Part shown: positions 1 through 44,504 of the stretch, one piece after another
How positions within the stretch are numbered: the first letter of the stretch is position 1
Layout of the letters: each line of letters begins with the position of its first letter
DNA from: Bacteroidales bacterium
GTDB lineage: Bacteria; Bacteroidota; Bacteroidia; Bacteroidales; P3
Length of the DNA stretch: 44,504 nucleotides
Assembly (NCBI GenBank): GCA_017522105.1
Contig: JAFXAA010000022.1
Span: 1-44,504, forward strand
Direction of reading: 5' to 3'
Made by a program: the position numbers and the translations under genes
Notes under the pieces: generated by a model
What the model saw: the letters and a program-made list of their open reading frames with translations, nothing else
Told to the model about the DNA's origin: nothing
Database searches by the model: none

Positions 1-115
1 CAATCGAAAACATATGCGGTTGTCAACCTTTTCAGGAATACTGTCAACGATGTCAGGAATTTGTCAACTTGTCCAAGAAAACAAGTGACAACCATATCAG
101 GAAAAGGATAAAAAA
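1..115. other. AT-rich segment with degenerate TGTCAAC repeats, no gene recognised
   Basis: The motif TGTCAAC (or TGACAAC) recurs at about 21, 42, 62, 86 and 117, often followed by a TCAGGAA-like stretch. Spacing is irregular at 20 to 31 bases. Base composition is much more AT-rich than the coding sequence that starts near 146. In the frame of the downstream gene it is open up to a TGA at 86-88. I see no promoter or RNA gene in it. It may be the remnant of the lost 5' part of the next gene, foreign DNA joined to it, or a contig-edge artefact. Confidence 0.5.
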
Positions 116-1585
116 ATGTCAACCAAAATCAGTAAAAGACAAACATTGGTTACAGCCAACGGTGCCGACTCGGTTGTGACAATGCTGCTGTCGGTGCTGG
201 TGGCCAGTGAAGCAACGGTGAGCGACACCATAGTCCAGAATATGCTGGCCACGTACACACCCCCTCTGCCGGTAGCAGTGGAGTATGTGCAGGACGAAAC
301 AGACCCCGCAATGATAACCATCGTTGACACCGTGGCAGTGCTCACCAATGCAGCCGGCTGCGACAGTACAGTACACTACACACTGAACGTCTACCGCAAC
401 TATGCGACAACCGACAGTGTCGACATCTGCGACGACAAGCTGCCGTATGTGTACCACGGCGACACCGTGACGGGCAGCGCAGGTGCCGTTACCACTACCG
501 CCACACTGACCACGGCAAACGGAGCCGACAGCGTGGTGACAATGACGGTCAACATCCGGTCCACCTACGAGGTGACAGACACCATAGTCATCTGTCCGGG
601 CATGCCGTTCCTGTACGACAGCATAGACTACGGCGGTCCCACATCCTTCGACAGCCACCAAATGACAGCATTCGGCTGCGACAGCCTTGTACACGTCACA
701 CTGCGCGGGCGCGACTCCGTGCCAACGCTGGCGCCTATGGCAAGCATCGACAGCATGCTTTGGTTCGCCATAGACACGTTGATGCTGGGATGCCTGCCGA
801 TGAAAATATGGTTGCGCGACACAGCCGCTACAGGCAACATGGAGTGGACCCTGTGGAGCGCCACCGACACCGCCGTGGCTACCGACAGCGTGGCGGCATT
901 CTCCCTCGACACCGGCCTGTTCTCCTGCCGTCTCATAGCCACCAGCCCTGACGGGTGCACCGACACAGTGACAAGCGACAGCCTGCTGTACGTGTTTGCC
1001 AGCCCTTCTGCCGACTTCATCTGGGACCCCGAACATCCGGGCAACCACGACCCGCATGTGCAACTGTACAACCGAAGCATACCCCTTGACAGCTGCAGCT
1101 TCATCTGGCAGATAGCCACCACGACAGGCAGTAGCAGCGGCGACACCACGTCGGAGCAGAACCCGGTCTATCGCTGGGAGCCAAACACTCCACACGGCGA
1201 CTATCCCGTCATGCTGACAGCCTACCGCACATATATGCTGCACGACAGCCTTTCGGTGACATGCACCGATACCATGGTGCACGAGATTGGCATTGTCAAC
1301 ACCTTCTTGCAATTCCCCAACCTCGTCACACCCAACGGCGACGGCATCAACGACCGCTGGGAGATTGTGAACCTCGTGGAGATGGGGCAATATTCAATGA
1401 ACGAGCTGTGGATATACAACCAATGGGGCGTCCTCGTATTCCATGCTGAGAACATCTACCGTGCCGACCAATTCTGGGATCCCAACGCCACCAACAGCCC
1501 CGACGGCACCTACTTCTTCCGCTTCAGCGGCAAAGGTCGCTACGGTGTGGTTAAGAACAACGGCACCATTGAGGTGCTGCGCTAA
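116..1585 (+). pseudogene. T9SS type B (gliding-motility CTD) secreted protein, 5'-truncated
   Basis: A cell-surface or secreted protein that T9SS would export. The last ~90 residues form a gliding-motility-associated C-terminal (CHU_C-like, type B) sorting domain: FPNLVTPNGDGINDRW, then IYNQWGVLVF, and a final PDGTYFFRFSGKG...IEVLR segment. Residues ~10-200 are beta-rich repeats; TANGADSVVTM occurs near residue 14 and again near residue 135. A PKD-like segment with SADFIWDPEHPG lies before the CTD. There is no signal peptide, although T9SS cargo needs one. The first ten codons are AT-rich and unlike the rest, and the protein starts in the middle of a repeat. I therefore infer that the true N-terminus is missing, through a rearrangement or an assembly break, and that ATG 116 is only the first available start. 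The stop overlaps the convergent hexosaminidase stop by 4 bases. Confidence 0.75.
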
Positions 1586-4119
1586 TGCACCTCTATCTCG
1601 TCGGTGAAAAGATATGAAGGCTGCCCCGGAGCGGGGTGCCACGAGGGTAGCGGACCGGGGTTGGGCACCACGACGCGGAGGTGGGTGAAAGGTGAAAGCT
1701 GAGAGGTGAGAGGTACGGTGTACTGCTTCTGCCTCATGCCAGTCTCGCGGGGGTCCATATCGAAGTGTTTGTCGGCGACAAGGGTCCAGCCATTGCCATC
1801 GTTGGAGGCATAGACCTTTATATTCATCGGAGCCAGTATCCAGTCGAAGGTATTCTGCATGAAACGCATGGAGACCTCGTGGATAGTTGTTGGCTTGCCG
1901 AAGTCAATGACGGCGTCGATGCTGTCGCCCCAATAACCCTGCCAATGGCCGTCGGCATAGGTGGTGTTGCTGCCCAGCTGGCCGTCGATGAGGGCGTCGT
2001 CTCCTCCACCCGAGTAGATGGACTTGTAGGTGCTGTACTGGGTATTTAGGGTTATCTTGGCTCCCATGCCGAGATGCGAAAGGAGGTACTGCTCGGAGAT
2101 AACGCCTTCGCCATACTTATTGTAGCAGACGGCCTTGATGGTTGCCGAGCGCTCTAGCGGGAAAGGTCCCTCATAAATGGTAGATGAGGCGGTGGGCTCG
2201 CTGCCGTCGAGGGTGTAATAAATGGTTTTTTTGTCAGAAATGGTTCGGAGGGTTACCGTAGGATGCTGTGACACAGCATCACACCCGACCTTCATAAAGA
2301 CATGGCGGTCAAGCTCCAGCACCTCGCGGGCCAGGTCATCGTAGCGGTTCATCACAATGTAGCGCTCATAGTCGCCGTTCTCTTGGTCCCAGAGGTGGAG
2401 GTATTCGCGTTTGAGGTCGGTGAGGAAGGTCATGTACTGTGCCTTCATCATCTTCAGGCGGAATGCCATGGTGCTGTCAGAGCCTTCCAACTGATGATAT
2501 ATCATCTTGCGTAGCACCGACTTGAGCACCGTCTGCCGGATGCGCATCAGGGCATAGTGGGCATGTGGATTGGCAGCCGAGTCGACGGCCTTATCCAGTT
2601 CAACCACTTTTTTCATCACCCTGTCGCAACGGTCGCTCATGCCGTCGGAGATATTGTCGGGGTTGAAGTTCAGCAGCGGCTCCAACAGAGCAGCCGAAGT
2701 GTACCAGTCGGCCACATCGGGGTCGTACATCAAGGCACCGACGGCGTAAAGCTGCTGAGTTTTGGAGGCAATGTGTTGGATGGGGATAATGGGTAAATCA
2801 GGGTTATTGGCAGCACCGTAGAACAGCCGCTCGAAGTTCTCGTTGAACTGCCGTTCCCGTTGTTTCAGCTCCTCGGGGTCGTCGGTCTTGATGGGGTTCC
2901 AGGCCATCTCGGCGGCCCAGTACTGGGCGTGCCAACTGTTGTCGAAGAGGGCCTCGCCGTTGTCGTCCCAGCAGGTGAGCATGGCACCCTCGGCGCCGTC
3001 GCGGTAGCCGTCGCGGTAGAGGTTGGCGATGTTCTTGATGTAGCGCTGCGGCGTGGAGGTCATGGTGGCGCTGTGGCCCGTCGAGGCGGCCACCCAGAAG
3101 GGGTTGCCTTGGTTCTTGAATGGCGCTATGAGGTGGCGGAAGCTGTCTATCGGCTCGTAGGCCCACATGATGTAGGTCATGTCCTTGGGCAGCTGGCGCA
3201 TCATCTCGGGGTTCTTGGCCACGATGTCGCCCCACATGGCCAGCCTGATTGCGTCGGTTCCCTCGGACTTCACCATCTCGTAGCAACGGTTGATGAAATC
3301 CACATAGACCTGGTCGGCGCCTTTCTCGTCCACCAGTTTCTTGGCGCGGCCGGTACCCAGCTGCTCGGTCTCGTCGCAGTTGATGATGAAAAAGGGCGGC
3401 CGGGTGTCCCGGCTGACGTTAAGCGGGATGCGCTTGAAGGCGGCGGCTATGCGCTTGCGCAGGAATTCGTAGACCTTGGGGTTGCCGGGGTCGTAGTTGG
3501 CCTTGCTGTCCTTCAGGTACTCGTAGAACGGTATCTTCAACGTCTCCTCGGCATGGGCGAAGAGCTGCAGGTTGATGACCTCGTCGGGGTGCGGCTGGCA
3601 ATCGACGAGGTAGACCGGCGCCAGGTCAGGGAACTCGGGCTGGTAGAGGGTATGCTCGGTGTAGTAGTTGCAGAAGTTGTACTTCAGGGCATGCAGCGTC
3701 TGCCACTGCCGCTGGCGGTAGGCGGCGTGCGGCACGGGCCCGCGGCTCTGGTCGTCCAGCCAGCCGCGGTACTTATATGCCGGCCAGTCGGTGATGATGC
3801 AGCAAGGCATGGTTTCGTGCAGCTGACGCAGCTGGGCGAGGGTCAGCCGTCCGTTCTGCAGACCCTCGTCATGAGTGTAGCGCAAGGTCACACGTTTGGG
3901 CTCAATGACAAGCTGATATGCCTGATTCATGTTGGCCTCCACCGGCAACGTGTCCACCTTCACCTCTTTCACCTTGGCCTTGGCCAGCACACACGACTTG
4001 CCCTCCGGCGAGAGGGTCACCTGTTGCGGCGTGGGGATGAGGCCGAGGTTGACTTGTTTCTCCTGCGCCGCCGCCGTCAGCCCGACAGCCAGCAGCATGA
4101 TTATCATTATCCGTTTCAT
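1582..4119 (-). CDS. GH20-like beta-N-acetylhexosaminidase with CHB_HEX_C and F5/8-type C domains
   Basis: Predicted exported glycosidase of 845 residues, probably removing terminal N-acetylhexosamine from glycans. Residues 1-19 are a signal peptide (MKRIMIIMLLAVGLTAAAQ). A GH20-like barrel begins at YRGWLDDQSRG (117-127). The probable catalytic Asp-Glu pair is D249-E250 in FIINCDETE; this is less typical than the usual HIGGDE context, so substrate is uncertain. Residues ~620-675 match the chitobiase/hexosaminidase C-terminal fold (IYYTLDGSEPTASS...). Residues ~695-845 resemble an F5/8 type C (discoidin) carbohydrate-binding domain. It starts 12 bases after the CDF transporter stop, so it is probably the last gene of a pdxJ-CDF-hexosaminidase transcript. 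No T9SS sorting domain is seen, so it is likely periplasmic. GH84 is an alternative assignment for the barrel. Confidence 0.78.
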   Translation of the reverse strand: MKRIMIIMLLAVGLTAAAQEKQVNLGLIPTPQQVTLSPEGKSCVLAKAKVKEVKVDTLPVEANMNQAYQLVIEPKRVTLRYTHDEGLQNGRLTLAQLRQLHETMPCCIITDWPAYKYRGWLDDQSRGPVPHAAYRQRQWQTLHALKYNFCNYYTEHTLYQPEFPDLAPVYLVDCQPHPDEVINLQLFAHAEETLKIPFYEYLKDSKANYDPGNPKVYEFLRKRIAAAFKRIPLNVSRDTRPPFFIINCDETEQLGTGRAKKLVDEKGADQVYVDFINRCYEMVKSEGTDAIRLAMWGDIVAKNPEMMRQLPKDMTYIMWAYEPIDSFRHLIAPFKNQGNPFWVAASTGHSATMTSTPQRYIKNIANLYRDGYRDGAEGAMLTCWDDNGEALFDNSWHAQYWAAEMAWNPIKTDDPEELKQRERQFNENFERLFYGAANNPDLPIIPIQHIASKTQQLYAVGALMYDPDVADWYTSAALLEPLLNFNPDNISDGMSDRCDRVMKKVVELDKAVDSAANPHAHYALMRIRQTVLKSVLRKMIYHQLEGSDSTMAFRLKMMKAQYMTFLTDLKREYLHLWDQENGDYERYIVMNRYDDLAREVLELDRHVFMKVGCDAVSQHPTVTLRTISDKKTIYYTLDGSEPTASSTIYEGPFPLERSATIKAVCYNKYGEGVISEQYLLSHLGMGAKITLNTQYSTYKSIYSGGGDDALIDGQLGSNTTYADGHWQGYWGDSIDAVIDFGKPTTIHEVSMRFMQNTFDWILAPMNIKVYASNDGNGWTLVADKHFDMDPRETGMRQKQYTVPLTSQLSPFTHLRVVVPNPGPLPSWHPAPGQPSYLFTDEIEVH

Positions 4120-4131
4120 GGGCTTAGGATA

Positions 4132-5238
4132 TCACTCACTATAATTATGGTCCACCACGATGCTCACCTGCATGTCGGGCACCAGGGGTTGTATCTCGGC
4201 GGCCACCTGGGCCACGAGGGCGTCCTCGTCCACATTGTCGGCGGGCACAATGTCGACCGAGAGCATGCGGTCCTGCTCCGAATAGTAGAAGGCGTGCGCC
4301 TGGATGATGTCCTTGTGGCTGGCCACCACCTGCATGACGGCCTCCTGCAGTTCCGCCCGGCGGCCCGCGCCGGTGGCCACGCTGTAGAAGCCCACGGTCA
4401 TGATGATGCCGTGCCGGGCAAACATCTCGGTGGCGATGCGGCGGCCCAGGCCGTGGATGTCGTAGGCCGTCAGGGTGTCGCGGACGCTGACATGGAGCGA
4501 GCCGATGATGACGCTCGGCCCGTAGTTGTGCAGTATCAGGTCGTAGACGCCCTGCACCTCGTCGAAGGCCATCACCTCGTTCTTGATTTCGTTGGTCAGC
4601 TCCTTGGGGATGCTGGTGCCCAGCAACTGGTTGATGGGCGAGGCCAGCATCTCGACGCCGGCCTTGATGATGACCAGCGAGATGATGGCGCCCAGTATGC
4701 CGTCCAGCGACACCTGCCACAGCAGCATCACGCCCGCCGAGACGAGCGTCGCCAGGGTGATGATGGCGTCGAACAGGGCGTCGGAGCCCGAGGCCACCAG
4801 GGCGTCGCTCTTCAGCTGCTCGCCCTTGTGCTTCACGTAGCGCCCCAGCAGCAGTTTGGCCACGATGGCCACGATGATGACCACCAGCGTGGCCGTGGTG
4901 TACGAGGGCTCTGTGGGGTTGAAGAGCTTCTTCACCGACTCGATGAGCGACGTCACGCCCGCCGACAGCACGATGACGGCGATGATGATGGCGCTGAAAT
5001 ACTCTATGCGGCCGTGGCCGAAGGGATGCTTGCGGTCCGCCGGACGCAGCGAGAGCTTGGTGCCCACGATGGTGATGATGCTCGACAGGGCGTCGCTGAG
5101 GTTGTTCACGGCGTCCATCACGATGGCCACACTGTTGGCCAGCAAGCCCACCGCCGCCTTGAAGGCCGCCAGCAGCACGTTGGTCACAATGCCGACCCAA
5201 CTGGTTCTGATAATCTGCGAACTTCTGTCCATCTTCAT
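4132..5238 (-). CDS. Cation diffusion facilitator (CDF) family metal transporter
   Basis: Inner-membrane divalent metal/proton antiporter of 368 residues with about six hydrophobic helices in the first ~210 residues and a soluble C-terminal cytoplasmic domain (~215-368). Family landmarks are [12 protein letters not shown] in helix 2 and [13 protein letters not shown] after helix 3. The helix-5 metal motif, usually HxxxD, reads ASGSD here, and the helix-2 motif is DxxxN. The metal specificity therefore cannot be read as classical Zn2+ type. The start codon overlaps the pdxJ stop by 4 bases and the hexosaminidase starts 12 bases downstream, indicating one transcript. Family assignment is firm; substrate (Zn, Fe, Mn or other) is unknown. 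Confidence 0.9.
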
Positions 5239-5969
5239 TTCAGACAGTCAAGGTAGCGGTGTATAGTCTCTTCGATGCCGAGGTAGATGGCGTCGGAGAT
5301 GAGGGCGTGGCCGATGCTGACCTCGTCGCACCAGGGTATCTGCTGGTGGAAGAAGGCCAGATTCTCCAGCGAGAGGTCGTGCCCGGCATTGAGGCCCAGG
5401 CCGCAGTCGCGGGCCACCCGGGCGGCCTCCACGAAGGGGGCGATGGCCGCCTCGCGGTTGGCGGCATACTCACGCGCATAGCTTTCCGTGTACAGCTCCA
5501 CGCGGTCCGTGCCAGTCCGCGCCGCCATCTCGATCATCTTCGGGTTGGCGTCGATGAAGATGCTCACGCGGATGCCGCAGGACTTGAACTCCTTGACCAC
5601 ATCGCACAGGTAGTCCTGGTTCTTGACGGTGTCCCAGCCGGCGTTGCTCGTCAGCACCCCTTCGGCGTCGGGCACCAGCGTCACCTGCGCGGGCCGTATC
5701 TCCTTCACCAGGTCGATGAAGCCGTAGGGCTTGCTCTTGGATACTCCCTTGGGATTTCCCTCGATATTGTATTCCACGCCTATCAGCGGCTTGATAGCCA
5801 GCGCGTCGGCGTAGCGGATATGCCGCTCGTCGGGCCGCGGATGAACCGTGATGCCCTGCGCGCCGAAGCGCTCGCAGTCCACGGCAAATTTCAGCACATC
5901 AGGCGTGTTGCCCCCTCGCGCATTGCGGATGGTGGCCACCTTGTTGATGTTGACACTCAACTTTGTCAT
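5235..5969 (-). CDS. pdxJ: Pyridoxine 5'-phosphate synthase PdxJ
   Basis: Final ring-closing step of DXP-dependent vitamin B6 synthesis: condenses 1-deoxyxylulose 5-phosphate with 3-amino-2-oxopropyl phosphate to pyridoxine 5'-phosphate in the cytoplasm. The 244 residues match the usual length (~240). The N-terminus [17 protein letters not shown] is characteristic, followed by the phosphate/substrate loop [13 protein letters not shown] and, later, [13 protein letters not shown] and [12 protein letters not shown] near the C-terminus. An ATG start lies downstream of a good Bacteroides-type promoter. It leads a tight cluster with the CDF transporter (4-base overlap) and the hexosaminidase. No functional link among these three is evident. 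Confidence 0.97.
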
Positions 5970-5994
5970 CGTCGTATCGGTATTAATTCGGCTG

Positions 5995-6028
5995 CAAAAT
6001 TACGAAGTGTGTTGATATCCGGTGTCAA
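5995..6028 (-). promoter_or_regulatory. Predicted Bacteroides-type promoter for pdxJ
   Basis: On the minus strand TTGAC (6028-6024) is followed after 21 bases by TAATTTTG (6002-5995), fitting TTTG-N19-21-TAnnTTTG except that the upstream box is TTGAC. It sits about 30 bases before the pdxJ start, giving a very short leader, and within the 98-base gap after metK. Confidence 0.55.
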
Positions 6029-6067
6029 TTATCAATGTCAATGTCCTCTTTTTAAGCAATTCATAAC

Positions 6068-7306
6068 TCACAATTTGAACTCCTTCTTGATGGGGTCCAC
6101 CATGTCGAGTTTTTCCCAGCCGAAGAACTGGACCTTCTTCTGCTGCGGCTTGCCGCTGCGGTAGACGGTGACCTCGGCTTCGTAGGGGTCGCGGCCCATG
6201 TGGCCGTAGGCGGCGGTGGGACGGAAGATGGGGTTCTTCAGGCCGAAACGCTCCACGATGGCGTAGGGGCGCAGGTCGAAGAGTTTCTTCACCTTCTCGG
6301 CAATCTCGCCGTCGTGCATCTTGACATGCGCGGTGCCATAGGTATTGACATAGAGTCCCACAGGCTCGGCGACGCCGATGGCATAGGCCACCTGCACCAG
6401 CACCTCGTCGCAGACACCGGCTGCCACCAGGTTCTTGGCGATATGGCGCGTGGCATAGGCCGCCGAACGGTCCACCTTCGACGAGTCCTTGCCGCTGAAG
6501 GCACCGCCGCCGTGGGCACCGCGGCCGCCGTATGTGTCGACGATGATCTTGCGGCCCGTGAGGCCCGTGTCGCCGTGGGGACCGCCGATGACGAACTTGC
6601 CTGTCGGGTTGACAAACAGCTTGACATCCTTGCCGAACAGCTTCTGTGTCTCTTTGGGCAGGCGCTTGATGACGCGCGGGAGGAGCACCTTCTCCACGTC
6701 CTTGCGTATCTGCTCCTGCTCGGCGTCGGGGTCGTGCTGGGTGGAGACCACGATGGTGTCGATGCGCTCGGGACGGCCCCCGTCGCTGTACTGCACCGTC
6801 ACCTGGCTCTTGGCGTCGGGGCGCAGGTACTTCATCTGTTTGCCTTCGCGGCGGATGCGGCTCAGCTCCATCAGGATGATGTGGGCCAAGGTGATGGGCA
6901 ACGGCATCAGCTCGTCGGTCTCGCGGCAGGCGTAGCCGAACATCATGCCCTGGTCACCGGCGCCCTGGTCCTTCTTGGCCTTGCGGCTGACGCCCATATT
7001 GATGTCCTGGCTCTGCTCGTGGATGGCGCTGAGCACGCCGCAGCTCTCGGCCTCGAACTTGTACTCGCCCTTGGTGTAGCCAATCTCGCGGATGACATCG
7101 CGCACGGTGGTCTGCACGTCGACATAGCCGTTGCACGTCACCTCGCCGCTCACCACGGCCAGGCCGGTGGTCACCAGCGTCTCGCAGGCCACATGGCTCT
7201 CGGGGTCGTGACGCAGGAACTCGTCCAGCAACGCGTCGGAAATCTGGTCGGCCACTTTGTCGGGATGGCCCTCGCTTACACTTTCACTTGTGAAGAAATA
7301 GCTCAT
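6068..7306 (-). CDS. metK: S-adenosylmethionine synthetase MetK
   Basis: Makes S-adenosylmethionine from methionine and ATP, the main cellular methyl donor and the cofactor of the radical SAM enzyme encoded at 23828-24922. The 412 residues show the family hallmarks: [19 protein letters not shown] at the N-terminus (ATP/metal binding), the [12 protein letters not shown] hexapeptide region, the flexible-loop region, and the glycine-rich [19 protein letters not shown] signature. The ATG at 7306 is followed directly by the conserved N-terminus, which fixes the start. Transcription probably begins near 7433, leaving a leader of ~125 bases with a SAM-II-like element and a stable hairpin, so feedback control by SAM is plausible. 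Confidence 0.98.
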
Positions 7307-7316
7307 AATTACATTA

Positions 7317-7353
7317 CTTTTAACTGTTAATACTTTGTTTTAACAGTGAAAAG
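7317..7353 (-). promoter_or_regulatory. Stem-loop just upstream of the metK start codon
   Basis: On the minus strand CTTTTCACTGTTAA (7353-7340) can pair with TTAACAGTTAAAAG (7330-7317): 13 of 14 positions pair, with one internal mismatch, around a 9-base loop. It ends 10 bases before the ATG, where a ribosome would bind. It could be the expression platform of the leader or simply a structured 5' UTR. Confidence 0.55.
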
Positions 7354-7381
7354 ATTGTACTGAAATTACCGTTGAATTAGT

Positions 7382-7433
7382 GCTTTAGCATTTTTTCAAG
7401 TGGTTGCAATCATTACAAATCTATCCACATTTG
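7382..7433 (-). promoter_or_regulatory. Candidate SAM-II-like riboswitch at the 5' end of the metK mRNA
   Basis: Read on the minus strand, the leader shows in order: GTGG (7428-7425), GATTT (7421-7417), ATTGCAA (7410-7404), CCAC (7403-7400, pairs with GTGG as a P1 helix), TGAAAAAATG, and GCTAAA (7389-7384). From memory, the SAM-II (metA motif) aptamer has the same ordered elements: P1, GAUUU, AUUGCAA, P1', UGAUAAAUG and GCUAAA. It lies directly after the predicted transcription start and upstream of the SAM synthetase gene. The P1 helix is short (4 bp) and I could not confirm the P2 pseudoknot pairing, so this stays a candidate. Confidence 0.5.
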
Positions 7434-7439
7434 CGGATG

Positions 7440-7470
7440 CAAAGATACACATATTCCGCCATACGGCAAA
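7440..7470 (-). promoter_or_regulatory. Predicted Bacteroides-type promoter for metK
   Basis: On the minus strand TTTG (7470-7467) and TATCTTTG (7447-7440) are separated by 19 bases, an exact fit to TTTG-N19-21-TAnnTTTG. The predicted start site is near 7433. Confidence 0.75.
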
Positions 7471-7525
7471 ATATTTTTTCAACAGGCACAGGGACATCCC
7501 ACACACACAAGGGGATACCGTAAGT

Positions 7526-7716
7526 CCCCGACGGGGTTTGCGATACCGCGCATGCCTTTGGAGTTGCTATTGACACGGAACCCCGACGGGGTTCACGATA
7601 CCGCGCATGCCTTTGGAGTTGCTATTGACACGGAACCCCGACGGGGTTCACGATACCGCGCATGCCTTGGGGGTGCTATTGACATGGAACCCCGTCGGGG
7701 TTTCATATTAATAGCC
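7526..7716. repeat. 55-bp tandem repeat, three full units plus a partial, each with a CCCCGACGGGG palindrome
   Basis: Units begin at 7526, 7581 and 7636 (55, 55 and 54 bases). A fourth partial unit starts at 7690 with CCCCGTCGGGG. Units 1 and 2 differ at about two positions. Each unit carries the palindromic core AACCCCGACGGGGTT-like sequence followed by CGATACCGCGCATGCC and TTGCTATTGACA. A lone related palindrome, GAACCCTGTAGGGGTTC, follows at 7741-7757. Open frames across the array are repeat-driven and not credible genes. Confidence 0.85.
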
Positions 7717-7788
7717 AGCGCATTATCCCATAGCAACAACGAACCCTGTAGGGGTTCCATCACATCCCGCCAACCATCGCCTCCTCTA

Positions 7789-7902
7789 CAGAGCCCCTAC
7801 GGCATTTCTTCAGTAGTTCTTCAGTAGTTCTTCAGTGTTTGACTGAAGAACTACTGAAGAACTACTGAAGAAATGCCGTAGGGGCTCCGTAGGGGCTCCG
7901 TG
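7789..7902. repeat. Modular palindromic element: perfect inverted repeat with 46-base arms built from 11-bp units
   Basis: Positions 7791-7836 are a perfect reverse complement of 7842-7887, around a 5-base GTTTG loop. The left arm consists of AGCCCCTACGG (7792-7802), CAT, then TTCTTCAGTAG twice (7806-7827) and a shortened third copy. On the right a second CCGTAGGGGCT unit follows. Related copies occur at 21200, 31545 and 44405 in this window. It lies between the divergent metK and MNT genes, so it is not a 3'-end terminator for either. It could be a non-autonomous mobile element, a structured RNA, or a protein-binding array with one unit per helical turn. Confidence 0.85.
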
Positions 7903-8082
7903 GCGAAAAGGGGGCGCCGCAGGCACCCCGAGGCAGCATTTTTTTTGCATGGCGGTGTAGTTTTCGGCCCGCAGGATGCGTTTATATAACAGGAGTGGTA
8001 TGCCACATACTGTAGATACCACTATAAACCAGCATATTGACGCGTCGGCGGCGGACGGCGAAGTGTTAAAAAAGCAGAAAAA
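7888..8082. other. Gene-free remainder of the metK-MNT intergenic region
   Basis: After the palindrome there is a GC-rich stretch, an eight-T run at 7939-7946, and no open frame with family resemblance on either strand. I see no RNA gene. Together with the leader and repeats to the left it makes up the 939-base gap between metK and the MNT gene. Confidence 0.5.
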
Positions 8083-8114
8083 GTTGCACAATACGGCAAA
8101 AACTCGTACTTTTG
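8083..8114 (+). promoter_or_regulatory. Predicted promoter for the MNT-HEPN(-FN3) transcript
   Basis: GTTG (8083-8086), a 20-base spacer and TACTTTTG (8107-8114) fit the Bacteroides consensus. The leader to the ATG at 8246 would be ~125 bases and is A-rich. Confidence 0.65.
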
Positions 8115-8245
8115 CAAAGTTTAAGGCGAGGGAACATAACGTTAAACAACAAGAAAACAAAAATATAGACTATAAAAGAAACGCCACCCGACAAGGTGCG
8201 TGCCAACAGAAGACCACGTAACGGCAAATAACGGATATCAACTCT

Positions 8246-8536
8246 ATGAGTGAGCAGATGCTACAAACAATACGCGACTACTTCGCCAGCCAGCCAGTGC
8301 GGCGGGCATGGCTCTTCGGCTCCTTTGCCCGCGGCGAGGAACGGGAAGACAGCGATGTGGACATTCTCGTCGATTTCGACGAAAATGTAGGTCTGCTGCA
8401 GCATATCCACATGATGAACGAGTTGCAGGATCTGCTATGCAGGGATGTCGACCTTGTCACCAACGGCACCCTGGTGCCTGCTGCCGAGAAGACGGCCAAC
8501 CGAGACAAACGCATTATCTATGAGAGAGCCGATTAG
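8246..8536 (+). CDS. MNT-type nucleotidyltransferase antitoxin (MntA-like)
   Basis: Small (96 residues) minimal nucleotidyltransferase. The catalytic GS-x10-DxD signature is intact: G25-S26 with D37 and D39 in GSFARGEEREDSDVDILV. In characterised HEPN/MNT (type VII) systems, MntA transfers AMP groups to a tyrosine of the HEPN toxin and thereby silences it. Its partner follows immediately and overlaps it by 17 bases in another frame, the usual gene order variant for such pairs. A promoter precedes it. Function as an antitoxin is inferred from the pair; activity is not shown by sequence alone. Confidence 0.9.
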   Translation: MSEQMLQTIRDYFASQPVRRAWLFGSFARGEEREDSDVDILVDFDENVGLLQHIHMMNELQDLLCRDVDLVTNGTLVPAAEKTANRDKRIIYERAD

Positions 8537-8873
8537 AGACAAGGGGCGCCTTGAGCACATGCTGGAGGCCATCGACAACGTGCACGAGTTCACAAAAGAC
8601 ATCACTTTTGAGGGACTTGCGGGCAACAAGATGCTGCGTCATGCAGTCACACACAACATACAAATCATAGGTGAAGCGGCATACAAACTGACAAGTGAAT
8701 TCTGCGCCTCCCATACCGAAGTACCATGGAGAGACATCATAGGGTTGCGGCATGTGCTGGTGCACGATTACTACAGGATAGACATTCCTGAACTGTGGAT
8801 TATCATACGCGAGGAACTTCCTCCGCTGAAAAAACAGATAGAAGCCCTCATCAAAGAATCATCAGGCGACTGA
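8520..8873 (+). CDS. HEPN domain ribonuclease toxin (HepT/DUF86-like)
   Basis: 117-residue alpha-helical HEPN protein. It contains the full RX4HXY motif, R77-HVLV-H82-D-Y84. R and H are the predicted RNase catalytic residues, and the Y is the residue reported as AMPylated by MntA-type partners. An earlier in-frame ATG at 8445 would add 25 residues lying wholly within the MNT gene and lacking family character. The ATG at 8520 gives the expected length (~110-120) and N-terminus (IRDKGRLEHMLEAIDNV). The 17-base overlap with MNT implies translational coupling. Only 59 bases separate its stop from the next gene. Confidence 0.9.
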   Translation: MREPIRDKGRLEHMLEAIDNVHEFTKDITFEGLAGNKMLRHAVTHNIQIIGEAAYKLTSEFCASHTEVPWRDIIGLRHVLVHDYYRIDIPELWIIIREELPPLKKQIEALIKESSGD

Positions 8874-8932
8874 ACAATGGACAAAACAACACAAAACAAA
8901 CAATATCAATTAACCAAACAAACAAAAACATT

Positions 8933-11900
8933 ATGCTAAAGTTTTTACGAACGTTCGCGATGGCAGCAGCCATGATGCTGCCCTTCGCGATGCAGGCGCA
9001 GCAGTCCTGGACCGTGGCGGATGGCACGACCACCCACGCCTTGGTTCCGCTGGACTTCTACAACTGTGACGGTTCTGGCAACCGCCAGGCCCAGATGCTC
9101 TATCCGGCCTCGTTGCTGACCGAGATGGACGGTGCCACCATCGGCACTGTCAAGTTGTACCACCAGAACACCGGCAGCAAAACCGTCACTGCCTCGACAT
9201 GGTATCTCCGCATGGGCGAGACCTCCGAGGCCGACCTCTCCTCGGGCTTCAGCTCCGAGACGCTGACCACCGTCTACAGCGGCAATCTGGTGATTACAGG
9301 AGGCGTTATGACCTTCGAGCTCACCACGCCCTACACCTACAACGGCGGCAACCTGATTGTGGAGATTCAGACATCCGGTGCCTCAGGCAACTGGTTCGGC
9401 AGCGGCAGCCAGGGTTGCTACGGCGTGGACAACGCCGGATCGACCTATTCGACCATGTCATCCCCCAACTACACCGCCTTCGTGCCGAAGGCCACCTTCA
9501 CCGAGGCGCCCAGCTGTTTCCCCGTGACCGGCCTGGCCATCGACGCCACGCAGACCACTTCCAGCAGCCTGACGCTGACCTGGAGCGACGCCAACAACAG
9601 CGGCGCCAGCTATGACATCTACATGGTCACCCCGACCGACACCACACTCCTTGACAACACTACCACTACAACCTACACAGCCACCGGCCTCAACGCCAAC
9701 ACGGCCTATGTGTTCGGCGTTGTCTCCAACTGCAGCGGCGGCGATATGGCCCAGATGGTCACCGTCAGCGGCCGCACGGCCTGCGATATCACCCCGCTGC
9801 CCTACAGCGAGAACTTCAGCGGCTACACCGGCCTGACTTCCTATCCTTACTACGGCCCGTCAGTGCTTCCCTACTGCTGGGGCTACTACAGCAACGGCAC
9901 CAACACCGCCGAGACCACCGGCACCAGCAGCTACTTCGGCGGCGTTGCCCAGTATAGCAGCACCTACTCCTACGGCTGCATCGAAGCCAACAACCCCTAC
10001 CTCTGCATGCCCATACAGGTGACCGGCTCGGCAGTGACCAGCAGCACCTATACCGGCTACGAGGCTGCCCGCGGCAACACCAAGTTCGCCGTCCTGCCCG
10101 CCTTCGAGGATGCGCTGAACACCCTTCAGATAAGCTTCGACTATAAGATGTACAACAGTTACAGCGCCACCGGCTGCGCCACGACGCTCGAACTCGGCTA
10201 CATCACCACCGACACCTCCTCGTTTGTGAGCATGCAGCAATATCAGGCTGTCACCAGCGTGCAGCATGTTGTGGAGCTCAGCCTCGCCACCCTGGCCGCC
10301 GACGCCCCCGACGGCGCCCGCCTGGCCTTCAAGTTCAGCGGCGTGCACAACGGCACCGAAACCTACAGCTACACCACCGACTACTGCGGCATCGACAACA
10401 TCGTCGTCGAGGAGCTGCCCAGCTGCTTCCACATCACCGACCTGGCTGTCAGCGCCACCACCACCACCAGCATCTCGCTGACCTGGGCTGACACCGTCAA
10501 CAGCGGCGCCACCTACAGCGTCTACATCGTCACCCCGACCGACACCACCCTCGTGGAGAGCGGCATCAGCGGCACCACCTACACCGTCGAGAACCTCGAC
10601 CCCAACACGCAGTATGTCTTCAGCGTGGTGGCCAACTGCTCGGCTTCCGACGCTTCGGAGGGTGAGATGATCAGCGGCCGCACGGCCTGCACCGCCATCG
10701 CCATCGACAGCGAGAACAACTACACCGAGAACTTCGACAGCTACACCGTCTCTGTCAGCAGCAGCAGCGCTCCCAGTAACTACCCCAACCACGAGCAGCC
10801 TGCATGCTGGGAGTTCCTCAACATGAGCGCCAGCTCCTCCGCCTACCCCCAGGCCTTCATGACGGGCTACAGCAACTATGCCGTCAGCGGCAACTGCCTC
10901 TTCTTCAAGAGCAGCAGCACCATGCCGCTCTATGCCATACTGCCCGACTTCGAGGCCACCACGGCATTGCAGCTTCAGTTCAGCTATCGCAACGAGGGCG
11001 TGTCCGACCTTAACGGCACCATCCTGGTGGGTGTGATGTTCAATGCCAGCGATGCCACCACCTTTGTGGCTCTCGACTCCTGCGCACAGACCACCACAAT
11101 AACCCCCGTTGAGGTCAATATCCCAGCCGACGTCCTCGAAGACGGTGCCCGCGTGGCATTCTGCTATCGCGGCGGTACCAACAACAACTACTATGCCGCC
11201 ATCGACAACGTGGTTGTTCGTGAGGCTCCCGCCTGCCTGCCCGTGAGCGGCTTGACCGTGAGCAACGTTGCAGCCCGCACCGCCACCCTGACCTGGAGCG
11301 GCGATGCCGACGGCTACACCATCTATGATATGCGCGACACCAGCGCCTATGAGTACGCCAACGACACCACTGTGGTGCTCTACGCCCTCGACCCGGTGAC
11401 GGCCTACACCTTCGGCGTGGCCGCCAACTGCGGCAGCGACGAGAGCGACATGCGCACCGTGAGCTTCACCACCACCATCTCCTGCCCGGCACCCACCGCG
11501 CTGGACGCCACACTGACCCCCGGCGACGGCACCGTGGCCACCCTCAGCTGGCATGAGGCCGGCGAGGCCGCCGAGTGGCAGATATGCATCGACAACGACA
11601 TGGAGAACCTCATCGACGTCACCGACAGCGTCTACGAGATGACCGGCCTCACCGCCGAGCAGGCCATCACCGCCAAGGTGCGCGCCATCTGCGGCGAAGG
11701 CGACACCAGCACTTGGACCGCCGCCATCACCTTCACCCCGACCGATGCCTACAGCATCACGGTGAACGACGGCACCTCCACCAACGACTATGTGCCCATC
11801 TACGGCTCCTGGGTCGACAACCACATCAAGAGCCAGTTCATCATCCCCGCCGCCGACCTCAGCGCCATGCAGTGGGGTAGCGTCAACAAGCTGACCTTCT

Positions 11901-14900
11901 ATGCCAGCAACGCCAATGTGCCATGGACCAATGCCTCCTTCGAGGTGTACCTGACCGAGACCGAGGCCACCGGCGTCAGCAGTCTCAACGCCGTCAGCGA
12001 CATGACCCAGGTCTATACCGGCAGCCTCAGCATTGTGAACAACAAGATGGAGGTCACCTTCGCCACTCCCTACACCTATATGGGTGGCAACCTGCTGGTG
12101 GCCTTCGAGCAGCCCACCTCCGGCACCTGGGGCGCCAGCAATTGGTACGGCGTCAGCGCCACGGGCGCCTCCATGGGCGGCTACGGCACCACCATCTCTC
12201 AGCGCAACTTCCTGCCCAAGATGACCATCAACTATACCCCCGGCGAGGAACCCACGTGCTTCCCCGTGAGCGGCCTGGCCGCGAGCGGCATCACCGCCGA
12301 CGAAGCCACCCTCACCTGGACTGGCGATGCCTCCAGCTATAACGTCTACAGCATCAGCGGTGCCGACACCACCCTGGTCGAGAACGTGAGCGACGCCACC
12401 GTCACCCTCACCGGCCTCGACGCCATGACGCAGTACACCTACGGCGTGCGCGCCGCCTGCGGCAGCGACGAGAGCGACATACGCACCGTCGTCTTCAACA
12501 CCGCCTGCGGTGCCGTCGAACTGCCCTACACCGAGACCTTCGCCGCCGCCAGCGCCACGCGCGACTGCTGGAACCTGGTGAGCAACAACACCGCCAACGT
12601 CGGCGGCAACAACGGCATGGGCTTTGTGACCACCAATGGACGCGAAGTGCTGCAATTCAGCTCTTACAGCCAAGACAACGCCGGCAATTATGACCAATAC
12701 GGCTTCTCGCCCCTGCTGAACGTCAGCGAAGACGCCACCAACCTGCAGGTGACAGTAGTCTATGGCACCAACACCAACGACAACCTCTACTTCGGCTACG
12801 TCACCGCCAACGACACCGTGTGGGATTCCACACCCTACAACACTGGCAGCGGCGCTTACTCGACCTTCAACTGGCAGAGCCAAACCTTTGTCATTCCCGC
12901 CACTGCCACACAGCTGGCCGTCCACTACTATGGCAACTTCTCATACTACGGCAGAATTGACAGCGTCATCGTCACCGAAATGACCGCCGACTACTGCTTC
13001 CCGGTGAGCGACCTGACCGTCGACGCTGCACAGACGACCACCGAGAGCATCACCCTCAACTGGGTGAGCGACGGCAGCAGCTTCACCGTGCTCAACATGG
13101 CCGACAGCAGCATCATCGGCACCACCACGGACACCTTCATGGTCATCAACAACCTTGAAGCCAGCAGCCGCTACACCTTCGGCGTGGTGAACAACTGCGG
13201 CAGCGGCGACAGCGACACCGTCACCGTGGAGGCTCGCACCGCCTGCGCGGCCTTCGCCCTGCCCTACACTGAGGACTTCGAGAACGGCATCGACTGCTGG
13301 AGTCTGGAAAGCTGCGCTTCCGGCACCAACGTGGTGGAAGGCACCAACTATGCCTACACCGGCACCCATGCCTTCAAGTTTGCCTACAACACCAATCCTC
13401 CGCAGTACCTCATCTCGCCCGAGCTGACCGGCGGCGAGAACGGTGTGCAGGTGAGCCTTATGTACAAGGTGGGCGGCAGCTTCACCGAGAGCTTCGTCCT
13501 CGGCTACAGCACCACCACCAACGAGACGAGCGCCTTCACCTGGCTCACCGAGCAGACCGGCCTCACCAACACGACCTACGAGGCCTACACCGACTACCTG
13601 CCCGCCGGCACAAAGTATATTGCCGTCAAGTACACCGCCAACAACCAGCTGTCTCTCTACATCGACAGCCTGGTCTTCAGCCCGATGAGCGCCAACTTCT
13701 GCTTCCCGGTGACCGGCCTTGCTGTTGACACCGCCACTGGAAACAGCGTGACCATCAGCTGGACCGGCGACGCCGCCAGCTATGATGTGTACAACGGCAC
13801 CGCCCTCGTGGGCAGCACCACCGACACCTTCTACACCGTCAGCGGCCTGACCGCCAGCACAGCCTACACCTTCGGCGTGCAGGCCATCTGCTCGGCCAGC
13901 GACAGCTCCGACATGGTGACCATCGCCGCCATGACCGACTGCGAGGGCGGCAGCTGCACCATCACCATCGTCGGTACCGACGAGTACGGCGACGGCTGGG
14001 ACAACTCCTACATCGACATCCAGCAGAACGGTGCCTCCGTCGGTCAGTGCACCGTGGAGGGCGACCCCTGGGCCTACGATGATCCTTATCCCGTCACCGA
14101 GACCTATACCTACACTGTCTGCGCCGGCGTGCCTGTGACCTTCACCTGGGTGAACGGTGGCGGCAACTATGACGACGAAGCCTCCTTCATCATCAAGAAC
14201 GGCAACGACAGCGTCATCTACACCGCCAGCGACGCCAGCGAACTGACCGCCGGCAGCGTGTTCTACACCGCCAACAATGTTTGCGGCAGCGACGAACCGC
14301 AGCCCCATCCGCAGGTTGAGGAAGCCACCATCGACGCCAGCGCAGTGACCTACTGGGTCGGCACCGGCAACAACCAGGTCGTCATGGCCGTCAACTGGGC
14401 CGACACCGCCCTGGCATGGGGTGTGAACTTCAGCACCGACAGCATCACCTCGCAGGACGTCCTCGACATCATCGCCGCCAACGACCCGCGCTTCAGCTGG
14501 GATACCGGCAGCTACGGCCTTGGCAACATCACCTTCACCGAGAACGGCACCACCCACACGGGCGACGCCACCCACTTCTGGGAGAGCAAGCGCAACACCA
14601 TCAGCGACATGGGCCTCTACCAGAACCTCGGCAACGGTGACTTCCAGAAATGGGCCAACAGCGCCGCCGGCGAGGTGGTCGACAGCATGGAATACTCTGG
14701 CGTATGGTACTATATGTACAACTACCCGATGACCATCTATCCCGTGACTGCCCCGCAGCCCGGCCCGCAGCCTGCCGACAGCATCTCTGTGACCTACACC
14801 GTCAACGATGCCGTCATGGGCACCATCACCCCGAACGGCACCATCCGTCAGGCTGTGGGTGACTCCCTGATAGCCACGGCTACGGCCAACGACGGATACC

Positions 14901-15577
14901 ACCTCCAGGGCTGGCGCCTCACTATCATGGCTGGAGGCCAGGTTGCCAGCGACACCACCTTCAGCATCGTACAGCCCAGCGTATTCTTCGGCACCATACC
15001 GCAGAGCTTCGCCACCTACGGAGCCTCTGTCACGGTCACTGCCATCTTCGAGGCCGGTGCTCCCGACAGCGTTGAGGTGACCTACAACGTCAACGACGCC
15101 ACCATGGGCAGCATCAACCCCAGCGGCACTGTCATGACGGCTGTCGGCACACAGATCAGCGCCACCGCCACCGCCAACGAAGGCTATGAGCTCTACGCCT
15201 GGGTCTACACCGTCATGCTGGACGACCAAGTAGTGGACAGCGACACCATCATGACCAATGAGACGAGCTACGTGTTCGGCTCCCTGCCGCAGACCTTCGC
15301 CGACTACAATGCCACCGTCATCATCACCGCCCTGTTCCAACAGCAGGTCGGCATCGAGGATGCTGACATCGACAACGTGAACGTCTACAGCGCCAACAGC
15401 ACCATCTATGTGCGCGGCGCCGAAGGCCAGAGCGTGTATGTGTTCGACGTCAACGGCCGCATGCTCAACCATGAGGCCAAGGCCAGCGAGAACTGCGACT
15501 TCCGCATGGAGAACACCGGCGTCTACCTCGTGAAGGTGGGCAACGCCGCCGCCCAGCGCGTCCTCGTGGTTCGCTAA
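8933..15577 (+). CDS. Giant secreted multidomain FN3 protein with T9SS type A sorting domain
   Basis: 2214-residue cell-surface or secreted protein. ATG 8933 is chosen because it begins a signal peptide (MLKFLRTFAMAAAMMLPFAMQA); the frame stays open upstream into the HEPN gene. A beta-rich segment at ~22-190 recurs at ~940-1100. About seven fibronectin type III domains begin near residues 195, 497, 767, 850, 1109, 1354 and 1589, each opening with C(F/L/P)PV(T/S)GL-like sequence. Most are followed by a jelly-roll-like segment opening PY(S/T)E(N/T/D)F. Residues ~1950-2138 hold two InlB/Flg_new-like repeats (VTYTVNDAVMG..., VTYNVNDATMG...). The last ~75 residues are a type A T9SS CTD (VYVFDVNGRML, GVYLVKVGN, RVLVVR). 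Ligand unknown; adhesion or polymer binding is likely. No separate promoter is visible, but a terminator follows. Confidence 0.9.
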   Translation: MLKFLRTFAMAAAMMLPFAMQAQQSWTVADGTTTHALVPLDFYNCDGSGNRQAQMLYPASLLTEMDGATIGTVKLYHQNTGSKTVTASTWYLRMGETSEADLSSGFSSETLTTVYSGNLVITGGVMTFELTTPYTYNGGNLIVEIQTSGASGNWFGSGSQGCYGVDNAGSTYSTMSSPNYTAFVPKATFTEAPSCFPVTGLAIDATQTTSSSLTLTWSDANNSGASYDIYMVTPTDTTLLDNTTTTTYTATGLNANTAYVFGVVSNCSGGDMAQMVTVSGRTACDITPLPYSENFSGYTGLTSYPYYGPSVLPYCWGYYSNGTNTAETTGTSSYFGGVAQYSSTYSYGCIEANNPYLCMPIQVTGSAVTSSTYTGYEAARGNTKFAVLPAFEDALNTLQISFDYKMYNSYSATGCATTLELGYITTDTSSFVSMQQYQAVTSVQHVVELSLATLAADAPDGARLAFKFSGVHNGTETYSYTTDYCGIDNIVVEELPSCFHITDLAVSATTTTSISLTWADTVNSGATYSVYIVTPTDTTLVESGISGTTYTVENLDPNTQYVFSVVANCSASDASEGEMISGRTACTAIAIDSENNYTENFDSYTVSVSSSSAPSNYPNHEQPACWEFLNMSASSSAYPQAFMTGYSNYAVSGNCLFFKSSSTMPLYAILPDFEATTALQLQFSYRNEGVSDLNGTILVGVMFNASDATTFVALDSCAQTTTITPVEVNIPADVLEDGARVAFCYRGGTNNNYYAAIDNVVVREAPACLPVSGLTVSNVAARTATLTWSGDADGYTIYDMRDTSAYEYANDTTVVLYALDPVTAYTFGVAANCGSDESDMRTVSFTTTISCPAPTALDATLTPGDGTVATLSWHEAGEAAEWQICIDNDMENLIDVTDSVYEMTGLTAEQAITAKVRAICGEGDTSTWTAAITFTPTDAYSITVNDGTSTNDYVPIYGSWVDNHIKSQFIIPAADLSAMQWGSVNKLTFYASNANVPWTNASFEVYLTETEATGVSSLNAVSDMTQVYTGSLSIVNNKMEVTFATPYTYMGGNLLVAFEQPTSGTWGASNWYGVSATGASMGGYGTTISQRNFLPKMTINYTPGEEPTCFPVSGLAASGITADEATLTWTGDASSYNVYSISGADTTLVENVSDATVTLTGLDAMTQYTYGVRAACGSDESDIRTVVFNTACGAVELPYTETFAAASATRDCWNLVSNNTANVGGNNGMGFVTTNGREVLQFSSYSQDNAGNYDQYGFSPLLNVSEDATNLQVTVVYGTNTNDNLYFGYVTANDTVWDSTPYNTGSGAYSTFNWQSQTFVIPATATQLAVHYYGNFSYYGRIDSVIVTEMTADYCFPVSDLTVDAAQTTTESITLNWVSDGSSFTVLNMADSSIIGTTTDTFMVINNLEASSRYTFGVVNNCGSGDSDTVTVEARTACAAFALPYTEDFENGIDCWSLESCASGTNVVEGTNYAYTGTHAFKFAYNTNPPQYLISPELTGGENGVQVSLMYKVGGSFTESFVLGYSTTTNETSAFTWLTEQTGLTNTTYEAYTDYLPAGTKYIAVKYTANNQLSLYIDSLVFSPMSANFCFPVTGLAVDTATGNSVTISWTGDAASYDVYNGTALVGSTTDTFYTVSGLTASTAYTFGVQAICSASDSSDMVTIAAMTDCEGGSCTITIVGTDEYGDGWDNSYIDIQQNGASVGQCTVEGDPWAYDDPYPVTETYTYTVCAGVPVTFTWVNGGGNYDDEASFIIKNGNDSVIYTASDASELTAGSVFYTANNVCGSDEPQPHPQVEEATIDASAVTYWVGTGNNQVVMAVNWADTALAWGVNFSTDSITSQDVLDIIAANDPRFSWDTGSYGLGNITFTENGTTHTGDATHFWESKRNTISDMGLYQNLGNGDFQKWANSAAGEVVDSMEYSGVWYYMYNYPMTIYPVTAPQPGPQPADSISVTYTVNDAVMGTITPNGTIRQAVGDSLIATATANDGYHLQGWRLTIMAGGQVASDTTFSIVQPSVFFGTIPQSFATYGASVTVTAIFEAGAPDSVEVTYNVNDATMGSINPSGTVMTAVGTQISATATANEGYELYAWVYTVMLDDQVVDSDTIMTNETSYVFGSLPQTFADYNATVIITALFQQQVGIEDADIDNVNVYSANSTIYVRGAEGQSVYVFDVNGRMLNHEAKASENCDFRMENTGVYLVKVGNAAAQRVLVVR

Positions 15578-15596
15578 GCCGACACTCTACCTTTCA

Positions 15597-15652
15597 GGGC
15601 TACGGCCCTGAAGCCCAAAGAGGCTCCCCGCAAAAGGGAGCCTCTTTTTTTT
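15597..15652 (+). terminator. Rho-independent terminator after the FN3 protein gene
   Basis: A small hairpin CAGGGC-TACG-GCCCTG (about 15597-15612) is followed by a strong one: AGAGGCTCCC (15619-15628) pairs with GGGAGCCTCT (15636-15645), 7-base loop, then a T run to 15652. Confidence 0.9.
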
Positions 15653-15723
15653 ATCAGGGCTGCACAATATATGACACACTTTGCCGTTATAGCCAGACGC
15701 AAAGATTAAAAACCACATATATC

Positions 15724-17229
15724 ATGACACAAGAACAACTGAAGTTCAACCCCAACCCGTTGGTGACCTTCCTGGAGAAGCCCATGGCCGAGTTCACCAA
15801 ACAAGATATCCTCAAGGTCATCGAGGAGTTCCAGATAGAGATGATCAACTTCCGCTATGTGGCGGACGACGGCAAGTTGCACACGCTCAACTTCGTCATC
15901 CAGAGCCTGGCGCACGCCGACGAGGTGCTCACCAGCGGCGAGCGCGTGGACGGCAGCAGCCTCTTCCCCTACATAGAGGCTGGCAACAGTGACCTCTACG
16001 TCATACCGCGCTTCCGCACGGCCTTCCTCGACCCCTTCACCGACGTGCCCACCCTCGACCTGCTCTGCTCGTTCTACAACAAGGACGGCGAGCCCTTCGC
16101 CATGGCTCCCGAATACACGCTGCAGAAGGCCGGACGCGCCTTCCGCGAGGCCACCGGCGGCATGGAGTTCGAGGTCATGGGTGAGCTGGAGTACTACGCC
16201 ATAGCCCCCAAGGAGGACGACTACATGCCCGAGGACCAGCACGGCTACCACGTCAGCATGCCCTTCTGCAAGTTCGAGGAGTTCCGCACCGAGGCCATGC
16301 GCCTCATCGCCGCCGCCGGTGGCGAGATAAAGTACGGCCACAGCGAAGTGGGCAACTTCACCGTGGGCGACACCATGTACGAGCAGAACGAGATAGAGTT
16401 CCTGCCTACACACCTTGAGCAGGCCGCCGACCAGCTGGTGATAGCCAAATGGATGATGCGCGAGCTGGGCTACCGCCACGGCATCACCGTTACCTTCGCC
16501 CCGAAGATCACCGTGGGCAAGGCCGGCAGCGGCATGCATGTGCACACACGCGTCTCCAAGGACGGCAAGAACATGTACGTTGGCGAGAACGGCCTGAGCG
16601 ACACGGCCTTGAAGACCATGGCTGGCATCCTCAGCCTCGCAGGCTCCCTCACCGCTTTCGGCAACACCAACCCCACCTCGTACTTCCGCCTGGTGCCCCA
16701 CCAGGAGGCTCCCACCAACATCTGCTGGGGCGACCGCAACCGCAGCGCCATGGTGCGCGTGCCGCTGGGCTGGAACAAGGCCTCCGGCAACATGATGGCC
16801 CACGCCAACCCCCTGGAGAAGAACGACCCCGTGGACTTCAGCCACAAGCAGACCATAGAGCTGCGCACGCCCGACGGCAGCGCCAACATCTACCTGCTGC
16901 TCGCCGGCATGACTGTGGCTGCACGCCACGGCTTCGAGATGCAGGACGCCGTGCAGTATGCCCGCGACCGCTACGTCAGCGTCAACATCTTTGAGCATGA
17001 AGAGGTCCTCAAGCGCCTCGCCGTGCTGCCCGACAGTTGCGCCGCCAGCGCCGACCTGCTGGAGAAAGACCGCGCCCTCTATGAGCAGGACGGCATCTTC
17101 GCCCCTGCGCTCATCGACGGCATCATCAAGCAGCTCCGCGCCTTCAACGACCGCACCCTCCGTGCCGACATAGGCAACGACCAGCAGAAGACCCTTGAGC
17201 TCGTCGAGACCTTCATTCACTGCGGATGA
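15724..17229 (+). CDS. glnA: Glutamine synthetase
   Basis: Cytoplasmic ATP-dependent ligation of ammonia to glutamate. The 501 residues show the GS order: a beta-grasp N-terminal domain (~20-115, with the DGSS loop), then the catalytic barrel with GELEYYA (metal-ligand region), NEIEFLP, GSGMHVHTRV (glutamate/ammonia site), NPTSYFRLVP and the RNRSAMVRVPLG arginine segment. The E. coli adenylylation-loop motif was not recognised. No classical promoter match was found between the terminator at 15652 and the ATG. The stop overlaps the folK start by 4 bases (ATGA), so the nitrogen gene heads a transcript that continues into folate and transport genes. Confidence 0.95.
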   Translation: MTQEQLKFNPNPLVTFLEKPMAEFTKQDILKVIEEFQIEMINFRYVADDGKLHTLNFVIQSLAHADEVLTSGERVDGSSLFPYIEAGNSDLYVIPRFRTAFLDPFTDVPTLDLLCSFYNKDGEPFAMAPEYTLQKAGRAFREATGGMEFEVMGELEYYAIAPKEDDYMPEDQHGYHVSMPFCKFEEFRTEAMRLIAAAGGEIKYGHSEVGNFTVGDTMYEQNEIEFLPTHLEQAADQLVIAKWMMRELGYRHGITVTFAPKITVGKAGSGMHVHTRVSKDGKNMYVGENGLSDTALKTMAGILSLAGSLTAFGNTNPTSYFRLVPHQEAPTNICWGDRNRSAMVRVPLGWNKASGNMMAHANPLEKNDPVDFSHKQTIELRTPDGSANIYLLLAGMTVAARHGFEMQDAVQYARDRYVSVNIFEHEEVLKRLAVLPDSCAASADLLEKDRALYEQDGIFAPALIDGIIKQLRAFNDRTLRADIGNDQQKTLELVETFIHCG

Positions 17230-17693
17230 ACCAGGTCGCACTCCTGATTGGCGGCAACCAGGGCGACCGCAAAGCCCTCATAGAAGCAGCAACCGCGCTG
17301 ATACGGCAACGTATCGGCACGGTTGCACTCTTTTCCAGCATCCACGAGACAGCCCCCTGGGGCACCTTCGACGACTCACCCCTCCCCTTCCTCAACCAGG
17401 CCCTGATTGTTGACACGCCCCTCACAGCCCACGAGGTGCTCCACGAAGCCCTGTGCATAGAGCATGAGCTGGGGCGCCGCCGCAAGGATGGAGCCACGGC
17501 CTACAGCAGCCGCCCCATGGACATAGACCTCATCTTCTTCAACGACGACATAATCGACACCCCCGACCTCACCATTCCCCACCCTCGCATGCACCTGCGC
17601 CGCTTCGTACTGGAGCCCCTGGCCGAAGTGATGCCCGACTACCGGCACCCCGCGCTCGGCAAAACCGTGAAACAACTATTGTATGAAGCATAA
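17226..17693 (+). CDS. folK: 2-amino-4-hydroxy-6-hydroxymethyldihydropteridine pyrophosphokinase FolK
   Basis: Folate pathway enzyme that transfers pyrophosphate from ATP to 6-hydroxymethyl-dihydropterin. 155 residues, the usual HPPK size. The N-terminus VALLIGGNQGDR matches the family's L-(L/S)-x-G-x-N-x-G-D-R pattern. ETAPWG and FLNQALIVDT follow. The metal/ATP signature SRPMDIDLIFFND is intact, as is IPHPRMHLRRFVLEPL. It overlaps glnA by 4 bases and the receptor gene downstream by 11 bases, so translation is probably coupled on both sides. Confidence 0.96.
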   Translation: MNQVALLIGGNQGDRKALIEAATALIRQRIGTVALFSSIHETAPWGTFDDSPLPFLNQALIVDTPLTAHEVLHEALCIEHELGRRRKDGATAYSSRPMDIDLIFFNDDIIDTPDLTIPHPRMHLRRFVLEPLAEVMPDYRHPALGKTVKQLLYEA

Positions 17694-20151
17694 AACCCTT
17701 ATTATCCTGTTGCTGTTCCTTCCACTGGCCGCCATGGCGCAGCGGAGCTTCACCATCAGCGGAACCGTCAGCGACAGCAAGAGCGGCGAGACCCTCATCG
17801 GCGCCACCGTTGTCGACGCCGCCAGCGGCAAAGGCGCCGTCACCAACCCCTATGGGCGCTTCTCGATCACCCTGCCCGCCGGGGGCGACGTGGAGCTCAA
17901 GGTGCAGTATGTGGGCTATGAACCACAGTTCTTCAAGTTCACCCACACCGCCAACCGGCAGCTCACCGTCAGGCTCGTGCCCAGCGTGCAGCTCGACGAG
18001 GTGGTCATCACCGCCGAGCGCGTGGGCGACACCCGCTCGTCGCAGATGAGCGCCACGGAGATGACCGTGGAGAAGATAAAGTCCGTGCCAGTGATGTTCG
18101 GCGAGGCCGACATCATCAAGGCGCTGCAGCTGATGCCCGGCGTGCAGAGCGGCAGCGAGGGCAACAGCGGCATGTACGTGCGCGGCGGCGGCCCCGACGA
18201 AAACCTCTTCCTCCTCGACGGCGTGTCCCTCTACAACGTCAGCCACCTCGGCGGCTTCTTCTCGGCCTTCAACACCGACGCCGTGAAGAACGTCACCCTC
18301 TACAAAGGTTCCTTCCCGGCCCGCTTCGGAGGCCGTCTGAGCTCTGTGCTCGATATCATGCAGAACAACGGCAACGACCAGGAGCTGCACGGCAACGTCT
18401 CCATAGGTCTCATCTCCGCCAAGTTCAACCTCGAAGGCCCCATCGTCAAGGAGAAGACAACCTTCAGCATCTCGGCACGCCGCACTTATGCCGAGCTCCT
18501 CGTCATACCCACCATCATGGCCATCAACAAAGCCAGCCGCGAGGAGACCTCCGCCCCCACCGAGGCCGCCAACGCCAAGCTCGACGCAGGCTACTACTTC
18601 TACGACCTCAACGCCAAGCTCTCGCACAAGTTCAGCGAGCGCTCGCACCTTTACGGCAGCGTCTACTGGGGCAAGGACAAAGTGCACGGCAAGATAAACA
18701 CCGTCACCGCCCTCGACGAAGAGATGCGCATGGGCATGGAGAACACCTGGGGCAACCTCGTAGGCTCCCTGCGCTGGAACTACGAGCTCACCCCAAAGAC
18801 CTTCATGAACGTGCAGGTAGCCTATACCCAATACGACAACAACATCATAGGCAGCCTTGAGAAGACCGGCGCCGACGCCAACGGAGGCCCCTCCACCGTC
18901 ACCGGCGACTACCACTCCGGCATACAGGACCTCACGGCGCGCCTTGACTTTGACTATAGCCCACACCCCTCGCACGCCATCAAATACGGCGCCTTCTTCA
19001 CACGCCACTGGTTCAGCCCCGAGGTGGCCAACGGCAGCGTCAACTACTACGACTCCCTCCAGATGAACGGCGCCTTCGACACCACCATCGAGATCACCAC
19101 CGCTAAAGTTATGGCAAATGAGATGGCCCTCTTCGCCGAGGATGACTGGAGCATCGGCGACGCCGTCAAGATCAACGCCGGCATCCACGCCAGCGGCTTC
19201 AAGGTGGGCGACGCCTTCTATCCCTCGCTGCAGCCCCGCGTCAGCGGTCGCGTGATGCTCGCCGAAGGCCTATCCGTCAAAGCCGGGTACGCCTGGATGA
19301 AACAGTATGTCCACCTACTCTCCACCACAGGCATCAGCCTGCCCACCGACCTATGGGTGCCCGTCACCGAGAAGGTCATGCCCATGGAGAGCCACCAGGT
19401 GGCAGCAGGCCTCTTCTACAGCCTCAGCGGCATAGCCGACTTCTCGGTGGAAGGCTACTACAAGCGCATGTCCAACCTCATAGAATACAAAGACGGCGCC
19501 ACCTTCTTCGGCAGCAGCGACAACTGGGAGAACCTCGTCGTCGCCGGCGACGGCTACAGCTACGGCATCGAGTTCCTCGCCCAGCGCGACTTCGGCAAGT
19601 TCACCGGCTGGGTGGCCTACACCTGGAGCCGCACCATGCGCATCTTCAACCGCCCCGGCCAGGAGCTCAACGGCGGCAGGGAGTTCCCCGCCAAGTACGA
19701 CCGGCGCCACGACCTCTCCATCGTCCTCAGCTACCGCTTCAGCGACCGCTGCGACGTCAGCGCCACATGGGTCTTCTCCACCGGCAACACCGCCACCCTC
19801 GCCACCAAGCGCTACGCCGTGGCCAGCGACGACCCCGCCGACTACGACCGCCCGGCCAACGAGGTTCCGCAGCTCTCCTACATCGAAGGCCGCAACAACT
19901 ACCGCCTCCCCAACTACCACCGCCTCGACCTCGCCGTCAACTTCCACCGCAAGTTCAAGCCCTGGGGCAGCCGCTTCGGCACCAACCCCCACCGCACCAT
20001 CAGCCTGAGCGTGTACAACGCCTACAACCGCCAGAACCCCTACATGGTCTACCGCAGCACCTCCGAGACCTACCGCCAGTACTCCTCAGCCTTCATGCAG
20101 CTCTCCCTCTTCCCCATCCTCCCCTCGGCGGCCTACACGCTGTACTTTTGA
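17683..20151 (+). CDS. TonB-dependent receptor with carboxypeptidase-regulatory-like N-terminal domain
   Basis: Outer-membrane active transporter, 822 residues. A signal peptide occupies residues 1-19 (cleavage before QRSFTISG). Residues ~22-100 are the carboxypeptidase-D-regulatory-like beta domain (SGTVSDSKSGETLIGATVV). The plug at ~115-230 includes LMPGVQSGSEGNSGMYVRGG and FLLDGVSLYN. A ~22-strand barrel ends in AAYTLYF with the aromatic C-terminal residue typical of outer-membrane proteins. It is shorter than SusC proteins and no SusD follows. Instead a DUF4249-like lipoprotein gene follows at 34 bases, a known Bacteroidota pairing. The start lies inside folK. Substrate unknown; a metal chelate or peptide-like ligand is possible. 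Confidence 0.92.
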   Translation: MKHKTLIILLLFLPLAAMAQRSFTISGTVSDSKSGETLIGATVVDAASGKGAVTNPYGRFSITLPAGGDVELKVQYVGYEPQFFKFTHTANRQLTVRLVPSVQLDEVVITAERVGDTRSSQMSATEMTVEKIKSVPVMFGEADIIKALQLMPGVQSGSEGNSGMYVRGGGPDENLFLLDGVSLYNVSHLGGFFSAFNTDAVKNVTLYKGSFPARFGGRLSSVLDIMQNNGNDQELHGNVSIGLISAKFNLEGPIVKEKTTFSISARRTYAELLVIPTIMAINKASREETSAPTEAANAKLDAGYYFYDLNAKLSHKFSERSHLYGSVYWGKDKVHGKINTVTALDEEMRMGMENTWGNLVGSLRWNYELTPKTFMNVQVAYTQYDNNIIGSLEKTGADANGGPSTVTGDYHSGIQDLTARLDFDYSPHPSHAIKYGAFFTRHWFSPEVANGSVNYYDSLQMNGAFDTTIEITTAKVMANEMALFAEDDWSIGDAVKINAGIHASGFKVGDAFYPSLQPRVSGRVMLAEGLSVKAGYAWMKQYVHLLSTTGISLPTDLWVPVTEKVMPMESHQVAAGLFYSLSGIADFSVEGYYKRMSNLIEYKDGATFFGSSDNWENLVVAGDGYSYGIEFLAQRDFGKFTGWVAYTWSRTMRIFNRPGQELNGGREFPAKYDRRHDLSIVLSYRFSDRCDVSATWVFSTGNTATLATKRYAVASDDPADYDRPANEVPQLSYIEGRNNYRLPNYHRLDLAVNFHRKFKPWGSRFGTNPHRTISLSVYNAYNRQNPYMVYRSTSETYRQYSSAFMQLSLFPILPSAAYTLYF

Positions 20152-20184
20152 CGGTTATTGGTTATTGAAAAGAAAACAAGCATC

Positions 20185-21192
20185 ATGAAAACACATCATA
20201 TCGCCATCGCCCTCGCGGCACTGTTACTCCTTGGCGGCTGCGAGAAAGTCCTCGACATCGACGACAGCGACGCCAACAGCATCATGGTCCTCAACGGAGT
20301 GCCGCAGGCCGGCAAGCGGGCCTTCGTCAACTTCACCAACACCCACTTCTTCCTCGACAGCGTGGGTTCGCACCCCGTCGACGGAGCATCCGTGATGCTC
20401 TACATCAACGGCGCGCCCACCTTGCACGACTCCCTCTCGAGCTGCACCTACTTCTTCCCTGACACTTTGCGCCCGCTGGACCAGGTCGCCATCGACATCA
20501 ACACCCCCAAAGGCAACGTGCATGCCGAGACCTACGTGCCCCCATTCCCGCGCATAAAACACGGCGGCCGCACCGTGGAGTGGGCCAGCCCCACCTTCAA
20601 CCTCTATTGGGCTCCCTTGCGCCTGAGCGACAGCCTCGGCTATGCCGAATACTACAACATCACAGTATCAGTCCGCGACAGCGGCATGCGCCATGAAGTA
20701 TGGGCCGACCGCTACCGCACCATCGACACCGTCAGCAACTCATACTTCATGTTCCTCGGCGACGTCAACGACATCACCGCCAGCGACGTCTCGCCCAACG
20801 GAGCCATCGGCGACATACTCTACTCCGGGCTTATGTTCACCGACCGCCGCATAGACGGCCGCACAGACTACCCCGTCAACCTCGTCATACCCATCTTCAA
20901 AGACACCAACGAGGTGGTCAACGACACCCAGCAGTTCAAACACTGGTACACCGTCACCGTAGAGAGCATCACCCCCGCGCGCATGCGCTACCTTATCAGC
21001 GTGGCCCGCAGCAACAGCCTCGGCTCAATGCTCGCCGAACAGGCACAGCCATACACCAACGTCACCGGCGCCCTCGGCATCTTCGCCGGCTCCGCCAAGT
21101 GGACATACACGTTCTACACCGACACGCTGCTACGCATCGACACTCCTGATATTCCGACCACTATGCCCGCCAACCTGCCACGGCGCCAGTAA
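20185..21192 (+). CDS. DUF4249-like outer-membrane lipoprotein
   Basis: 335-residue lipoprotein. ATG 20185 is preferred over an in-frame start at 20158 because it directly begins the lipoprotein signal MKTHHIAIALAALLLLGGCEK with lipobox LGGC. The body is beta-rich, with SILVLNG-like IMVLNGVPQ near the mature N-terminus, then a transthyretin-like segment and an AEYYNITVSVRD strand region, consistent with the DUF4249 family that accompanies TonB-dependent receptors. It probably sits at the surface face of the receptor as a substrate-binding partner; that role is inferred from gene order. It is the last gene of the glnA-folK-receptor transcript. Confidence 0.8.
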   Translation: MKTHHIAIALAALLLLGGCEKVLDIDDSDANSIMVLNGVPQAGKRAFVNFTNTHFFLDSVGSHPVDGASVMLYINGAPTLHDSLSSCTYFFPDTLRPLDQVAIDINTPKGNVHAETYVPPFPRIKHGGRTVEWASPTFNLYWAPLRLSDSLGYAEYYNITVSVRDSGMRHEVWADRYRTIDTVSNSYFMFLGDVNDITASDVSPNGAIGDILYSGLMFTDRRIDGRTDYPVNLVIPIFKDTNEVVNDTQQFKHWYTVTVESITPARMRYLISVARSNSLGSMLAEQAQPYTNVTGALGIFAGSAKWTYTFYTDTLLRIDTPDIPTTMPANLPRRQ

Positions 21193-21199
21193 AACACTG

Positions 21200-21235
21200 A
21201 GCCCCTACGGAGTCCCTACGGCCGTTCTTCAGTGG
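21200..21235 (+). repeat. Half-copy of the 11-bp modular repeat
   Basis: AGCCCCTACGG (21200-21210) and AGTCCCTACGG (21211-21221), a 3-base joint CCG, then TTCTTCAGTGG (21225-21235). Same order of modules as at 7792, without the inverted right arm. It lies 7 bases after the lipoprotein stop. The rest of the gap up to the rplU promoter shows no gene. Confidence 0.75.
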
Positions 21236-21343
21236 AAAGCCGTCGGAAATCCGTCGGGAATACGGAGGGGTGGCGGAGGGATGCCAGGCCACCTTGACAG
21301 GCAGTCCGCCAAATGTTAAAAAGTCAATAAAAAAGAAAAAGAA

Positions 21344-21374
21344 TTTGCCAGTTTGAAAAATGTTCGTATCTTTG
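21344..21374 (+). promoter_or_regulatory. Predicted promoter for rplU-rpmA
   Basis: TTTG (21344-21347), a 19-base spacer and TATCTTTG (21367-21374) match the Bacteroides consensus exactly. The start site would be near 21381. Confidence 0.8.
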
Positions 21375-21380
21375 CAGTCC

Positions 21381-21411
21381 GATTTATGGGGGGTAGAAAG
21401 CCTCGCAAATC
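21381..21411 (+). promoter_or_regulatory. Hairpin at the predicted 5' end of the rplU mRNA (possible L21 leader)
   Basis: GATTT (21381-21385) pairs with AAATC (21407-21411), and GGGG (21388-21391) pairs with CCTC (21401-21404) allowing one G-U. A small AT/GC internal loop separates the two helices, and the apical loop includes TAGAAAG. It begins exactly where transcription should start, as autoregulatory ribosomal-protein leaders often do. No match to a named leader family is claimed. Confidence 0.4.
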
Positions 21412-21447
21412 GACGAAAGTAATTAAAAAACAAACAAATAAAAGAAA

Positions 21448-21756
21448 ATGTACGCAATCGTAGAAATCGCAGGCAAGCAATTCAAGGTCGCCCAAGATCA
21501 AAAGATTTTCGTCAACCGTCTCCACAACGACGAGGGCAGCGAAGTCTCTTTTGACACCGTGATGCTTAAAGACAATGATGGCAAGGTTGAAGTGGGCAAA
21601 CCTTACATTGCAGGAGCAAATGTCAAGGCCACCGTCCTCCGCCACCTGAAGGGCGATAAGGTTCTGGTGTTCAAGAAAATCCGTCGCAAAGGCTTCCAGA
21701 AAATGAACGGCCACCGCGACTATCTGACCCAGATAAAGATTGACAGCATAAACTAA
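21448..21756 (+). CDS. rplU: 50S ribosomal protein L21
   Basis: 102-residue large-subunit protein binding 23S rRNA. The opening MYAIVEIAGKQFKV and the C-terminal RRKGFQKMNGHRDYLTQIKI (L21 signature region) are diagnostic, and the length is standard. It is followed 30 bases later by rpmA, the conserved L21-L27 order. An A-rich leader precedes the ATG instead of a Shine-Dalgarno motif. Confidence 0.98.
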   Translation: MYAIVEIAGKQFKVAQDQKIFVNRLHNDEGSEVSFDTVMLKDNDGKVEVGKPYIAGANVKATVLRHLKGDKVLVFKKIRRKGFQKMNGHRDYLTQIKIDSIN

Positions 21757-21786
21757 AAGTCTAACCGTTAAAAAACAAGAAACAAT

Positions 21787-22044
21787 ATGGCACACAAAAA
21801 AGGTGTTGGTAGTTCCAGCAACGGTCGTGAATCCGAAAGCAAACGCTTAGGTGTTAAGATTTTTGGCGGTCAGAAGTGCGTCGCCGGCAACATCATCGTC
21901 CGCCAGCGCGGCACGGCCCACAACCCCGGCCAGAACGTGGGTATGGGCAAGGATCACACCCTGTACGCCCTCATCGACGGCGTGGTGAAGTTCCACAAAG
22001 GCCGTGAGGACCGCAGCTACGTCAGCGTGGTTCCCGCCGAATAG
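21787..22044 (+). CDS. rpmA: 50S ribosomal protein L27
   Basis: 85-residue large-subunit protein whose N-terminus reaches toward the peptidyl-transferase centre. [24 protein letters not shown] and the [10 protein letters not shown] signature are typical. It starts with AHKK directly, with no extended N-terminal leader peptide of the Firmicutes type. Last gene of the rplU-rpmA transcript, ending just before a long hairpin terminator. Confidence 0.98.
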
Positions 22045-22074
22045 CAAGAAAGAAGAAATCAGTCTTAATGCTTC

Positions 22075-22117
22075 ATAAAGCACGACCCTCGCTCTCGCGG
22101 CGAGGGTCGTGCTTTAT
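22075..22117. terminator. Bidirectional terminator shared by rpmA and the DAHP synthase gene
   Basis: Perfect 18-bp stem (22075-22092 with 22100-22117) and a 7-base loop. The convergent minus-strand gene's TAA stop (22116-22114) lies inside the right arm, so the hairpin serves both directions. Confidence 0.88.
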
Positions 22118-23166
22118 GCCTTGTCGGCCAGCTGGACGCGCATACTCTCGGCGTGGATTTTCTCGAGGAGAGCACGCGTGAAATCATCGTCAAGACCCAG
22201 TTCGGCAGCCTGCCCGAGACGGTCGGCCACCACATCGGCCCAGCGGCCCGACTGGTAGACGGGCATCCGCAAGTCGCGCTTGATGAAAGCTATCTGGCGC
22301 GACATCTCCATACGGCGCGCCAAGAGGGCGAGCATTTCATGGTCTATTTCATCAATCTGCCTGCGCAGGGGTTCCAGCTGCGGCGCAGGTACCGTCGATG
22401 CCTCGAGCGGAGCCATGCCGTCAAGCATGGCAGCAAAATCGAGCGGAGTGAGCTGCTGCGGGGCATCAGTGAGTGCACTGTCAGGATCGGGGTGAACCTC
22501 TACCATGAGACCGTCGTAGTCGAACTGTGCCGCCATGCGCACCAGGGGCGCCACAAGGTCGCGGCGGCCAGCCATGTGGCTTGGGTCGCAGAGTAGCGGC
22601 ACGTCGGGCATCTCGCGGCGCAGGGTCATGGGCACCTCCCACAGCGGGGTGTTGCGATAGCTTACACGCTGCGAGCCGGCAGACGCACGCAGGGTGTGGT
22701 AGGTAGAGAAGCCTCGATGCACAGCGGACACATCGGACACACCGGCCTGCCGCAGGCGCTCTATGGCCCCTATCCACAGGCCCACGTCGGGGCTTGTGGG
22801 GTTTTTGACGAGGACTTTCATGTTGCTGCCATGAAGGGCCTGACAGAGTTCGCCAACCATGAAGGGGTTGCCCGATGTGCGGGCGCCCACCCACACAGTG
22901 TCTATGCCATAGCGCTGGCAGAGGACCACATGTTCCGGAGTGGCCACCTCGCAACAATAGCTGACGCCGAATTCCGCCGCAAGGTCGCGCATCCATCGCA
23001 ACGCCTGCTCGCCCAGCCCCTCGAAACCGCCTGGACGGGTGCGCGGCTTCCACACACCGGCACGTATCAGCCCCACTCTGGGCATGGCGGCGAGGGCCTC
23101 GGTGACCTGGCGCAGCCGCTCGCGGCTTTCGACACTGCAAGGGCCTGCAATAATAGTCTTTATCAT
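22114..23166 (-). CDS. 3-deoxy-7-phosphoheptulonate synthase / chorismate mutase type II fusion
   Basis: 350-residue bifunctional enzyme of aromatic amino acid synthesis. The N-terminal ~250 residues form a type I-beta DAHP synthase barrel (IIAGPCSVESRERL at the N-terminus, IRAGVWKPRTRP, VLVKNP, CDPSHMAGRR). The C-terminal ~90 residues are an AroQ-type chorismate mutase helix bundle (LRRQIDEIDHEMLALLARRM). In Bacteroidota the mutase part is usually fused at this end and may serve feedback control. The start at 23166 is preferred to an upstream in-frame ATG at 23211 because MIKTIIAGPCS is the usual N-terminus, and the extra codons contain a TATCTTTG promoter element (23196-23189). It ends in the shared terminator with rpmA. 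Confidence 0.93.
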   Translation of the reverse strand: MIKTIIAGPCSVESRERLRQVTEALAAMPRVGLIRAGVWKPRTRPGGFEGLGEQALRWMRDLAAEFGVSYCCEVATPEHVVLCQRYGIDTVWVGARTSGNPFMVGELCQALHGSNMKVLVKNPTSPDVGLWIGAIERLRQAGVSDVSAVHRGFSTYHTLRASAGSQRVSYRNTPLWEVPMTLRREMPDVPLLCDPSHMAGRRDLVAPLVRMAAQFDYDGLMVEVHPDPDSALTDAPQQLTPLDFAAMLDGMAPLEASTVPAPQLEPLRRQIDEIDHEMLALLARRMEMSRQIAFIKRDLRMPVYQSGRWADVVADRLGQAAELGLDDDFTRALLEKIHAESMRVQLADKA

Positions 23167-23230
23167 ATTCTGCTCATGAAACAATTTGCAAAGATACACA
23201 ATTTTTTTCAATCGGAGCCGTTATTTTGAC

Positions 23231-23800
23231 ATGAAGATGAAGTTTCTGAAACTGGAGAACTGGCTGCTGGCGTCGCTGATGGGCGTCCTTGGACTCACAT
23301 CGTGCCACAGCAGCAAGCAAATGCCCGCCAGCGAGCAGTCCGAACCCGAGGCCAACCAACCCGTCAAGCCTGCTCCGCGGCCGCGCGACGAAATCAGGCT
23401 CATGTACGGCACGCCGACCATGAACTTCCGCCTCAGCGGACAGGTGAAAGACCCTGCGGGCAAACCCGTGAAGGGGGTGGCCGTCAATATGCTGGAGCGG
23501 GGTCTCGAAGCCACAGCCGACACCATCTTCGGCGACCAGGAAAACATACGCCGACATTTGGAGAGCACCAGCGTGACGACAGACGCCAAAGGGCGCTTCG
23601 AACTGCAGACGAGCGGCCTGCCGCAACAGGAAGTACGCGTGTTGGTGCGCGATGTGGACGGCGAGAAAAACGGCTCGTTCCGCAACAAACTGATAGACGT
23701 CCAACTGAAACCCGAAGACGTGGACAGAAGCAACGCCGGCGGATGGAACCAGGGAACGGCGAACAAGGTGCTGGACATAGAGCTGGAGAGGAAGAAGTGA
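23231..23800 (+). CDS. Putative lipoprotein of an rSAM/lipoprotein pair
   Basis: 189-residue predicted lipoprotein. The signal sequence ends in lipobox LTSC with C25. A Ser/Pro/Glu-rich linker (26-52) follows, then LMYGTPTMNF (57-66) and a carboxypeptidase-regulatory-like beta domain (~67-145: SGQVKDPAGKPVKGVAV). The conserved-looking C-terminal part holds DVDGEKNGSF (141-150) and GGWNQGT (170-176), ending ELERKK. The arrangement matches my memory of a Bacteroidota lipoprotein family always found beside a dedicated radical SAM enzyme, which here starts 27 bases downstream. That enzyme presumably modifies the lipoprotein. The modified residue and the role are unknown. ATG 23237 is an alternative start. 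Confidence 0.82.
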   Translation: MKMKFLKLENWLLASLMGVLGLTSCHSSKQMPASEQSEPEANQPVKPAPRPRDEIRLMYGTPTMNFRLSGQVKDPAGKPVKGVAVNMLERGLEATADTIFGDQENIRRHLESTSVTTDAKGRFELQTSGLPQQEVRVLVRDVDGEKNGSFRNKLIDVQLKPEDVDRSNAGGWNQGTANKVLDIELERKK

Positions 23801-23827
23801 GCATAACGACGTGAGACCCGACGGACA

Positions 23828-24922
23828 ATGAACATAGACGTCAGGCAACGGATTGGACTGGAGCTGCAGCGTCGTCTGCGCAAAAACAACGAGAGGCTGC
23901 ACCCACTGCGCAGCCTTTTTTGGGAGTGCACATTGCGGTGCAACATGCACTGCCTCCACTGCGGCAGCGATTGCAAGGTGCAGCCCGGCGTGAAGGACAT
24001 GCCGCTGCAGGACTTCCTGCGGGCCATAGACAGCCTGACACCGCATGTTGACCCTCACAAGACATTCATAATCATCACTGGCGGCGAAGCGCTGATGCGC
24101 GACGACCTTGAAGAGGCAGGGCTACAGCTCTACCGTCGCGGCTACCCGTGGGGCGTGGTTACCAACGGCTTCCTGCTCGACGGGGCGCGGCTGCAGAGCC
24201 TCATGGCAAGCGGCCTGCACTCCGTCACCGTGAGTCTCGACGGCATGGCGCTGGAACACAACTGGCTGCGCCAGCACCCGCAGAGTTTCGAGAAGGCCAC
24301 GGAAGCCATTGGCTTGCTGGCGGCGCAGCAGGAGGTGGTGTGGGACGTGGTGACATGCGTCAACCCTCGCAACTATCCCACACTGCACGAATTCAAAGAG
24401 CACCTCATTGCACTTGGTGTACCCACATGGCGCCTATTCAGCATTTTCCCCATGGGGCGGGCAGCAGGCAACGCGGAGCTGCAATTCTCCGACGAGCAAT
24501 TCCGCGGACTGTTGGACTTCATCAGGGAGAGCCGCGACCACGACGGCAGAATAGACGTGAGCTATGCCTGCGAGGGCTTCCTCGGCGAGTATGAGGGCAA
24601 GGTGCGCGACCACCTTTTCTATTGCCGCTCGGGCGTGGAGGTGGCCTCCATACGCTGCGACGGAGCCATCGGAGGCTGCACGTCGGTGCGGAGCCACATG
24701 GATCAGGGCAGCATCTATAAAGACGACCTTTGGGAGGTGTGGCAAAACGGCTTTGAGGACATGCGCAACCGCTCGTGGGCCCGCAAGGGGGAGTGCGGAG
24801 AGTGCGAAATGTGGCGCTACTGTGAAGGTGGCGGACTGCACCTGCGCGACGACAACGGAGACCTCCTCTCCTGCCACTACCACCGTCTGAAAAACGGTCC
24901 GAAGAGGGAGAAAGAGCGCTAA
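23828..24922 (+). CDS. Radical SAM/SPASM protein of an rSAM/lipoprotein pair
   Basis: 364-residue cytoplasmic radical SAM enzyme. The 4Fe-4S/SAM cysteines are C38, C42 and C45 (CNMHCLHC in the CxxxCxxC pattern), with C34 and C49 nearby. ITGGEALMRDD (83-93) is the SAM-binding GGE motif. The C-terminal SPASM-like region has eight more cysteines (248, 266, 277, 284, 323, 326, 332, 349), including the C-x2-C-x5-C core C323-GE-C326-EMWRY-C332, implying auxiliary Fe-S clusters as in peptide-modifying enzymes. It is 27 bases from the lipoprotein gene and clearly in the same transcript. It resembles the family I know as the rSAM/lipoprotein system enzyme (TIGR04133-like). Substrate is inferred to be the partner lipoprotein; unproven. 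Confidence 0.88.
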   Translation: MNIDVRQRIGLELQRRLRKNNERLHPLRSLFWECTLRCNMHCLHCGSDCKVQPGVKDMPLQDFLRAIDSLTPHVDPHKTFIIITGGEALMRDDLEEAGLQLYRRGYPWGVVTNGFLLDGARLQSLMASGLHSVTVSLDGMALEHNWLRQHPQSFEKATEAIGLLAAQQEVVWDVVTCVNPRNYPTLHEFKEHLIALGVPTWRLFSIFPMGRAAGNAELQFSDEQFRGLLDFIRESRDHDGRIDVSYACEGFLGEYEGKVRDHLFYCRSGVEVASIRCDGAIGGCTSVRSHMDQGSIYKDDLWEVWQNGFEDMRNRSWARKGECGECEMWRYCEGGGLHLRDDNGDLLSCHYHRLKNGPKREKER

Positions 24923-25107
24923 AGTTCAGTCAACAAAGACTCTTCAGCCCAAACAGGCCTTATTTTGCATAAATCAACATCCCGGGCGAACGGGGAGTTG
25001 TTGAACACACTTGGGCACAGGCGAGCAGACTGGTGTTACATATATTTTGGACAAGACACAATAAAGACACACGAGAAACGTTATAGAAGCAAAAAAAAGC
25101 AACAACC

Positions 25108-26505
25108 ATGTTCAAGAAAGAAACTTACATAGCACGCCGCGAACAACTGCGCAAGGACGTAGGCCACGGCTTAATTATCATCCCGGGCAACCACGAAGCC
25201 CCATGCAACTACAAAGACAACACATACTGGTTCCGGCAGGACAGCACCTTCTTGTATTTCTTCGGCCTGCAGCGTGAAGACTTGATAGGTGTGTTGGACT
25301 GCGACAGCGGCAAAGACTACATCTTCGCCAACGACTACGACATAGACGACATCATCTGGACAGGCCCGCTGCCGAGCGTCAAGGAGCTGGCCGAAAGCGT
25401 GGGTGTGGAGAACACCGACACCCCAAAGAAACTGCGGGACATGATTGCAGCCATGAAGTCGCCCGTCAACGGCAAGCCCATGCCGCACTACCTGCCTCCC
25501 TACCGCGCCGACATCCGCGCAGAACTGAGCGAGCTGCTGGGCATGTCCTACGGCTCAGTGGACCGCCATGCGTCCATGGAGCTCATACTGGCATGCGTAA
25601 AGCAGCGCTCCATCAAAAGTGCTGAAGAGATTGAAGAGATTGAGAAAGCAATAGCAACGGCATACAACATGCACGTTGGCGCCATGAAGATGGCCATGCC
25701 CGGACGCTACGAATACGAGCTGGCAGGCTTCATGGAGGGCGAGGCATGGAAGGGCAACGGCCCCGTAAGCTTCCCCGTCATCATGACAGTGCACGGAGAG
25801 ACTCTGCACAACCACGGGCACAACAACCGCCTGGAGGTCGGGCGCATGCTGGTGATGGACGCCGGATGCGAGACGCCAATGAACTATTGCTCCGACATCA
25901 CCCGCACGGTACCCGTGGGAGGCAAATTCAACGACAGGCAGAAGACCATATACGAGATAGTGCTCAGCGCACAGCTTGAGGCTGCACGAGTCACGCGGCC
26001 AGGCATCACCTACAAGGAAGTGCATACCGCAGCGAGCCGCAAACTGGCAGAAGGGTATAAGAGTATCGGCATACTGAAAGGCGAAGTGGACGACATTGTG
26101 GCCAACGGAGCCCACAGCCTGCTCATGCCCCACGGCCTGGGCCACATGATGGGTCTGGATGTGCACGACATGGAAAACTACGGCCAGATAAACGTCGGAT
26201 ATGACGAGGAGACACGTCCGAGCGAGCAGTTCGGTCTGGGCAGCCTGCGCTGCGGCCGCCGCCTGCAGCCAGGATTCGTCATCACCGACGAGCCGGGATG
26301 CTACTTCATCCCCGCACTCATAGACAAATGGCAGGCCGAAGGCACCAACAAAGACTTCATCAACTTCAGCGAGCTGGAGAAATGGAAGGATTTTGGCGGC
26401 ATCCGCATAGAGGATGACGTGCTGGTGACCGAGACCGGCGCTCGCATATTGGGCAAGCCGATACCCAAAACCGTTAAGGAAATCGAGGAAACAATGGCGT
26501 CATGA
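25108..26505 (+). CDS. pepP: Aminopeptidase P family protein (Xaa-Pro aminopeptidase)
   Basis: Metallopeptidase that removes N-terminal residues preceding proline; cytoplasmic (no signal peptide). 465 residues: an N-terminal creatinase-like domain (~1-165, with QDSTFLYFFGLQRED) and a C-terminal pita-bread M24 domain. The five expected ligands to the two metal ions are in place: Asp in VMDAGCE, Asp in SDITRTVP, His in HGLGHMMGLDVHD, Glu in TDEPGCYF and Glu in IRIEDD. The 185-base gap upstream contains no gene; a TATATTTTG near 25041 resembles a -7 element but lacks a well-spaced partner. The nucleoside kinase overlaps its stop by 4 bases. Confidence 0.93.
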   Translation: MFKKETYIARREQLRKDVGHGLIIIPGNHEAPCNYKDNTYWFRQDSTFLYFFGLQREDLIGVLDCDSGKDYIFANDYDIDDIIWTGPLPSVKELAESVGVENTDTPKKLRDMIAAMKSPVNGKPMPHYLPPYRADIRAELSELLGMSYGSVDRHASMELILACVKQRSIKSAEEIEEIEKAIATAYNMHVGAMKMAMPGRYEYELAGFMEGEAWKGNGPVSFPVIMTVHGETLHNHGHNNRLEVGRMLVMDAGCETPMNYCSDITRTVPVGGKFNDRQKTIYEIVLSAQLEAARVTRPGITYKEVHTAASRKLAEGYKSIGILKGEVDDIVANGAHSLLMPHGLGHMMGLDVHDMENYGQINVGYDEETRPSEQFGLGSLRCGRRLQPGFVITDEPGCYFIPALIDKWQAEGTNKDFINFSELEKWKDFGGIRIEDDVLVTETGARILGKPIPKTVKEIEETMAS

Positions 26506-28181
26506 CAGAAGTAGAGATAGTCCTTGCCAACACTGGCGAACGCAAAATGGTGCCTCAGGGCACCACAGTGGCCGAACTGGCCGAAGAATACACTCGGTCG
26601 CTCAAGGCCAACGACAACAAGAACCCCTGGCCTGTGCTCGGCGCCTTGGTCAATAACAGAGTTAAGCCGTTGCAGTACCGCATCTACAACCCCAAGATAG
26701 TACGGATGCTCAACATCACAGACCGACAGGGATTTCGCATGTACCGCAACTCCCTTTGCTTCATGCTGTACAAGGCAGTCAGAGACTGCTACCCCGAAGC
26801 GGAGCTGCATATAGACCATTCGCTGCAGAACGGCTTTTACTGCCGCATCGTCGGCGAAGAGCTTCCGGGCCAACTGGAGGTATGCCGGACCGTGAGGGAA
26901 CGTATGATAGCGCTGCAGGAAGAGGATATCCCGTTCGTCTGCCGCACCATGCTACTCAACGATGCCATAGAACTGATACGCAACGAGAGAATACCCAAGA
27001 CATTATACATTTTGGAGCACCTGCGCCAGCTGTATGTTGAGATGAACTTCCTCGGCGACGCAGTGCACAAAATCAACGGCAAACTTGCCCCCAGTACAGG
27101 ATGCATCACCACCTGGGATTTACGCACATACGAGGACGGGTACTTCCTTCAGTGCGCCGACCCCGAGCATCCGGACAAACTCTCCCTATACGCCGAAACG
27201 CCAAAACTCTTCGCCATCTTCCGCGAGCATCACAAGTGGGTTGACCTCCTGCATGCACCAACGGTCAGCGACTACAACCGCATTGTGCATGACAACGGTG
27301 GGCAGCAGCTCATTCTCTTGGCAGAAGCGCTGCATGAGAAGAAATATGCCGAGATTGCCGAAATGGTGTCAAAAAGCGGTGCACGAATGGTGCTACTGGC
27401 AGGTCCAAGCAGTAGCGGCAAGACAACATCGTGCCGCCGACTCAGCGTACAGCTGAATGTGCTCGGCTACGACGTCAAACAGCTTTCGCTCGACGACTAC
27501 TTCGTGGAGCGGGCACGCACACCCAAACTGCCAAACGGGGAGTTTGACTTTGAGAGTGTTGACGCCCTTGACATTCCTCTTCTCAACGAACATCTGCTGG
27601 CACTCTTCCGCGGCGAGGAAGTGAAAATACCGACATTCGACTTCATCAAGGGCGACCCCTACTACAGCGGCAAGACACTGAAAATGGGGCCAAACAGCAT
27701 CCTTGTCGTTGAAGGTATACACGCCCTCAACCCCAAGCTCACCGCACAGATAGAAGAAGGGCTGAAGTTCAAGGTGTATGTCAGCGCGCTAACACAGCTG
27801 GCCATTGACGACCAGAACATCATCCACGGCACCGACAACCGCCTTGTGCGCCGCATAGTGCGCGACAACAACTTCCGCGGCTGGAACGCCTACGAAACCA
27901 TTCGCCGCTGGCCCGATGTTGTGCGCGGCGAACGCAAGCACATCTTTCCATATCAGGAGAATGCCAACGTTATGTTCAACAGTGCCTTGCTATACGAGCT
28001 TGGTGTATTGAAACGCTACGCAGAGCCGTTGCTGAAACAGGTGCAGGAAGACTGTGAGGAATATTCCATAGCCAAACAGCTACTGAACTTCTCCGAACTG
28101 CTGCTTCCTATAGACGACAAATTCATACCCCATAACAGCATCATGCGAGAATTCCTCGGCGGAAGCACGTTTGAATACTAA
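26502..28181 (+). CDS. TGS-domain nucleoside (uridine-type) kinase
   Basis: 559 residues. The N-terminal ~65 residues resemble a TGS/ubiquitin-like domain (VEIVLANTGERKMVPQGTTV). Residues ~70-250 resemble the tRNA-synthetase second additional domain of ThrRS/AlaRS proteins. The C-terminal ~270 residues are a uridine-kinase-type P-loop kinase, with Walker A GPSSSGKTT, SLDDYF, IPTFDFIKG and VVEGIHALNP. This fusion is a recognised Bacteroidota/Thermotoga-type nucleoside kinase. It probably phosphorylates pyrimidine nucleosides; the role of the ThrRS-like part is unknown. It overlaps pepP by 4 bases (ATGA) and its stop overlaps the convergent aroK stop by 4 bases. Confidence 0.9.
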   Translation: MTEVEIVLANTGERKMVPQGTTVAELAEEYTRSLKANDNKNPWPVLGALVNNRVKPLQYRIYNPKIVRMLNITDRQGFRMYRNSLCFMLYKAVRDCYPEAELHIDHSLQNGFYCRIVGEELPGQLEVCRTVRERMIALQEEDIPFVCRTMLLNDAIELIRNERIPKTLYILEHLRQLYVEMNFLGDAVHKINGKLAPSTGCITTWDLRTYEDGYFLQCADPEHPDKLSLYAETPKLFAIFREHHKWVDLLHAPTVSDYNRIVHDNGGQQLILLAEALHEKKYAEIAEMVSKSGARMVLLAGPSSSGKTTSCRRLSVQLNVLGYDVKQLSLDDYFVERARTPKLPNGEFDFESVDALDIPLLNEHLLALFRGEEVKIPTFDFIKGDPYYSGKTLKMGPNSILVVEGIHALNPKLTAQIEEGLKFKVYVSALTQLAIDDQNIIHGTDNRLVRRIVRDNNFRGWNAYETIRRWPDVVRGERKHIFPYQENANVMFNSALLYELGVLKRYAEPLLKQVQEDCEEYSIAKQLLNFSELLLPIDDKFIPHNSIMREFLGGSTFEY

Positions 28182-28651
28182 AACACGGGGTTCATCCCGT
28201 CAAGTACAACAGGTGCGCGAAGGTAGAACCCTTCGCGCTCTTTCATTTGCGAAACAATCTTAGCGCGGACTTCATCGGGGCCAAGACCACGCATCAACGG
28301 GCGCGGGTTGCGGCTGGCAAGGGCACGCTGCACAAGGCTGTCCACACTCATACGCAAATAGATGGCGGTTCCGTTGGCAAGAATAAAGTCCATATTGCCA
28401 CTATGGCACGGTGTGCCGCCACCTGTGGCTATTACCACATTCTCCAACCTCTCTGTATCGTGCAGCACCTGCGTCTCGAGTTTGCGGAAAGCCGCATCGC
28501 CGAACTGTGAGAAAAAACGAGCAACGGTATAGTGATAACGCTCCTCAAAGGCACTGTCCAAGTCAAGAAAATCCATTCCTTTGTCGGCGGCGAGACGACG
28601 TCCGAAAGTCGTCTTTCCACTGTACATATACCCTATCACATAGTACTTCAT
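28178..28651 (-). CDS. aroK: Shikimate kinase
   Basis: Phosphorylates shikimate at the 3-hydroxyl with ATP, the fifth step of the chorismate pathway whose first step is encoded at 22114-23166. 157 residues. Walker A is GYMYSGKTT, followed by shikimate-binding DLDSAFE (D-x-D), the FRKLE arginine, and the ATGGGTPC loop; NPRPLM carries the lid/nucleotide arginine. The start overlaps the recN stop (ATGA), making sufS-recN-aroK one likely transcript. Some residues differ from the E. coli form (Walker A has M-Y before SGKT), as usual for the phylum. Confidence 0.94.
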   Translation of the reverse strand: MKYYVIGYMYSGKTTFGRRLAADKGMDFLDLDSAFEERYHYTVARFFSQFGDAAFRKLETQVLHDTERLENVVIATGGGTPCHSGNMDFILANGTAIYLRMSVDSLVQRALASRNPRPLMRGLGPDEVRAKIVSQMKEREGFYLRAPVVLDGMNPVF

Positions 28652-30300
28652 GCCATCAACTCTTTGGCGGTCTGCATCGCTGCAGGCGTCGGAGGGTCGC
28701 TGCTGAGCATCACCGCCACCTCAACCACACGTTCATCAACATTCAGCTCCCTGATGCACGACACCGTACGCTGGTCGTCGGTCTCCTTATACACCTTCAG
28801 GTGCTGCTGAGCCTTGGCGGCAATCTGCGGCAAATGGGTGATTGCCACCACCTGCATGCGCTCCGCCATACGGCACATGATTCGTCCCACAGCACCTGCA
28901 ATATCACCGCTGACGCCAGTGTCAATCTCATCGAAAATAATCGTCGGCAGCAGCGAACGCGAGGTGTGCATGCTCTTCACCGCCAGCATAAGGCGCGACA
29001 GTTCGCCACCCGATGCGACCTTTGCCAAATCTCGCAACTCGCCACCTCGGTTGGCATTGAAGAGGAATGCCACAGCATCATGTCCTTGAGGCCCATAGGT
29101 AGCCGTTGGTGTAAGCGATACCGTGAAGCGGGCTTCAGGCATGCCGAGTTCACGTAGCGTTGGCAATATGCCTTTGGCCAAGGCCTCACCGGCCTTGCAT
29201 CGCGATGCTGTAAGTCTGTCGGCAGCAGTTTGCACTTCAGCAAAAGCCTTGTCAACCTGCTCCATCAACGCGTTAATGCGGCTGTCAAGGGTTGAGATGT
29301 TCTGCAGGCGGGCGTCAAGGTCATCGCGGAGGGCAACAAGGTCTGCCACACTGTCTACTCCATGCTTCTTCTCAAGCCGATAAATCAAAGCCAGGCGCTC
29401 GTCCACCTGTTGCTGCCGTTCGGGGCTGTAGGTGACGCTGTCGGCAGCCGAAAGCAGCGTGCTGTCAATGTCATCGAGCTCTATCAGTGCCGAGTCCACA
29501 CGTGTCAAAAGTGCGCCAGCCTCGGCATGATAATCCGCGATATGCGCCAAAGCGGTTTTTGCCTGTCTCAAACGCGCCAGCACAGACTGTTCCGTGTCGT
29601 CGTCGAGCAAAGCAGCAGCCGTGCCAAGCCCTTCGCGCACAGCCTCGGCGTGCGCCAGCAACTGCGACTCCTCCTCCAGCGCCTGCTGCTCGTCGGCAGC
29701 CAGGCGGGCCTCCGCCAGCTCGTCGAACTGGAACTGCAGGTAGTCCTGCTCTTTGCGGTTTTGTGCTTCTGCGGATGTCAACTCCTCCAATTCACGCTTC
29801 AAGTCCGCATAGCGCCGGTAAGCCGCAGCATATTCAGTGCGCGCGACGCCACCCGCCAGCGTGTCAAGCAGTTCCATGCGGTAGGCGCTGTCGGCAAGCG
29901 TGAGAGTCTGGTGTTGCGAATGGATGTCGATTATTCTGGAGCCCAACTGCCTGAGCAAGGGAAGCTGTACGGGTGTGTCGTTGACGAAAGCACGGCTTTT
30001 TGTCGATGGCATAATCTCCCGGCGCAGTATCAGGCGGTCGTCGTAGTCAAGGTCAGCCTCGTCAAAAAACGGCTTGAGCCCCAATCCTGCCACATCGAAT
30101 ACCGCCTCCACCACACACTTCCTGTCCTTCTCGGCAAGTACAGCAGCGTCGGCTCGCTGGCCAAGGAGAAGACCGAGAGCGCCGAGCATGATACTCTTGC
30201 CGGCACCCGTCTCGCCCGTGATGGCAACAAACCCTCCGCCGAAATTGATATCGGTCTGGCGTATCAGCGCATAATTCTCAATATGTAATGACTGTAGCAT
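28648..30300 (-). CDS. recN: DNA repair protein RecN
   Basis: SMC-like ATPase acting in double-strand-break recombination repair. 550 residues, standard length. Walker A GETGAGKS lies near residue 30. Two coiled-coil arms rich in Glu, Ala, Gln and Arg run between roughly 150 and 370. The C-terminal half has the ABC signature ASGGELSRLMLAVK, Walker B PTIIFDEIDTGVSG and AITHLPQIAAKA. It starts 2 bases after the sufS stop and its stop overlaps the aroK start. No SOS-box-like element is visible, since it lies inside an operon. Confidence 0.97.
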   Translation of the reverse strand: MLQSLHIENYALIRQTDINFGGGFVAITGETGAGKSIMLGALGLLLGQRADAAVLAEKDRKCVVEAVFDVAGLGLKPFFDEADLDYDDRLILRREIMPSTKSRAFVNDTPVQLPLLRQLGSRIIDIHSQHQTLTLADSAYRMELLDTLAGGVARTEYAAAYRRYADLKRELEELTSAEAQNRKEQDYLQFQFDELAEARLAADEQQALEEESQLLAHAEAVREGLGTAAALLDDDTEQSVLARLRQAKTALAHIADYHAEAGALLTRVDSALIELDDIDSTLLSAADSVTYSPERQQQVDERLALIYRLEKKHGVDSVADLVALRDDLDARLQNISTLDSRINALMEQVDKAFAEVQTAADRLTASRCKAGEALAKGILPTLRELGMPEARFTVSLTPTATYGPQGHDAVAFLFNANRGGELRDLAKVASGGELSRLMLAVKSMHTSRSLLPTIIFDEIDTGVSGDIAGAVGRIMCRMAERMQVVAITHLPQIAAKAQQHLKVYKETDDQRTVSCIRELNVDERVVEVAVMLSSDPPTPAAMQTAKELMA

Positions 30301-30302
30301 GG

Positions 30303-31505
30303 CTATTGTAGCATCGGCATTATACGTTGCAGCGCGCCGACAAGGGCGTCCACCTCGGCACGCGTGTTGTAGACGGCAAAACTGGCGCGCACCGTGCCAG
30401 GAATGCCATAGCGGTCCATGACCGGCTGCGTGCAGTGGTGCCCCGTACGCACGGCAATTCCCATCTGGTCGAGCAAAGTGCCCACATCATAGGGGTGGCT
30501 GTCACCCACGAGGAACGAAAGGACCGCGGTCTTCCGCGGGGCACAACCAAAGAAACGCATGCCGGGCAAGGCGGCGAGGCCACGTGTGGCATAATCCAAC
30601 AAATCGGCTTCGTGCGACCCTATGTTCTCTATTCCCACACCCTGCATAAAATCCATGGCCTTGCCAAGTCCTATGACGTCACCCACAGAGGGCGTACCTG
30701 CCTCAAACTTGAAAGGAAGCTCGTTGTAGGTGGTGCGCTCAAACGTCACCTCGCTGATCATCTCTCCCCCACCCTGATACGGCGGCATCTCGTTGAGCAA
30801 TTCCTCGCGGCCGTACATGACGCCGACCCCCATGGGGCCGTACATCTTATGTCCAGAGAAACAGTAGAAATCGCACCCAAGGGCCTGCACGTCCACCTTC
30901 ATGTGCGACACGGCCTGCGCTCCATCCACCAGCACCGGCACCCCATGGGCGTGGGCCATGGCCACAATGTCGGCCACGGGATTGACCGTACCCAGCGTGT
31001 TGGATGCATGGCAGATGGCCACCAACCGCGTACGCGCGCTGAACAGGCGCTCCATGGCCTGAAGGTCCAACACCCCGTCGTCGCCGAAAGGCACCGGCCG
31101 CAGCGTTGCCCCGGCAAGCTGCCATGGCACGATATTGCTGTGGTGCTCCATGCCTGACACTATCACCTCATCGCCATCGCCGGAAAAATAGCGCCGCGCG
31201 AACGAACTGGCCACAAGGTTGATGCTCTCCGTGGTGCCACGCGTAAAGACAATCTCGTGCGAGTGGCGGGCTCCTATGAAGGCCTGCACCTGACGTCGCA
31301 CCCCTTCATAGGCCTCCGTTGCCGCTGCCGCCAGGTGGTGGGCACCGCGGTGTATGTTGGCGTTGCTGCTGCGATAGTAGCCGTCGAGCGCCTCAATCAC
31401 CGCCAAAGGCTTTTGCGTCGTGGCCGCATTGTCGAAGTAGACAAGGGGGTGGCCATGAACTTCAACGCCGAGTATAGGAAACTGATTTCTAATATCTTGC
31501 AACAT
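30303..31505 (-). CDS. sufS: SufS-type cysteine desulfurase
   Basis: PLP enzyme moving sulfur from cysteine for Fe-S cluster assembly. 400 residues. YFDNAATTQKP and the NIHRGAH motif near the N-terminus, ASNTLGTVNP, the PLP-binding lysine in FSGHKMYGPMG, and the active-site Cys loop VRTGHHCTQP (short SufS-type loop) are all present. The rest of a suf operon is not in the window. Instead recN follows after 2 bases. The cofactor PLP connects it loosely to pdxJ, and Fe-S clusters to the radical SAM enzyme, but no regulatory link is visible. Confidence 0.95.
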   Translation of the reverse strand: MLQDIRNQFPILGVEVHGHPLVYFDNAATTQKPLAVIEALDGYYRSSNANIHRGAHHLAAAATEAYEGVRRQVQAFIGARHSHEIVFTRGTTESINLVASSFARRYFSGDGDEVIVSGMEHHSNIVPWQLAGATLRPVPFGDDGVLDLQAMERLFSARTRLVAICHASNTLGTVNPVADIVAMAHAHGVPVLVDGAQAVSHMKVDVQALGCDFYCFSGHKMYGPMGVGVMYGREELLNEMPPYQGGGEMISEVTFERTTYNELPFKFEAGTPSVGDVIGLGKAMDFMQGVGIENIGSHEADLLDYATRGLAALPGMRFFGCAPRKTAVLSFLVGDSHPYDVGTLLDQMGIAVRTGHHCTQPVMDRYGIPGTVRASFAVYNTRAEVDALVGALQRIMPMLQ

Positions 31506-31544
31506 GATTTAAATATATACCATTCATTACCAGTGATTTCACCT

Positions 31545-31599
31545 AGTCCCTACGGAGCCCCTACGGAGTCCCTACGGCCCCCCTACGGCCATGGTACGG
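31545..31599 (+). repeat. Five tandem 11-bp GC-rich modules
   Basis: AGTCCCTACGG, AGCCCCTACGG, AGTCCCTACGG, CCCCCCTACGG and CCATGGTACGG follow one another without gaps. This is the same module that opens the palindrome at 7792, here without the TTCTTCAGTAG part. It lies in the 186-base gap between the DedA gene end and the sufS start; nothing else recognisable is in that gap. Confidence 0.85.
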
Positions 31600-31691
31600 C
31601 CATGCATAGAGCAGGTGCGATTGAGCGGCCGCCCATAGTTCGTGGAGACCCCACTGGGAGACAACATGAACGCCATAGGACTCGTTGACCA

Positions 31692-32447
31692 TCAACACTT
31701 CTTTTTCTTTTTGACAATATGACGCACCACAAAGAACGCCACCGCAGCAACAAAGACAACCACAATGATGATGCTCAGCTGGCTGCTGTAGCGCTCGATG
31801 ACCGTCGGATCGGCAGCCTTGTAGGCCAGCCAGCCCAGCAGGGCAAGTATGCAGTTCCACGCCAAGGCGCCAAGAGTTGTGAAAAAGGAGAAGGAGAGCA
31901 GGTTCATGCGCGACAGACCCGCAGGTATGGAAATGAGTTGCCGTATGACAGGAATAAAACGTCCAACAAGGGTAGAAACAACGCCGTGATCGTTGAAATA
32001 GACCTCGGCGCGCTGCACTTTTTCCTCCGAGAGCTGTAGCATGCGTCCCACGCGGCTGCGAGCAAAAGCATAGACGATGGGGCGTCCAAGCCAAAGCGAA
32101 AGCAGATAGTTGATGAGAGCTCCGAGCAGGGCTCCAACAGTGCCGGCCAAGACGACGAGCCACACCTGCATGCCACCGGCACTCTCGGGGTTGCAGGCCA
32201 CATAGACGGCGGGGGGGATGACAACCTCGGAAGGGAAGGGTATGAAGGAGCTTTCGAGGGTCATAAGGGCTCCTACGGCGAGGTAGTTCATGTTGGCGTC
32301 ATACCAATGGAGGAGCGAAGCCACCCAGCCGGAGGAGGCAGTGTCGCCACGGACGGCTTCGGCCACGCCACCACCATCCTGTGCGCAGAGGGGCTGTGCA
32401 AGGAACAGGGCTACAAGGAGCAGGAGAAGGTATTTTCTGTGTTTCAT
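31692..32447 (-). CDS. DedA-family (SNARE-associated/VTT) membrane protein
   Basis: 251-residue inner-membrane protein. The DedA/VTT core runs ~50-220: LESSFIPFPSEVVIPPA (conserved E and FPSE), GALINYLLSLWLGR (helical hairpin) and the RFIPVIRQLISIPAGLSRM motif, followed by further helices. DedA proteins help recycle undecaprenyl phosphate or other lipids across the membrane. It has an apparent cleavable signal peptide (MKHRKYLLLLLVALFLAQPLCAQ at its start) and a short Gly-rich linker before the core, which is unusual for the family. It starts 15 bases after the TPR gene, in the sprA transcript direction. The tail is KKKKKC. Confidence 0.9.
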   Translation of the reverse strand: MKHRKYLLLLLVALFLAQPLCAQDGGGVAEAVRGDTASSGWVASLLHWYDANMNYLAVGALMTLESSFIPFPSEVVIPPAVYVACNPESAGGMQVWLVVLAGTVGALLGALINYLLSLWLGRPIVYAFARSRVGRMLQLSEEKVQRAEVYFNDHGVVSTLVGRFIPVIRQLISIPAGLSRMNLLSFSFFTTLGALAWNCILALLGWLAYKAADPTVIERYSSQLSIIIVVVFVAAVAFFVVRHIVKKKKKC

Positions 32448-32462
32448 TTGAATATATGTTGT

Positions 32463-33872
32463 TTATTGGTTATCGGTTGTTGTATTGCTGTCGTTCAACT
32501 GTTCAAGCAGGGGCGCCAGAGCGGGTCTCTCCCATGCCTCGGGGCACAGCTCTCGGAGCACCGAGGGCATCACGTCGGGCAGCAGGCGGCGAAACCTGTT
32601 ATAACGGTTGGTGTAGAAGTAGGCAGCTGCAAGATAGGTGCTGTAGAAGGTATCGTGCGGATAGAGCTGCAGCGATTCGTCGGCAAAATCGGCCAGGGTG
32701 TCGTAGAAACCGTGCGAGAAGAGAAAGAGCGTGTAGAAACGGCAGTGGCTCTCATTGCAACGTTGCGAGCCGATGAGGCGCTCGAAGTAGTCGGAGGCTG
32801 CATCAATGTTATCGCGGCTGTCGTATACCATGGCCATGCAAAGCATGGCGTCCGGGTTATCCTGGTCAATGGCCAAGGCCTTGCGTGCCGAGGCAAGGGC
32901 AGACGAGTCGTCGCCTTGGCGGAGCTGGCAGAGGCCAATGTCGGCAACAGTGTCAGCGTCCTCAGGACGTTCATCGAAGGCCTTGTGGAGGTAAAGCAGC
33001 GCCGTGTCAAAGTTCTCGTGACGCATGAAGAGTTGTCCGAGGGCACGAAACACGTCGGCCCGTTCCAATGCGCAATCAAGTGCACGCGTAAGGGCTGTGG
33101 CGGCTTCGCCGATATGGCCCAACTGTTCATGTGCCAAGGACAGTTCATAGTAGGCCGATGAATAGTTCTTGTCAATAGCTATGGCATACTCGAAAGCATC
33201 GACAGCACGTTCGGCAAGGCCGAGGTCCCGACATGCACAACCAAGGCAGTACCAGCCCTCTTTACTATAGGGGTGGTCTCGGACATATAGGTCAAGGAAC
33301 TCATAGGCTTCGTCGCATACGCCCGCCTCTTCGCAGGTGTCGAGATAATTGTACAGCACATACTCTTCATAGGAGTCTGTGCCAAAAGCCTTAAGGTAGT
33401 ATTGTATAGCTTCGTGCCAGTTCTTCATGCGCACATACTCCTCGGCAATGTTGGCATATATGCGACCCAGCTGCCAGCCGTCCTTGGCGGCGCGGAGGTA
33501 GTAGCTGATGGCTTTTTCGCTCTCGCCCATCTCACCGTAGACAACAGCGAGGGAGTAGAAGACATCCGTGTCCGATGGGTCTTGGCGCTCAAGCGCCTGC
33601 AAAAGCGAAAGGGCACGAGCGTTGTCCTTGTTGAGGACATACCAGTGTGCCCGCCTGATTTTTATCTCTATGCTGTCTGGGTATAGGCGTTCGGCAAGAT
33701 GTAGGGCAGAGATGAGGGGCTCCTTGTCGTCCACTTCAAGGTAGTAGTCGATAATCATTTCAAGCTCGTCGATGTCGTAGAACTGCATTTCGCCACGCAT
33801 GACGGTACGCTCGAAGTCGAGTACAAGTTGTTTCACCTCGTCGTCAAAGTCTGTAAAGCGGTCGTTTTTCAA
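32463..33872 (-). CDS. TPR-repeat protein
   Basis: 469 residues, no signal peptide or membrane segment, so probably cytoplasmic. About ten tetratricopeptide repeats span residues ~45-400, with typical A/G-Y-x-L-A and P-x motifs (FYSLAVVYGEMGESEKAISYYLRAA; DADTVADIGLCQLRQGDDSSAL). The likely start codon is TTG at 33872: a TGA stop lies in frame about 26 bases upstream and no in-frame ATG lies between. Similar proteins are common in Bacteroidales next to sprA-type genes. The gene begins 38 bases after the sprA stop and ends 15 bases before DedA. A scaffold role is inferred from TPRs; the partner is unknown. Confidence 0.85.
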   Translation of the reverse strand: MKNDRFTDFDDEVKQLVLDFERTVMRGEMQFYDIDELEMIIDYYLEVDDKEPLISALHLAERLYPDSIEIKIRRAHWYVLNKDNARALSLLQALERQDPSDTDVFYSLAVVYGEMGESEKAISYYLRAAKDGWQLGRIYANIAEEYVRMKNWHEAIQYYLKAFGTDSYEEYVLYNYLDTCEEAGVCDEAYEFLDLYVRDHPYSKEGWYCLGCACRDLGLAERAVDAFEYAIAIDKNYSSAYYELSLAHEQLGHIGEAATALTRALDCALERADVFRALGQLFMRHENFDTALLYLHKAFDERPEDADTVADIGLCQLRQGDDSSALASARKALAIDQDNPDAMLCMAMVYDSRDNIDAASDYFERLIGSQRCNESHCRFYTLFLFSHGFYDTLADFADESLQLYPHDTFYSTYLAAAYFYTNRYNRFRRLLPDVMPSVLRELCPEAWERPALAPLLEQLNDSNTTTDNQ

Positions 33873-33910
33873 AGTGATATAGTATTTTGCATTATTGTGT
33901 CAATCATGTG

Positions 33911-36900
33911 TCAGAAAGAGAAGCGTATAGTGAGACCTCCTTTGGTGGTAGAGTTGGGATAGGCATTGGAGATGTATGGAGTATTGATGTTGGTCTGGAA
34001 GAATGCGCGAAGGGTGAGGTAGGTGGTGAGTGAATACTCGGCGCTGAGTTCGGCCATCCACACCGAACTGCCAGATGAAATCTGGCTGATGTTCTGGTTT
34101 ATCTTTCGTATGTTGGTCATGTTGCTGTTGTGGGTTATGTTGAGCTGCAACACGATGTCGCTCTTGACCTCGATAGGCATGCTGCCAATCTTGAGTTGGA
34201 AACCGATGTCTTTGAAGCGATAGCCGGCACCGAAGGTGATGCCGTCGCGGGTTGTCTCTGTGAGCTGGTTGTTGCTGAAGGAGAGCGCAAGTGTGCGGTT
34301 CTTCTGGATGGAGAAGTTGAACTGGAGGCTGTTGACCATGTTAACCGAGATACGGATAAGGGGGTTGAACTGCTCGTTGATTTGCACACCACCAGTGGAC
34401 AGCGGAGGAATATAGTCGCCTGTGGAGTTGAGCAGGGTCTCCATGCCGTAGTCGTAGTCGCCGACAGCCGAGAGGGCTGCATCGGTGTAGTAATTGCCTA
34501 CGCGGTATTCAGAACCGTAACGGTGGGATAGACTGATGTTTGAGAACCACTTTTTGAGGAACTGCACCTTGTTGAGGCCGTTGTAGCTGATGTTCCAGTT
34601 GGGGAGCGGCATCTTGAGGAAGGGCGAGAAGGCGCGGGATGAAGGGTCGTCGCCAAGGTAAGTGGCGAGGAACGACGTGAGCAAGACAGTCTGGGAGTTG
34701 GCACTGTAGCCCGAAGGGTAGTAAACACCATTCATGGTGTCAAGAACCATCTGGTCTGAATATGGGTCGGGGTTGGCGGCAGCAAGCCTTCCTGCCACAA
34801 CCGAACGATTGTTCAGGAAGCTTTCAAACAGTTTGTCGCTGTCGGTGAAGGCCGTCAGGAAGCTCCATGTGGTAGTGGAGTAGGATCCTGTGCGTACATA
34901 CGATAGCGGCCCGTCAACCATGCCGAGGGACGTGTTGTATTTGTAGTAGTACTCCTCTCGCGAGGTGTAGTTTTGGGTGGCGTTGAGGTCAATCTTGAGG
35001 TCTCGCATAGGCTCCACCGTGGCCTGGAGGGTCAGTGTTCGGTTGGAGGTCATCTCATGCGGCGAATTGAAAAGAGTGTCACGGCTCAAAAGGTCGTGGC
35101 GCAAGAGATCGTGTACCACATCCTGATCGTATCCAAGAATATAACCAATACCAGGTGTCCAATATGTGCGCGGATCAAGACCAATGAACATCGGCTCACC
35201 CATATAGCCCGGGAGGCGCGAACCGTCGGTCTGGGTATATTGCACATTGACATTCTTCACACCGGAAACGAAGCGCAGGGCGAAATAGCCCACCTCTTTG
35301 AGCGCTTCCATAAACCGGGCGTGTCGCAAGCTGTCAGCCATAGCAACCGAATCCTTGGCGGTCATCGGCTTGGCTGGTTCTGTTTTTTTGTTGCCCCTGG
35401 CATTGCGGTCGTTACCTTTTGCCTTGTTCGCCGGAGTGTTGGCCTTGCGCAGGAGGGGAATTTTGTTGTACAGCTTGGTAAAGTCAGCAGTAGCACTTCC
35501 CTGCAAAGTCATGCTGTTTTGAAGGGTGGCGCCCATGGACGCAAGGGCGGCGGTAGTGCCGAGATACGTGTAGTTGGTGCGGTAGGATAGCGGCACACGC
35601 AGGAAGTCCATGTACGGGAGCTTGTTGACGGGCAATTCATAACTCGCCGTTATGGACTGCTGCAGCTGCTGCATTGTGCCGCCATCAAGGATTGAGCGCC
35701 AGATGGAGTCGCCCGCAGAGGGGGTCTCTATGCGGCCTATGGGCTCATCGACACGAGCGTTGGCATTGGCCGAATACTGGATGCGAAAGCTTCGCGAGAG
35801 GTCGTAGTTGATGCCGTAGTTGCGCTGCCACGTGAACTGTTTGTACCATGTCGGCTTGATGATTACGAGTGCCGCGCTCTTATTGCGCAGGAGCGTCTCC
35901 TCGAAGTCGCGGTATATTTCGGTGGAGAACGACAGGTTCTTGGGCAGATAGAAGAAGTTGATATCCTTGATAATCTTCCAGTTCTTGTGATTGAACAGTT
36001 TTATCTTGTCAAAGGGCTTGACCTCTTTGGGTTGCGGTGCATAACTGTAATTGAAGCCTCCGCGATGCTGGTCTTTGTTGTAATGCTCTATGTCTTCGTC
36101 CGATATACGCTCACGGCTGTAGGCATAGGAGAACGAGAAGTTCTCGATGTCATAAAAGTGCTGTTTCAGCGCTGCCTTGCCAACACGTTCCTTATGGACG
36201 TTGGACAAAGTGAGATTGGTGGCTGACTTGCGGCGCTGGGTCATGTGCCGCACGCTGTCGCGCTCGGCAGCGGTACGGTAGGTTGCAAGATCATCGTAGA
36301 GGCGCACGTCCGGGTTGAGCGGATTGTATTCCGGACTTCCTATCTCACGGCTGTAGTCAAGATATAGTGGAATACGCATTCCCCACTCTTCTGGCATGAA
36401 ACGGCCAAGCTCAAAGTCAAGTGTAGTCTGGAAATTGAACGTATTGACCAGTTCCTCTTTGATGAGAGGGTCCTCCAGATTACCGAAATTTGCCGTGGTG
36501 TATGAACCATACAGCGAGAGATTGCCGACATCGGCGAGGTTGGTACGCGCCAAAGCCATAGCTGCCCACCCACCTTTGTTGATGTAGTCGGCAAGACGCA
36601 ACTCATTAATCCACACTATAGCCGACTTTGGCAGCATATTATTGCCGTCGTCGAGGCTCTGCTTTTTCGGGTTACGCACACCAATCATTATAACCTTGAC
36701 CTTGCCGAGATTCGGGTTGCCAAGGACGGTGTACTTTCTGCCATCAACCACCTCTGTGTAAAGCAGCGACGGTGAGTAGTTGCCATCGCCCGCCCGTATC
36801 TTGATGTTACGGTTGGTTTTTATCTCCGTCAGCCGCTGTATATCAATATCCACATTGTTGGCTTCAGGCCAGATGCCGTACGGGTCATCGGACGACGTAT

Positions 36901-39900
36901 ACCATGGGGTGAACTGCAACGGCATCTCGTACTCATAGTAGTTGGACGTATAGTCGCTGCCAAGGCGAACAAAAAGCGAGAGGTCTCCATCGCGCATGTA
37001 GTCGGACTCGTACTTCTGCTCAGCGTGGACAAACATCTTCATGTGGCCATAGAAACGCAGGTCGTAGCCCGACGAACGGTATATGGCACGCGCATCGCCA
37101 CTGGCCAAGCCATCCACGTCTATGGAGATGGACTGTTCGTTGAGTTGCGTATAACTGCTGCTGGTGTTATACCATTCCTCACGTTCAATACCCGGTGGCA
37201 AAACGTATGGCACCGGCTGGCGCGAGCCGTTTTCCTCAATGTTGACAGTGGATATGTTGAACGACGTCTCCTCGCTCTGTCCCGTGGTGTAATCGCCGGG
37301 CTGCAGGAGTTCCTCTGTATACTTGCGCCATGTGGAGTACACCAGATCGAGGGTGGCAAAACGCAAGATTACAGGCTCCTCAAAGCGGTTGAGGAACATA
37401 CGCATGAAGCGTATGGACTGGAAGCCGTTTATATTGCCAACCTTTTGGTCCGGTTCGCGGATAGGTATGCGGAACTGATACCACTTGCAGGTAGTAGTCT
37501 CACCGTTGGCCAACTGAACATTGCGCGCCTCTTGTATATCGACAATGTGATTCTCGCCTATCACCATGTTCTCGGGGCGCAATTCAATGACATACTGATA
37601 ATAGTTCTCCGCCTCACTGAGCGTATTGTCGCGATTGATGTCCTCCACGTTTGGGTAGGCTGTTGCACTGGTCATATAGTCCTCGCCACTGTCGCCATCC
37701 ACCGGCGAGTTACCCTCAGGATTGTTGAAGAACTTATAGCGGTCATTAATCTTTACATCATTGTCGTCATAATAGGATGAACGGTAGTAACGGAAGTCGT
37801 CGGCCGATGGGTCGGCAGCGGCCTGCTGGTAAGCCCGCGAGGCTGCACCGAAACGTTGCTCAATGGCGCTGAGATATTCGACGAAGAAACTCTGCTCATC
37901 CTGCAGGCCGTGTGTGGATCCCAGGCCGTCGTAGCCGATATCCTGATACATGCGCGACGCTTCATCGTTGTCGAAGGCGTTTACGATGGGTTGCGTGGTG
38001 GGCACACGCCCCCAGATGGTAGTGTCCACGTTGACCACCGTCAAGCTGGTCGGCAGCCCGTTTTCAAAGCTCTTGCGACCGTCGCGCAATATATCCTCGC
38101 TGATGTCTCCCAGGTTGATGTACAAGCGACCGCCGCTGTGTGTGGGGTTCTCTATGAAGGGGTCCATGAGCCAGAACTCGATAGTCTCGATGTTCTGTGT
38201 CTCAAAGTCCGTGTAATCCAGTTTGCGCATGATGCCACCCCAGCGGCTCACAGGGTTCTGCAGCATTCCCTCTGCATTGATACCGGCACTGTAGGCCGAC
38301 GGAGCCACATCGTAGTTGTACGGTCCCCGTTCCGAAGGGTAATAGGCCAGGTTGAGCTCATAGATGTTTGTCGGCTGGCCCGAAGCAAGGTCCTTGTTGG
38401 GGAAGACCTCCTGCTCGTATATGCGGCGGGCATACGGTCGCGAGAGGTCATCGGCAGTGATGTTCGACGGTCGGTTGCCCGTGTTGTAGAAGTCGTTGCT
38501 TATGCGATACCATGCCACCTTGGCCCTGTTGTAGCCATAGGCCAGCCCCGTGCCTGGGGCTGTCTCGGGGAAGAGCGGCAGCGGCGAACGATAGTCCTGC
38601 GGCGTGCTGGCCAGGAACCACGAGTTTATGCCCTTAAGGTCTATGCTGCTTTTCGCCCCCTCAAAGTCGTCCACATAGCTCACACTGCCTTCACTGGAGC
38701 CGGTACTGCTCATGCCGGGAATGAAGTGTGCAAACTCGGCAGTGAGGCTCAGGTTCGACGGCGCTTTGGTCTCGATGCCAGGCAGCAGGTCCACAAGCTT
38801 GGTGATGAACGGCACCTCGTGGCTGTAGTTGAGGTCAAGTCCCCAGATGGTGTTGCTTGTCGGCTCGTCTCCAAAATTATTCTTCTGCGTCATTGGCTTC
38901 TCGTGCAGGTTCATCACGGTGGCACCGAGGTTGAAGTTGGGCTCGAACTCATAGTTGAGGTGCAGACCCAGCATACGCTTGGTGGTCATGCTGAAACTGT
39001 TGTTTTCGCTGCTAACGCTTATCGGCGTGTTGGAGGCCAGAATGCTTTCGTTGGTGATGCGCACCGTACCCATGGTGTAGTCCACCGTATAATCAACATT
39101 CTCTATCAGCGGCATACCGCCCGCCGTGACCGTCACCGAGCCCGGCGTGACACTGTAGCCGAGCGATATCTCGCCGCTGACACTAGTGGTGTAGTAGCCC
39201 TCAAGGTAGAACTTGTTTCGGTCGGCATACTGCCGCGCCAAGGTCTGCGTCATGGTGTACAGCGAGTCAAAGCAGTAGCGGTTGGCAAAAGCGTCGTCGC
39301 CCAGTATGGCGCGCAGATCCTTGCCGAATGGCTCCACATACGGGAAGTACACTCGCCCGTTTGAGGCCTGTATGGTGCCTCCCTTGAAAGCCGCCGAGTC
39401 AAACCAGTCGAACACTCCGTCTGCATAGTAGTAGCTCTGCGTGGCATCCATGCGGTCAAGCCCGAAGACCTCTATCAGGGGTTTACCCTGCTGAGGCCCT
39501 TCCGTGAAAAAGCCTATGCCAAGTCCCCCGTTGGGATTTTCGTATAGCACGTTAAGACGGAAGTTGTCCCTGCTGAGCTGACTGCTCTTCAGGTAATAGA
39601 CATTCTTCATCATCAGACGCCACAGCGGCCCATGCGTGTTCACGGCCGTGCTCTTGAGGAGTTTCACTATTAGGGTGTTCGGGTCGTTCACGCCGTCAGT
39701 CGTCAGCTCGCCCACCTGATACACTGTGGTGTCGCCAATCACCTGGTACTGGAATGCCACAGCCAGCACCTGGTCGTTGCTCAGAGGCTGATTGAGGCTG
39801 ATGAAGCCCAGCTGGCGGTTGAACGTATACTCGTTGCTGTTCAGCAGACGCGCACTCTCTATCTTCTCATAGTCCACGCCACTCGTCATGCCCAGTCCCT

Positions 39901-41035
39901 GCATGTAGCCCGTGACGCTGTTGATGCTCCTCACGGCGGCTGGGTTCACCAGTTGCAGCAGGTCGTTGCTGCTGTTTGTCGGCTTCACAGAGCCCGTGCC
40001 GCTCACGCGAGCGTTGGAAGGGTTGTGCTCGCCAAGGTCGGTCAGGGCCAGTATGTTTCTGTTCTGCGTCACCGCGGCACCCACATTGGTGCGCCACACC
40101 TCGATGCGCAGTATCTTCACGTTGCTGTTCACCACAGGCAACGTTGACATTGCGTCATTGTACGTGTCGTAGAAGTACTGCGCAATGAAGTAATGCCTGT
40201 TCTCCTCATACTCGTCGGCCCTTATCTCGAACTCGTGGCTGCTGGCGCCGCCCTTCACCTGCATGTTCTCCGTGCTCGTCTCCTTCTCGCTGAGCACGGC
40301 GTCCACAGTCAGCTTGCCGAACTTGAGCTTCGTGTGGAAACCGAAAAGCTGCTGGCTGCCCTGTATCAGTGTTGTGTTCAGCGGAAACGATATGTCGGCG
40401 GCCTCCAGCAGCTGCAGGATGTCGTCCTCCTTGCCCTCGTAGCGCAGCTTTATCTTGTTCTCGAAGTCAAAGGTGGCCTTGGTGTTCTGGTTGATGTCGA
40501 AGTTTATCAGGTCGCCTATCTTGGCGTTGAGGTTGATCTGGAGGTTCTCGTCAAAGTCGAAAGTCGTCACGCTGCGCTGGCTCTGGTCGCGCTGCGGGTC
40601 GTTGCGGTAGTTGTTCACTATCTGGAACGTCAGCTCCGCGCTGCCGCTGGGCGTAATCTTTATCTCGGGCAGCTTGTTCAGAATGTCCAGCTTCTCGCTG
40701 ATTTGGTTGAAGCCCGGTATCTTGCTCAGCAGGCCGCCCTCGGCGTTGTCCAGCACCGTGCCGTCCTTCTTCTCGTTCCAGTAGCTCTCCATCAGCTGGT
40801 CCATCTGCCAGTCCTGATACTCCTCAAAGCTCATGTAGTCGCGCCCCACCACCATGTTGCCCACCTTGCTCAGGCGCACATAGCTCCCGCTCTGCGGGTC
40901 ATACTCCACGCTGGTCGTGATGCCCGCCGGCGTGTAGCCGCTCCCCATGGGGGTGAACTGCACGCTGTCGTCCTGCCCCCATGCTGTCGCACAGCACAGG
41001 AACAGCACCATCGTCAATATATACCGCAGCTTCAA
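33911..41035 (-). CDS. sprA: SprA/Sov, T9SS outer-membrane translocon
   Basis: 2374 residues, close to known SprA/Sov (~2400-2500). It forms the very large outer-membrane barrel through which T9SS cargo, such as the two CTD proteins here, leaves the cell. Signal peptide MKLRYILTMVLFLCCATAWG is followed by DDSVQFTPMG. Family landmarks include PGFNQISEKLDILNKLPEIKITPSG, LQINLNAKIGDLINFDINQN with the repeated KIKLRYEGKEDDILQ segment, and many amphipathic strands ending TKGGLTIRFSF with a terminal aromatic residue. The start codon appears to be TTG at 41035. The first ATG in frame (41011) would leave a truncated signal lacking its positive end. It follows ruvA and a hairpin, and precedes the TPR and DedA genes. 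Confidence 0.95.
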   Translation of the reverse strand: MKLRYILTMVLFLCCATAWGQDDSVQFTPMGSGYTPAGITTSVEYDPQSGSYVRLSKVGNMVVGRDYMSFEEYQDWQMDQLMESYWNEKKDGTVLDNAEGGLLSKIPGFNQISEKLDILNKLPEIKITPSGSAELTFQIVNNYRNDPQRDQSQRSVTTFDFDENLQINLNAKIGDLINFDINQNTKATFDFENKIKLRYEGKEDDILQLLEAADISFPLNTTLIQGSQQLFGFHTKLKFGKLTVDAVLSEKETSTENMQVKGGASSHEFEIRADEYEENRHYFIAQYFYDTYNDAMSTLPVVNSNVKILRIEVWRTNVGAAVTQNRNILALTDLGEHNPSNARVSGTGSVKPTNSSNDLLQLVNPAAVRSINSVTGYMQGLGMTSGVDYEKIESARLLNSNEYTFNRQLGFISLNQPLSNDQVLAVAFQYQVIGDTTVYQVGELTTDGVNDPNTLIVKLLKSTAVNTHGPLWRLMMKNVYYLKSSQLSRDNFRLNVLYENPNGGLGIGFFTEGPQQGKPLIEVFGLDRMDATQSYYYADGVFDWFDSAAFKGGTIQASNGRVYFPYVEPFGKDLRAILGDDAFANRYCFDSLYTMTQTLARQYADRNKFYLEGYYTTSVSGEISLGYSVTPGSVTVTAGGMPLIENVDYTVDYTMGTVRITNESILASNTPISVSSENNSFSMTTKRMLGLHLNYEFEPNFNLGATVMNLHEKPMTQKNNFGDEPTSNTIWGLDLNYSHEVPFITKLVDLLPGIETKAPSNLSLTAEFAHFIPGMSSTGSSEGSVSYVDDFEGAKSSIDLKGINSWFLASTPQDYRSPLPLFPETAPGTGLAYGYNRAKVAWYRISNDFYNTGNRPSNITADDLSRPYARRIYEQEVFPNKDLASGQPTNIYELNLAYYPSERGPYNYDVAPSAYSAGINAEGMLQNPVSRWGGIMRKLDYTDFETQNIETIEFWLMDPFIENPTHSGGRLYINLGDISEDILRDGRKSFENGLPTSLTVVNVDTTIWGRVPTTQPIVNAFDNDEASRMYQDIGYDGLGSTHGLQDEQSFFVEYLSAIEQRFGAASRAYQQAAADPSADDFRYYRSSYYDDNDVKINDRYKFFNNPEGNSPVDGDSGEDYMTSATAYPNVEDINRDNTLSEAENYYQYVIELRPENMVIGENHIVDIQEARNVQLANGETTTCKWYQFRIPIREPDQKVGNINGFQSIRFMRMFLNRFEEPVILRFATLDLVYSTWRKYTEELLQPGDYTTGQSEETSFNISTVNIEENGSRQPVPYVLPPGIEREEWYNTSSSYTQLNEQSISIDVDGLASGDARAIYRSSGYDLRFYGHMKMFVHAEQKYESDYMRDGDLSLFVRLGSDYTSNYYEYEMPLQFTPWYTSSDDPYGIWPEANNVDIDIQRLTEIKTNRNIKIRAGDGNYSPSLLYTEVVDGRKYTVLGNPNLGKVKVIMIGVRNPKKQSLDDGNNMLPKSAIVWINELRLADYINKGGWAAMALARTNLADVGNLSLYGSYTTANFGNLEDPLIKEELVNTFNFQTTLDFELGRFMPEEWGMRIPLYLDYSREIGSPEYNPLNPDVRLYDDLATYRTAAERDSVRHMTQRRKSATNLTLSNVHKERVGKAALKQHFYDIENFSFSYAYSRERISDEDIEHYNKDQHRGGFNYSYAPQPKEVKPFDKIKLFNHKNWKIIKDINFFYLPKNLSFSTEIYRDFEETLLRNKSAALVIIKPTWYKQFTWQRNYGINYDLSRSFRIQYSANANARVDEPIGRIETPSAGDSIWRSILDGGTMQQLQQSITASYELPVNKLPYMDFLRVPLSYRTNYTYLGTTAALASMGATLQNSMTLQGSATADFTKLYNKIPLLRKANTPANKAKGNDRNARGNKKTEPAKPMTAKDSVAMADSLRHARFMEALKEVGYFALRFVSGVKNVNVQYTQTDGSRLPGYMGEPMFIGLDPRTYWTPGIGYILGYDQDVVHDLLRHDLLSRDTLFNSPHEMTSNRTLTLQATVEPMRDLKIDLNATQNYTSREEYYYKYNTSLGMVDGPLSYVRTGSYSTTTWSFLTAFTDSDKLFESFLNNRSVVAGRLAAANPDPYSDQMVLDTMNGVYYPSGYSANSQTVLLTSFLATYLGDDPSSRAFSPFLKMPLPNWNISYNGLNKVQFLKKWFSNISLSHRYGSEYRVGNYYTDAALSAVGDYDYGMETLLNSTGDYIPPLSTGGVQINEQFNPLIRISVNMVNSLQFNFSIQKNRTLALSFSNNQLTETTRDGITFGAGYRFKDIGFQLKIGSMPIEVKSDIVLQLNITHNSNMTNIRKINQNISQISSGSSVWMAELSAEYSLTTYLTLRAFFQTNINTPYISNAYPNSTTKGGLTIRFSF

Positions 41036-41067
41036 GGCGTTTTTCTACTTTAACTGACTATAAACGC

Positions 41068-41101
41068 AACACCCCGGCAATTATTGCGCTGCCGGGGTGT
41101 T
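41068..41101 (-). terminator. Hairpin between ruvA and sprA
   Basis: Perfect 12-bp stem (41068-41079 with 41090-41101; AACACCCCGGCA) and a 10-base loop. On the minus strand it follows the ruvA stop by 18 bases, but no strong T run follows, so termination may be partial. It may also shape the sprA leader. Confidence 0.65.
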
Positions 41102-41119
41102 AAATATATAAAATATTTT

Positions 41120-41722
41120 CTATAGGCGCTTCAAGCCTTCTTTTATAATCTCCTCCACGGTCATGGGGCTGCCGTCGGCGTTCTTCCAGTCGGTGGACAT
41201 GAGAAGTTTCTCCACCGCAGGCTTGGCAAAGCCGAGCATCGTCAGGGCCGTCATGGCCTCGTCGCGCGCCTGGTTGGCCTGCACGCCCTTGGGGCTCAAC
41301 GGGCTCTGCATGCCTACAAGCCCCATCTTGTCGGCCAGCTCCAGCACTATGCGCTGCGCCGTCTTGGCACCTATGCCTTTGACGCGCTGCACCTTCTTCA
41401 CATCCTGGGCCTGTATGGCCGTGCGCAGCTCGTCCACCGTCAGCGACGACAGCATGACCCTCGCCGTCTGGTTGCCAACACCGCTGATGCCCACCAGCAG
41501 GCGGAACATCTCGCGCTCGGCCATGTCGCTGAAGCCGAAGAGCTGCTGCGCATCCTCGCGCACCACATGGTGGGCATAGAGTTTCACGCTGTCGTCCTCG
41601 GCACGCCGCAGGGTCTCATAGGTGTTCAGGCTTATCTCAAGCAGGTAGCCCACTCCGCCACAGTCTATCACCGCCTGCGTGGGTTCCAGCGATGCCAGCT
41701 TTCCTTGTATGTATTCGTACAT
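41120..41722 (-). CDS. ruvA: Holliday junction DNA helicase subunit RuvA
   Basis: Binds four-way DNA junctions and loads RuvB for branch migration. 200 residues, the usual size. Domain I starts MYEYIQGKLASLEPTQAVIDCGGVGY. The helix-hairpin-helix pair is seen as LVGISGVGNQTARVML and VKGIGAKTAQRIVLEL (the KGIG and SGVG hairpins). The C-terminal RuvB-binding domain ends ADGSPMTVEEIIKEGLKRL. It lies 3 bases after the beta-helix lipoprotein gene, forming an M64-lipoprotein-ruvA transcript. No functional connection to the envelope genes is evident. Confidence 0.97.
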   Translation of the reverse strand: MYEYIQGKLASLEPTQAVIDCGGVGYLLEISLNTYETLRRAEDDSVKLYAHHVVREDAQQLFGFSDMAEREMFRLLVGISGVGNQTARVMLSSLTVDELRTAIQAQDVKKVQRVKGIGAKTAQRIVLELADKMGLVGMQSPLSPKGVQANQARDEAMTALTMLGFAKPAVEKLLMSTDWKNADGSPMTVEEIIKEGLKRL

Positions 41723-41725
41723 GTC

Positions 41726-43018
41726 CTATTGGTTTTCAAATCTGTATCCTATGCCCGCCGCCGGACTTCCCTCCTGCAGGCGGTAGTCGTCCTTGGCCAC
41801 ATCCACAAACATCGGGTCAGCATCCCATTCGCCGCCGCGCACCAGGCAGTTGGCGAAGCTGTAGTTGAAGGCAAACCCCTCGGCGGCGCCAAGGCTCACC
41901 TCGCCCGTGCCCCGCGTGCCGTAGATGATGCAGTCCACAAAGTCGGCACGCGTCAGGTCGCCAGCCATGTAGCCCCCCTGCACGGGGTAGTAGTTGGACA
42001 CGATGACCCCCGTGGTGTCCCGCGAGCTGTATGTCCAGTAGTTGGCCATGGTGCATCCGTTGAAGCTGTAGCTACCGCCACCGATGAGCACCACGGTCGA
42101 CAGGCAGTCGTAGAGCAGCAGGTTACTGCCGTCGATGGTGGCCCCCTGTCCAATGATGCCCGCATCGCTCATGTTGCGTATCACGGTGTTGCTGACCGTC
42201 AGCTCACTGCCCGGATAGCCCCTCAGGCCGCCCACGGCATTCTCCACCACACAGTGGTCCATCACGTTGCCCGTGCTGAAGTTGTAGAACCACACCGTCT
42301 GCCACTGTCCGGGCAGCGTGCGGTACCACGGGTCGTGGCGCAGCGAGGAGAAGATTATGGGCCGCTCCGCAGTGCCCACGGCCACAAGCCGCGCCGCCGA
42401 GTCCACCACCAGCATGGCGCCGTCGGCGAAATAGAGCTCGTCGCCGGCCTGGAGGGTCAGCGTATTGCCTTCCAGCACCGCACCCGGCGAGAGGAAGACA
42501 TGGGGCCTGTCGCTGCGCCACGCGGCGCAGTCAATGGGCACATACCACGTGGTGTCCGTAGGCTTCAGGCGGTGATATATGGCGTTGCGCCCGTAGGCCT
42601 CAAGCGGCAGGCACTGCCCGTTGCCGAACACTATGGAATCCGTGACCAGGAAGGGGGAGCTGTCCTCGTTGGGCTTGATGTGGGCCTGCACATATATGTG
42701 CAGACTGTCGCCGGCCTGCAGCTCCACACGCCGCGCCACCATGGAGGTGTCGCCGTCCACGTTCAGACGGAAGCGGCTGGCTCTGCCATGCTTGAGCGTC
42801 ACCGACGAGAGCTCCACGTCGTGCCGCGTGCGGTTGTACACCTTCACCATCTGCGTCGCCGTGCCCATGGCGGCGAAGACGGTGTCAAAAGTCACCTTCT
42901 CCTCCGAGAACTCCAGCTGCACACTGCCCTCGTCGGCATAGACGGCGTCGCGGCGGCAGCCCGCGGCCAGCGCGGCAGCCACTGCCACAAACAACACTAT
43001 CGGCAACAATCTCTTCAT
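41726..43018 (-). CDS. Lipoprotein with right-handed beta-helix-like repeats
   Basis: 430 residues. The lipoprotein signal is MKRLLPIVLFVAVAAALAAGC with C21 as the lipidated residue. Residues ~30-150 form an immunoglobulin-like segment (VTFDTVFAAMGTATQMVKVYN, SLHIYVQAHIKP). Residues ~170-415 form a parallel beta-helix-like region with short repeated strands (VMDHCVVENAVGG, VSNTVIRNMSDAG, FNGCTMANYW, FVDCIIYG), ending in a typical DDYRLQEGSPAAGIG tail. Such proteins are frequent in Bacteroidales beside ruvA, but I know no function. No catalytic lyase residues are clear. It is 12 bases after the M64 gene and 3 bases before ruvA. Confidence 0.82.
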   Translation of the reverse strand: MKRLLPIVLFVAVAAALAAGCRRDAVYADEGSVQLEFSEEKVTFDTVFAAMGTATQMVKVYNRTRHDVELSSVTLKHGRASRFRLNVDGDTSMVARRVELQAGDSLHIYVQAHIKPNEDSSPFLVTDSIVFGNGQCLPLEAYGRNAIYHRLKPTDTTWYVPIDCAAWRSDRPHVFLSPGAVLEGNTLTLQAGDELYFADGAMLVVDSAARLVAVGTAERPIIFSSLRHDPWYRTLPGQWQTVWFYNFSTGNVMDHCVVENAVGGLRGYPGSELTVSNTVIRNMSDAGIIGQGATIDGSNLLLYDCLSTVVLIGGGSYSFNGCTMANYWTYSSRDTTGVIVSNYYPVQGGYMAGDLTRADFVDCIIYGTRGTGEVSLGAAEGFAFNYSFANCLVRGGEWDADPMFVDVAKDDYRLQEGSPAAGIGYRFENQ

Positions 43019-43030
43019 ACGGCAACAGTG

Positions 43031-44266
43031 CTATCTGGTGTACAGCCCGAAAATCTCCTCCAGGCGTTTGGCGCATACAGGGCAGAACGGCGCGTAGTCC
43101 CGCATCATGCAGTGCATCGCCGGACGGTAGACGCCCTTGCTGCTGTAGCCAGCACCCTCGTAGACCCCCAGGGGACCGCACTGCGACTTGGGCACGTTGT
43201 TGTTGTCGGGCGTAGGCACAGGCGTGCCTTCGGGCAGCATGGACTGCCATTTGCGCCCGAAATCCTTGAGGTTCGTGATGTTGGGCTCCAGCGGCTCATA
43301 GTCGTGGCTGTGCAGCCCAGAGTAGCTCATTTCCTCGTCCACATACTCGTCGGCCAGCCCACCGAAAGAGTGGCCGAACTCGTGCGGCAGCACATATTCC
43401 GCCATGCGGTGCAGCGACGAAACCGCGTAGAAGTTGTATATGGCCCCGCCACCGTAGGTCTCGTCGTTGACCATGACGATGATGAAGTCGCAGGGCGTGG
43501 TGCCTATCAAGTCGTGCAAGCGGTGCACGCTGAAGGTCATCAGGTAGCGGTCGATGCCGAAGGTGCCGAAGGCGGCCTCCACATCGCCCACCACACCATA
43601 GACGTTGAAGTCCGTGCGGTGGTTGCTGAAAGGGGCCTTGCCGAAGAGTATCTCCTTCATGCGGTAGAAGTCCACGCCCACCTTCTGGGGGCTCTCGCCG
43701 TCGTAGCCCTGCGCCACTATGACCACGTCAACCTTCTTCGACGGGTCGCCGTGCACCTCCAGGTCGCGGCGCTCGCCCTGGCGCCAGATGGTGTCGAGCC
43801 GTTGCACCGACGGGTCGAAGTCCACCACCGTGGCATCCACCATGCGCTGGTCGGCGTCGCGCCGCTGCAGGGCTATGCGCACAGCACGTTTGGGCATGGG
43901 CACCAGCAGGGTCTCCTCGAAACGCATCTTCACCCTCCGCCCCTTCTCCGTGGCCTTGTACTCACGGAAGAGGTTGCTGTAGCCGCGGCTGTATATCTCC
44001 TGGCCGCTGCGCGCGTCGCGCACCACCACACGGTAATCGCCGCAGTCGAAGGGGTCCAGCAGCTGCGTCCGCGAACCGTGCCAGGCCGCGTTGCGGTCCA
44101 GCCACCGGCTCACCCACACCGTGTCGCCCTGGGCGTTGCCTTCGCGAACACAGTCCAGACGCAACGTGCCGCCGGTAAAATACTTTTTGAAGTTCACCTT
44201 CGCCGCCTCGGCGGGCAGGACGGCAAACAACAGCAATACAGCGAGTAGGATGTTTTTAGCCTTCAT
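43031..44266 (-). CDS. Peptidase M64 (IgA-peptidase-like) family metallopeptidase
   Basis: 411-residue exported zinc peptidase. The signal peptide occupies residues 1-21 (cleavage near AEA-AKV). An N-terminal beta domain (~24-165) matches the M64 N-terminal region. The catalytic domain has VVIVAQGYDG (180-189) and the zinc site HEFGHSFGGLADEY (295-308): H295, H299, general base E296 and the downstream D306/E307. A C-terminal cysteine pair, CMMRDYAPFCPVC, may bind metal or form disulfides. The family includes IgA-cleaving enzymes of gut bacteria, but most members have unknown substrates, so IgA cleavage should not be assumed. No T9SS domain. First gene of the M64-lipoprotein-ruvA cluster. Confidence 0.9.
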   Translation of the reverse strand: MKAKNILLAVLLLFAVLPAEAAKVNFKKYFTGGTLRLDCVREGNAQGDTVWVSRWLDRNAAWHGSRTQLLDPFDCGDYRVVVRDARSGQEIYSRGYSNLFREYKATEKGRRVKMRFEETLLVPMPKRAVRIALQRRDADQRMVDATVVDFDPSVQRLDTIWRQGERRDLEVHGDPSKKVDVVIVAQGYDGESPQKVGVDFYRMKEILFGKAPFSNHRTDFNVYGVVGDVEAAFGTFGIDRYLMTFSVHRLHDLIGTTPCDFIIVMVNDETYGGGAIYNFYAVSSLHRMAEYVLPHEFGHSFGGLADEYVDEEMSYSGLHSHDYEPLEPNITNLKDFGRKWQSMLPEGTPVPTPDNNNVPKSQCGPLGVYEGAGYSSKGVYRPAMHCMMRDYAPFCPVCAKRLEEIFGLYTR

Positions 44267-44404
44267 AGCGCAAATTATTGTCTGTTATAAACGGCGAGCG
44301 AACGCATTTATTGTACCACGCGCGGCAAAAAAATCCGCCCCACTCCTCCCCTACCCTCACAGTGCGCCCCCACTCTCTCACAGCCACCCCCGGCCATCCC
44401 CCAG

Positions 44405-44504
44405 AGTCCCCCCGGAGCCCCTACGGAGCCCCTACGGCATTTCTTCAGTAGTTCTTCAGTAGTTCTTCAGTAGTATTTCAGTGTTTGACTGAAGAACTAC
44501 TGAA
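44405..44504. repeat. Second palindromic modular element, cut by the window end
   Basis: AGTCCCCCCGG, then AGCCCCTACGG twice (44416-44437), CAT, TTCTTCAGTAG three times (44441-44473), then TATTTCAGT, loop GTTTG (44483-44487) and the start of the right arm to 44504. It is the same layout as at 7789-7902 with extra units. The visible arms show two mismatches in 17. The remaining upstream gap (44267-44404) shows no gene; it is C-rich. Confidence 0.85.

Follow-up and report, generated by a model that had tools for sequence, protein, structure and literature searches.

A radical SAM/SPASM enzyme of Bacteroidales apparently aims splicease-type chemistry at a Tyr-Gly tag in lipoproteins

What does a radical SAM/SPASM enzyme do to the lipoprotein encoded beside it, and at which residues? 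The window analysed here, a 44,504-nucleotide stretch of a Bacteroidales genome, holds such a pair on the forward strand. The lipoprotein gene (189 amino acids; 23231..23800, +) runs from an ATG at 23231 to a stop codon that ends at 23800, and is separated by 27 bases (23801-23827) from the gene for a 364-residue radical SAM/SPASM enzyme (23828..24922, +). The upstream neighbour (22114-23211) lies on the opposite strand, and the next open reading frame (ORF) downstream begins at 25108, after 185 bases. The enzyme scores 565.6 bits against NCBIfam TIGR04133 (cut-off 425), and the lipoprotein scores 102.7 bits against TIGR04134 (cut-off 39.8), its only NCBIfam match. The genes are thus members of the catalogued pair TIGR04133 (rSAM_w_lipo)/TIGR04134 (lipo_with_rSAM), whose names state neither chemistry nor site. 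A sequence-only reading had described a lipoprotein with a C25 lipobox 27 bases from an enzyme with the radical SAM cluster motif, and had pointed to a catalogued pairing without a defined product; both points hold. The source genome is 92% complete and has one place over the cut-off for each family. A second TIGR04134 place in it is weak, below the cut-off.

The lipoprotein opens with a signal peptide and lipobox (residues 1-25; 23231..23305, +) that was read by eye as ...GLTSC and is marked by an alignment column at the lipid-accepting C25. A linker follows (residues 26-57; 23306..23401, +; model pLDDT about 55-60), and then an X-Y-G-x-P sequence, M58-Y59-G60-T61-P62 (23402..23416, +), the predicted modification site in view of family counts and of similar splicease substrates. 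The remainder is a predicted beta-sandwich domain (residues 63-187; 23417..23791, +), optional in the family, with a CarboxypepD_reg match below cut-off; Foldseek searches with the lipoprotein model returned beta sandwiches, at best with a TM of 0.40 when normalised by query length. M58-Y59-G60-T61-P62 had been overlooked in the sequence-only reading.

This tag recurs across the partners of TIGR04133 enzymes. We took the nearest upstream ORF, blind to motif, at 114 radical SAM genes, three of which had none. YG was present in 100 of the 111 ORFs and YG.P in 89, whereas shuffles of the same ORFs gave expectations of 37.1 and 1.7. Eleven ORFs, some of them unrelated genes, had YG but not YG.P, and the proline is not universal. 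A second set was taken from 324 relatives, of which 80 were kept and 72 used (L197-L268; L269-L276, at 24-26% identity, were left out). Two of these loci lacked an upstream ORF, and the others gave YG in 62/70 and YG.P in 52/70, with some chance matches in long genes and possibly the same species in both sets. A hidden Markov model of the beta domain, built from alignment A1 minus the tag, found YG within 45 residues before the domain in 144 of 147 homologues at the fetched loci; this count omits ORFs that exceed 330 residues or are truncated ahead of the linker, and domain hits that begin beyond position 25 of the model. Most of the rows assembled into alignments A1 and A4 contained YG at the outset, so the invariance of Y-G in them is partly a product of selection. 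Finally, a reading by eye that sought YG on both flanks of the enzyme gene, up to about 2.5 kb away, found a signal-bearing Tyr-Gly ORF at 108 of 112 assessable loci and YG.P at 100, with L072 and L141, cut by contig ends, set aside. The four assessable loci with no YG neighbour were L075, L080, L099 and L106.

The tag also persists on other scaffolds, including lipoproteins of 51-58 residues, multi-tag lipoproteins and 'AQYG' proteins, and the smallest partner lipoproteins are too short to hold the beta domain. L209 has a minimal partner of 53 residues, and L267 one of 107 residues with three tags. Gram-positive lipoproteins carry up to three YGPP, and the tag extends to distant relatives in Clostridia and Erysipelotrichaceae. 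Genomes G026, G101 and G201, whose partners bear the tag on other scaffolds, gave no match to the TIGR04134 model. For further counts the upstream ORFs were pooled to 179; L210 and L237, with YG.P lying in long genes, were dropped, and L217, L222, L239 and L260, with YG only and in long genes, were kept. An unusually long substrate had been expected from the window protein, but this is not general: 27 of the 179 are at most 110 residues long and have YG.P, one of which (L121) ends at a contig end.

At the level of sequence, then, the pairing, the conserved tag and the independence of the tag from the rest of the protein are all shown. The lipoprotein is very likely the substrate of its neighbour, as had been proposed, and the sites proposed for it, in the C-terminal part, were not supported. 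These were DVDGEKNGSF (residues 141-150; 23651..23680, +) and GGWNQGT (residues 170-176; 23738..23758, +), chosen as family-conserved segments outside the beta domain. The predicted model places both inside it, the first between strands 134-140 and 153-158 and the second running into the last strand (173-184). All of 36 full-length members have G175 and almost all have W172, which upholds the conservation of these residues, but as parts of the domain. A D.D..NG segment occurs in only 44 and a W..G tail in only 36 of the 111 nearest upstream ORFs, far below YG. An alignment for invariant residues had been suggested as a check; many paired partners lack the C-terminal segments and have the Tyr-Gly tag in common instead. 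Moreover, an orphan homologue (L148), in a genome without a TIGR04133 match, retains both kinds of segment and has Asn in place of the tag Tyr. On structure, on absence from many paired partners and on retention in this orphan, we rejected the C-terminal acceptor sites, and modification there is highly improbable. The X-Y-G-x-P tag is instead, with good confidence, the site on which the enzyme acts.

The two families are tightly paired across genomes. In a comparison of phylogenetic profiles, which had been suggested, 393 genomes were sampled from the window's order; 94 had TIGR04133 and 58 had TIGR04134 over cut-off, and 55 of these 58 also had TIGR04133. The few natural knock-outs, with TIGR04134 over cut-off and no TIGR04133 match, include G306 and G369, which lost YG; the search of G306's family covered six genomes only. 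Two proteins of G227, which has no match to TIGR04133, retain YG, and one paralogue (L151) lost YG though its genome has the enzyme. In a phylum survey of 395 genomes, TIGR04133 was found in three (G000, G105, G552) and TIGR04134 in three (G000, G105, G516). The partner in G552 reads EYGVRE, without the proline, and the remote lipoprotein in G516 (42.9 bits) has no YG. G000 and G105, positive for both families, belong to the window's order.

Because the tag often sits directly behind the lipobox, it could in principle be a sorting or lipoprotein-processing signal, with the enzyme modifying something else. Of the 84 nearest upstream ORFs that combine YG with a recognised lipobox, 31 have Tyr directly after the Cys. 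When 149 genomes of the order were searched with a DNA pattern for Q-A-C-Y-G-x-P, however, there were 13 matches (one for a reversed-pattern control), and 11 of them fall at TIGR04133 loci, of which one has a truncated enzyme gene. The other two lie in a 296-residue ORF without a visible link and at a place with no ORF of at least 60 residues, and signal-bearing ORFs in these genomes had the pattern at radical SAM loci only. The tag is also found up to 80 residues from the lipobox Cys in nearest upstream ORFs, in two to three copies in 24 of the 179 pooled ORFs, in proteins whose signal is type I-like and, in L258, before the transmembrane segment of a membrane protein. These placements argue against a sorting role, which we consider improbable.

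The enzyme's radical SAM cluster motif, C38-x3-C42-x2-C45 with HCGS at 44-47 (23939..23968, +), is invariant in an alignment of 58 sequences that includes a Nostoc splicease-family enzyme, and Pfam Radical_SAM and SPASM both match over their cut-offs. The usual SPASM pattern is CX2CX5CX3C. The window enzyme has SPASM cysteines C266, C284, C323, C326, C332 and C349 (24623..24874, +), assigned from alignments; the CxxxCxxC, GGE (here TGGE) and SPASM C-x2-C-x5-C (here C323-x2-C326-x5-C332) motifs noted earlier are all present, but the fourth cysteine of the usual pattern is missing, the position reading CEGGG versus CRGGC in the Nostoc enzyme. MftC and PqqE are SPASM enzymes that act on peptide tyrosine. 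They score lower against the TIGR04133 model, at 108 and 53 bits, and the MftC alignment row has neither HCGS nor GC[PT]S. Foldseek searches with the enzyme model returned SkfB, anSME, BlsE, SuiB and PqqE.

The enzyme also resembles the spliceases. An hhalign comparison of TIGR04133 with the Nostoc enzyme gave E 2.3e-38 over 332 columns, the Nostoc and window enzymes are 26% identical, and the two have HCGS, PMG[RN]AAxN and GC[PT]S in common. Scored with the TIGR04133 model, four splicease-clade enzymes reach 149-185 bits and five others 53-108 bits. Full-length similarity to the splicease family is thus shown by sequence comparison. In a tree with just five outgroups, all of them long, TIGR04133 groups with the splicease clade at modest support (84/59). 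The window enzyme falls outside TIGR04103 itself, scoring 91.0 bits where the cut-off is 725, and scores higher against TIGR04053 (104.7), heme b synthase AhbD (103.7) and TIGR03913 (94.3). With TIGR04053 and AhbD as its best other NCBIfam matches, it might be a cofactor or heme enzyme of the AhbD/NirJ kind that merely neighbours the lipoprotein. We judge this exceedingly unlikely given the similarity to a peptide-splicing family along the full length and the pairing with differing scaffolds that have the tag in common. Beyond the enzyme and its partners, moreover, the commonest gene cluster (ORFs of at least 60 residues) occurs in 13 of 153 loci, and no other family exceeds this.

The PlpX splicease of Pleurocapsa PCC 7319 belongs to the family IPR026482 (PMC11002830), which presumably corresponds to TIGR04103. 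PlpX works together with PlpY and excises tyramine at XYG. Natural sites are MYG and LYG, and one published splice tag is PIRP[L/G]YGLPI; another PlpX tag, AVAAGYGVVFP, has no proline after the site. X is tolerated broadly and PlpX can act without a leader, though a tag alone is not always enough: of the 16 tag insertions listed for FtsZ, only two were accepted. The window pair resembles this system in its radical SAM/SPASM enzyme and in its X-Y-G site (M58-Y59-G60), which in several PlpX substrates is likewise X-Y-G-x-P. A Nostoc precursor beside an NCBI-named TIGR04103 enzyme (C057, the family member examined here) ends in ALYGLPPELF, and in the window's own order a TIGR04103-like enzyme has six KYGYP next to it. 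A degenerate PIRPLYGLPI pattern gave no match in the genome contigs. The window pair differs in having a lipoprotein signal peptide in place of a Nif11 or NHLP leader, in the membrane anchoring of the family's substrates, in one SPASM Cys fewer and in the PlpY-like partner: a phmmer search of 188 loci (segments of at least 35 residues) with the Nostoc PlpY-like protein P0007 returned nothing at E <= 1, a search that a very divergent PlpY could escape. The GDL-motif radical SAM enzymes of TIGR03913 form one clade with the Nostoc enzyme (100/100), and XYG occurs in the first 20 residues of four of the seven DUF1843-type peptides examined beside them (two of five beside Azospirillum and Aureibacter enzymes, and two of two in L163). 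These, however, are small soluble peptides rather than lipoproteins, and in all seven YG lacks the x-P. In the PMC papers searched we found no mention of TIGR04133, TIGR04134 or the lipoprotein's product name, and nothing that joins lipoproteins to spliceases or to radical SAM enzymes and tyramine; Scott et al. 2022 (Chem 8:2659) may list such systems.

Several chemistries can be weighed at the tag. C25, the lipid-accepting residue, is the sole Cys of the lipoprotein, so thioether formation of the sactipeptide or ranthipeptide type was rejected. Side-chain cross-links are disfavoured because both variable positions vary freely over 167 motifs (X is C, E, V, M, K, L, A, I or N; x is T, S, V, P, M, A, G, I, C, Q, L, F or E). 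A three-residue (triceptide) Tyr-Gly-x cyclophane has its Tyr, and is excluded only in the five motifs where x is Gly, which has no beta carbon. A broader alternative is that the enzyme acts at X-Y-G by different chemistry: it might epimerise Tyr or X, build a cross-link centred on Tyr, or remove Tyr in part. This alternative shares the substrate evidence, from the tag counts and the beta-domain model, and gains from the missing SPASM Cys and the lack of a detected PlpY-like partner, both unlike TIGR04103. Related SPASM enzymes also treat Tyr otherwise; the mycofactocin enzyme, according to an excerpt of PMC8326336, decarboxylates and cross-links it. Against this stand the match of the tag to one published splice tag and the absence of a fixed partner side chain, and we regard such other chemistry as unlikely, if the most serious competitor. 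Tyramine excision is the reaction we favour, by a modest degree, and the tag as site together with splicease-type chemistry is, taken jointly, somewhat more likely than not.

We propose that the splicease-like enzyme would bind X-Y-G-x-P behind the partner's signal peptide in the cytoplasm and act on the Tyr-Gly unit, presumably ahead of export, excising tyramine from the backbone. Once exported and lipidated, the lipoprotein would bear an electrophilic ketoamide close to where it is anchored in the membrane. It might conceivably serve as a tethered protease trap, a speculative use. More tentatively still than the reaction itself, TIGR04133 may represent a leader-free, PlpY-independent splicease branch for exported membrane-anchored proteins, in which a modular XYGxP, often C-Y-G at the lipidated Cys, would become a backbone alpha-ketoamide and yield electrophilic, protease-trapping or covalently reactive envelope lipoproteins in Bacteroidales and, more rarely, in relatives among Clostridia, Erysipelotrichaceae and spirochaetes.

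Splicease-type chemistry, known from cyanobacterial peptides, thus appears to be aimed here at lipoproteins. If this is true, a pair that NCBI lists as a 'hypothetical equivalog' would gain a precise site and a chemistry that can be tested, and backbone tyramine excision would extend beyond RiPP precursors to proteins anchored in membranes. A leader-free, PlpY-free enzyme of this kind would serve protein labelling, and a ketoamide beside a lipid anchor would place a genetically encoded electrophile in the envelope, with possible roles in defence against proteases.

The lipoprotein gene (23231-23800, + strand; 189 aa, lipobox C25) and the radical SAM/SPASM enzyme (rSAM) gene (23828-24922, + strand; 364 aa) lie 27 bases apart and form a two-gene unit. 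Both open reading frames (ORFs) are in place and exceed the curated NCBIfam cut-offs of TIGR04134 and TIGR04133, respectively, which bears out the two-gene observation of the sequence-only reading. The pairing is already known, having been named by NCBIfam from genome context, without a product. The closest named relatives of the window rSAM come from uncultured Bacteroidetes (76% identity) and Bacteroidales (63%). By eye, the ORF after the rSAM gene (25108-26505) is Xaa-Pro aminopeptidase-like, a family absent among the commonest rSAM neighbours at other loci.

The feature common to the partners of this enzyme is a Tyr-Gly tag, usually X-Y-G-x-P, behind the membrane anchor (M58-Y59-G60-T61-P62 in the window lipoprotein), and not a domain. 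For each rSAM gene, the longest ORF with its end close to the start of that gene was taken irrespective of motif (111 ORFs from 114 rSAM genes); YG was found in 100 and YG.P in 89, against 37.1 and 1.7 for the same ORFs shuffled. A second set (72 of 80 loci from named records) gave YG in 62 and YG.P in 52 of 70 nearest ORFs, including chance YG.P in long genes (L210, L237) and chance YG-only matches (L217, L222, L239, L260). YG.P occurs in 46 of 486 other flanking ORFs, second and third partners included, and in 15 of 250 flanking ORFs longer than 250 aa. Position X is occupied in the pooled set by C, E, V, M, K, L, A, I or N; the residue following G is chiefly T, S, V or P, with Gly in 5 of 167 motifs.

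An HMM of the beta domain, cut off after the tag so as to exclude it, was run on the fetched loci, and 144 of 147 homologues carry YG among the 45 residues that precede the domain. The exceptions are at L148 and L149, whose genomes (G306, G369) have no TIGR04133 match, and L151, a paralogue located away from the rSAM of its genome (G129). A remote TIGR04134 protein of G516 also lacks YG, and this genome has no TIGR04133 match at 1e-60; the counter-case is G227, which keeps YG in two proteins and has no TIGR04133 match. A DNA pattern for Q-A-C-Y-G-x-P gave 13 matches in 149 genomes (reversed-pattern control, 1). Eleven lie at TIGR04133 loci, one of these beside a truncated rSAM in G022; of the remaining two, one falls within a 296 aa ORF that has no visible link, and the other belongs to no ORF of at least 60 aa.

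Modification had been proposed for two C-terminal segments, DVDGEKNGSF and GGWNQGT, as apparently family-conserved sites outside the beta domain. In the predicted lipoprotein structure (pLDDT 86), a signal helix is followed by a linker of low confidence (about 26-60), and the beta-sandwich begins at residue 63. DVDGEKNGSF (141-150) sits between two of its strands, and GGWNQGT (170-176) continues into the final one (173-184), so in this model both segments are inside the domain. Nor are they family-wide, as D.D..NG occurs in 44 and W..G in 36 of the 111 nearest upstream ORFs, far below YG. Y59-G60 is placed in the linker, directly ahead of strand 1.

The tag stays while scaffolds change. Partners take the beta-domain form of the window or a short form with Tyr directly after the lipidated Cys (CYGTP), and minimal versions of 51-58 aa consist of little beyond signal and tag (L091, L092, L094). 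Three-tag lipoproteins occur at L032, L070 and L100, and proteins with a type I signal, judged by eye, carry the tag as AQYG (L076, L086, L156, L157, L161). Distant rSAM relatives (32-35% identity) come from Clostridia, a Coriobacteriaceae MAG and an Erysipelotrichaceae isolate; such relatives adjoin lipoproteins of 77-107 aa that bear one, two or three [VL]YGPP tags (L260-L263, L267), and at L258 a membrane protein of 85 aa, carrying AYGVP, is the partner. A Treponema saccharophilum plasmid pair has CYGMP.

Several further proteins were observed. An exported-looking Muribaculaceae protein of 227 aa (L229, 7991-8674) carries three YG.P tags within a stretch rich in Pro and Gln, and its C-terminal region is acyl-carrier-like by eye. 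Homologues of 250-310 aa with a type I-like signal and no rSAM gene nearby (L154-L159, L161) retain YG in the form AQYG where the mature protein probably begins; by eye, VYPNP-like stretches in L154, L156, L158 and L161 look similar to type IX sorting domains.

Of 393 genomes of the window's order, 94 have TIGR04133 at E <= 1e-80 (87 of them over cut-off) and 58 have TIGR04134 over cut-off, of which 55 also have the rSAM (exceptions G306, G369 and G227). The opposite case, TIGR04133 with no TIGR04134 match, is more frequent, largely because the partner changes form. At the loci read, a signal-bearing ORF with Tyr-Gly near the anchor lies close to 108 of 112 assessable rSAM genes (L072 and L141, cut by contig ends, were left out), and none was found near those of L075, L080, L099 and L106. 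Two or three tandem lipoproteins often accompany a single rSAM (e.g. G361, G297). The Treponema pair (L170, 4616-6092) adjoins a serine recombinase gene on plasmid pTS1, which suggests horizontal transfer. In G022 (L160, 3333-3719), only the C-terminal part of the rSAM is left next to a CYGTP lipoprotein, apparently a decaying system, and in G113 (L054; C5, 112958-113386) the TIGR04134 match runs through one in-frame TGA.

The main comparison is the cyanobacterial splicease PlpX/PlpY, and we take PlpX to be a member of the splicease-linked family TIGR04103. A Nostoc plasmid enzyme named TIGR04103 by NCBI adjoins a Nif11 precursor ending ALYGLPPELF, and in the window's order a TIGR04103-like enzyme (L167, genome G165; 218 bits, below cut-off) stands beside a 214 aa ORF (2955-3599) ending in six KYGYP repeats. 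PlpX, working with PlpY, excises tyramine at X-Y-G; it acts naturally at MYG and LYG, and a PIRP[L/G]YGLPI tag of ten residues functions without a leader (PMC10533398, PMC11002830, PMC10373908). X-Y-G, often X-Y-G-x-P, is thus common to both groups.

The relationship between TIGR04133 and Nostoc splicease-family enzymes extends along the entire sequence (BLASTP, 26% identity, E 4e-26; hhalign, probability 100, E 2.3e-38, 332 columns). With the TIGR04133 model, the Nostoc, Azospirillum GDL, Agathobacter and L167 enzymes, a splicease clade in which the last three are placed by tree and not by function, score 149-185 bits, and MftC, TIGR04053, NirJ, PqqE and a Rhizobium enzyme score 53-108 bits. 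TIGR04133 branches next to this clade with modest support (84/59; five long outgroups). The predicted rSAM structure (pLDDT 94, pTM 0.92) matches those of SkfB, anSME, SuiB and PqqE. The window rSAM falls outside TIGR04103 (91 bits, less than with TIGR04053, AhbD and TIGR03913; PlpX is listed under IPR026482 in PMC11002830) and lacks one SPASM Cys. No PlpY-like gene was found at the loci searched, and no PlpX-type leader on the precursor. We therefore call the enzyme splicease-like, not a PlpX splicease. PMC12710340 regards PlpY as lacking the size needed for a proper recognition domain; it also cites a 2024 title in which tyramine splicing is leader-independent and proceeds through a conserved helix. 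Of seven DUF1843-type peptides encoded beside GDL-type rSAM enzymes, four carry PYG or LYG close to the N-terminus (loci L174, 2314-2526; L178, 2741-2911; L163, 828-1251), and these may be splicing sites too.

Our literature search returned no paper linking TIGR04133 or lipoproteins with spliceases, although the survey behind a figure of 939 predicted splicease systems may include some of these. PMC10533398 attributes that figure to its reference 40, presumably Scott et al. 2022.

We propose that the rSAM would recognise the tag before export and act on Tyr-Gly. Since X and x both vary and no other pair is as constant as Tyr-Gly, the motif is better explained by backbone chemistry at Tyr than by a cross-link. 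The reaction would probably be tyramine excision, the known chemistry for this motif, and the product would bear an alpha-ketoamide close to the lipid anchor. We lean towards the tag as target with splicease-type chemistry for the TIGR04133 enzyme. Two cautions weaken this reading slightly: P is missing in a second PlpX tag, AVAAGYGVVFP, and FtsZ accepted only 2 of 16 listed tag insertions (PMC10533398). That the enzyme acts at X-Y-G with other chemistry gains a little from them but seems rather unlikely. Under tyramine excision, a role may be guessed by analogy: such residues confer protease-inhibitory activity on peptides, according to a review that describes Scott et al. 2022 (PMC10373908), so that the modified lipoprotein might serve as a tethered protease trap.
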